From Candidatus Cloacimonadota bacterium (GTDB lineage: Bacteria > Cloacimonadota > Cloacimonadia > JGIOTU-2): DNA of 40,120 nucleotides. Of the stretch, positions 1 to 40,120 are shown piece after piece. The notes beneath the pieces are model-generated. The model did no database searches. It had not been told where the DNA came from and was given only the letters and a program-made list of their open reading frames with translations. The stretch is taken from positions 1 through 40,120 of the forward strand of contig JAUWMT010000024.1 of NCBI GenBank assembly GCA_030613025.1, written 5' to 3'. Positions within the stretch are counted from its first letter, which is position 1. Each line of letters starts with the position of its first letter. Made by a program: the position numbers and the translations under genes.

Positions 1-9
1 ACCAGAATC

Positions 10-158
10 TAGTGATAAGTCAATGGTTAAATGACGTAAATTGAATTTTAACAAAGTTTGAAACCTCATCCTAACCTTCTCCTATCTGAGGAGAAGGCAA
101 TATAAGGAATGTCAAAATTCAATTACCATTTCCAATCGAAGATTGACATGACACTAGG
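10..158 (+). repeat. MITE-like inverted-repeat element, uninterrupted copy
   Basis: This stretch is closely similar to the reverse complement of 22295-22484. Its ends are imperfect inverted repeats: TAGTGATAAGTCAAT at the left pairs with ATTGACATGACACTA at the right, 12 of 15 positions matching. Inside are a second inverted pair (TTGAATTTTAACA with TGTCAAAATTCAA) and a short hairpin around CCTTCTCC/GGAGAAGG. It has no coding capacity. Two dispersed copies with inverted ends fit a small non-autonomous element, although no transposase with matching ends is in the window. This is the empty version for comparison with the interrupted copy at 22295-22484. Confidence 0.7.
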
Positions 159-304
159 AAAAATGAAAAAATGAATCTCCATCATTTTTTTCGTGAATTT
201 CGCCTGCCGAGGCGTAGTGGAACGGAGACTGGTGCTTTTCGCATGTCACGACGGAGTGTAGCGTAGTCGGGTGGTAAAAAAAATATCTATATGCAGGAGA
301 AATA
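159..304. other. Upstream region of the Mrp-like gene
   Basis: No gene is visible here. There is a small GC-rich hairpin (CGCCT-GCCG-AGGCG, 201-214) and a GC-rich tract, followed by an A-run. A Shine-Dalgarno-like AGGAG at about 295 sits 6-7 bases before the ATG at 305. I see no convincing promoter. Confidence 0.4.
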
Positions 305-1030
305 ATGGATCCTCGAATAAATGTAGTTGAAAAACGGCTTGAAAAAGTGGGCAGAGTCATAGCAGTTGGGGGGGGGAAAGGCGGGATCGGCAAGAGCACA
401 ATTGCTTCCCTGCTCGCACTTGTTCTCGCAGACTCAAATCAGAAAGTCGGACTCCTTGATCTTGACTTCACCGGTGCATCAACGCATACAATTCTCGGCA
501 TCGATGACTTCCATTTCCCCGATGAAGATAAAGGCATCATACCTCCAAAATATCACGGAATATCCTACATCACAATTGCAAATTTCACGCAAGATCACGT
601 CGCTCCGATGCGCGGTCTGGACATTACAAATGCGATCTTAGAAATTCTTGCGATCACAAGATGGGATAAGCTTGACTACCTCATCATCGACATGCCACCC
701 GGGATCAACGATACGACACTTGATATTATTCGTCTTATTAAAAAGATAGAATTCTGCATTGTCACTACTCCTTCGAAGATCACAACAAATGTGGTAAAAA
801 AATCACTTGAATTACTGGAAGAACTGAACATTCAGATTCTTGGCGTGATTGAAAACATGACCTTCCCTGCGACGCCCTATGCAAAAGAGGTTTTTGAGAA
901 ATGCTATCTCGGCACGATCCCCTTTGATGAAACCTACGAGCATGCAATTGGTGATATAGACAGACTTCTCGATACAGTTATAGTAAAGACCTTGCGCAAT
1001 CTTACGGAACTCTATGATAAAATGCGTTGA
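305..1030 (+). CDS. Mrp/NBP35-like P-loop ATPase
   Basis: A 241-residue protein of the SIMIBI (MinD/Mrp) class. A deviant Walker A motif, GGGKGGIGKST, lies at residues 22-32. A second motif, IIDMPPGIND, near residue 127 matches the DxPPGxxD signature of Mrp/NBP35 iron-sulfur carrier ATPases, and VIENMTF near residue 181 matches their V-x-E-N-M motif. The C-x-x-C pair that binds the bridging cluster in canonical Mrp proteins normally follows that motif and is absent, so the protein may not carry a cluster in the usual way. An N-terminal DUF59 domain is also absent. An AGGAG ribosome-binding site precedes the ATG. The Walker A glycine codons form a run of nine G (368-376), a potential slippage site. 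The family call is firm. The client is unknown, and a hydrogenase- or nitrogenase-maturation-type ATPase is an alternative. Confidence 0.8.
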   Translation: MDPRINVVEKRLEKVGRVIAVGGGKGGIGKSTIASLLALVLADSNQKVGLLDLDFTGASTHTILGIDDFHFPDEDKGIIPPKYHGISYITIANFTQDHVAPMRGLDITNAILEILAITRWDKLDYLIIDMPPGINDTTLDIIRLIKKIEFCIVTTPSKITTNVVKKSLELLEELNIQILGVIENMTFPATPYAKEVFEKCYLGTIPFDETYEHAIGDIDRLLDTVIVKTLRNLTELYDKMR

Positions 1031-1117
1031 CGGATTTTGTACATGTATTGCCCTATCAAAGTCAAGTCTTAAAAGTTGGTGTAAATTCAATCTCATTGTT
1101 ATTAACACCTTATTCCT

Positions 1118-1158
1118 CTTATTGGTGCTGATGAGCGTAGCGAGACAGCACCAATAAG
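1118..1158 (-). terminator. Strong hairpin after the transposase gene
   Basis: CTTATTGGTGCTG (1118-1130) pairs perfectly with CAGCACCAATAAG (1146-1158) around a 15-base loop. It starts 10 bases past the transposase stop on the minus strand and lies inside the insertion sequence. The T-run is weak, so it may equally shield the transposase from read-through from outside the element. Confidence 0.45.
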
Positions 1159-1167
1159 AAACACACT

Positions 1168-2398
1168 CTATGCAACCTTTGCTGTTTTCATATTAAGTCG
1201 TTCCATAATATTTTTTGCATTATCTAAATCTCTTTGAAGATAGATCCTCCCAGTTGTCCAAGTCTCCGATTGCTCTTGAAGAATTGCCCCTATAAGTAAA
1301 CTGCAACTCCCTTCTGAAGGAAATATCCTCACACATCTTTCCCTTCTGCGTATCTCCTCATTCAAGCGTTCTATAGGATTCGTACTTTTTATCTTTGTCC
1401 AATGAGATGGTGGAAATAGAATATATGAACTTACATCAGGAAGCGTATCTTCTAACCATTCATGAAGCTTATCATAACCCCTTGATGAAACTTGCTTAAG
1501 CAATCTTGCTCGTGATGATTCAAAACTATCTACATCAATAGATTGAACTAAAGGACTTAGCAAACCCTTTAACCATTCCTCAGCATGTGAACCCGATACC
1601 TTATCCAGCGCATTACGCATCCAATGAACTATACAACGCTGCTGAAGCTGACCAGGAAAACATTCACTCAAAGCCACTCGAAAGACCATCATGATCATCT
1701 CGTATCCATAAACTGCTCATCTCTAATCCACGAAATTTTAAATCTTGTAAAAAAGTCTTCCAATTATGATATGATTCCTTATTGCCTACATAAAATCCTA
1801 ATACCTCGCGATGACCATCAAACCGTAATGCCTTTGCTATCAATATACTCGTTGAAAATACTGCCTTATCCCTACGAACTTTGCTTTGTATCCCATCCAA
1901 CCACGTATATACGTAACGTCCCGATAAGCATCGACTACGCCATTTTTCTACCTCATCTCGGATCGGCTGAATATAACGACTCACCGAACTCTTGTCCAAT
2001 CCCGTTATACCAATCCTGCTAAATACTTTCTCCATCTTACGGGTCGATACCCCATTTATGTAAGCTTCCTGAATGACTGATATCAATGCTCGATCTACTC
2101 GCTGATAACGCTCTAATACATGTGGATAATAGTTGCCTTTACGAACTTTGGGTATTCGTATATCAACTTCACCTAACCCGGTAAGAAAAGGTTTGTTGCG
2201 TGTGCGATAACCATTACGCATGCTTAACCTCGAAGTACTGCGCTCATAACGCTCCGCACCTATATACTTATCAAACTCCAATTCTATCATCGCCTGTATG
2301 CTCTTCTCAAGCAAAGATAATAAACCATTAAACGCTTCCTGCGAATCAAAAACATTGACCAACTTTTCATGTAACTCATCTTTCTTCCGTTGAGCCAT
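1168..2398 (-). pseudogene. IS256-family transposase, frameshifted
   Basis: Two overlapping reading frames together give a full IS256-type (mutator-like, DDE) transposase. The upstream frame (2398-1664) carries the N-terminal region, WLDGIQSKVR with the first catalytic Asp, and WIRDDHDGL with the second. The downstream frame (1698-1168) continues with VALSECFPGQLQQRC, VHWMRNALDKV and NPIERLNEEIRRRER, which carries the catalytic Glu. On the minus strand the frames join at GGTCTTTCGAGTG. Removing one T would restore Gly-Leu-Arg-Val. The break is therefore a one-base difference at 1681-1683 and is otherwise uneroded. It is most simply a disabled gene or a sequencing error. Programmed +1 slippage at CTT-T is possible but unsupported, because IS256 transposases are normally made from one frame. 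Confidence 0.85.
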
Positions 2399-2504
2399 AT
2401 TAAATCTCCTTATCTGATCTTTTTTTCAACGAGATTTTTGTTGGCTCAACTTCTTATGCAAGCCTTTCTAATTTACACCAACTTTTAAGACGTTACCCCT
2501 ATCA

Positions 2505-2651
2505 ATTAGTGTGCATCCGTAAAGTCCATTTTTCAACCTCACAGACAAAAAGTTCCCCTTCTCTTTTTAGGAGAAGGGGTTAGGGGATGAGGTAAAACAG
2601 AATGAAAAATATAATTCTACTAGATTTTAAAATTTACGGATGGACACTAAT
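2505..2651. repeat. Small inverted-repeat element beside the insertion sequence
   Basis: ATTAGTGTGCATCCGTAAA (2505-2523) pairs with TTTACGGATGGACACTAAT (2633-2651) with one mismatch, giving a 147-bp element with 19-bp inverted ends. The interior has a hairpin, CCCCTTCTC with GAGAAGGGG, similar to the hairpin inside the 10-158 element. There is no coding capacity. The IS256 target duplication ends on its first base, so the insertion sequence landed at its edge. Confidence 0.6.
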
Positions 2652-2788
2652 TATAAGAAAATTTTTATTTTTATTGACTGAATAAATCGTCTTCGTCATT
2701 TTTTCTTCGTTGTTTTTACCTCATTTTTGTTAAGCTGATTTTTTTATATGACTTGATATTATTTATGTCCATTCAGTAGGGAGGACAC

Positions 2789-5572
2789 ATGAAAATTATA
2801 ATGATAATTACTTTTTTTTGGTTTCTCATAACCATTCTGTTTTCATTATCATATCTCACTGCAGAAGAACAATCTTTTAAAACGACCTTTATCGATAAAA
2901 ATGGCGATTTAATTGACCGGATCATCATTCCCGGAAGTCCCCCGCCGGAACATCTCATGCCCATCGCAGAAATTCCTGATCCAAAAACAAACAGGAATGT
3001 AGTCATTCTCGAAGATGTGCCTACTTTTGATTGGTGTTACGGATGCTTTCCAACTTCCGGAGCTATGATCGCAGGTTATTATGACAGAACGGGATATGCA
3101 AACGTCTATGCGGGTCCTACCAATAATGGTTTTATGCCTATGGATAATATAATTTGGGGTCAATCAATGTGGCCGAGTGGTTGGGTGAGTGAATGTCCTT
3201 TAAGTGTCACTCATCTCGGAATCGATGGCAGAGTAATACGAGGTCATGTTGATGATTACTGGATAGATTATAACAACGCAACTGATGATCCATATATAGT
3301 AAATGGTTGGCCAGAGCACACGCTTGGTGAATGTACGGGTGATTATATGGGCACAAGCCAATCGAATTGGAATAATCCAGATGGGGCGACAACTTTAATC
3401 TTTGCCCCAGATGGATCACCTTTATATGATTACACTGGTTGTGAACCCGGGGACAGGGATGGATGTCATGGGTATAAATTATTTTTTGAATCCAGAAATT
3501 ATGATGTATCTCTAAATTATAGTCAGTATATTTACGGGCTTAATGGAAACACACTTGGATTTACATTCGATCAATATAAAAATGAAATCGATAACGGTTA
3601 TCCTCTTTTCATTTATATTGAAAATCCTGCAGATACCTCATCTCATATTATGGTTGGGTTCGGATATAATGATGTAACAAATGAAATGTATATTCACGAT
3701 ACCTGGGATCATAATAATCACAGCATGACCTGGGGTGGAATTTATCATAACATGCATCATGCAGGCGTTTCGGTTATTCATCTGGATACAATAAATGAAG
3801 AAGATATCCTTACTGCATTATATAATTGCCTCAACGGAGACAATTGGACTACCAATACATTCTGGTTGTCAGATATTCCCTTACATTATTGGTATGGTCT
3901 GACTGTATCGAACGGGCATGTGGTCGAAATCAATCTGCTCGAAAACAATCTTACCGGAGTCCTGCCAAATGAAATAGGAAATTTTGAATATCTTGAAAAA
4001 CTTGATCTTCAAGAAAACAATATTGGGGGAACAATTCCTTCTACAATTGGAAATCTATCTGAATTGATACATTTAGACCTGAGTGAAAACCAGTTTAACG
4101 GGCAGATACCGGGCACAATTGGAGAGCTCTCGAATCTTGAAAAATTATATCTTCATGAAAATCAGTTTTCCGGTCCAATACCAAATGAAATCGGAAACAT
4201 GGGAAGTCTCACCGATATATTTCTTTATGATAACCAATTCAGCTCAATTCCAAACACTATCGGAAATTTAACTAATGTAGAGTGGATTGACATGAGAAAT
4301 AATCAAATAATGGGTCACATCCCATCTCAGATTGGGAATTGTGCAAGTTTGAATTCTCTTAATCTTGATACTAACTATATAACGGGCTCAATACCTCCTG
4401 AAATCGGCAATCTGACAAACTTATATACCTTGGTTCTCAGCAATAATGCTTTAAGCGGTACCATCCCAACCTCAATTGGAAATCTTACGAATTTAATGTG
4501 GTTGGAACTCACCCATAACTTCATAACTGGATCAATTCCTTCTGAGGTCGGGAATTTATCCAATTTAACTGACCTCTTTCTTGAAAACAATCAACTAACC
4601 GGTTCGATACCAAATACGATTGGAAATTGTGGTTCTTTAAGAGGTATGTATTTTGATGATAATGATCTAAGTGGTTCTATACCACAATCAATTGGAAATC
4701 TCACCAATCTAAACTGGTTACTGTTGAATAACAATCAATTAACAGGAGAGATCCCTTCCGAAATTGGAAATGCGGCATCTATGTGGTGGTTGTATTTGAG
4801 CAACAATAAATTATCAGGTGCGGTTCCGGCTGAAATTAATAATCTTACGTGGATGACAGAATTCAGGATCGACAATAACGAGATCGAAAATTTGCCTGAT
4901 ATGTCTCCAATCCTCAGTAACCTTTTATATACCTGCACAACACAAAACAACAAACTTACTTTTGAGGATCTGGAACCGAATGCAGTGTACTATTGGTTTG
5001 AATATTCACCGCAGGATAGCGTCCGGGAAAAATTAGACACATTAGTTTCGGCTGGCTCGGATATACTACTTGAAAGCACTGTCGGCGGTCAGCACAATCT
5101 ATATCAGTGGTTCTTTAATGGATCAGAGATCATTGGGGCGACAGATAGTACTCTTTTTGTAGACAGCGTTTCTGTTGAAGACCAGGGAATTTACACGTGT
5201 GACATCACGAATACTGTTGCCACAGAGCTCACGCTTCACAGAAGACCAATAAACCTGACAGTTCAGGTATCGGTAGATCCGGAACCGAGTATTGGCATCT
5301 ATAACAAAATATTCAATTATCCAAATCCATTTAAGGGGACAACGAATATCATGTTCAATATTCAAAGTAAGGAAAACCTTATCCTGAAAATATATAATAC
5401 TAAAGGAAATTTCATCAGAGAAATATACCATACATCTTCCATTGGTGACAATTCAATTAGCTGGAACGGCTCAGATAAAACCGGACAAAAGCTGCCATCA
5501 GGAATCTACTTGTATCAACTACTGAGTAATAATGAAGTGATATATTCCAATAAATGTCTATTGATTAAATAA
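2789..5572 (+). CDS. Secreted C39-like peptidase with LRR, Ig-like and C-terminal sorting domains
   Basis: A 927-residue protein with a signal peptide (hydrophobic residues 3-22). Residues about 70-335 look like a papain-fold C39-type peptidase: Cys86 in GCFPTSGAMIAGYYD is the likely nucleophile, His286 lies in SSHIMVGFGY, and an Asp follows in YIHDTWDH. Residues about 386-697 form about thirteen 24-residue leucine-rich repeats of the plant-like type (N-x-L-x-G-x-I-P-x-x-I-G-N-L). An Ig-like domain follows at about 745-835 (WFFNGSEIIGATDST, DQGIYTCDITN). The last 80 residues are the sorting module (NYPNPFKGTTNI, SWNGSDKTGQKLPSGIYLY). It is preceded by AGGGAGG 7-8 bases before the ATG. The peptidase call rests on residue pattern only, so activity is unproven. 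It could be a surface enzyme held by an LRR binding scaffold. Confidence 0.8.
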   Translation: MKIIMIITFFWFLITILFSLSYLTAEEQSFKTTFIDKNGDLIDRIIIPGSPPPEHLMPIAEIPDPKTNRNVVILEDVPTFDWCYGCFPTSGAMIAGYYDRTGYANVYAGPTNNGFMPMDNIIWGQSMWPSGWVSECPLSVTHLGIDGRVIRGHVDDYWIDYNNATDDPYIVNGWPEHTLGECTGDYMGTSQSNWNNPDGATTLIFAPDGSPLYDYTGCEPGDRDGCHGYKLFFESRNYDVSLNYSQYIYGLNGNTLGFTFDQYKNEIDNGYPLFIYIENPADTSSHIMVGFGYNDVTNEMYIHDTWDHNNHSMTWGGIYHNMHHAGVSVIHLDTINEEDILTALYNCLNGDNWTTNTFWLSDIPLHYWYGLTVSNGHVVEINLLENNLTGVLPNEIGNFEYLEKLDLQENNIGGTIPSTIGNLSELIHLDLSENQFNGQIPGTIGELSNLEKLYLHENQFSGPIPNEIGNMGSLTDIFLYDNQFSSIPNTIGNLTNVEWIDMRNNQIMGHIPSQIGNCASLNSLNLDTNYITGSIPPEIGNLTNLYTLVLSNNALSGTIPTSIGNLTNLMWLELTHNFITGSIPSEVGNLSNLTDLFLENNQLTGSIPNTIGNCGSLRGMYFDDNDLSGSIPQSIGNLTNLNWLLLNNNQLTGEIPSEIGNAASMWWLYLSNNKLSGAVPAEINNLTWMTEFRIDNNEIENLPDMSPILSNLLYTCTTQNNKLTFEDLEPNAVYYWFEYSPQDSVREKLDTLVSAGSDILLESTVGGQHNLYQWFFNGSEIIGATDSTLFVDSVSVEDQGIYTCDITNTVATELTLHRRPINLTVQVSVDPEPSIGIYNKIFNYPNPFKGTTNIMFNIQSKENLILKIYNTKGNFIREIYHTSSIGDNSISWNGSDKTGQKLPSGIYLYQLLSNNEVIYSNKCLLIK

Positions 5573-5674
5573 ATATTCGAGAACCCTAACCTGGACGAGC
5601 CCACAGTTAAATAGAAAAGAAAATTCAACAGGGCAGACAGAACCAAAAAGGAATATATTTAACCACCTATTTAT

Positions 5675-5729
5675 CCTATGGAATAAAATCAAAGATTTTA
5701 ATCCGACTGCTGTCGGATTATTCCACAGG
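5675..5729. repeat. Palindromic repeat, family A (CCC-GTG-AAT type), nested
   Basis: The outer arms CCTATGGAATAA (5675-5686) and TTATTCCACAGG (5718-5729) pair with one mismatch. Inside is a second stem, AATCCGAC (5700-5707) with GTCGGATT (5712-5719). The outer arms resemble those at 22388, 25447 and 27829. Confidence 0.5.
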
Positions 5730-5773
5730 GTGAACACCGATAATCACCGATTAAATTCATAATTCAAAGTTAA

Positions 5774-5930
5774 TAATTTCTAAATCCAAATTTCTAATGT
5801 CAAATAAAATGACAAAGCCCGAATGTCCAATTATTTGATAATCCCGATTTATTATGACCCAATATTGGAGATTCTTTAGAATCAATTTTTGATATTTGTT
5901 ATTTGACATTTAAGATTTTATTAGAAATTA
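5774..5930. repeat. Imperfect inverted-repeat element
   Basis: The left end TAATTTCTAA, with AATGTCAAATAA inside it, is mirrored at the right end by TTATTTGACATT and TTAGAAATTA. The unit is about 157 bp, AT-rich and non-coding. It resembles a degraded small element, but only one copy is seen in this window. Confidence 0.4.
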
Positions 5931-6142
5931 GTCCCGACAGGTCGGGAGTAATTAGTCATTTAAATAACCTTTATAAAAGCATTTTTAAGCATAGTAAAAA
6001 TTTTCTGCCAAAAAAAACACCAAATTTATTGATCAGGTACTAATCTACTAAATTAGAAAGCTGAAAAAATTTTAAGATAGATTATGCAGTACATCCACAC
6101 AAATATAATTCCAATTAGAAAAAAATTTGACAATATATTTTA

Positions 6143-6162
6143 TTGATTGAACGTTCGGTCAA
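6143..6162. promoter_or_regulatory. Probable TetR-type operator dyad
   Basis: The 20-bp site has the form TTGA-TT-GAACGTTC-GG-TCAA. It is symmetric at 16 of 20 positions about a perfect GAACGTTC core. It lies 32 bases before the chosen start of the TetR-family gene and just downstream of a TTGACA hexamer. TetR-family regulators usually bind such dyads next to their own gene, so autoregulation is a reasonable inference. Confidence 0.5.
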
Positions 6163-6193
6163 TAAGAATATTAATTCTTCAAGGATTTGCATA

Positions 6194-6790
6194 ATGACGC
6201 CAAGAACACCAGAAAAGTTTGCAGAGATGAGAGAGAAATCTCGCAATCTAATAATCGAAAAAGCAATGGATGTATTTGCTAAACATGGATATTATAAAGC
6301 TTCTATAAATATGATATCAAAAGCTGCCGGCATTTCAAAGGGCTTGATCTATAATTATTTCAAGAGCAAGGATGAGCTCCTGCAATCAGTTTTTGTGGAG
6401 GGATTTAAATACTTCGATGAGATGATGAAAATAGATCAGACAGAGATCTCTGCTCAGGAAAAATTAGAAATATTACTAAACAACTTTACTCAATCTCTTA
6501 AAGACAATTTACCCTTTTGGAAATTATACCAGAATATCATATCTCATCCAATTATTTCAGAAAAATTAACCAAGTTCAAAGAATATTATGAATCGGTTTT
6601 CGGACCTCTATTGATGAGTATTTTTATAGAGCTATTCGGAAACGAAATGACTGAAATGGAAATTCAAATCGAAGTAATGCTCTTTGCTGCTTTTTTGGAT
6701 GGAATTGCTTTTGATTATGTTATTATGGGAGAAGAATATCCGCTCGATGCCATAAAGCAGAAGTTATTGGGAAAATATTTTGATCGTTAA
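6194..6790 (+). CDS. TetR/AcrR-family transcriptional regulator
   Basis: The N-terminal 60 residues are a classic TetR helix-turn-helix: IIEKAMDVFAKHGYYKAS, then ISKAAGISKGLIYNYFKSKDEL. A variable helical ligand-binding domain follows to about 198 residues. I chose the ATG at 6194 because AAGGA lies at 6181-6185. The upstream in-frame TTG at 6143 falls inside the operator-like dyad and has no ribosome-binding site. The gene ends 41 bases before the giant surface-protein gene on the same strand, so it may control that gene as well as itself. The ligand cannot be guessed. Confidence 0.9.
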   Translation: MTPRTPEKFAEMREKSRNLIIEKAMDVFAKHGYYKASINMISKAAGISKGLIYNYFKSKDELLQSVFVEGFKYFDEMMKIDQTEISAQEKLEILLNNFTQSLKDNLPFWKLYQNIISHPIISEKLTKFKEYYESVFGPLLMSIFIELFGNEMTEMEIQIEVMLFAAFLDGIAFDYVIMGEEYPLDAIKQKLLGKYFDR

Positions 6791-6831
6791 CTTAATCCTA
6801 AATTTAATTAAATAATGAAAGGAAGTAACAC

Positions 6832-9800
6832 ATGAAAAAAAGGATTACATCAATTAATTCTTCACAAATGAGAAGGTGCACTTTGGACAAATTTGTTATA
6901 CTAGCAACATTTATTACCTTGATCATACTTCTCGGTAGCACATCGCTATTGCACGCAGATTACTATCATGATACAGATATTACATCCGATGAGACTTGGC
7001 TCGCTACGGACAATACGCACTATGTAACCGGAAATATTTCTGTTGTTGATGGAGTTCATCTGACAATTGAATCTGGTTGTATAGTAGACATATGGAGTAA
7101 TTTTACTATTAATGGAAGTTTGACGGCAAACGGATTTGGAGTTAATGGGCGCGTCTTTATTGACGGTTATCTGGCACTTTCCGGAGTAGATAGCGAAAGT
7201 TCTCTGTATAACGTACAATTTACAACCGGAGTTGTATCGGTTAATTCCTGCAGTGCTGCTGCTATTGTTAGATTTTGGGACTGTTTTTTTTACTCGGATT
7301 TGGTTATCAACAATTCGTACGCCCAAATTGATGATTGCTATTTTAAGTCCGGTGCAACAATCGAGATAGACAACAACTCAAGCCCTATTATTGATGAGTG
7401 TAATTTCGAAGATGTAGGAACTAGTTGTAAGATAACTATTTCAAACTATTCTCATCCGACAATCAGTGATTGCTCAGTCAATGGTTATGGTGCGGGAATC
7501 AATGTCTCCGACAGTTCTGGTCCGTTTATTTACGATAGCGATTTTTTTACTGACGGCACTAATGCCTCAGTATCTTCCTCTTCGTATCCTACATTCACCG
7601 GATGTAGATTTATGGGTGATAATGATGATTATGGAGTATACATTAATAGAGCCCAAGGTGCTGTCTTTGATAGCTGCGAATTCTCTCATAGTAATTATGG
7701 AATTTTTATGACATCTTCTTCAGGAGATTCTTGTTCCGCTACTTTTACAAACTGCGATATAAATAATAATTCTGAATACGGTATTATTACTCGCGGCGGT
7801 TCAACCACTTCTATAGTGATAGAAAATTCCTCTATAACCGTAAATGGCTCACACGGAATAGATCCGGAAAGTAATATTTCTATCGCAAATACCGAAATTT
7901 CTTATAATCAAGGAATCGGTTTGAATTTGGTTTATGATAATGTTTTGCTTAATTTTTCCGATTTAACATTTAGCGAAAATGTTATAGATGCGATACGAAT
8001 TATTCCGAATCTTGTCGGGCAACTTCCCGAAAGCAATCATCTTAATTTGAACGGAAGCAAAATCAATATATGGTGTGATAGCAATACGACTATCAGCAGG
8101 AATGCAAACTGGCCTCAAAATTCCAATTACTTTATTAGTAGTGGAAATTGGAATAATGAACTTCGTGTTGAAAGTGGCATAACATTGGAATTAACAGCGG
8201 GCACTGAATTGTATTTTAACGATAATATAGGTTTAAAGATAGAAGGAGCATTGTTTGCGGACGGTGTTCTTTTTGATAGTATAGACGGTTTGCAAGGAAA
8301 TTGGAAAGGAATTTATTTTATAGAAAATGATCTCGCAAGTTATCTCGAAGATTGCGAGATAAATCACGCCGGTTTCACTGATTATTCAACTGACTACTGG
8401 GCAAGTATTGTAATTGATGATGAAATTAATGATACTACGCGTGTAACGATTTCCGATTGTGAAATCACAGAAGGAATCGGTCATGGAATTTACATAAATC
8501 AAGCTGATCCCCTCATAGAATATACCGAAATATCAAATTGTGATAGTTGCGGTATTTATTTGGACGAATATACAGAGCCGGATATAAATTTCTGTGACAT
8601 TGCCTATAACGGTTCTCATGGAATTTATTTAAACTATTATGCTCAGCCAAATATTAATAGTTGTTCCATCGGGGGAAACGGACTTTACGGGATATTTTCT
8701 AACCAGATGTGTTCATATTATAATAATAACAGTGGTTCTCTTTCGGGAGGACTTATTACAGATAACAGCGGACCTGCTGTAAGAATACCTCTTGAAATGT
8801 TACGAAATTTTTCCACAGTTTTTATCGACGGAAATCTGAATGATCAAATAATTGAACTATCAGCCGGAGCAATTGATTCAAGTTATACTTTATCTAATGA
8901 TTATGAATATAATATTTATGGAGATGTAAGAGCTGATTGCAATTTAACTATTGAGAAAGGCACAGTTTTGAAATTTGATACAGGAAGGATGTTGGATGTG
9001 ATTTTTTTAACGGCAATCGGAACACCTGACAGCCATATTGTATTCACTTCCAATCAAGCATCACCTGCTCCGGGAGATTGGGAATACGTATATATAAATG
9101 GTGGTGCCAATGTAAGTGAACTTGCATATTGCGATTTTCTTTACGGAGGTTCACAAAATTGGAGTGGAATTATTTATCAAAGTTTTACAACTGTAAATTA
9201 CAGTCATTGTAATATTTCATACAGTGGTTCATCAGGAATGCTCCTTTCTGCTTTTTCGACTGCAAACATCACCGATTGCGAAATTCATCATAATAATGGA
9301 ATGGGTGTGAATTGCGATACAGTCTGGGGAATTGAACCGCACATCAGTAATACATCAATCCACAATAACGGAAACTATGCTGTTCAAGTTCAGGCGAGTT
9401 CCGTAAAATATATTACAGATAATGTAAATATCTACGACAATGGAATCAATGCTATCTTAGTTTTAGGTGATCCTGTTGATGATCCTGTTGATACTGGAAC
9501 CTGGCAGAATCATAATGTTCCCTATGACATAGAGGGGGATGTTCTGATCTTGGATGATGAAACTTTAACTATAGATGCAGGTAATACAATTCGCTTTACC
9601 GGAGAATATTCCTTTATTGTGCACGGTGCATTGATGGCAGAAGGCACTGCAGATTCTGCCATTGTTTTCACAAAATACCCTGATGCCCGAACAAATTGGA
9701 AAAATATTTTTTTCTCCACACCGGATGATGCTTGTCAATTAACTTACTGTGATTTCTCTTTCGGAGGAAGCAATGCCAACGGTATGATAGAAGCAGATAA

Positions 9801-11307
9801 TGTTGGAAATTTTTTACAGATGTCTGATTGCAATATTAGTGAAAGTGCTACAAACGGTTTATATATTACAAATAATTCATCTCCGCAATTAGCAAACTGT
9901 TGTATTTGGGATAATTTGGATAGTGGAATATGGCTTACAAACAACTCATCACCACACTTAACAAACTGTGAAATTAGATATAATTTTTTTCATGGAATAA
10001 TAATTGAGGACGGCAGTATTCCTACTTTCGGAAACAGCATCGATGAATGGAATGATATTTATGATAATGAAAACTATGCCTTTTATAACGGAACTTCCAA
10101 TATCGATGCAGAATTTGTTTTTTGGGGAACTTCAGATCCTACAGAAATAGATGCTGAAATTTATGATGAAAATGACGATGGAACTCTTGGGCTTGTTAAT
10201 TATTCACCCTGGACGAATGTAGAACACGATACATTATATTACTCTTCATACGGCTCGATTTCCGGTACGGTCATTCTTGCCGACGGAGCGGGTAATATTA
10301 CAGATGTAGAGGTGTCTGCAGGAGGAATGATCGTAAATCCTGATACAAATGGAGACTATATAATTGCTGGTTTACCTCCAAGTACATACGATGTAAAAGC
10401 ATGTCTTATAAATTATGCAGATTCCACAGTAATGGGTGTTATAGTAGTTGGAAATCAGAATACACCCGATATTGACTTTACCTTATATAGCGCCGCACCT
10501 GAAGCTGATTTTAGTGCAACTCCCACATTTGGCAATCAACCTCTCGAAGTTCAATTCACCGATCTCTCAATAAATGGTCCCTCGTCCTGGCTGTGGGATT
10601 TTGGTGACGGGAACACAAGTGCGGCACAAAATCCGCTTCATGAATTTGTTGATTGGGGATCCTTTACAGTATCGTTAACTGCAACCAATGATAATGGATC
10701 AGATACCGAAATAAAAGTAGATTATATCACAGTTAACGGAAAACCGGTTGCAAATGCAGGAGCGGATCAAACGGTAAATGAACAAGACCTTGTTCAGCTC
10801 GACGGTTCGGGTTCATACGATCCTGAAGGAGAAACGCTTGCGTATTTATGGACAGCTCCTCCTGAAATTCAACTCTCGGATTCAACAAACATGCAACCTA
10901 CATTCACAGCACCAGATGTAACTGACTCTACTGAATTTGCTATTGAATTGATTGTATATGATGGTGAATGTTACTCGGATCCCAGTACTGTAATTATTAC
11001 AGTATTAGACATTATCGGAATAGATGAAAAACCAATACCTGAAAACTATACCCTCTTTGGCAGTTACCCTAATCCTTTTAAGGGTTCAGTAGAAATAGAA
11101 TTTGGCTTGCCGCAACATGCTTTTGTTGAAATTAAAATATATGATATAAGAGGAAGACTTGTCAAATCCCTTTCTGATGAATACTTTGATGCAGGCAATC
11201 ATACATTAACATGGGATGCAAGTAATCAAAAATCCGGCATTTATTTCTATAAGATGAGCGTTGATGGAAAACCATACGATATAAAGAAAATGATCCTGAT
11301 GAATTAA
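6832..11307 (+). CDS. Giant secreted parallel beta-helix protein with PKD domains and sorting tail
   Basis: A 1491-residue protein with a long N-terminal signal (hydrophobic stretch about residues 21-40). Residues 50-1130 are right-handed beta-helix coils with repeated I-x-x-C-x-I/F and N-x-x-x-G-I steps, divided into about four blocks. Each block opens with a cap-like segment of the type G-D-x-x-x-x-x-x-L-T-I-x-x-G-T then F and A-x-G-T. A carboxypeptidase-regulatory-like domain lies near 1140-1220, a PKD domain near 1222-1300 (SWLWDFGDGNTS), a second PKD-like domain near 1302-1395, and the C-terminal sorting module from about 1405 (SYPNPFKGSVEIEF, SGIYFYKM). A GGAAG ribosome-binding site precedes the ATG. 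It is probably a surface adhesin or polysaccharide-binding protein. No catalytic residues were recognised. A 12-base tandem duplication lies at 9469-9492. Confidence 0.8.
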   Translation: MKKRITSINSSQMRRCTLDKFVILATFITLIILLGSTSLLHADYYHDTDITSDETWLATDNTHYVTGNISVVDGVHLTIESGCIVDIWSNFTINGSLTANGFGVNGRVFIDGYLALSGVDSESSLYNVQFTTGVVSVNSCSAAAIVRFWDCFFYSDLVINNSYAQIDDCYFKSGATIEIDNNSSPIIDECNFEDVGTSCKITISNYSHPTISDCSVNGYGAGINVSDSSGPFIYDSDFFTDGTNASVSSSSYPTFTGCRFMGDNDDYGVYINRAQGAVFDSCEFSHSNYGIFMTSSSGDSCSATFTNCDINNNSEYGIITRGGSTTSIVIENSSITVNGSHGIDPESNISIANTEISYNQGIGLNLVYDNVLLNFSDLTFSENVIDAIRIIPNLVGQLPESNHLNLNGSKINIWCDSNTTISRNANWPQNSNYFISSGNWNNELRVESGITLELTAGTELYFNDNIGLKIEGALFADGVLFDSIDGLQGNWKGIYFIENDLASYLEDCEINHAGFTDYSTDYWASIVIDDEINDTTRVTISDCEITEGIGHGIYINQADPLIEYTEISNCDSCGIYLDEYTEPDINFCDIAYNGSHGIYLNYYAQPNINSCSIGGNGLYGIFSNQMCSYYNNNSGSLSGGLITDNSGPAVRIPLEMLRNFSTVFIDGNLNDQIIELSAGAIDSSYTLSNDYEYNIYGDVRADCNLTIEKGTVLKFDTGRMLDVIFLTAIGTPDSHIVFTSNQASPAPGDWEYVYINGGANVSELAYCDFLYGGSQNWSGIIYQSFTTVNYSHCNISYSGSSGMLLSAFSTANITDCEIHHNNGMGVNCDTVWGIEPHISNTSIHNNGNYAVQVQASSVKYITDNVNIYDNGINAILVLGDPVDDPVDTGTWQNHNVPYDIEGDVLILDDETLTIDAGNTIRFTGEYSFIVHGALMAEGTADSAIVFTKYPDARTNWKNIFFSTPDDACQLTYCDFSFGGSNANGMIEADNVGNFLQMSDCNISESATNGLYITNNSSPQLANCCIWDNLDSGIWLTNNSSPHLTNCEIRYNFFHGIIIEDGSIPTFGNSIDEWNDIYDNENYAFYNGTSNIDAEFVFWGTSDPTEIDAEIYDENDDGTLGLVNYSPWTNVEHDTLYYSSYGSISGTVILADGAGNITDVEVSAGGMIVNPDTNGDYIIAGLPPSTYDVKACLINYADSTVMGVIVVGNQNTPDIDFTLYSAAPEADFSATPTFGNQPLEVQFTDLSINGPSSWLWDFGDGNTSAAQNPLHEFVDWGSFTVSLTATNDNGSDTEIKVDYITVNGKPVANAGADQTVNEQDLVQLDGSGSYDPEGETLAYLWTAPPEIQLSDSTNMQPTFTAPDVTDSTEFAIELIVYDGECYSDPSTVIITVLDIIGIDEKPIPENYTLFGSYPNPFKGSVEIEFGLPQHAFVEIKIYDIRGRLVKSLSDEYFDAGNHTLTWDASNQKSGIYFYKMSVDGKPYDIKKMILMN

Positions 11308-11376
11308 TTATTATAACACAAATTATGGGGCTGTTTCTTAATTTGAAATAAACCATAATTTAGAATCAGATCACAC

Positions 11377-11406
11377 AAAACAGGGAGTCAAAATGCTCCC
11401 TGTTTT
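11377..11406 (+). terminator. Rho-independent terminator after the giant surface protein
   Basis: AAAACAGGGAG (11377-11387) pairs with CTCCCTGTTTT (11396-11406) around an 8-base loop and is followed by a T-rich tract. It lies about 70 bases past the stop codon at 11307. Confidence 0.8.
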
Positions 11407-11468
11407 AATTTATTTTGACAGTTTTTTTCGTTTTTTAAGGATTGAATTAGTTTATTAGTATTTTTATT

Positions 11469-11659
11469 ACTCAGGTTTCGCAGTTGTAATTAATCTATCT
11501 TCATTGTTTAAAACTAATCCTGCAGAAGGTAGAGAAAGAAGAGAAGATACAAGGAATGAATATAGAAACATGGGCTTCGCTAGTTATATTGCGTTCCCAA
11601 GCAGGGGCTTGGGAACGAGATGAACTATTCACTAATCTCCTCTCCTGCGAAACTTGAGT
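11469..11659. repeat. Inverted-repeat-bounded insert containing a GTTCCCAAG hairpin
   Basis: ACTCAGGTTTCGCAG (11469-11483) and CTGCGAAACTTGAGT (11645-11659) are inverted copies with one mismatch. Between them lies a perfect hairpin, CGTTCCCAAGC (11592-11602) with GCTTGGGAACG (11607-11617). That hairpin reappears in the opposite orientation, with a longer loop, at 40011-40072. There is no gene. It lies between the terminator at 11377 and ligA. Confidence 0.5.
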
Positions 11660-11669
11660 TTATTATTAA

Positions 11670-13772
<2,103 letters not shown>

Positions 13773-13787
13773 AAGATAAGGATGAAT

Positions 13788-15263
13788 ATGAAAAAAATTA
13801 TATTACTTGCAATCTTTCTTATACTATCAACCTATTTATTTGCTCAAACTGCTCCCGATACTACATGGACAAAAATGTATATCGGAGGTCAATACGACTG
13901 GGGATGGCAGGTTCAGCAAACTTCTGATGGCGGTTATATCATTATTGCCGACACAGAATCATACGGAGCCGGATACTATGATGCATGGTTAATAAAAACC
14001 GATTGCGATGGTAATATTGTATGGACAAAAACATTTGGTGGAATATATGAAGACCGGGGGCAATCTGTTCAGCAAACTGCCGATGGCGGTTATATTATTG
14101 CAGGCACAACAGGTTCTTTTGGCGCTGGTTGGTATGATATATGGCTGATAAAAACAGATGCTCAGGGTAATGAATTATGGTCTAATACTTTTGGCGGAAC
14201 CGGCTGGGATTGGGGATATTTTGTTCAACAAACGTCCGATGGTGGTTATATTGTTACGGGCTGTAAAGATCCAGGCAGTATGGGTGTTTGGGATGTTTGT
14301 CTGATAAAAACAGACAGTAGCGGAAATGCTTCTTGGGTAAAAACTTTTGGTGGTGATAGTTATGATATCGGGCATTGTGTTCGGCAAACTGATGACGGTG
14401 GCTATATCATTACAGGATATACATACTCATACGGGGCAGGAAGCAGCGATGCCTGGTTGATCAAAACAGATAGCAATGGCGAAACTTCATGGACAAAGAC
14501 TTTTGGCGGAATCTCCAGCGAACATGGATATTCAATTCAACAAACAACAGATAACGGATATATAATTGTTGGTTATACAAAATCTTTCGGGGCAGGCGAT
14601 TATGATGTATGGCTCATTAAAACAGACAATGCTGGGAATTGTGTTTGGGATAAAACCTTTGGTGGAATTGATGATGATCGTGGTTTTTCAGTTCAGCAAA
14701 CTTATGATGAAGGGTATATTATTGCTGGTTTTACGGAATCATTTGGAGCAGGAAATTACGATGTATGGCTGATCAAAACTTTTAGCAATGGTGATACATC
14801 CTGGACCAAGACGATCGGTGGAAGTAACCTCGACCGTGGAAGGTCTGTTTGGCAAACAACCGATGAAGGATATATTGTAGTTGGCGACTCATACATATAC
14901 GAAGAGGGAGAATACAATGTTTATTTGATAAAGGTGGATCCTGAACCAGGAACTGATATTCAGGAAAATGTTGAACCGGCATTATTTGATCTTTGTAATT
15001 ATCCAAATCCCTTCAGCACTTCAACTACGATTAATTTTTACGGAACACTTAATTCACACGAAGACACACAAATCAAAATCTATAACCTCAAGGGGCAAAA
15101 AATTAGAACATTCCAAATTCCGCAATCCGCAATCCGTAATCCGAATTGTGTAGTTTGGGATGGAAAAGATGAAAACGGTAAGAAGGTAAATTCGGGAATA
15201 TATTTATATTTATTGAGCACAAAAGATCATACTTCAGTTAATAAAATGATCCTCCTTCATTAA
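13788..15263 (+). CDS. Secreted seven-repeat beta-propeller-like protein with sorting tail
   Basis: A signal peptide (KKIILLAIFLILSTYLFAQ) is followed by seven tandem repeats of about 52 residues, each of the type W-x-K-T-F-G-G, then V-Q-Q-T-x-D-G-G-Y-I-I-x-G, then S-F-G-A-G-x-Y-D-x-W-L-I-K-T-D. Seven units of this size suggest a seven-bladed beta-propeller. A sorting module closes the protein (NYPNPFSTSTTINF, VVWDGKDENGKKVNSG). I prefer the ATG at 13788 to the one at 13782 because TAAGG is then well spaced. In the sorting module the loop before VVWDGKD is encoded by short tandem words (CCGCAATCCGCAATCCG). That stretch is almost identical in DNA to the gene at 26040. The function is unknown, and no enzyme motif is visible. 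Confidence 0.75.
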   Translation: MKKIILLAIFLILSTYLFAQTAPDTTWTKMYIGGQYDWGWQVQQTSDGGYIIIADTESYGAGYYDAWLIKTDCDGNIVWTKTFGGIYEDRGQSVQQTADGGYIIAGTTGSFGAGWYDIWLIKTDAQGNELWSNTFGGTGWDWGYFVQQTSDGGYIVTGCKDPGSMGVWDVCLIKTDSSGNASWVKTFGGDSYDIGHCVRQTDDGGYIITGYTYSYGAGSSDAWLIKTDSNGETSWTKTFGGISSEHGYSIQQTTDNGYIIVGYTKSFGAGDYDVWLIKTDNAGNCVWDKTFGGIDDDRGFSVQQTYDEGYIIAGFTESFGAGNYDVWLIKTFSNGDTSWTKTIGGSNLDRGRSVWQTTDEGYIVVGDSYIYEEGEYNVYLIKVDPEPGTDIQENVEPALFDLCNYPNPFSTSTTINFYGTLNSHEDTQIKIYNLKGQKIRTFQIPQSAIRNPNCVVWDGKDENGKKVNSGIYLYLLSTKDHTSVNKMILLH

Positions 15264-15414
15264 AACTACTAAGGACAAATCCTTTTTTGTGGTTCTTTTC
15301 AAAATTGAGTGGGTAAATAAAAATAATATCCAATATCCAACCACAGTGTAATAAAAGAAAAAGAAGATTACACGGGGCAGGCACGGAATATCCAATGAAG
15401 AAGGAAAAAGATAA

Positions 15415-15621
15415 ATGAGTGAGTAAGAAAAGAGTGGAGAAAGTAATCAAAAGAAGTTCAATTTGCGGGAACGTCTTATTGATTTTGCGGTTAGAATTAT
15501 TCGTGTTTCTGAACAACTACCTGACACAAAAGCAGGAAAACATATCTCTTCTCAAATACTAAGAAGCGGTATATCACCCGCTCCCGATTGCGTAGAGGGG
15601 CAAAGTGCTGAAACAATCTGA
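15415..15621 (+). pseudogene. Four-helix-bundle (S23 / 23S rRNA intervening-sequence) protein, broken
   Basis: Frame 1 from the ATG at 15415 hits TAA at codon 4. It then reads on through a recognisable family core: NLRERLIDFAVRIIRVSEQL, then HISSQILRSGISPAPD, then EGQSAET, stopping at TGA 15619-15621. Family members (S23/IVP four-helix-bundle proteins) usually have about 120 residues, so the second half is missing. The break coincides with the double hairpin that starts at 15625. Its early stop and truncation mark it as a pseudogene. The family is often encoded inside rRNA intervening sequences or free in genomes, and its role is unclear. Confidence 0.7.
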
Positions 15622-15624
15622 AAT

Positions 15625-15697
15625 CTTGCGAATGGTCTTGACCTTCGCAATGGTTGTGAACGGATTACCATTGCGGAGGTTTTCAACCATCCGCAAG
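15625..15697. repeat. Double hairpin repeat related to family B
   Basis: CTTGCGAATGG at the left end and CCATCCGCAAG at the right pair with one mismatch over the full 73 bases. Each half also folds on itself: TTGCGAA with TTCGCAA, and TTGCGGA with TCCGCAA. The arms resemble the CTTTGCGAAAG palindromes at 25592 and 30342. It begins 4 bases after the stop of the broken S23 gene, as if inserted into it. The rest of the interval up to 15919 shows no gene. Confidence 0.6.
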
Positions 15698-15919
15698 GCA
15701 ATCTAGGTGTGGCTGAAAATAATAGTTGGGGTAAAATTAATTCAACCTATAACAAAATTATTCCCTTTATTACAGGAGACAGACGAGTTGATTTCAATAC
15801 TTTTGGCGGATACGCCCAGACAAGACGCCTCGATAAATGGATATTGGATATTTATATGCATTGGCGTATTCAAATTATAAGTATATCAACCCACTTAAAA
15901 CTCAAAAGAGCCAACATTA

Positions 15920-16876
15920 TTAAAATATTTCCCTTGCGATTGCTTTAACATTATCAGAAATCCCAATTGTAAAAAAATGTATGGATGGTACATTGAACTT
16001 AATTAATTCCTTTGCTTGGTGTATGCTCCATTCTATGCCCACATGAAAGGCTTGCTTATTGTCTTTACAATTTTCCACCTCTTTTACCAGTTCATCTGGA
16101 ATACTAATACTAAAGGTTTTGGGGAGCATTGTAATATCTTTTTTGGTAACAATAGGTTTTAATCCTGGTATTATCGGCACAGTGATACCAGCACTCCTAC
16201 ATCTATCAACAAATTGATAATAGTATTTGTTATCAAAAAACATCTGTGTAACAATATAATCAGCGCCAGAATCCACTTTTTCTTTTAGATATCTTATATC
16301 GGATTCAATGCTCGGAGCTTCCATGTGTTTTTCGGGATAACCTGCGACACCGACAGAAAAATCTGTTGCAGTTGTATTTTTAAGATTTTCATCAAGATAA
16401 ACAGTATTATTCAGATTTTGTATTTGCTTAACTATGTCAGCCGCGTAAGAGTGGCCATCTGGTTCGGGCTGAAAATATTTATGTGATTTTAGAGGATCAC
16501 CACGCAATACAAGAATATCTTTCATACCTAAAAAATGCAAATCTATTAGTGCATATTCTGTATCATCTTTGCTGAATCCGCCACATATTAGATGAGGTAC
16601 AACATGTACATCAGGATATTTATATTTTATTGCAGCAGAAATAGCAACTGTACCTGGTCGTTTCCGTATCGATTTTTTCTCCAGTAAACCACTTGGGAGC
16701 TTTTTATAAACCACTTCTTCTTGGTGATATGTAACGTTGATATTAAGTGGTTCAAACTCTTTCAAATTATCTATAGTTTTATAAATTTGATCAATACTAT
16801 GTCCTTTTAGGGGCGGGAGTATCTCATAGGAAAAATGAGTTTTTGTCGCTTTCTTAAAATGTTCAATAACTTTCAT
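15920..16876 (-). CDS. metF: Methylenetetrahydrofolate reductase MetF
   Basis: MetF reduces 5,10-methylenetetrahydrofolate to 5-methyltetrahydrofolate, the methyl donor for MetH. At 318 residues it is close to the usual 290-310. Family features in order are FSYEILPP at the N-terminus (catalytic Glu region), NVTYH, VPHLICGGFS, ILVLRGDP, VAGYPEKH, and DYIVTQMFFDNKYYYQFVDRCR, which correspond to the FAD/NADH-binding TIM barrel. It lies 63 bases downstream of metH on the same strand, so the two most likely form one operon that makes methionine. Confidence 0.95.
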   Translation of the reverse strand: MKVIEHFKKATKTHFSYEILPPLKGHSIDQIYKTIDNLKEFEPLNINVTYHQEEVVYKKLPSGLLEKKSIRKRPGTVAISAAIKYKYPDVHVVPHLICGGFSKDDTEYALIDLHFLGMKDILVLRGDPLKSHKYFQPEPDGHSYAADIVKQIQNLNNTVYLDENLKNTTATDFSVGVAGYPEKHMEAPSIESDIRYLKEKVDSGADYIVTQMFFDNKYYYQFVDRCRSAGITVPIIPGLKPIVTKKDITMLPKTFSISIPDELVKEVENCKDNKQAFHVGIEWSIHQAKELIKFNVPSIHFFTIGISDNVKAIAREIF

Positions 16877-16939
16877 GACTTTTGTTGCAAATTACAGGTT
16901 TCAGAAACATTGAAACATGTCCGTTGCCTCCTGAACCAG

Positions 16940-19900
16940 TTAATAATTCAAATTAACATTTAATAATCTTTCCACTTCTTTGATTTCTAAGTTTTTCCTT
17001 TTCGAATAATCAACTACTTGATCTTTTCCTATTTTACCAATATTGAAATACTGTGCATCGGGGTGCGAGAAGTAAAAACCACATATAGATGCAGCAGGAT
17101 ACATCGCATAATTTTCAGTTAGTTTAATACCAGTATTCTTTTCTACTTCAAGCAGGTCAAATAATATCCTTTTCTCAGAATGCTCAGGGCATGCAGGATA
17201 GCCCGGAGCTGGACGTATTCCACAATATCTTTTTTTAAATATATCTGCGAGATCCAATTGTTCATTTTTTGCATATCCCCAGAATTCTTTTCTCACCCTC
17301 TCATGAATTAGTTCTGAAAATGCTTCTGTCAGTCTATCTGCAAGGGCTTTTAACATTATACTGTTATAATCATCATTTTCTATTTCAAATACTGAGCTCC
17401 AATTTTCTATTCCAATTCCACAGCTCAGAGCAAAACCTCCTAAATAGTCTGCAATACCTGAATCATGTGATGCAATAAAGTCAGCAAGTGAAAAATTTGG
17501 TGTCCCCCTTTTTTTCTTTTGTTGATTTCTGAGAAAATGAAAAATACAGGCGGGATCATCCCTATTCTTATCCATGAAAACAAATATATCATCCTGTTGA
17601 GAATAACAATTATAAAAACCTATAACACCACGAGCAGTAAGCATCTTTCGTTCAATAATTTTATCCAGCAACTTATTTGCATCATTGAATAATTTCAGAG
17701 CATCGTTGCCCTTAACAGGATCATCAAATATTAAAGGATATTTCCCATAAAGATTCCAAGTATGAAAAAAGAAAGTCCAATCAATGTACTTTCTAATTTC
17801 ATCCAGCGGATAATCGTTGAGAACCTTGTTTCCTAAAAATGATGGAATTGTAGTAGAAGCAACTTTAAAATCTAATTTTGCGGAATTTTTCCTTGCCTGA
17901 TCCAATGTAAGATATTCACTCGTTAATTTATCAGATTCATATCGTTCCTTTAGTTTTTCGTATTCTTGCTGAGTTTTTTTGACTATCAGTTCTTTCTTCT
18001 CGGATAATAAATCATTAACTACAGGGATACTTTTAGATGCATCTCTAACATATATCACCGGGTGTGAATATTCTGGATTTATCTTCACAGCTGTATGAAT
18101 TTTTGATGTTGTTGCTCCTCCTATGAGTAATGGAATATCCATTCCTCTTCTTTCCATTTCTCTGGCAACATGCACCATTTCTTCAAGCGAGGGAGTTATT
18201 AAACCGCTCAGTCCAATTATATCAACATTATTTGATACAGCTTCATCAAGTATTTTTTCTGCAGTAACCATAACACCTAAATCAATGATTTTATAATTGT
18301 TGCATGCAAGCACCACACCTAAGATATTCTTACCAACATCATGTACATCTCCCTTAACTGTTGCCAGTAATATCTTACCCGAATGTTTGACTTGTCCGCC
18401 GGCATGCATCTCAGCTTCTAAGTATGGGGATAGCTTTGTAACAGCTTTTTTCATCACCCGGGCACTTTTAACTACTTGAGGAAGAAACATCTTACCCAAC
18501 CCGAATAAATCTCCAACCTCGTTCATTCCGTTCATCAGTGGACCTTTAATTACCTGAAGAGCTTTCTCTCCTCTTTTAAGAGCTTCATTAATGTCATCAT
18601 CTATATAATCAATTATTCCTTTAATAAGAGCATAGCTCAACCTTTTCCCAACAGGCAATTTTCGCCATTCATCTTCTGTTTTCTTTGTCTTTTTATTTTC
18701 TTTTAAATTTTCTGCAAAACTGATAAGTCTTTCAGTAGCATCTTTGCGACGGTTAAGTATTACATCTTCAACCAGCTTAAGTAGTTGTTCTGGTATATGA
18801 TCATATATCTGTAGCATTCCGGGATTAACGATACCCATATCCAATCCAGCATTTATGGCATGATATAAGAAAGCTGAATGCATAGCCCGCCTAACTGTAT
18901 TATTGCCCCTGAAAGAAAATGATAAATTACTGATGCCACCACTTACCCTGATCTGAGGAAGGTTTTCCTTGATCCATTTGGTTGCTTTTATAAAATCAAC
19001 TGCATAGTTATTATGCTCTTCGATCCCAGTACCAACTGTAAGAATATTGGGATCAAAAATAATATCTTCAGGGGGAAAATTAAGCTTCTTGATCAATATC
19101 CGGTACGCTCTTTCACAGATTTCGATTTTTCTTTTATATGTAGTAGCTTGACCATTTTCATCAAATGCCATAACAATAAGTGCAGCCCCATATCTGTGGA
19201 TTTTTTTAGCTTGCTCAATAAACTTCTCCTCACCTTCTTTTAGACTTATTGAATTTACAATTGCCTTTCCCTGAATACATTTCAAACCGGCTTCAAGAAC
19301 TGCCCACTTTGAGGAGTCTATCATTATTGGTAAACGCGCAATCTCCGGTTCAGAGGCTATTAAATTCAGAAATTTGACCATCTCTGTTTCTGAATCAAGC
19401 ATAGCATCGTCTAAGTTTACATCGAGTATCTGGGCTCCATTTCTTACTTGGTTAAGCGCAACCGATAACGCATTTTCATATTTTTTCTCACGTATCATTT
19501 TGGAAAATTTTATAGATCCGCTTACATTAGTCCTTTCACCGATATTAATGAAATTGCTACCTGGAAACACACTCAAAGGTTCCAAGCCGCATACTTTTAA
19601 CTGAGAATTTGGTTTCGGTGGGATTCGTACTTCTACATTTTCAGCTATTATAGAAAACATCCTGATATGCTTGGGAGTTGTTCCGCAACAACCACCAATA
19701 ATATTCGCGTAGCGATTATCAAGAAATTCTTCAAGAAATGAAGACATCGTTTCCGGTGATTCATCGTACTCACCAAATTGATTTGGTAAACCCGCATTGG
19801 GATAAACACTTACGAAATGTGGAGTTTTCTGGGAGATTTCTTCAAGATAAGGGCGCATCTCTTTTGCACCCATTCCACAATTCAATCCTATACTAAGAAA

Positions 19901-20614
19901 TTCCAAATGCGAAACTGAGTTTAGAAAAGCTTCAATTGTCTGTCCTGATAATGTTCTTCCGCTTAAATCGCTAATAGTAACTGAAATCATCACAGGAACC
20001 TTATAACCTGAATTATCAAATACTTCCTGGATTGCATAAATTGCGGCTTTTGCATTAAGGGTGTCAAAAACAGTCTCAATTAATAATAGGTCGACACCAG
20101 CTTCCAACAAAGCTTCGGTTTGTTCCTGATAAGCATTTTTCAACTCATCGAATGTTACTGAGCGGTATCCAGGGTCATTAACATCCGGAGATATTGAAGC
20201 AGTTTTATTGGTTGGTCCAAGTGAGCCCGCAACAAATCTAATTTTTGAAGGTGTAATACTCGAGAATCTATCTGCAGCGTCACGGGCTAATCTAGCTGAT
20301 TCATAATTAATTTCCCTTACCAATTCCTCCATGCCGTAATCATGCATAGAAATTCGGTTGGCATTGAAAGTATTTGTTTCAATGATATCTGCCCCAGCTC
20401 GAAGATATTGTTCGTGAATATCTTTAATTATGTCAGGTCGAGTAATGCTCAGCAGATCATTATTGCCTTTTAGTAACTTTGGCCAATCCTTGAATTTTTT
20501 ACCACGATAGTCTTTCTCTTCAAGTTTACAGTGCTGTATCATGGTACCCATAGCACCATCGAGAAGTAAAACACGCTTTTGCAACTCTTGAAATATTTTA
20601 GATTCTTCTTTCAT
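16940..20614 (-). CDS. metH: Cobalamin-dependent methionine synthase MetH
   Basis: MetH transfers the methyl group of 5-methyltetrahydrofolate to homocysteine through cobalamin. The 1224 residues match the full four-module enzyme. The homocysteine barrel has zinc ligands Cys246 and Cys309-Cys310 ([11 protein letters not shown]). The pterin-binding barrel lies at about 345-640 ([11 protein letters not shown]). The cobalamin cap and Rossmann domain carry D755-x-H757-D758-x-G760, with His757 as the lower cobalt ligand. The C-terminal reactivation domain has the AdoMet-binding [11 protein letters not shown] motif. The start lies 1 base after the stop of the upstream kinase-fusion gene, so they are probably co-transcribed and coupled. 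I saw no cobalamin or SAM riboswitch upstream of the operon. Because the reactivation domain is present, a separate activator is not required. Confidence 0.97.
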
Positions 20615-20615
20615 C

Positions 20616-22199
20616 TCAAGCTTTTTTCACCAAAGTAAAGACCTTTTTATAATAGCTCATTCTATGATTATATGAATTATCTGAAGTGTTAATCTCTATG
20701 GAAATGTCATCTCCTTGGAGAGGGGAGTATTCTTTCTTTTGCTTTAGATATATTTCCCATCGACCATCTGATACTGATTTTTCTACAGCTCGTTCTGCAA
20801 AACGTGCTTTAATATCCTCTTTATCGCAAACACAATGTATAATTATCATTTTTGCATCGTATTTTTGTGCCAAATTCCGCGCCCAATCCTGATGTTCTTT
20901 TTGTAAGAAAGTACCATTGAGGATACAATTTTTCCCTTCCTTCAAGAAGGTTTCCGCTTCGTTCATGACTTCTCTATAAGTGTCGTCAGTTTTTTCTGAG
21001 GAATACAGCCCTTTACCATATTCATCATACTGGTGCTGATATTTATTTATTCCAGCCATTTTTTTTCTGACCACATCTGTGCCAATTTCTTTCGCATTGT
21101 AATCAGTGGAAATTTTATGCGCAACAGTTGATTTTCCTGTTCCCGCTAGACCATGCATAAGGAACAGTATAGGTTTACGGTTGATATCGAGAGTGCATGA
21201 GAAAAGATCTGCATAGTAGGATGAAAGTTTAAAGTATTTATTAGCTTTTGTAATGATTTTATTTTCAGTTTTTTTATCAAGATCGTAGGAAAGCATAAAA
21301 CCTATTACTTTGCCACGTACATAAGCACGATAGCATTTATAGAAATTGAGAACTTCAAGAAGCGAGAGGTCGTTACTGCGTCTTATATATTCGTGAATAA
21401 GATATGCCGAATGAGAAGGGAAATTTTGATAGTCGAGGTCCATTGCGAGAAATCCGATGTCTGCTGCAACATCTGAATATCTGAACCTCTCGTTGAATTC
21501 AATACAATCAAATATTGTGATATATCCATCTTTATCAATGACTATATTTCCCGAATGAAGATCTCCATGGCAATCCTTAATGTGTCCTTCTTTCATGCGC
21601 TTGAGGAATAGTGAGCCGTGGGCTTTAATAAAATTACGGGTTATCTCTTTTATATGATCAAATGTTTCCTTTGAGATTGTTTTACCAATGACATTCTCTG
21701 TTTGATCGAAATTCTCTTCAGTATTTGTTGTAATTGTTGAGATGTCTCCGAATTTTTGAATTTCACTATTTGAACTCAAGCTTCTGTAAAAGGTTGTTAG
21801 AATTTTAACAATATTTGTTATATCCTGGTTGCGGATGAAGTTATTTTTTAGCAGATTACTCATTAACCTCTCTTGATTGAATTGGATCATTTTTACTGCA
21901 TAATCAACTATCTCACCTTCGTGGTCACCTATTCGTAATCCTTCTCGCGTATTAAATATAGGAACAACATCAATATATATATTTGGAGCGAGTCGTCTGT
22001 TAAGTCTAAGTTCTTCATCACAAAAATATTTTCTTTTAGCAAGAGTAGAAAAATCAAGAAAACCGAAATTCACTGGCTTTTTGATTTTATATGCAAAAGT
22101 GCCTGTCAAAACAACCCAGGAAATATGTGTTTCCAAAATCGAAGTTTTTGTGATATTCTCTCCGAAAATTTTAGGATCTGCAAGTATTTTTTTGTTCAT
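20616..22199 (-). CDS. Bifunctional phosphotransferase (APH-like) / P-loop kinase fusion
   Basis: A 527-residue fusion. The N-terminal 330 residues resemble aminoglycoside-phosphotransferase-like proteins, with the Brenner-type motif [13 protein letters not shown] and a metal-binding [22 protein letters not shown]. The C-terminal part is a small-molecule P-loop kinase with Walker [10 protein letters not shown] near residue 350. The same two-domain architecture is a recognised uncharacterised family (COG2187 plus COG0645 type). The start is set at the ATG at 22199, because GAAGGA lies at the right distance and the longer frame would begin with TTG. It is the first gene of the likely metH-metF operon. 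The substrate is unknown; antibiotic resistance should not be inferred from the fold. Confidence 0.8.
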
Positions 22200-22294
22200 A
22201 GTATCCTTCAATCTATTTATTTTTAGAACACTTTGTTATAAAATAAGTTATTATTCAAAACACAGAGTATCGAGAAAAATTATTAAATTTTCAC

Positions 22295-22484
22295 CCTAGT
22301 GTCAAGTCAAGCTTCGATTGGAAATTGTAATTGAATTTTAACATTCCTTATATTTCCTTCTCCTCAACTAGGGAGAAGGTTAGTTTACCCCGTGAAATCA
22401 GCTTGCTGAATAGTTCACTGGGGGATGAGGTCTCAAACTTTGTTAAAATTCAATTTACGTCATTTCACAATTGACTTATCACTA
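22295..22484 (-). repeat. MITE-like element, second copy, carrying a nested palindrome
   Basis: The reverse complement matches 10-158 over nearly its full length, including both ends and the GGAGAAGG hairpin. It differs mainly by about 40 extra bases at 22383-22422. It fills most of the gap between the kinase-fusion gene and the stop of the next gene at 22499. Confidence 0.75.
22383..22422. repeat. Palindromic repeat, family A, inserted into a MITE-like element
   Basis: CCCCGTGAAATCAGC and GTTCACTGGGG-type arms face each other around TTGCTGAATA. The same element at 10-158 has GGTTA directly joined to GGATGAGG (in this orientation), so these 40 bases are an insertion. The arms match other family A copies (CCC-x-GTG-x-AAT with ATT-x-CAC-x-GGG). 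Confidence 0.65.
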
Positions 22485-22498
22485 CCACTTATCATATT

Positions 22499-23938
22499 TT
22501 AATGTCTTACTGTATGTTTACTCGTTTCAGCACGATGAACATCCCATTCAAATCCGCAATTGACGCATTTTCTATGATCAAGATAATTCTCGGTCGTTGT
22601 GATTTCTTCGTCATGATGTCGCGCGTAATGCTTCGTTTCTGTGTTACCGGAATGTGTCGTTCCTGTATAGACATCACGAGTTTTCCATGCTCTTGATTCC
22701 TCTGTGCCGGTATGAGTGCTGCCTTTATCTGCCGCGCTCCACATTGTATGACAGCTTGGGCAGCGGTTGTAGTTTACGTTTTTATTATTCCAGCGTATGA
22801 AAATAAACCATGGAACAAGGGTAAATATCGCTATGACAAGAAACTCTTCCAGAATTACGTTGAGTGTCAAAACAAGGAAGAAGAAATACATAAAAGCAGT
22901 GAGCAGGAGGAAGTTAATAAATTTAACCAATCCATTTCCCATCGGTTTGATCGAAATGATGAGTCGTCTGAAGGGCCAGGATAAGAATTGAGGTATTGAA
23001 AAGAAAAGGAATATTCCTATCAAAGAAACAATGAAGCCGATAATTTTAGTTAAGAGATTTTTCTTTTTGAATTTGCTCCACCAGCCTTCTTTGGTATCAG
23101 CTTTTCGCAAATAAGTTTTCTGAGAGTTGGAGAGCCAATTGAGGTTGATACTTCTTATCAAACCAGCAAGGGGAAGTTTTTCTGCAATTGATTTTTTGGC
23201 AGAACCGAGAAGTGTTATCTCATTCGCAACGTCACCATCATATGATATTTTCAATCCATTATGACGCATTTTATTTTGCACTCCGATCACATACTGGAAG
23301 TAGAGTTCAGAAGAAGTTTGATTATTGTTAGTAAAAATGAATGCGCTTGCCGGACCGATAAAATCGATTGCTTCTTCCCTTGTTTTGCCGATAAGCTTAT
23401 TCTGGAGTTTTTCAAGGGTATAGATTCGGGTAAATTTCTGATTTACTTCTGGTAGGATTCTAAAATATGGAGAACGCATATAGTGCTTGATAACTGTGCC
23501 AACCCTCCCATCCTCTAAGCGTACTTTATAGATGCCACCATTATCAAGAACTTCAAGCCAGTATGCTCGGGTGCCGGGAGGAAGTATCTCATAATCGCCA
23601 GAGCCCCATTTCAGTCCGTAATAAAATTTAATTGAGTCGACATTCTCTACCCAATAGATTTCCTCGATATCGTCAAATTTGATAAATCCGTATTCTTCTG
23701 AAGGTAATGTGACTTTAAAACACGAGGCATAAGATGCTGAAGGAGTTACTTTTGTACCCTTCCATACTTGCTTCAGCTCGATCGCTGGTTCTCCTTTTGA
23801 TTGATAGCTTTCCCAAAGAAGCCAGGTATTGTTACGGATCGTCCAAACTTCCTGAACTTCCGCAACTTCTTCCTTAGCACATAATGATGAAAATACGAGA
23901 ATGAAAAATAGTAAAACTGCAAGTCCTTTTTTAAACAT
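22499..23938 (-). CDS. Membrane protein with signal peptide, SH3-like N-region and split zinc ribbon
   Basis: I do not recognise a named family. The 479-residue protein has a signal peptide (residues 4-21) and an extracytoplasmic region of about 270 residues with beta-rich, SH3b-like segments (WLEVLDNGGIYKVRLEDGRVGTV). Two strongly hydrophobic segments follow at about 295-330, then two at about 340-385. A cytoplasmic-looking tail begins with CPSCHTMW. About 65 His/Thr/Glu-rich residues separate that from CVNCGFEWD near the C-terminus. The two C-x-x-C pairs could form one zinc ribbon split by the polar insert. AAGGAGA precedes the start. The downstream stop touches the MITE-like element. It may sense the envelope and signal inward, but that is speculation. 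Confidence 0.6.
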   Translation of the reverse strand: MFKKGLAVLLFFILVFSSLCAKEEVAEVQEVWTIRNNTWLLWESYQSKGEPAIELKQVWKGTKVTPSASYASCFKVTLPSEEYGFIKFDDIEEIYWVENVDSIKFYYGLKWGSGDYEILPPGTRAYWLEVLDNGGIYKVRLEDGRVGTVIKHYMRSPYFRILPEVNQKFTRIYTLEKLQNKLIGKTREEAIDFIGPASAFIFTNNNQTSSELYFQYVIGVQNKMRHNGLKISYDGDVANEITLLGSAKKSIAEKLPLAGLIRSINLNWLSNSQKTYLRKADTKEGWWSKFKKKNLLTKIIGFIVSLIGIFLFFSIPQFLSWPFRRLIISIKPMGNGLVKFINFLLLTAFMYFFFLVLTLNVILEEFLVIAIFTLVPWFIFIRWNNKNVNYNRCPSCHTMWSAADKGSTHTGTEESRAWKTRDVYTGTTHSGNTETKHYARHHDEEITTTENYLDHRKCVNCGFEWDVHRAETSKHTVRH

Positions 23939-24053
23939 ATAAATCTCCTTTTCCTTTTATTAGATGATTAATCATAAAACACAAAGAATCGACCAACGAA
24001 AACATATTTGAATCTGTATTATTTATTAAAATTGAGTCAAGTTTATTAACGAA

Positions 24054-24596
24054 TTACTCTTTAATATTCAACAGGTAGTCTGCAGTAAATATGAATTTTA
24101 CTTCGCCGTTTTCAATAATCGGACATGAATAGGTGGTCAGGTAATATTTCTCACCTGATCCGTCAACGTCATAATATGGAATGCTCCACATTGCTTTTTT
24201 ATTCAGATAGGGTTTTTTATACCAGTTGCTGTTCGCAGATGTCATGAAATTATATGCCGTATCAAGTTTTGTTTCTGCTTTATTACCTTCCCGAAAAACA
24301 TAGTAGGTCTCGATGAGTTCCATATTCTCATCATAAGGTGCAGTAGCATAGGCAGCTCCGAAAATGCGTGGGTTTCCGGATAAGAGTGCATGAAGTGCTG
24401 CAATAATGTCTTGTTCTTGGAAATTTGATTTGTTACTCAATTCCTGAGCTTTCTTTTGAACTTCTGCTTCGATGGTTGTCTGTGTGTCCACATACTTCAG
24501 TTTTTCACAGTAAGAGCAGGTGCAGGATACTATTACCAGAGAAGCAAGCATGATCATCAACAATGTTACCGTCGTTTTGATTTTAACATTCTCCAT
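24054..24596 (-). CDS. Cache-like sensor-domain lipoprotein
   Basis: A 180-residue lipoprotein. The signal sequence ends in a lipobox-like LVIVSC with Cys25 as the probable lipidated residue. The mature part resembles an extracellular double-Cache/PDC sensor fold. A long helix (TTIEAEVQKKAQELSNK) leads to a beta region with the typical W-x-x-P-Y-x-D-x-x-G-x-x-x-x-L-T-T-Y-S-x-P-I pattern (near residues 138-162). It lacks the membrane helix and kinase or cyclase part usually attached to Cache domains, so it may act as a free binding lipoprotein. The Shine-Dalgarno is weak. It is divergent from the NTPase gene at 24743, with a 146-base shared upstream region. Confidence 0.65.
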   Translation of the reverse strand: MENVKIKTTVTLLMIMLASLVIVSCTCSYCEKLKYVDTQTTIEAEVQKKAQELSNKSNFQEQDIIAALHALLSGNPRIFGAAYATAPYDENMELIETYYVFREGNKAETKLDTAYNFMTSANSNWYKKPYLNKKAMWSIPYYDVDGSGEKYYLTTYSCPIIENGEVKFIFTADYLLNIKE

Positions 24597-24742
24597 GTTG
24601 AAATTATTTTCAAGATGAATTTTTTAGATGAAACTTGGACTAATCAAGTTTTATAGATAAAATACTGTAACAATTCTGACTCTATAAGTGAGATGATTCG
24701 ATTTTTCTTGCCTTACTAATGAGATTGTTTGTATTTCGTTCT

Positions 24743-25288
24743 ATGCCGAAAAACATACTGATCACAGGATATCCCAGAGTGGGCAAAACCACTATAATTA
24801 ATAAGATAATTAAAGAATTATCATGCAGCATAGGCGGATTTTACACCCACGAAATGCGAGAGAAAGGCACACGGATTGGTTTTTATATCACTGATTTTGA
24901 CGGCAACCAAATGGTCATGGCTTCAGAGAGTTCGAACTCTCCTTATCGTGTGAATAAGTATGGTGTGAATATCGAAGCTTTTGAAAAGATAGGCATTCCT
25001 GCAATGGAGAGAGCTCTGCAAAATGCTGACCTGATCGTGATTGATGAAATTGGCAAGATGGAGATGTTCAGTCCGAAATTTTGTGATATGCTGCGAACCG
25101 TATTTGATTCAGAAAAACCATTACTGGCTACGATAAAAAAGACAGACTGTGAGCTGACAAAAGAGTTCAAACTGAGAGAAGATGTAATTATTTTTGAAGT
25201 CACGGCAGACAATCGGGATAGAATTTCTGATGAAATAACCGAAGAAGTATCCTCTCTCATTCCCAATGCCTTCATTGGGAATGGTTAA
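24743..25288 (+). CDS. THEP1-like nucleoside-triphosphatase
   Basis: About 181 residues of the NTPase_1/THEP1 family, which hydrolyse nucleoside triphosphates. Walker A ITGYPRVGKTT is at the N-terminus, GGFYTHEMRE follows near residue 30, and the Walker B LIVIDEIGKMEMFS near residue 96 is diagnostic for the family. The ATG at 24743 starts the family-typical sequence, whereas the ATG at 24719 would add eight residues. Neither has a clear ribosome-binding site. The last residues (IPNAFIGNG) are encoded by a palindrome (25259-25282) and look like an acquired tail. Confidence 0.85.
   Translation: MPKNILITGYPRVGKTTIINKIIKELSCSIGGFYTHEMREKGTRIGFYITDFDGNQMVMASESSNSPYRVNKYGVNIEAFEKIGIPAMERALQNADLIVIDEIGKMEMFSPKFCDMLRTVFDSEKPLLATIKKTDCELTKEFKLREDVIIFEVTADNRDRISDEITEEVSSLIPNAFIGNG
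25259..25282. repeat. Palindrome inside the 3' end of the NTPase gene
   Basis: ATTCCCAATG (25259-25268) pairs perfectly with CATTGGGAAT (25273-25282) around a 4-base loop. It is translated as the protein's last residues. The stop codon follows within 4 bases, so the hairpin could also stabilise or end the transcript, but no T-run follows directly. Confidence 0.55.
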
Positions 25289-25291
25289 TCT

Positions 25292-25392
25292 TTATTTCTT
25301 CAATTTATTCAATTCCTTAATAATTTGCTTTGCCTTCTTATGTCCAAATCCTGTTGCTTTTTGAAGATTTCTCAGAGCATGCTTGCTTCGTG
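25292..25392 (-). pseudogene. C-terminal remnant of a Sel1/TPR-like protein
   Basis: On the minus strand a frame ending at TAA (25292-25294) reads KHALRNLQKATGFGHKKAKQ and then IIKELNKLKK, which resembles the last repeat of Sel1/TPR-type proteins (A-L-x-x-L-x-K-A-x-x-x-G-H-K-x-A). No start or upstream repeat is present. The upstream side runs into palindromic repeats from about 25447. It is likely a fragment left by repeat insertion or deletion, and the call rests on pattern resemblance only. Confidence 0.3.
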
Positions 25393-25446
25393 GCGAAGTA
25401 TGAAGCGAGAATGTGCCAATCCTCGAATCACACTTTTAACCCGTTT

Positions 25447-25550
25447 ACCCTGTGTAATCTCTTATATCTTTTATTACACATGGGTGAAATCTGTTTTTTA
25501 TTTATCCCGTTAAATCACATCTTTATTTATTAAACTGGGATTTCACCGGG
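25447..25550. repeat. Tandem family A palindromes
   Basis: ACCCTGTGTAAT (25447-25458) faces ATTACACATGGGT (25473-25485) with one offset base. Next to it, GGGTGAAATC (25482-25491) faces GATTTCACCGGG (25539-25550), with an inner CCCGTTAA-type pair from 25506. So two or three units of the CCC-x-GTG-x-AAT family are packed and nested here. Confidence 0.5.
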
Positions 25551-25591
25551 TCATTACATTCGCTGCGATTCAAGTCAAAAATGACAAATTG

Positions 25592-25621
25592 CTTTGCGAA
25601 AGTTGCCTTCCTTTCGCAAAG
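25592..25621. repeat. Palindromic repeat, family B (CTTTGCGAAAG)
   Basis: CTTTGCGAAAG (25592-25602) pairs perfectly with CTTTCGCAAAG (25611-25621) around an 8-base loop. A copy differing at one loop base lies at 30342-30371. The similarity continues for about 60 bases downstream in both copies. Confidence 0.7.
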
Positions 25622-25676
25622 TTAAAAGGATCATAAAAATATCTGTTGCTGATTAAGGGTAATCAACCCTAATTAA

Positions 25677-25715
25677 TACTGGATTCCCAATTCCCGATCT
25701 ATCGGGAGAAATGAC
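25677..25715. repeat. ATACTGGATTCC...ATGACA repeat with TCCCGAT hairpin
   Basis: AATACTGGATTCC is followed by the hairpin TCCCGAT-CT-ATCGGGA (25692-25707) and AGAAATGACA. The same arrangement occurs at 30512-30549. Units of this CTGGATTCC/GAATGACA type are common dispersed hairpins in many bacterial genomes. Between here and 25904 I see no gene. Confidence 0.55.
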
Positions 25716-25904
25716 ATATTTTTAATCAAATAATTCCTCGAGGTTCTGCCTCGGGGTTTCCAATTTCTCCATTTCCATTTTGGAGAGGGCTGGGGTGAGG
25801 TAAAATAATGAAAATTCGGTTTTCAATCATTGGATTGAAATAAAATTGGCGAAATACTCCTTTGTCTGCCACGGGGATAGTCAATTTTAAGAATTTTCTT
25901 TATT

Positions 25905-25935
25905 GAGTGTGTCATGGAATGGTCCATGACACCTC
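25905..25935. repeat. Family C palindrome, left copy flanking the FG-GAP gene
   Basis: GTGTCATGGA (25909-25918) pairs perfectly with TCCATGACAC (25923-25932). The 31-base unit is identical to 27606-27636, in the same orientation, on the other side of the FG-GAP gene. Confidence 0.75.
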
Positions 25936-25987
25936 GAAATAACTGCAGACAATCAGGATAGTATTTTTGATGAAATAACAAATAAAA

Positions 25988-26016
25988 TTGACACTTGAAT
26001 CTTATTAACAAATTAT
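25988..26016 (+). promoter_or_regulatory. Possible sigma-70-type promoter for the FG-GAP gene
   Basis: TTGACA (25988-25993) is followed after 17 bases by AATTAT (26011-26016), which matches TATAAT at four of six positions. The start codon is at 26040 with AGGAG before it. Consensus promoters are hard to prove in this phylum. Confidence 0.35.
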
Positions 26017-26039
26017 CTATTCCAAAATAGGAGAAAAAA

Positions 26040-27563
26040 ATGAAAAAGTTTATATTTTGTTTTATCATAGCACTTTTTATTAGTGCAAGTTTATTTGCAG
26101 ACTGGGATATCGGTGAGCTTCTTCTCGCTTCCGATGGGGCTGAGCATGATGAATTTGGCAAATCAGTTTCCATATCCGGTGATTATGCTGTAGTTGGTGC
26201 TCTGGCTAATGATGAAAATGGCTCAAATTCTGGCTCTGCTTATATTTTTTATTATGATGGTGACAATTGGTATCAGCAGGCAAAGTTAACTGCTTCCGAT
26301 GGAACAGATCTTGATATTTTTGGCAAATCAGTTTCCATGTCCGGTGATTATGTTGTGATTGGTGCTACAGGTAATGATGACAACGGTTATAATTCAGGTT
26401 CTGCTTATATCTTTAGTAGAAGTGGAACCATTTGGACAGAGCAGGCAAAATTAAATGCTTCTGATGGGGCAACTGAAAATAGTTTCGGTTATTCAGTTTC
26501 CATATCCGGTGATTATGCAGTGATTGGTGCTATGGGTAATGATGAAAATGGTACTCATGCCGGGGCTGCTTATATTTTTCATAGAAGCGGCACAATTTGG
26601 TCACAACAGGCAAAATTACTTGCTTCCGATGGAGTCGCTCATGATATTTTCGGTAAGTCGGTTGCCATATTCGGTGATTACGCTATAATTAGTGCTGGTA
26701 GTGTCAATAGCAACGGTTTTTGTTATATATATAAAAGAAGTGGCACTGATTGGTCTCAGCAGGCAAAATTACTTGCTTCTGATGGAGCATCTCAAGATCT
26801 TTTCGGTTATTCGGTTTCCATTAATGATGATTATGCTGTGATTGGTGCTTGTGGTGATGATGACAATGGTTCTTATTCCGGTTCTACTTACATCTTTAGT
26901 AGAAGTGGAACTATTTGGACAGAGCAGGCAAAATTAACTGCCTCCGATGGAGCAACTGATAATTATTTCGGTTATTCAGTTTCCATTAGCGGCGATTATA
27001 TTGTGATTGGTGCTTATAGCGATGATGACAATGGTATTAGCTCCGGCTCTGCATATATTTTTAATAGAAGTGGAACCATTTGGACAGAGCAAACAAAATT
27101 ACTTGCTCCCGACGGTGCAGCTTATGATAGATTCGGCAGATCGGTTTCCATGTCGGGTAATGTTGTAATAATTGGTGCCGATGGTAATGATGACAATGGT
27201 TTTAATTCAGGTTCTGCTTATGTTTTCCAAAACGATGGACTTTTCCCTGTTATTGAAGATGTTGAAGCAAACCCTTTGGAAACAAAACTTATCGGTAACT
27301 TCCCAAATCCATTCAATAAAACCACAGCGATTTCTTTTTATCTCACCGCAGCGAACAGAGAGAACGCAGAGATTGTGATCTATAACCTCAAAGGGCAGAA
27401 AATCAGAACATTCCAAATTCCGCAATCCGAAATCAGCAATATAAATTCTGTGGTATGGGATGGAACTGATGACAATAAAAATCCTGTTTCACGCGGAATA
27501 TATTATTACAAATTACAAACAGATAAAAAAGATTTCATTCGCAAGATGACCCTGATGAAGTGA
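26040..27563 (+). CDS. Secreted seven-repeat FG-GAP beta-propeller protein with sorting tail
   Basis: A 507-residue protein with a signal peptide (KKFIFCFIIALFISASLFA). It has seven tandem repeats of about 55 residues of the FG-GAP/integrin-alpha type: L-L-A-S-D-G-A, F-G-x-S-V-S-I-S-G-D-Y, V-I-G-A, D-D-N-G-x-x-S-G-S-A-Y-I-F, S-G-T-I-W-T-E-Q. Seven units predict a seven-bladed propeller, and D-x-D/N-x-G loops suggest calcium binding. The fourth repeat is shorter by a few residues. The C-terminal sorting module (NFPNPFNKTTAISF, VVWDGTDDNKNP) is encoded by DNA nearly identical to part of the gene at 13788. The repeats are close at DNA level and could recombine. The gene is bracketed by identical 31-base palindromes. 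Confidence 0.8.
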   Translation: MKKFIFCFIIALFISASLFADWDIGELLLASDGAEHDEFGKSVSISGDYAVVGALANDENGSNSGSAYIFYYDGDNWYQQAKLTASDGTDLDIFGKSVSMSGDYVVIGATGNDDNGYNSGSAYIFSRSGTIWTEQAKLNASDGATENSFGYSVSISGDYAVIGAMGNDENGTHAGAAYIFHRSGTIWSQQAKLLASDGVAHDIFGKSVAIFGDYAIISAGSVNSNGFCYIYKRSGTDWSQQAKLLASDGASQDLFGYSVSINDDYAVIGACGDDDNGSYSGSTYIFSRSGTIWTEQAKLTASDGATDNYFGYSVSISGDYIVIGAYSDDDNGISSGSAYIFNRSGTIWTEQTKLLAPDGAAYDRFGRSVSMSGNVVIIGADGNDDNGFNSGSAYVFQNDGLFPVIEDVEANPLETKLIGNFPNPFNKTTAISFYLTAANRENAEIVIYNLKGQKIRTFQIPQSEISNINSVVWDGTDDNKNPVSRGIYYYKLQTDKKDFIRKMTLMK

Positions 27564-27605
27564 TTCGGTTATATGAGCTGTGAGGGATCAATCCCTGACG
27601 GTCGT

Positions 27606-27636
27606 GAGTGTGTCATGGAATGGTCCATGACACCTC
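27606..27636. repeat. Family C palindrome, right copy
   Basis: GTGTCATGGA (27610-27619) pairs with TCCATGACAC (27624-27633). The 31 bases are identical to 25905-25935. It begins 43 bases after the stop of the FG-GAP gene. Confidence 0.75.
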
Positions 27637-27676
27637 AAAACCAAAAAAAAACATAGGAGATTTAGTATTTACTAAC

Positions 27677-27740
27677 GAGCTTACTCTAAAAAGGTTATTA
27701 TTAAAAATATGTTGGAAATTTTTCAAACATTTAGAAACCG
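27677..27740 (+). repeat. 64-base dispersed repeat, copy 1
   Basis: This stretch aligns without gaps to 39931-39994. The shared words are TTACTCTAAAAAGG, AAATATGTT and GAAACC, and roughly four fifths of positions agree. Both copies run into hairpins at their 3' side; here it is AACCGAT-GA-ATCGGTT at 27736-27751. The longer reading frame across this stretch looks accidental. Confidence 0.6.
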
Positions 27741-27770
27741 ATGAATCGGTTACAATTAGCTATCTTCCTA

Positions 27771-27798
27771 TTAACCACCAACTTAAGTTGGTGGTTAA
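27771..27798. repeat. Perfect 28-base palindrome
   Basis: TTAACCACCAACTT is followed directly by its exact reverse complement AAGTTGGTGGTTAA with no loop. An A-run follows, so it is not a forward intrinsic terminator. It may be a protein-binding or repeat-element site. Confidence 0.6.
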
Positions 27799-27828
27799 TA
27801 AAAAAAAAGCATTAACCGTTTTATTTAT

Positions 27829-27864
27829 CCCGTGAAATGGATTTATCTTTTTTATTTCACTGGG
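27829..27864. repeat. Palindromic repeat, family A
   Basis: CCCGTGAAAT (27829-27838) faces ATTTCACTGGG (27854-27864), with a TC-rich loop. The pair has the same arm design as 22383-22422 and 25447-25550. It lies 95 bases before the ECF promoter. Confidence 0.6.
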
Positions 27865-27959
27865 AACGGTTTCACGATTTCTTAAATTGAACTTTTTAGA
27901 GTGGACTCACTACCTAAATATCAAAAATCAATAAAAAAAATAGGTTTGTTAATAAAAAT

Positions 27960-27985
27960 TGTAACCTTTCGTATGCTGTTGCGTT
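27960..27985 (+). promoter_or_regulatory. ECF-sigma-type promoter, probably autoregulated
   Basis: TGTAAC (27960-27965) is separated by exactly 16 bases from CGTT (27982-27985). This matches the classic ECF layout of an AAC-containing -35 element and a CGT-containing -10 element. It stands directly before an ECF sigma gene, and ECF operons are usually self-activated. The predicted transcription start near 27992 lies downstream of the ATG at 27990, which argues for a later start codon. Confidence 0.55.
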
Positions 27986-28007
27986 ATAAATGTATAAGAG
28001 CATGGGA

Positions 28008-28562
28008 ATGAAGAAAGTGTCAGAAAAAAAACTCATACTCAAAGCAAAAAAGGATTTTACCACCTTTGGAGAAGTGTATCAAAAATATTATCCGAAGATC
28101 AATAATTTTGTATATCATAGAGTGTATGAGGATGCTACACGAAACGAGATCGTTTCAAATATATTTTTTAAAGCTATGAAAAATTTACCAAAGTATAGAT
28201 TCATGAACGAGGAAAAATGTTCTTTCTCTTCCTGGCTGTTCCGTATCGCAATTAACGAGACAAATCAGTATTTCAGAAATGAGAAGCGTAATTACGTCAT
28301 AAAAGAGAAACTGTTTGAGAAGCAAAGCAATGAAGGCGATAAACTTATCGATCTGGATTTCGAGACTCTGAAAGAAGCAATACAATCGCTTCCTCTTTAT
28401 GAGCAGAATCTAATCTCTTTCCGGTTTTTTGAGAAGATGAAGCATAAGGAGATTGCAGAAATACTCAAACAGAAAGAAGGAACAGTCAAAGTTCAAATGC
28501 ATCGAACTTTGGAGAAGTTACGAAATATTTTACAGGGAGTTCTGTCTTATGAAAAAATTTGA
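28008..28562 (+). CDS. ECF-type RNA polymerase sigma factor
   Basis: About 184 residues. Region 2 is visible as FGEVYQKYYPKINNFVYHRV, ATRNEIVSNIFFKAMKNLP and FSSWLFRIAINETNQYFRN, which recognise the -10 element and core polymerase. Region 4 follows as LPLYEQNLISFRFFEKMKHKE and IAEILKQKEGTVKVQMHRTL, a helix-turn-helix for the -35 element. ATGs at 27990, 28002 and 28008 share the frame. I prefer 28008 because AAGAG is spaced before it and the promoter would start transcription near 27992. The gene overlaps the next one by 14 bases, which suggests coupled translation with its regulator. Confidence 0.9.
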   Translation: MKKVSEKKLILKAKKDFTTFGEVYQKYYPKINNFVYHRVYEDATRNEIVSNIFFKAMKNLPKYRFMNEEKCSFSSWLFRIAINETNQYFRNEKRNYVIKEKLFEKQSNEGDKLIDLDFETLKEAIQSLPLYEQNLISFRFFEKMKHKEIAEILKQKEGTVKVQMHRTLEKLRNILQGVLSYEKI

Positions 28563-29013
28563 AGAAAAACTCGAAAACCTTTCCGTTCAAAAGCTTGAAA
28601 ATGATCCTTTTGAGCAGGAACTAAAAGCAAAGTTGATTGGGTATTATTTCAGTCCGACAAGAAAAATACAAACCCAGTTTAGATGGGCTGTGGGTTTTGC
28701 TGCTCTCTTTTTTGTTATTGCAATCGGCTTAATTATCAAGCCGCAATTCGCATATAGAGCACATAATTTTACTTTTCGAACTTCGAGAGAATCTGCTGTT
28801 CAGCCGCGAGAATTGATGCCTTTTAATCATTACTTGCGATATACAACTATTCACAATCCATCAATTGAATCGGAGTTCAATCCAGACTTATATGTTGAAG
28901 ATAAGGCATATGTAGTACGAAAATATAGATCACAGGAAACAAATGATGCGCTGCTGATCGTCTCGGAATTTACTTCCCAACCGGTTCAGCTTGCATCAAA
29001 TACATTATTCTAA
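28549..29013 (+). CDS. Single-pass membrane protein, probable anti-sigma factor
   Basis: A 154-residue protein that starts inside the sigma gene (ATG at 28549). A cytoplasmic, charged N-terminus (residues 1-45), one membrane helix (about 46-63, WAVGFAALFFVIAIGLII) and an extracytoplasmic domain of about 90 residues are visible. This is the topology of membrane anti-sigma factors. No zinc-binding H-x-x-x-C-x-x-C motif is present. The overlap with the sigma gene and the position before a PDZ gene are the main grounds for the call. Sequence alone gives no family match. Confidence 0.6.
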   Translation: MKKFEEKLENLSVQKLENDPFEQELKAKLIGYYFSPTRKIQTQFRWAVGFAALFFVIAIGLIIKPQFAYRAHNFTFRTSRESAVQPRELMPFNHYLRYTTIHNPSIESEFNPDLYVEDKAYVVRKYRSQETNDALLIVSEFTSQPVQLASNTLF

Positions 29014-29033
29014 AAAACACGGAGGTAACAGAA

Positions 29034-30272
29034 ATGAAAAAAATGAAATCCATCCCGATCTTAGCAACAGTTATCCTTATGTTGGCAATGACGCAATTCC
29101 TTGCAGCAGAGGAAAAGGCCTTTGTCGGGATCTATCCAGGGGATATCCGGAACTATGAGGATGCAGGAGTTGAATACGGTATTCAAGTATCCGGTGTTGT
29201 AGATGATTCTCCTGCCCAAGAAGCCGGAATGCAAAAAAATGACATCATTCTCGAATTCGACGGCACCAAATTATTTAACAATGATCAGTTTACAAAAATG
29301 CTGAAAATGTATAAGCCCGGACAAAAGATCAAACTGAAGATATATCGTGATGGGGATGAAAAAACCTTGAAATTGACCCTTGCAAATAAGGAAGATTTCG
29401 GTCCCAAGCCGGAATACAAAGCGTATATCGGAGTATTTCTGACAGATCTATCCGAAAAGGATTACGAGAAAAAGGGTTTGAACACTAATTATGGCGTGCT
29501 TATCAGTGATGTTATCGATGATGGTCCTAGCGCTGAGGCAGGTATAAAATGGGGAGATGTCATGCTCGATCTAGAAGGTCAGCATGTGTATACATCCGAT
29601 CAGATTAGCAAAATGCTTGGGGGTATGGAGCCGGATCAATCTGTAACTATAGATGTATTCCGTAGCGGAGAGTACAAAACATTCACAGTTGTATTGGGAA
29701 AGAAGGAAATCGCCAAATCTTATCTTAATAAAGCTGGATGGTTTGAAATGCCCAGCAATGTGTATGTATGGAACTACAAAGATAAGAATGGAAAATGGCT
29801 CGGGTTGCAGGTTGAAGAACTCGATGATAAGGATGGTTTGCTGATAAAAAAGATTTATGATGGCTCTCCCGCTGAGGGCTCATTGCTTCAGGTAGATGAT
29901 ATCATTATCGAGATCAATGGTATTGAAATTGATGAAATTAAAGATATATCTTTGATCCTCGATAAAGAGGAAGTTGATAATGAAGTAGTGGTCGATGTGC
30001 TTCGTGATGGGCAAGTTATAACTGTTATGGCAAAGGTTGGGGAAAAATCTGATATTGCTGATCAGTTGCAGATCTCCATTGATAATGGACTCATGAAGAT
30101 GTATATTGACGGTGAAGAGAAAAAGATCATAGATTTTGAGAAAATGTTAGAGAATATCAATAAACAACTTCCTAAAGTCCAATCCGGATACCATAAATTA
30201 GATTCCCTTCAGGATAAGTTAAAAGATTTAAAGGTCGATGTGTTACGCATCGAAGATAGCGGAGCAATCTAA
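29034..30272 (+). CDS. Secreted triple-PDZ protein without protease domain
   Basis: A 412-residue protein with a signal peptide (residues 1-25). Three PDZ domains lie at about 30-115 (GIQVSGVVDDSPAQEAGMQ), 128-215 (GVLISDVIDDGPSAEAGIK) and 250-335 (GLLIKKIYDGSPAEGSLLQ). A charged helical tail follows, with coiled-coil-like heptads near 365-400. No HtrA or C-terminal-processing protease domain is attached. GGAGG lies 7 bases before the ATG. It follows the sigma/anti-sigma pair by 20 bases and a terminator follows at 30302, so the three form one operon. PDZ domains bind exposed C-termini, so it may sense unfolded or unprocessed outer-membrane or secreted proteins, as DegS does in E. coli. That role is an inference. 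Confidence 0.85.
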   Translation: MKKMKSIPILATVILMLAMTQFLAAEEKAFVGIYPGDIRNYEDAGVEYGIQVSGVVDDSPAQEAGMQKNDIILEFDGTKLFNNDQFTKMLKMYKPGQKIKLKIYRDGDEKTLKLTLANKEDFGPKPEYKAYIGVFLTDLSEKDYEKKGLNTNYGVLISDVIDDGPSAEAGIKWGDVMLDLEGQHVYTSDQISKMLGGMEPDQSVTIDVFRSGEYKTFTVVLGKKEIAKSYLNKAGWFEMPSNVYVWNYKDKNGKWLGLQVEELDDKDGLLIKKIYDGSPAEGSLLQVDDIIIEINGIEIDEIKDISLILDKEEVDNEVVVDVLRDGQVITVMAKVGEKSDIADQLQISIDNGLMKMYIDGEEKKIIDFEKMLENINKQLPKVQSGYHKLDSLQDKLKDLKVDVLRIEDSGAI

Positions 30273-30301
30273 GGTTACACGATAGAAAGCTCGTTTCTCC
30301 C

Positions 30302-30331
30302 AAAAGCCCTTTGAAAGAAGGGCTTTTTTTT
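30302..30331 (+). terminator. Rho-independent terminator of the sigma-PDZ operon
   Basis: AAAAGCCCTT pairs with AAGGGCTTTT around TGAAAG and runs into eight T. It lies about 30 bases after the PDZ gene stop. Confidence 0.9.
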
Positions 30332-30341
30332 GATATGTTGT

Positions 30342-30371
30342 CTTTGCGAAAGTTGCATTCCTTTCGCAAAG
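30342..30371. repeat. Palindromic repeat, family B
   Basis: CTTTGCGAAAG (30342-30352) and CTTTCGCAAAG (30361-30371) form a perfect 11-bp stem. The unit is the same as 25592-25621 except for one loop base. Confidence 0.7.
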
Positions 30372-30769
30372 TTAAAACACCATAAGAAAATTTTCGAATG
30401 ATTAAGAATAGTCAGCCCAACCGCCGAATTGTCATTCCCACGGGAGTGGGAGTCAAGAAATTTCACATGTTTTTAAAACATTCTGTATTTTATCATTTTC
30501 CCCATGAATAAAATACTGGATTCCTCCCGATGCATCGGGAAGAATGACAATTTAGAACAATTCATTAGGAACCCTAAGGTACGAGGATTCCTTGCAAGGG
30601 TATCGACTCCTCGTCATTGTATTCCTTAGGAGTCGAATTAGTAAACTGGATTCACAATCAAATTGGGCAATGATATTGTTTTTATTTGGAGTTATTAATT
30701 CTAATCTGCGAGGATCAGCCAAATCTGCGTGTATCTGTGTTCTATTTTGTTGAATTGTTGATCTAACAT
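30372..30769. other. Repeat-rich intergenic region, no gene
   Basis: It holds a CTGGATTCC repeat with the perfect palindrome TCCCGATGCATCGGGA (30525-30540). It also holds a nested hairpin whose arms are CCTAAGG with CCTTAGG and ACGAGGA with TCCTCGT (30573-30630). The last 100 bases include ATCTGCG-type words often found in dispersed repeats. No reading frame with a ribosome-binding site is apparent. Confidence 0.55.
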
Positions 30770-31315
30770 CTAAAATCCAAGCTCAGCTTCAATGCCTGCC
30801 ATTGCCTGCAAAGTATGCTCGATAAAACCTTCGAGTGACATTCCAAATTCCTCGCAGGACTTTATCTGCTCCCTGTTCGCGCCTGCAGCAAAGCGTTTTT
30901 CCTTAAACCTTCTCATTATAAAATCCTTATTCAAAGAAGATATCTTTTTATCAGGATGCATGAGTGCAGCAGCAACGATGAGTCCTGTCAAAGAATCAAC
31001 TGCATATAGCACCTTATCCATATTCGATTTTCTTTCAACATGCCCGGGATGTGCTTCGATTGCATAGAGAATTTTCTCATCGAGCCCTTTATCTTTGAGC
31101 ATCTCAACAGAGTCTTTTCCATGTCTTGAGAAATTATTAACAGTGCTTTCATAATCAAGGTCGTGGAGCAAACCGGTAAGTGCCCATGCATCGGTATCTT
31201 TATTAAAATATTCTGCAAAATGCGACATTGCAGCTTCCACTGCAAGACAGTGCTTTTGCAAATTTCTGTTCTTCAAATGTGTTTTTAATAATGCGAGTGC
31301 TTCTTCTCGTTTCAT
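30770..31315 (-). CDS. HD-domain metal-dependent hydrolase
   Basis: A 181-residue protein. The metal site pattern of the HD superfamily is present: KHCLAVEAAMSHF supplies an early His, LLHDLDYE the central His-Asp, and SRHGKDS and AIEAHPGH further His residues. These proteins are often phosphohydrolases acting on nucleotides, but the substrate is not predictable. AAGGAA lies before the ATG. The gene begins 15 bases after the stop of the PhoH-like gene, so the pair probably forms an operon. Confidence 0.8.
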   Translation of the reverse strand: MKREEALALLKTHLKNRNLQKHCLAVEAAMSHFAEYFNKDTDAWALTGLLHDLDYESTVNNFSRHGKDSVEMLKDKGLDEKILYAIEAHPGHVERKSNMDKVLYAVDSLTGLIVAAALMHPDKKISSLNKDFIMRRFKEKRFAAGANREQIKSCEEFGMSLEGFIEHTLQAMAGIEAELGF

Positions 31316-31330
31316 AAGATATTTCCTTTT

Positions 31331-32680
31331 TTATAAATACTTTGCAGCCATTTCCGCCAGCACGGATCGCTCACCTTTCACCAGCGTGACATGACCGGAA
31401 AGTTTTTCGTCTTTGAATTTATCCACCACCACGCTCAAACCGTTGCTTTCAGAATCCAAATACGGAATGTCGATCTGATAAGGATCGCCCGTAAGCACAA
31501 CTTTCGTGCGATCGCCGGCACGAGTGATGATGGTTTTCATCTCGTGAGGAGTAAGGTTCTGCGCCTCATCCACGATCATGAACTGGTCGGGCAGACTTCG
31601 TCCGCGAATGTAAGTCAGCGGTTCCAATTCTATGAATCCGTAATCGAGAAATTCATCAAGCGAAGACGTTCTCTTTCTTCCGAATTTCCCTTTTTCCTTA
31701 GTTTCTTCCTGGGATTCTCTGCTTTGAAGAAGGATTTCCATATTATCATAAATGGGCTGCATCCAGGGATTGTATTTCTCTTTTTTGGTACCTGGCAGAT
31801 AGCCGATATCTTTGCCGAGTGGAAAGATCGGACGCGTCACAATAAGCTTGTTATATTTTTCTTTCTCAATAACCTTTTGCAAGCCCGCAGCGAGTGCAAG
31901 GAGAGTCTTTCCTGTTCCTGCAATACCGATGAGAGAGACTATTTTAACAGAATCATCAAGCAGAATATCGAAAGCTGCTTCCTGTTCCGGGTTGAGCGCC
32001 TTGATTCCCCAGATTGGCTTGTTTTTATAGAATTGTAGCGGACGGACAACATTCTCATCTTTATAATATCTTGCTATAATATTATGATTAAATTTATCCT
32101 TTTCATGGAGCAGCAGAAATTGATTGTAACTGGTCAACCCAAAAGTATTTTTCACTTCAGTTTGTTTCTTGAAATCTTCAACTTCAGCACCGCTGACTTC
32201 TTTTTTCAGCACACCAGTGTACAGCTCCTCAAAATTGATTGCTTCCGTCTCATAATTGATGGCTTTCAATCCGATCGCATCTGCTTTGATGCGCACATTT
32301 GCATCCTTGGAAACCATGATCACTTCTTTGTCTGGATTGTCCTTTTTGAATTTGTATGCAGTGCCGAGGATCAGATTATCATTCACATCGGTGATAAGAA
32401 TATCTTCCATTTCTCCATCTACTTTATGCGCAAGAGCTACCTGAAGCGTGCCGCCGTTTTTTAGTTTAACTCCTTTTGCCAGTGAATTTTGCTGGCGTAA
32501 ACCATCAAGAAATCTGCTGAACTGACGTGCATTTCTGCTCTTTTCATCCAGTCCTTTTTTGAACTGGTCGATTTCTTCTATAACTGTAATGGGAATAACT
32601 ATCTTGTCTTTGGGGTATGCATAAATTGCGGAGGGGTCGTGAATTACCACGTTCGTGTCAAACACGTAAATCTTTTCCAT
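31331..32680 (-). CDS. PIN domain-PhoH ATPase (YlaK type)
   Basis: About 449 residues. The N-terminal PIN nuclease-like domain begins with EKIYVFDTNVVIHDP, whose Asp is catalytic in the family, with more acids in DILITDVNDN. The PhoH ATPase half has Walker A GIAGTGKTLL near residue 264 and Walker B FMIVDEAQNLTPHEM, followed by TRAGDRTKVVLTGDPYQID. Such PIN-PhoH proteins are thought to be RNA helicase/ribonucleases. I start at 32680 because AAGGAT lies 7 bases upstream; the ATG at 32707 would add nine charged residues. The first gene of a two-gene operon with the HD hydrolase. Confidence 0.93.
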   Translation of the reverse strand: MEKIYVFDTNVVIHDPSAIYAYPKDKIVIPITVIEEIDQFKKGLDEKSRNARQFSRFLDGLRQQNSLAKGVKLKNGGTLQVALAHKVDGEMEDILITDVNDNLILGTAYKFKKDNPDKEVIMVSKDANVRIKADAIGLKAINYETEAINFEELYTGVLKKEVSGAEVEDFKKQTEVKNTFGLTSYNQFLLLHEKDKFNHNIIARYYKDENVVRPLQFYKNKPIWGIKALNPEQEAAFDILLDDSVKIVSLIGIAGTGKTLLALAAGLQKVIEKEKYNKLIVTRPIFPLGKDIGYLPGTKKEKYNPWMQPIYDNMEILLQSRESQEETKEKGKFGRKRTSSLDEFLDYGFIELEPLTYIRGRSLPDQFMIVDEAQNLTPHEMKTIITRAGDRTKVVLTGDPYQIDIPYLDSESNGLSVVVDKFKDEKLSGHVTLVKGERSVLAEMAAKYL

Positions 32681-32904
32681 TTGATCCTTCTTACTATCTT
32701 TCTTCATAGTGCGTTGGAGTCTTGTATGTATTGGAATTTATGTCAAATTTAATGGGATTCAAAATTCCTTTTGAGATGATGTTAATACATTTTTTCTAAT
32801 GCAATATGATCCGGTTTGCTGGAAGAAGAGTCTATCTGAGCGGTCATTGATCTCAAATCCACTCCAATTCCCTACTTCATTTTACATTTTTTAATTGCGA
32901 AGCG

Positions 32905-35247
32905 TCAGCGAAGCCGAATCATCTTCCGCACCACTGCTGTATCCTCATACTCAAGTGAATAAAAATAAACTCCTGGCGCTGTAATATTACCGTTCATATC
33001 CTTGCCATCCCATACTACTTCATTTATTGCCCAGAAATACTCATCTTCTCCGTAAAATCTACGTACTAACTGCCCACGTGAATTATAGATCGATAAAGTA
33101 TAATCCCTGACTCTTTCGTAATCCAGAGAAGTAAATGATATCATGGTTTCGTTCTTGAATGGATTTGGCGAATTCTTGAAATAATACAAATTATTCACAA
33201 CATTCGTATCCGGATCAACACTGTATCCCTGCCACTCATAAGCGCCCATATCGATTCTTCCGCCATATACTCTGGGATTTCCAGCAAGATCCACCAACGG
33301 AAGATATAAACCGGTTGTGTCCGGTGTACCGGAATCGATGCAAGGAGAAGTATCTGATAACGCATAAGGAAAATCTCCTGTGCCTGTAAATTGTGGATCC
33401 TCATTTATATTCCCCTCCAGCCAGTTGACAATGTTGGCATTGTTTTGATTCCATACACCATCTACTCCGTTTTTTATATTATTATATTGAAGATTAAGTG
33501 TTGATATTATCCCATAATTTGATAAATCCCACACAAATATCTCAGCAGTTGTATTGTCGTCCCACATGATATTATTAGAAATATCAACATTCCCACCTAC
33601 AGTTAAAGTTGCTCTCTGAGCTTCATTCTGAGAAAAAGTATTATTTGTAATAATAACTTCTCCAATTGGATCCGTAGATGAACACGACATAACAGACACT
33701 GATGGCGTGGAGTTATTGGTTATTATTGAATTTTTTACTTCTAATGTAGGATTGCAGAACTGGAAATAACTAAGTATAAACAAAGTAATATCTGCATTAT
33801 TATTACTATTATTATCGAAAATACAATTTTTTATTATTCCATATTCATGTGCATTTATCTTTAAAATAAATGAAAAAACACCATGCGAATAGTTGTTCGA
33901 AAAAACACAATTTTCTACCTTTGCATTATATTTCCCATTGAATATACATGCCACATCATTGGATTCAATATTATTGAATAAAATATTTTTATATAATACA
34001 GAATCTGAGTAATTTATATAAAAAACACTTCCATAATCGCACACTATATCCTCAAATATCAGATTTTCAAACTTAAAGTTTTTATTTTTTTTCTTTGAGG
34101 AATAAATCACACTATTAATAGTACATTCTGTATTAATAGTAAAATTCATAATATTGATATTTTTTTTCATATTTTTGAAATAAATCGTTTTTAAATAAAA
34201 ATCATCATCATGAATAATTTTTGTATTAATATTTTCTCCTATAAGAGAAGTATTACTCTTCATTGAAATGGGAAATATCTGCCCATTAAGACTTTTTGAA
34301 TAGGTGCCTTCTGCTACATGAACGGTTTTGGGGTCCAAACTGTCACTTGCGATTCTGTAAGTTGCTAGTGCTATTGTTTTAAACGGATCATCCGGTGAAA
34401 GTCCACTATTATTATCATCACCATCCGGTGCAATGTATAGATCATGATTGATTTCTTCCATCCAAGCATGTTGGATATTATATGTAAAGCTACCAATATT
34501 TTGATTATCGATATATTCCGTATAGTATCCTTCCGGATCCATTACAGTAAATGTATCCACAACTACATGAATATGACATGAATCATAAGCATAGATATCC
34601 TGTCCTAAGCCAGCATGATTATTGTAAATAGAACACAAGTTATTTGGATCGAAGTTTGGTCGTGCAAAATGGTCATCAATTCCTCCTCCAACTACTGAAT
34701 AATTATTTTTTATTGTAACACCTGATAAATTTATTGGAAATATCTTTGGTGCTGCTCCACTTACAAATATACCTCCTCCTGACCTAGCAATATTATTTTT
34801 GATTATACAATTAATTACATCCAATTCTGTATCATCCGCAAACCAATTAGAAGCTAATATCCCCCCCCCCCGAGAGTCTTCGTTTGGCCATTCATTACCT
34901 CTACCATTTGTTATTGTAAATCCTCTTATCACAGCATCCTCATTATTTATTACTGTTACACAACTGCCCGTTCTATTTCCATCAATTATTGTGGAATCTA
35001 CATATGCATCATTTCCTGTTGTAAGTTCCAAACTCGCTAAAGTAATACTGTGTCCATTAAAGTTCACATTCTCAATGTATGTTCCGGGATATACTAATAC
35101 CACATCTCCATCAATTGTGTTATTTATACCTTCCTGAATCGTTGTATAATCCCCTGTGCCTTCTATATCTACAACAATCGTATTTGCTAATATGTAACAA
35201 TTCATGAGTATTACAATCACTACTGTTATTGCTGTTATTTTTGTCAT
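32905..35247 (-). CDS. Secreted DUF1565/beta-helix protein with G11 tract and sorting tail
   Basis: About 780 residues. A signal peptide is followed by IVVDIEGTGDYTTIQEGINN, the start of a pectate-lyase-like beta-helix. A second helix opens near residue 275 with DLYIAPDGDDNNSGLSPDDP, a DUF1565 signature. The sorting module ends the protein (NSPNPFKNETMISF, GVYFYSL). The start at 35247 has AAAAGGAGC before it; the longer frame from 35274 begins inside a hairpin. Eleven consecutive G on the coding strand (34861-34871, codons 126-129, R-G-G-G) could slip and switch the protein off. The part from about 33740 to 34260 is markedly richer in A/T and in Lys/Asn codons than its flanks. Function is likely binding or polysaccharide contact; no active site was identified. 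Confidence 0.8.
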   Translation of the reverse strand: MTKITAITVVIVILMNCYILANTIVVDIEGTGDYTTIQEGINNTIDGDVVLVYPGTYIENVNFNGHSITLASLELTTGNDAYVDSTIIDGNRTGSCVTVINNEDAVIRGFTITNGRGNEWPNEDSRGGGILASNWFADDTELDVINCIIKNNIARSGGGIFVSGAAPKIFPINLSGVTIKNNYSVVGGGIDDHFARPNFDPNNLCSIYNNHAGLGQDIYAYDSCHIHVVVDTFTVMDPEGYYTEYIDNQNIGSFTYNIQHAWMEEINHDLYIAPDGDDNNSGLSPDDPFKTIALATYRIASDSLDPKTVHVAEGTYSKSLNGQIFPISMKSNTSLIGENINTKIIHDDDFYLKTIYFKNMKKNINIMNFTINTECTINSVIYSSKKKNKNFKFENLIFEDIVCDYGSVFYINYSDSVLYKNILFNNIESNDVACIFNGKYNAKVENCVFSNNYSHGVFSFILKINAHEYGIIKNCIFDNNSNNNADITLFILSYFQFCNPTLEVKNSIITNNSTPSVSVMSCSSTDPIGEVIITNNTFSQNEAQRATLTVGGNVDISNNIMWDDNTTAEIFVWDLSNYGIISTLNLQYNNIKNGVDGVWNQNNANIVNWLEGNINEDPQFTGTGDFPYALSDTSPCIDSGTPDTTGLYLPLVDLAGNPRVYGGRIDMGAYEWQGYSVDPDTNVVNNLYYFKNSPNPFKNETMISFTSLDYERVRDYTLSIYNSRGQLVRRFYGEDEYFWAINEVVWDGKDMNGNITAPGVYFYSLEYEDTAVVRKMIRLR
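34861..34871 (-). repeat. G11 homopolymer in a surface-protein gene
   Basis: Eleven consecutive C on the plus strand, read as G in the gene. The frame is open at this length. Adding or losing one base would frameshift the protein at about residue 127 of 780. Confidence 0.95.
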
Positions 35248-35263
35248 TATGCTCCTTTTAAAA

Positions 35264-35289
35264 GGGTGCACCACATATGTGATGCACCC
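35264..35289 (-). terminator. Hairpin between the two beta-helix genes
   Basis: GGGTGCA (35264-35270) and TGCACCC (35283-35289) close a near-perfect 26-base palindrome with a CACATATGTG core. On the minus strand it lies 12 bases after one gene and is followed by TTTT and then the next gene's AAAAGGAG. It may end or attenuate the upstream transcript. The T-run is short. Confidence 0.5.
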
Positions 35290-35301
35290 GTATTAGTTTT
35301 T

Positions 35302-38067
35302 CTATCTCATCAACAGCATCTTTTTCACAATATCTTTTCCTGAGGTAGATAATCTGTAGAAATATACACCGTTTGGTGCGTTCTTACCGTGTTCATCTTT
35401 TCCATTCCACGTTACTGTATGAAATCCGCTTGATTGTTCGTCATCTTTCAAAGTGGTGATGTATTGTCCTTTACAGTTATATATAGATAACTCTATATGT
35501 TCTGTGTTCGGTAATGAATATCGTATGGTAACACTATTACTCACAGGATTCGGGAAGTTTATGAGCTTATAATCAGTGGGAGTAAAAGAATGTCCTTCAT
35601 CTTTGAAAGAGACCATATAATAATCCTTTACTTCCTCCACATGAACAGTACCTTGATGCAACTCCATTGCTTTTGGATCATATGTGAAGTAATCAATCAC
35701 TTTTTTATTTCCTGCTTTATCACCGTAGTACATCTCGAATGTCATGTCACCTGTAGTGCCGTCAAGCATATAGGCGCGAATGTCCATCTCCTCATCAGTT
35801 ACAATTTCTGCTCCTTTGCATTCATCATCGATATACACTGCTACTTCCATGGGGAGTTCTTCAGGGTTGAGTTCAATATAAATGGGTATGTAGTCAGCTT
35901 TTTCTTCATAATCGAAGTTCAGTGCTTTTCCTCTCTCTTCAGGAGGTTCACCGCCACCTGTATAACTCCATACAAAATCTTCATCTTCAAAGCATTTTAC
36001 CACGACACAATCACCATAATTCAGCGCTCTTCTATCTTGAGGTCTCACCCAAGGGCTTTCCGGTTCAGGTTCTTCTCTCTGGTATGTCCAATTTTGTGTT
36101 TGAATGAAGTACATGTTATCTATAGAGTTCTCAAATGCATCATTGACATCCTGTGTTTCATCGATGAAATATCCAATCCAGTTTTCATTACCCTCTGCAA
36201 CAAGCGGTATTTCTGTATCGGGTTCCTCGAGGAAGCCGGGAACATCTATCGTGATCGGTTCTTCGTTCAGCATCTTAAATTTGTAACCTTGTCTACTGGT
36301 TAGAATATGCTCATCTGATTCCCATGAATCATCATCATAGAAAATCTTATGTAAATCTCCAGGGTCTCCCACGGTTCTCCAGAATAGCGTATCCAAGTAA
36401 GTATATGGTTGTACCATAATATCAGCCAATAAGTATTTAGCCATATCACCAACATAGTCTTTTTCATTTGTCAATATATCAAGTGCTGGATAGCACATCC
36501 ATCGCCATTCATAACCTAATTTTGGTAATTGCCAATCATCCCATTTGTGATTAATTGCAGGAAATGCTCCCATATCCGAGGGTGTTCCATCAGTATCGTT
36601 GTATAATGTGTCAGGATCACCTGTGTCTATACAAGGGGAAAAACCTTCGGTTCTCCACATTAATGTATAGTCATCACTGTTGGGATAGTTGAATTTTGGA
36701 TCTTCTTCTAAGCAACCATTACCTACAATAACACCACTATAATTTATAGATCCATTATAACCATTATCATAAGAATCGCAATAACTTACTTCAATTACTC
36801 CTGGAGTCTCACTACCTATACCACATACGTCATTATTTGCTGTTATATTATTAAAGACAACGTTATTATTTCCAGAGGATGTAGAAAAAAAATAGATACC
36901 GGCTTCACTGGAGTTATTCACAATTGTGTTAGAGAGAATATCAGTATCTGTTACATTGTATCCTGTACATATCGCACCACCATTGACACCTGTGCCGTCT
37001 CTAATAATATTACCTTTGATTAGTACATTATTACATTCTACAGCTATTGCACTTGCAGCAGAGAATACTAAAGTACCACATCCCATCGTATTATCAACAA
37101 ATTCATTTCCAATTATTTCTGCTCCTTCTTGCCATCTAATAGTTACAGCTCCACCATTTTGTGATGAGTTATCTTCGAATAGATTGTTATGAATGTATTC
37201 GCCATCTAATACAGCTCCACTATATCCTCCCCATGCTATTTCATCTGGTACTGCAGAAGAAGAACAACGTCTTATTGTGTTACACTCTATCGATGAGCCA
37301 CCGTATATTCCACCACCACCCCAACCTTGAACACTACAATCTTCTATGGTATTATCATATACAACTGCGGAATATGCATAAATGCCTCCACCTTCGTTTG
37401 AAGTGCAATATGAAATTGTGTTATTTCTTATCGTTATATCATCATCTGTAGCCCAAATACCACCACCTTTTCCATGGTCATCATTTTGAGTTGACGTACA
37501 GTTTTCAATATTGTTATACGATATTAATCCGGGTGAATCAATAGAAATAGCTCCGCCATTACGATATTGCTCGTAGCAATTACAATTATCAAAATCATTG
37601 TAAGTTATGAGACAATAATCACAGTTATCAATGAATATACCATGACTATTACAATTTATTATTACATTATCATAAATTAGTAAACCAGGACTGTCAGTAC
37701 ATGAGATACCAATACTAAAGTTTGATAACGTAAAACCAATTATCTTATCCTGTGGATAAGCAGTTTCTGCATCATTTAGATTAAAAGCTTTTTCTGTACC
37801 TGTTCCCTGTATAATACAATCATCAGGACCATTCTCAGATCTAACTATTAAATGTTTCTCAGTTCCATCCCAGGAAAGATTTATGTTGTTTGCACCCGTA
37901 TAGGTTCCGTCCTTCACAAGAACTATATCTCCATCGCTTGCTTCATTAATACCAGCTTGTATCGTAAGATAATCTCCGCCACCATTGCAATCTACTATTA
38001 TCGTATCAGCAAGACATATTGTAATTGTCAATATCACTAACCCTGTCGTAAGAATTATTTTTTTCAT
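35302..38067 (-). CDS. Secreted parallel beta-helix protein with sorting tail
   Basis: About 921 residues. The signal peptide (KKIILTTGLVILTITICLA) is followed by DTIIVDCNGGGDYLTIQAGI, the same opening as the gene downstream, then beta-helix coils to about residue 490 (repeated N-x-I-x-x-C, G-G-I-W/Y-A, N-x-F/I-x-x-N). A non-repetitive middle region (about 500-810) contains WRWMCYPALDIL and many acidic residues. The sorting module has NFPNPVSNSVTIRY and GVYFYRLSTSG. Here PNPV replaces the usual PNPF. GGAG lies about 8 bases before the ATG at 38067; the ATG at 38085 lacks such a site. It is probably a paralogue of its downstream neighbour. Confidence 0.8.
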   Translation of the reverse strand: MKKIILTTGLVILTITICLADTIIVDCNGGGDYLTIQAGINEASDGDIVLVKDGTYTGANNINLSWDGTEKHLIVRSENGPDDCIIQGTGTEKAFNLNDAETAYPQDKIIGFTLSNFSIGISCTDSPGLLIYDNVIINCNSHGIFIDNCDYCLITYNDFDNCNCYEQYRNGGAISIDSPGLISYNNIENCTSTQNDDHGKGGGIWATDDDITIRNNTISYCTSNEGGGIYAYSAVVYDNTIEDCSVQGWGGGGIYGGSSIECNTIRRCSSSAVPDEIAWGGYSGAVLDGEYIHNNLFEDNSSQNGGAVTIRWQEGAEIIGNEFVDNTMGCGTLVFSAASAIAVECNNVLIKGNIIRDGTGVNGGAICTGYNVTDTDILSNTIVNNSSEAGIYFFSTSSGNNNVVFNNITANNDVCGIGSETPGVIEVSYCDSYDNGYNGSINYSGVIVGNGCLEEDPKFNYPNSDDYTLMWRTEGFSPCIDTGDPDTLYNDTDGTPSDMGAFPAINHKWDDWQLPKLGYEWRWMCYPALDILTNEKDYVGDMAKYLLADIMVQPYTYLDTLFWRTVGDPGDLHKIFYDDDSWESDEHILTSRQGYKFKMLNEEPITIDVPGFLEEPDTEIPLVAEGNENWIGYFIDETQDVNDAFENSIDNMYFIQTQNWTYQREEPEPESPWVRPQDRRALNYGDCVVVKCFEDEDFVWSYTGGGEPPEERGKALNFDYEEKADYIPIYIELNPEELPMEVAVYIDDECKGAEIVTDEEMDIRAYMLDGTTGDMTFEMYYGDKAGNKKVIDYFTYDPKAMELHQGTVHVEEVKDYYMVSFKDEGHSFTPTDYKLINFPNPVSNSVTIRYSLPNTEHIELSIYNCKGQYITTLKDDEQSSGFHTVTWNGKDEHGKNAPNGVYFYRLSTSGKDIVKKMLLMR

Positions 38068-38085
38068 GTTATAACTCCATTTCAT

Positions 38086-38607
38086 TTTTAGTTAACAAAT
38101 TACCTCATTAAAATGAGCAACCAAAACTGTATCCCTCAATTTCATAATCAATCCTTTCTGTAGATATCACCTCTCATATTCCATAACCTCACTATTCCAG
38201 GGATAAAGAATAGCAAGGCGGGAGTGTATGAATTTGTTTTTTCCAAGTTTTTGAAATGTATTACAGGTGCACTTATATGCGGTATTATAATTGTGGGAGA
38301 GAATGTAACTCTCATAATAGAAGAAAGTTATACAATGCCGGAGGGGGGGGGGTAAGTCCTCCGTAAAAATTATTCCTACTACAGAACGTTGCCTTCATAT
38401 TTTTTCCTTTGAATAGATTAGTGAGAATTGCTATATGCTTGTCAAATTTAATGAATAAATAAAATTCAAAACTTAAAAATTTACTTGGCTCTACAAAATA
38501 GCTCATCCGGTTACTTATCATGAATGAATATACATGCATGCTTCCCTTATTTTTATTGACAACATATCTACTTGACAGGGACGTTCCCATATTTAATAAG
38601 GTGAGAC
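38086..38607. other. Divergent upstream region of the beta-helix pair and nusB
   Basis: There is no convincing gene in these 522 bases. They include a G10 tract (38343-38352) flanked by CGGAGG and CCTCCG words that could pair. Two TTGACA hexamers (38556 and 38572) and a short dyad GGGACGTTCCC (38578-38588) lie just before nusB. No well-spaced -10 element accompanies either TTGACA. Confidence 0.5.
38343..38352 (+). repeat. G10 homopolymer in a divergent intergenic region
   Basis: Ten consecutive G, about 275 bases upstream of the beta-helix gene start at 38067 and 255 bases upstream of nusB. Length changes here would alter spacing but not a reading frame. Confidence 0.9.
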
Positions 38608-39048
38608 ATGAAACGACGAGAAGCCAGAGAAATCGCAGTGCAGATGCTTTACGGACTCTACTTTGAAGAGATCCCTGAAGAGACATCCGCCTTTGAACAA
38701 TTACTTGAGAAGAAATTCCACGAATCGATATCCATGAACGAAGTAACCTTTACTCTCGAAGATAAGAATTTCTGTATCGATCTCGTGAAGAAAACCTATC
38801 AGCACCTACAGAAAATTGACGAGCTTATCAAACGGTTCTTAAAAAAATGGTCATTTGACAGGATAAATATTATTGAGAAAAGTATCCTCCGCCTTGCAGT
38901 TATGGAATTAGAATATACGGACATTCCGAAAAAAGTAGCGATCAATGAAGCGGTGGAACTCGCTGAGGATTTCTCAGGACAGAAATCAAAGAAATTCGTG
39001 AATGGCATTTTAGATGCCATTATGCATAGGGAAAAGAAAGATGATTAA
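38608..39048 (+). CDS. nusB: Transcription antitermination factor NusB
   Basis: NusB binds boxA RNA with S10 and supports antitermination on rRNA operons. The 146-residue protein has the typical all-helical pattern: KRREAREIAVQMLYGLYF at the N-terminus (the R-x-x-A-R-E-x-A-x-Q-x-L-Y signature), DELIKRFLKKWSFDRINIIE near residue 71, RLAVMELEYTDIPKKVAINE, and a closing KKFVNGILDAI. All features are intact. The glycosyltransferase gene starts inside its last codons (8-base overlap), so the two are probably translated from one message. Confidence 0.95.
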   Translation: MKRREAREIAVQMLYGLYFEEIPEETSAFEQLLEKKFHESISMNEVTFTLEDKNFCIDLVKKTYQHLQKIDELIKRFLKKWSFDRINIIEKSILRLAVMELEYTDIPKKVAINEAVELAEDFSGQKSKKFVNGILDAIMHREKKDD

Positions 39049-39928
39049 CGTAAGTCTCGGCATTTTTGCCTATAATGAAGAAAAAAATATCAGGCAGCTT
39101 CTGCAAGCTGTTGAAGAGCAGGTTCTGAAAAAAGTTGAACTGAAAGAGATCATTGTGGTATCCAGCGCATCAAAAGACAGAACGGACGATATTGTTCGTG
39201 AATACGAGAAGAAAGATCCACGCATAAAGCTCATCGTACAAAATGAGCGTAAAGGAAAATCCTCAGCGATCAATCTTTTCCTCAAAGAAGCGACAGGCGA
39301 TGTGCTCATTATTGAGAGCGCAGACACAATTCCCGCAAAGAACACTATCGAAAAACTGGCAGTACCTTTTTATGATGAAACCATCGGCATGACAGGCGGG
39401 CGACCGGAACCGATCAATAATCCGAAAAGTTTTATCGGGTTCGCAGTGTGTATGATGTGGCACTTGCATCACAGGATGGCATTGATATCTCCCAAGATCG
39501 GTGAGATGGCATCCTTCCGCAATATGGTGAAAGAAATCCCTGAGCATAGCCCTGTTGATGAAGCGAGCATCGAGTCGATAATCACGCATAAAGGACTGAA
39601 ACTCAAATATGTGCCTGACGCGATCGTCCACAACAAAGGACCGGAGAATGTATCTGATTTTATCAAGCAGCGCAGAAGAATTTATGCCGGGCATTTGTGG
39701 CTGCAGGACAATCAGGATTATACTGTTGTGTCCCAAAATTCCGGACTGATCATCGGGCTGACCATGAAGGAATTGTCCCTCAATCCCGTGAAAGACCTGA
39801 AGATAGTCTTTACAATATTCCTCGAGATCTGGGGACGTTTTCTCGGCTGGTATGATTATAAAATTTTAAAGAAAATTCCTTACAAATGGGATATCTCGGA
39901 ATCCACAAAGGATTTGAGCAAATCATAA
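39041..39928 (+). CDS. Family-2 glycosyltransferase
   Basis: About 295 residues. The GT-A fold start is clear: SLGIFAYNEEKNIRQLLQAV, then IIVVSSASKDRTDDIV, then ERKGKSSAINLFLKEATGD. The metal-binding position reads ESAD instead of the common D-x-D. The Q-x-x-R-W-type motif is present as QRRRIYAGH. A hydrophobic or amphipathic stretch near residues 255-275 suggests membrane association. I start at the ATG at 39041, because the family sequence begins there and it overlaps the nusB stop. It likely adds a sugar to an exopolysaccharide, lipid or protein. Confidence 0.85.
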   Translation: MINVSLGIFAYNEEKNIRQLLQAVEEQVLKKVELKEIIVVSSASKDRTDDIVREYEKKDPRIKLIVQNERKGKSSAINLFLKEATGDVLIIESADTIPAKNTIEKLAVPFYDETIGMTGGRPEPINNPKSFIGFAVCMMWHLHHRMALISPKIGEMASFRNMVKEIPEHSPVDEASIESIITHKGLKLKYVPDAIVHNKGPENVSDFIKQRRRIYAGHLWLQDNQDYTVVSQNSGLIIGLTMKELSLNPVKDLKIVFTIFLEIWGRFLGWYDYKILKKIPYKWDISESTKDLSKS

Positions 39929-39930
39929 TT

Positions 39931-39994
39931 GAGATTACTCTAAAAAGGGTATGATTAGAAATATGTTAGAAAAATTTTTAAATATTTGGAAACC
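39931..39994 (+). repeat. 64-base dispersed repeat, copy 2
   Basis: Gap-free alignment to 27677-27740. It begins 3 bases after the glycosyltransferase stop and leads into the hairpin at 40011. Confidence 0.6.
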
Positions 39995-40010
39995 ATTACT
40001 ATCCTCCTCT

Positions 40011-40072
40011 CGTTCCCAAAGCTTTAGGACGTTAAATGCGAAGCAAATTTAACTGTTCCCACTTTGGGAACG
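40011..40072. repeat. Nested GTTCCCAAAG hairpin, family D
   Basis: CGTTCCCAAAG (40011-40021) pairs with CTTTGGGAACG (40062-40072). Inside, GTTAAAT pairs with ATTTAAC. The outer arms and flanking ATTGCG/CTCG-type bases match 11592-11617 in the opposite orientation. The remaining bases to the window end show no gene. Confidence 0.6.
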
Positions 40073-40120
40073 CAATGTCTTATCGTCTTCCGTTACCAAG
40101 CCAGTCTTCATTGCATTACG

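Follow-up and report, generated by a model that had tools for sequence, protein, structure and literature searches.

How short bacterial palindromes originate and move is a long-standing question, and direct pairs of empty and filled sites are uncommon for elements of 40 bases. The 40,120-nt stretch of Candidatus Cloacimonadota DNA analysed here (the window) contains two copies of a repeat, element A, only one of which carries a 40-base palindrome. The locus thus raises the question of whether this palindrome entered element A as a unit, was lost from it, or was exchanged between its copies.

A filled and an empty copy of element A

The initial annotation described the repeat at 10-158 and the reverse complement of 22295-22484 as aligning nearly throughout, except for a 40-base palindrome. 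Global alignment of the two copies (Table 1) confirms this description with exact coordinates. The 40 nt at 22383-22422 form the single large gap, outside of which the copies are 91-95% identical (91% and 95% for the two arms). Specifically, GTTTACCCCGTGAAATCAGCTTGCTGAATAGTTCACTGGG (40 nt) separates GGTTA from GGATGAGG in the filled copy, while the empty copy reads GGTTAGGATGAGG at the same point. The split after GGTTA that had been read by eye is therefore placed by the alignment at GGTTA^GGATGAGG, a precise junction with an ambiguity of 1 nt (a G). The inserted hairpin is composed of a 5′ head GTTTA, an outer stem CCCnGTGAA/TTCACnGGG and an inner hairpin CAGC-TTGC-GCTG, and no Rfam covariance model matches window 22250-22520 up to E=1. 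The termini of element A are inverted, with TA as the sole possible target duplication.

Bases 1-141 of the window recur as the terminal 141 bases of contig C20 and, almost unchanged, at the start of contig C92; the match to C20 is consistent with a k=141 assembly overlap. The empty form of element A is nonetheless real, because five other empty copies (L003, L005, L006, L011 and L019) are internal to contigs.

Table 1. Repeat elements and hairpins in the window
Feature	Position	Strand	Remarks
Outer MITE-like element A, filled copy	22295..22484	(-)	ends TAGTG...CACTA
Outer element A, empty copy	10..158	(+)	at contig edge, probable assembly overlap
40-nt hairpin, probably mobile	22383..22422	(+)	inside filled element A copy
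Second hairpin, CCTTCTCC...GGAGAAGG	22356..22379	(+)	adjoins 40-nt insertion site
CCTTCTCC...GGAGAAGG hairpin of empty element A copy	75..97	(+)	
MITE-like element B, empty	2506..2651	(+)	ends TTAGTGTGCATCCGTAAA / TTTACGGATGGACACTAA
Family member, 41 nt	25443..25483	(+)	inserted at TTTTAACCC^GTGAAATC, inside older palindrome
Family member, ATTTATCCCGTGAAAT...ATTTCACTGGG	27823..27864	(+)	between AACCGTTTT and AACGGTT; weaker match
GTTCACCCTGTGGAAT, shell arm of larger family member	5720..5735	(-)	

Filled and empty copies coexist across the genus

Element A has 33 matches in its own genome (G000; 2.83 Mb, 98 contigs). Classification of about 30 copies, by eye and by script, gave 21 filled, 8 empty and 1 partial, counts in which copies at contig ends possibly appear twice. 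The filled copies agree in the palindrome and in its position, and mostly belong to one palindrome lineage (TTCAGCAAGCTGA); the empty copies almost always have the junction GGTTA^GGATGAGG, i.e. CCTCATC|CTAACC. Within the same genus, empty copies are also present in G001, G002, G006 and G007, and filled copies in G001, G005, G006 and G007. Among the empty copies of the five species, L071 and L019 (CCTCATC|CAAACC in the latter) deviate by one base immediately beside the junction. The initial annotation held that the first copy would be a simple deletion if every other copy carried the palindrome; instead, the empty state is found in 8 of about 30 copies in the genome itself and in further copies from four sister genomes. 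Hairpin deletions are visible in L096 and L083, and both hairpins are missing from L074, a copy that comes from another family.

In a tree of 51 element A copies, which was built to polarise the event and is short and unresolved, the state changes 16 times, compared with 17.3 for shuffled labels. The listing of junctions over genomic copies, by which the annotation proposed to judge mobilisation, thus returns empty copies with nearly always the same junction, intermixed on the tree with filled ones. An unstructured state fits recurrent insertion or loss, and also gene conversion between copies. Many of the filled copies probably arose when an element that already held the hairpin was amplified or converted, and not by separate insertions.

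The hairpin changes state at an orthologous locus

A filled and an empty paralogue, taken alone, could also result from deletion. One pair, the filled copy L008 (G000:C51) and the empty copy L100 (G001:C173), is orthologous on both sides, with flank matches of 1.68 kb at 92% to C173 and, on the far side, of 1.09 kb at 92.5% to C19, the other contig end of the site. Because these flanks are common to both genomes, element A predates the split of the two species, and the hairpin came or went afterwards. Together with the shared junction, this pair demonstrates that the hairpin is a discrete unit that changed state after its host had landed. A further difference between L008 and L100 lies 14 nt away, in the loop of the adjacent hairpin.

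This second hairpin, CCTTCTCC...GGAGAAGG, shows precise presence or absence (26 nt) of its own between the orthologues L019 and L104. At another, apparently orthologous locus (L091, G001:C130; L016, G000:C69), one species has the CCTTCTCC hairpin and the other has CCCCGATATATCGGGG. A search for orthologous empty sites in unique DNA, using the joined flanks of 16 further units in G000 versus G001, gave mostly repeats and no clean pair.

Related hairpins insert into and break other palindromes

The palindrome also occurs in other hosts. It is found without the outer element A in G015 and G016 (another genus), and inside GTTCCCAA-type palindromes in G001 and G006. These hosts are unrelated repeats, in this genus as well as in another (L075, L076, L081 and L086), and in G005 and G006 a second hairpin is nested within the palindrome of element A.

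A second MITE-like element, element B, provides a comparable pair. The window copy is empty at GGGGTTA^GGGGATGAGG (2582^2583), while the copy on G001:C90 holds another family member at this site, not the one found in element A, together with a further 27-nt hairpin elsewhere. The two backbones are identical at 78/78 positions beside the insert and nearly identical in the remainder.

Four types of host have, when empty, an unbroken palindrome spanning the junction, and the insert disrupts it: TTTTAACCC^GTGAAATC (L113, empty, versus L225 and window 25443), CCCGATATAT|CGTATCGGG (L258 versus L250 and L188), CCCAAACA^GGGGTTTGGG (within G001:C75) and CCCACA^GTGAAATAG (L233 versus L228). The intact form of the palindrome split at 25443-25483 lies in contig C73; its junction was read from the sister copy L225, which aligns cleanly, as direct comparison with L113 aligns family member to family member. 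Because deletion would not recreate the symmetry of a palindrome, these four cases are insertions. A site GATAT^ATCG inside a larger hairpin holds two different hairpins in two species (L250 and L188) and is empty in a third (L258).

GGTTA^GGATGAGG is itself no palindrome, and for the element A pair we infer the direction, insertion, from the behaviour of the family, since the empty junction recurs in five species, a single G is shared, and element B is empty at a motif resembling this one. The earlier proposal that these palindromes move, or are copied, as discrete units is upheld by the orthologous pair L008/L100, by the unrelated hosts and by the broken palindromes.

Insertion leaves little or no target duplication

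In clean comparisons of filled and empty sites within the genus, the insert shares 1-2 nt with its target (G, GG, GT, AA, AT). In wider comparisons, 0-2 nt are common to insert and target, with few longer cases, and one deltaproteobacterial pair shares 6 nt. With regard to a 2-bp target duplication, most cases share 2 nt (GG, GT, AA, AT), and the element A site and some others share 1 or none. The family thus has the little or no target duplication that is typical of IS200/IS605-type elements. No tetra- or pentanucleotide is fixed 5′ of the element (flanks include GTTA, AACA, ATCT, ACCC, CAGT and ATAT), and insertion is often adjacent to G-rich or GT sites and within or beside other palindromes, including those of the family itself.

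A shell shared across phyla encloses free interiors

The family is defined by a shell, GTTYACCCnGTGnAAT...ATTTCACnGGG, around a free interior that often consists of one or two further hairpins. Units are mostly 36-60 nt long and are short imperfect palindromes of high copy number. The window contains four matches to GTTYACCCnGTGnAAT (up to 2 mismatches), compared with 0.35 expected, and four were reached in 0/100 shuffles. With 1 mismatch, GTTYACCCnGTGRAAT is found 53 times in G000 and 56 times in G001, counts in which units matching on both strands appear twice, and 0 times in reversed controls.

The complete shell, searched for without mismatch, is present in at least 116 stretches, in records from Bacteroidota, Cloacimonadota, deltaproteobacterial (Desulfobacterota-type), WOR-3/Stahlbacteria, Patescibacteria and Planctomycetes MAGs, i.e. 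at least six phylum-level groups; we estimate that chance would produce fewer than one such match in 257 Gb. Viral carriage of the hairpins was considered and dropped, as the 2.9 million viral contigs of IMG/VR contain 0 exact shell matches. In published text, 27 papers contain one of the shell strings, and none of the 20 listed was relevant, as judged by title.

The interiors are diverse (64/84 distinct), and they fold better than shuffled sequences (mean MFE -2.4 versus -0.8 kcal/mol; p<=0.05 in 41%). Several consist of two adjacent hairpins, giving a three-way junction. In Patescibacteria (L294, L323, L330 and others), the shell of several units encloses a pair of perfect inner hairpins, side by side and closed by tri- or tetraloops, and the arms of these units change freely yet stay paired.

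RAYT genes are plentiful, and none of those examined is bracketed by the shell

G000 encodes 11 Y1_Tnp genes, several of which are bracketed by palindromes of their own. The RAYT genes bracketed by CTTTGCGAAAG (L062), GTTCCCAAGC (L064), CTTTACCAATT (L110) and GTGTCATGG (L111) form, with these palindromes, REP-RAYT pairs as described in PMC2817692. Two palindrome pairs in the window belong to such systems: 25592-25627 and 30342-30377 (CTTTGCGAAAG...) match the palindromes bracketing the RAYT gene on C86 (L062), and 25904-25939 and 27605-27640 (TGTCATGG...) match those bracketing the RAYT gene on C95 (L111). Both are ordinary REP-RAYT systems in Cloacimonadota.

Of the Y1 loci examined, about 47 from the genus and 30 from other phyla, the GTTYACCC shell brackets none. 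A RAYT partner was accordingly rejected after searches of the genome itself, the genus and 30 foreign genomes, in which several RAYTs have REPs of their own. The expectation that a RAYT-like gene would be found elsewhere thus holds in that RAYTs are plentiful, and fails in that none of those examined adjoins these hairpins or is bracketed by them. Within the genus, exactly the five genomes rich in hairpins have one particular RAYT cluster, which G002-G004 lack, and G003 has neither hairpins nor Y1; this co-occurrence is suggestive but confounded by kinship, and the cluster has different flanking repeats of its own. No Y1 match was obtained in two hairpin-rich MAGs (15 and 22 motif matches), MAGs being potentially incomplete.

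Contig C48, which carries several hairpins, was rejected as an autonomous copy, as by eye its genes resemble pairs of small nucleotidyltransferase/HEPN genes, with no transposase seen among them. Two loci (L066, G000:C8; L148, G004:C4) encode a Y1 transposase-like domain in frame, with no stop, inside a long ORF with DNA methylase motifs (NPPYG, by eye); the Y1 domain differs between the two genomes. The window also contains an IS at 1061-2496, with inverted repeats at 1061-1087/2470-2496, in which ORF 1664-2398 matches Mutator-family (PF00872) transposases; the adjoining ORF 1168-1698 is possibly the remaining part of a disrupted gene.

Comparison with known small repeats

REPs associated with RAYTs have a conserved 5′ head followed immediately by a short imperfect palindrome, and occur in tens of copies, scattered and clustered (PMC2817692); GTAG- and CGTC-tagged repeats are treated in PMC3733652. 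The present hairpins resemble REPs in having a head, then a short imperfect palindrome, and a high copy number. However, their head is GTTYA, not GT(A/G)G, and units begin with GTTTA or GTTCA, a feature that the family searches themselves require and that the window unit has independently. Unlike the CGTC-tagged repeats, the units have no CGTC at their end. Furthermore, a RAYT bracketed by two inverted hairpins was not found, an arrangement that other REPs of the same genome do have, and the hairpins, unlike REPs, are nested in MITEs and in each other and combine a cross-phylum shell with free interiors.

REPINs are miniature and non-autonomous, and excision of whole units is evidence of their mobility (PMC3116915). 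The present hairpins are also miniature, non-autonomous and present or absent as whole units, but the unit is a single hairpin and not a pair of REPs. Cyanobacterial small dispersed repeats, the subject of work by Elhai and co-workers in 2008, are reportedly very small units that are mobile by comparison of empty and filled sites, and to our knowledge they have no known transposase. By description, their sequence, hosts and hairpin architecture set them apart. Fungal mitochondrial GC clusters and double-hairpin elements are nested GC-rich hairpins that insert into AT-rich DNA and into each other, and we know of no enzyme for these either. The likeness is again by description, and the hosts of the present hairpins are not organellar. 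The hairpins work like REPs or cyanobacterial small dispersed repeats but, in the analyses made here, lack two features that define REPs, namely the head and the bracketed RAYT.

Proposed mechanism and alternative explanations

We consider it probable that the 40-base palindrome is a non-autonomous mobile hairpin of a large family whose members insert precisely, and that element A copies of both states have spread. A member would consist of the 5′ head GTTYA and the stem CCCnGTGAAAT/ATTTCACnGGG around a free interior. It would insert precisely, often beside G-rich or GT sites and within or beside palindromes, leaving 0-2, mostly 1-2, shared bases. One such hairpin would have inserted into GGTTA^GGATGAGG of the MITE-like element A, after which element A copies of both states would have spread. 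A trans-acting enzyme would recognise the head and outer stem and move the unit, in the simplest case as single-stranded DNA in its folded form. The data support mobility of the hairpins; they do not support a RAYT mechanism. We propose only tentatively that the hairpins are cross-phylum minimal transposons, made of head and outer stem with interchangeable interiors and Russian-doll nesting, and moved in trans by an undescribed non-RAYT enzyme.

Gene conversion between dispersed copies could instead switch the state, such that one old insertion later spread only through recombination of element A. The unstructured tree, the single palindrome lineage of most filled copies and the additional loop difference between L008 and L100 agree with this account. 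It leaves unexplained the same hairpin in unrelated hosts, the different hairpins at the similar element B target and the nested second hairpins, and as a full explanation we regard it as possible but somewhat doubtful. Conversion may have operated alongside insertion, shuffling states afterwards.

It is unlikely that the hairpins are REPs of the ordinary kind, moved by a RAYT (Y1, IS200/IS605-like) of this genome. Their head-plus-palindrome design, the lack of a long target duplication, the 11 Y1 genes, several with palindromes of their own, and the RAYT cluster confined to the hairpin-rich genomes, with G003 lacking both hairpins and Y1, would suit such a mechanism. The shell brackets no Y1 locus in the genus or in other phyla, however; the co-occurring cluster has different repeats, two hairpin-rich MAGs have no Y1 match, and the hairpins lack a GTAG/GTGG head and a common 5′ tetranucleotide. 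Equally, we do not favour a route with no transposase, in which hairpin-primed template switching or microhomology copying at replication puts palindromes into palindromes. The 0-2 nt common to insert and target, the frequent palindromes or G-runs at targets and the failure of our searches to find a partner gene speak for it, but the conserved unit ends and the cross-phylum shell imply recognition of the whole unit.

It is quite improbable that the hairpin is ancestral to element A and that the empty copies are deletions by replication slippage across it, although 21 of about 30 copies in the genome are filled and hairpins are deletion-prone, as in L096 and L083. Slippage needs flanking repeats, and here one base is shared, yet in five species nearly every empty copy has one and the same junction. 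Moreover, the similar target motif in element B (2506-2651) is empty, other members break pre-existing palindromes that deletion could not recreate, and L074, as one copy from another family, leans the same way. An assembly artefact at a repeat, as might be suspected because several copies, the first of the window among them, are at contig ends in agreement with k=141 overlaps, is very improbable, as long contigs contain several copies of either state in their interior and the same forms recur in independent genomes.

With precise insertion of a mobile hairpin as the preferred reading, the genus offers many nested pairs, one orthologous pair, and close species with and without hairpins, so that a comparative search for the enzyme is feasible and its cut sites are predictable with nearly single-base precision. 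That the shell is so widespread while the interiors are free tells what the machinery must recognise.
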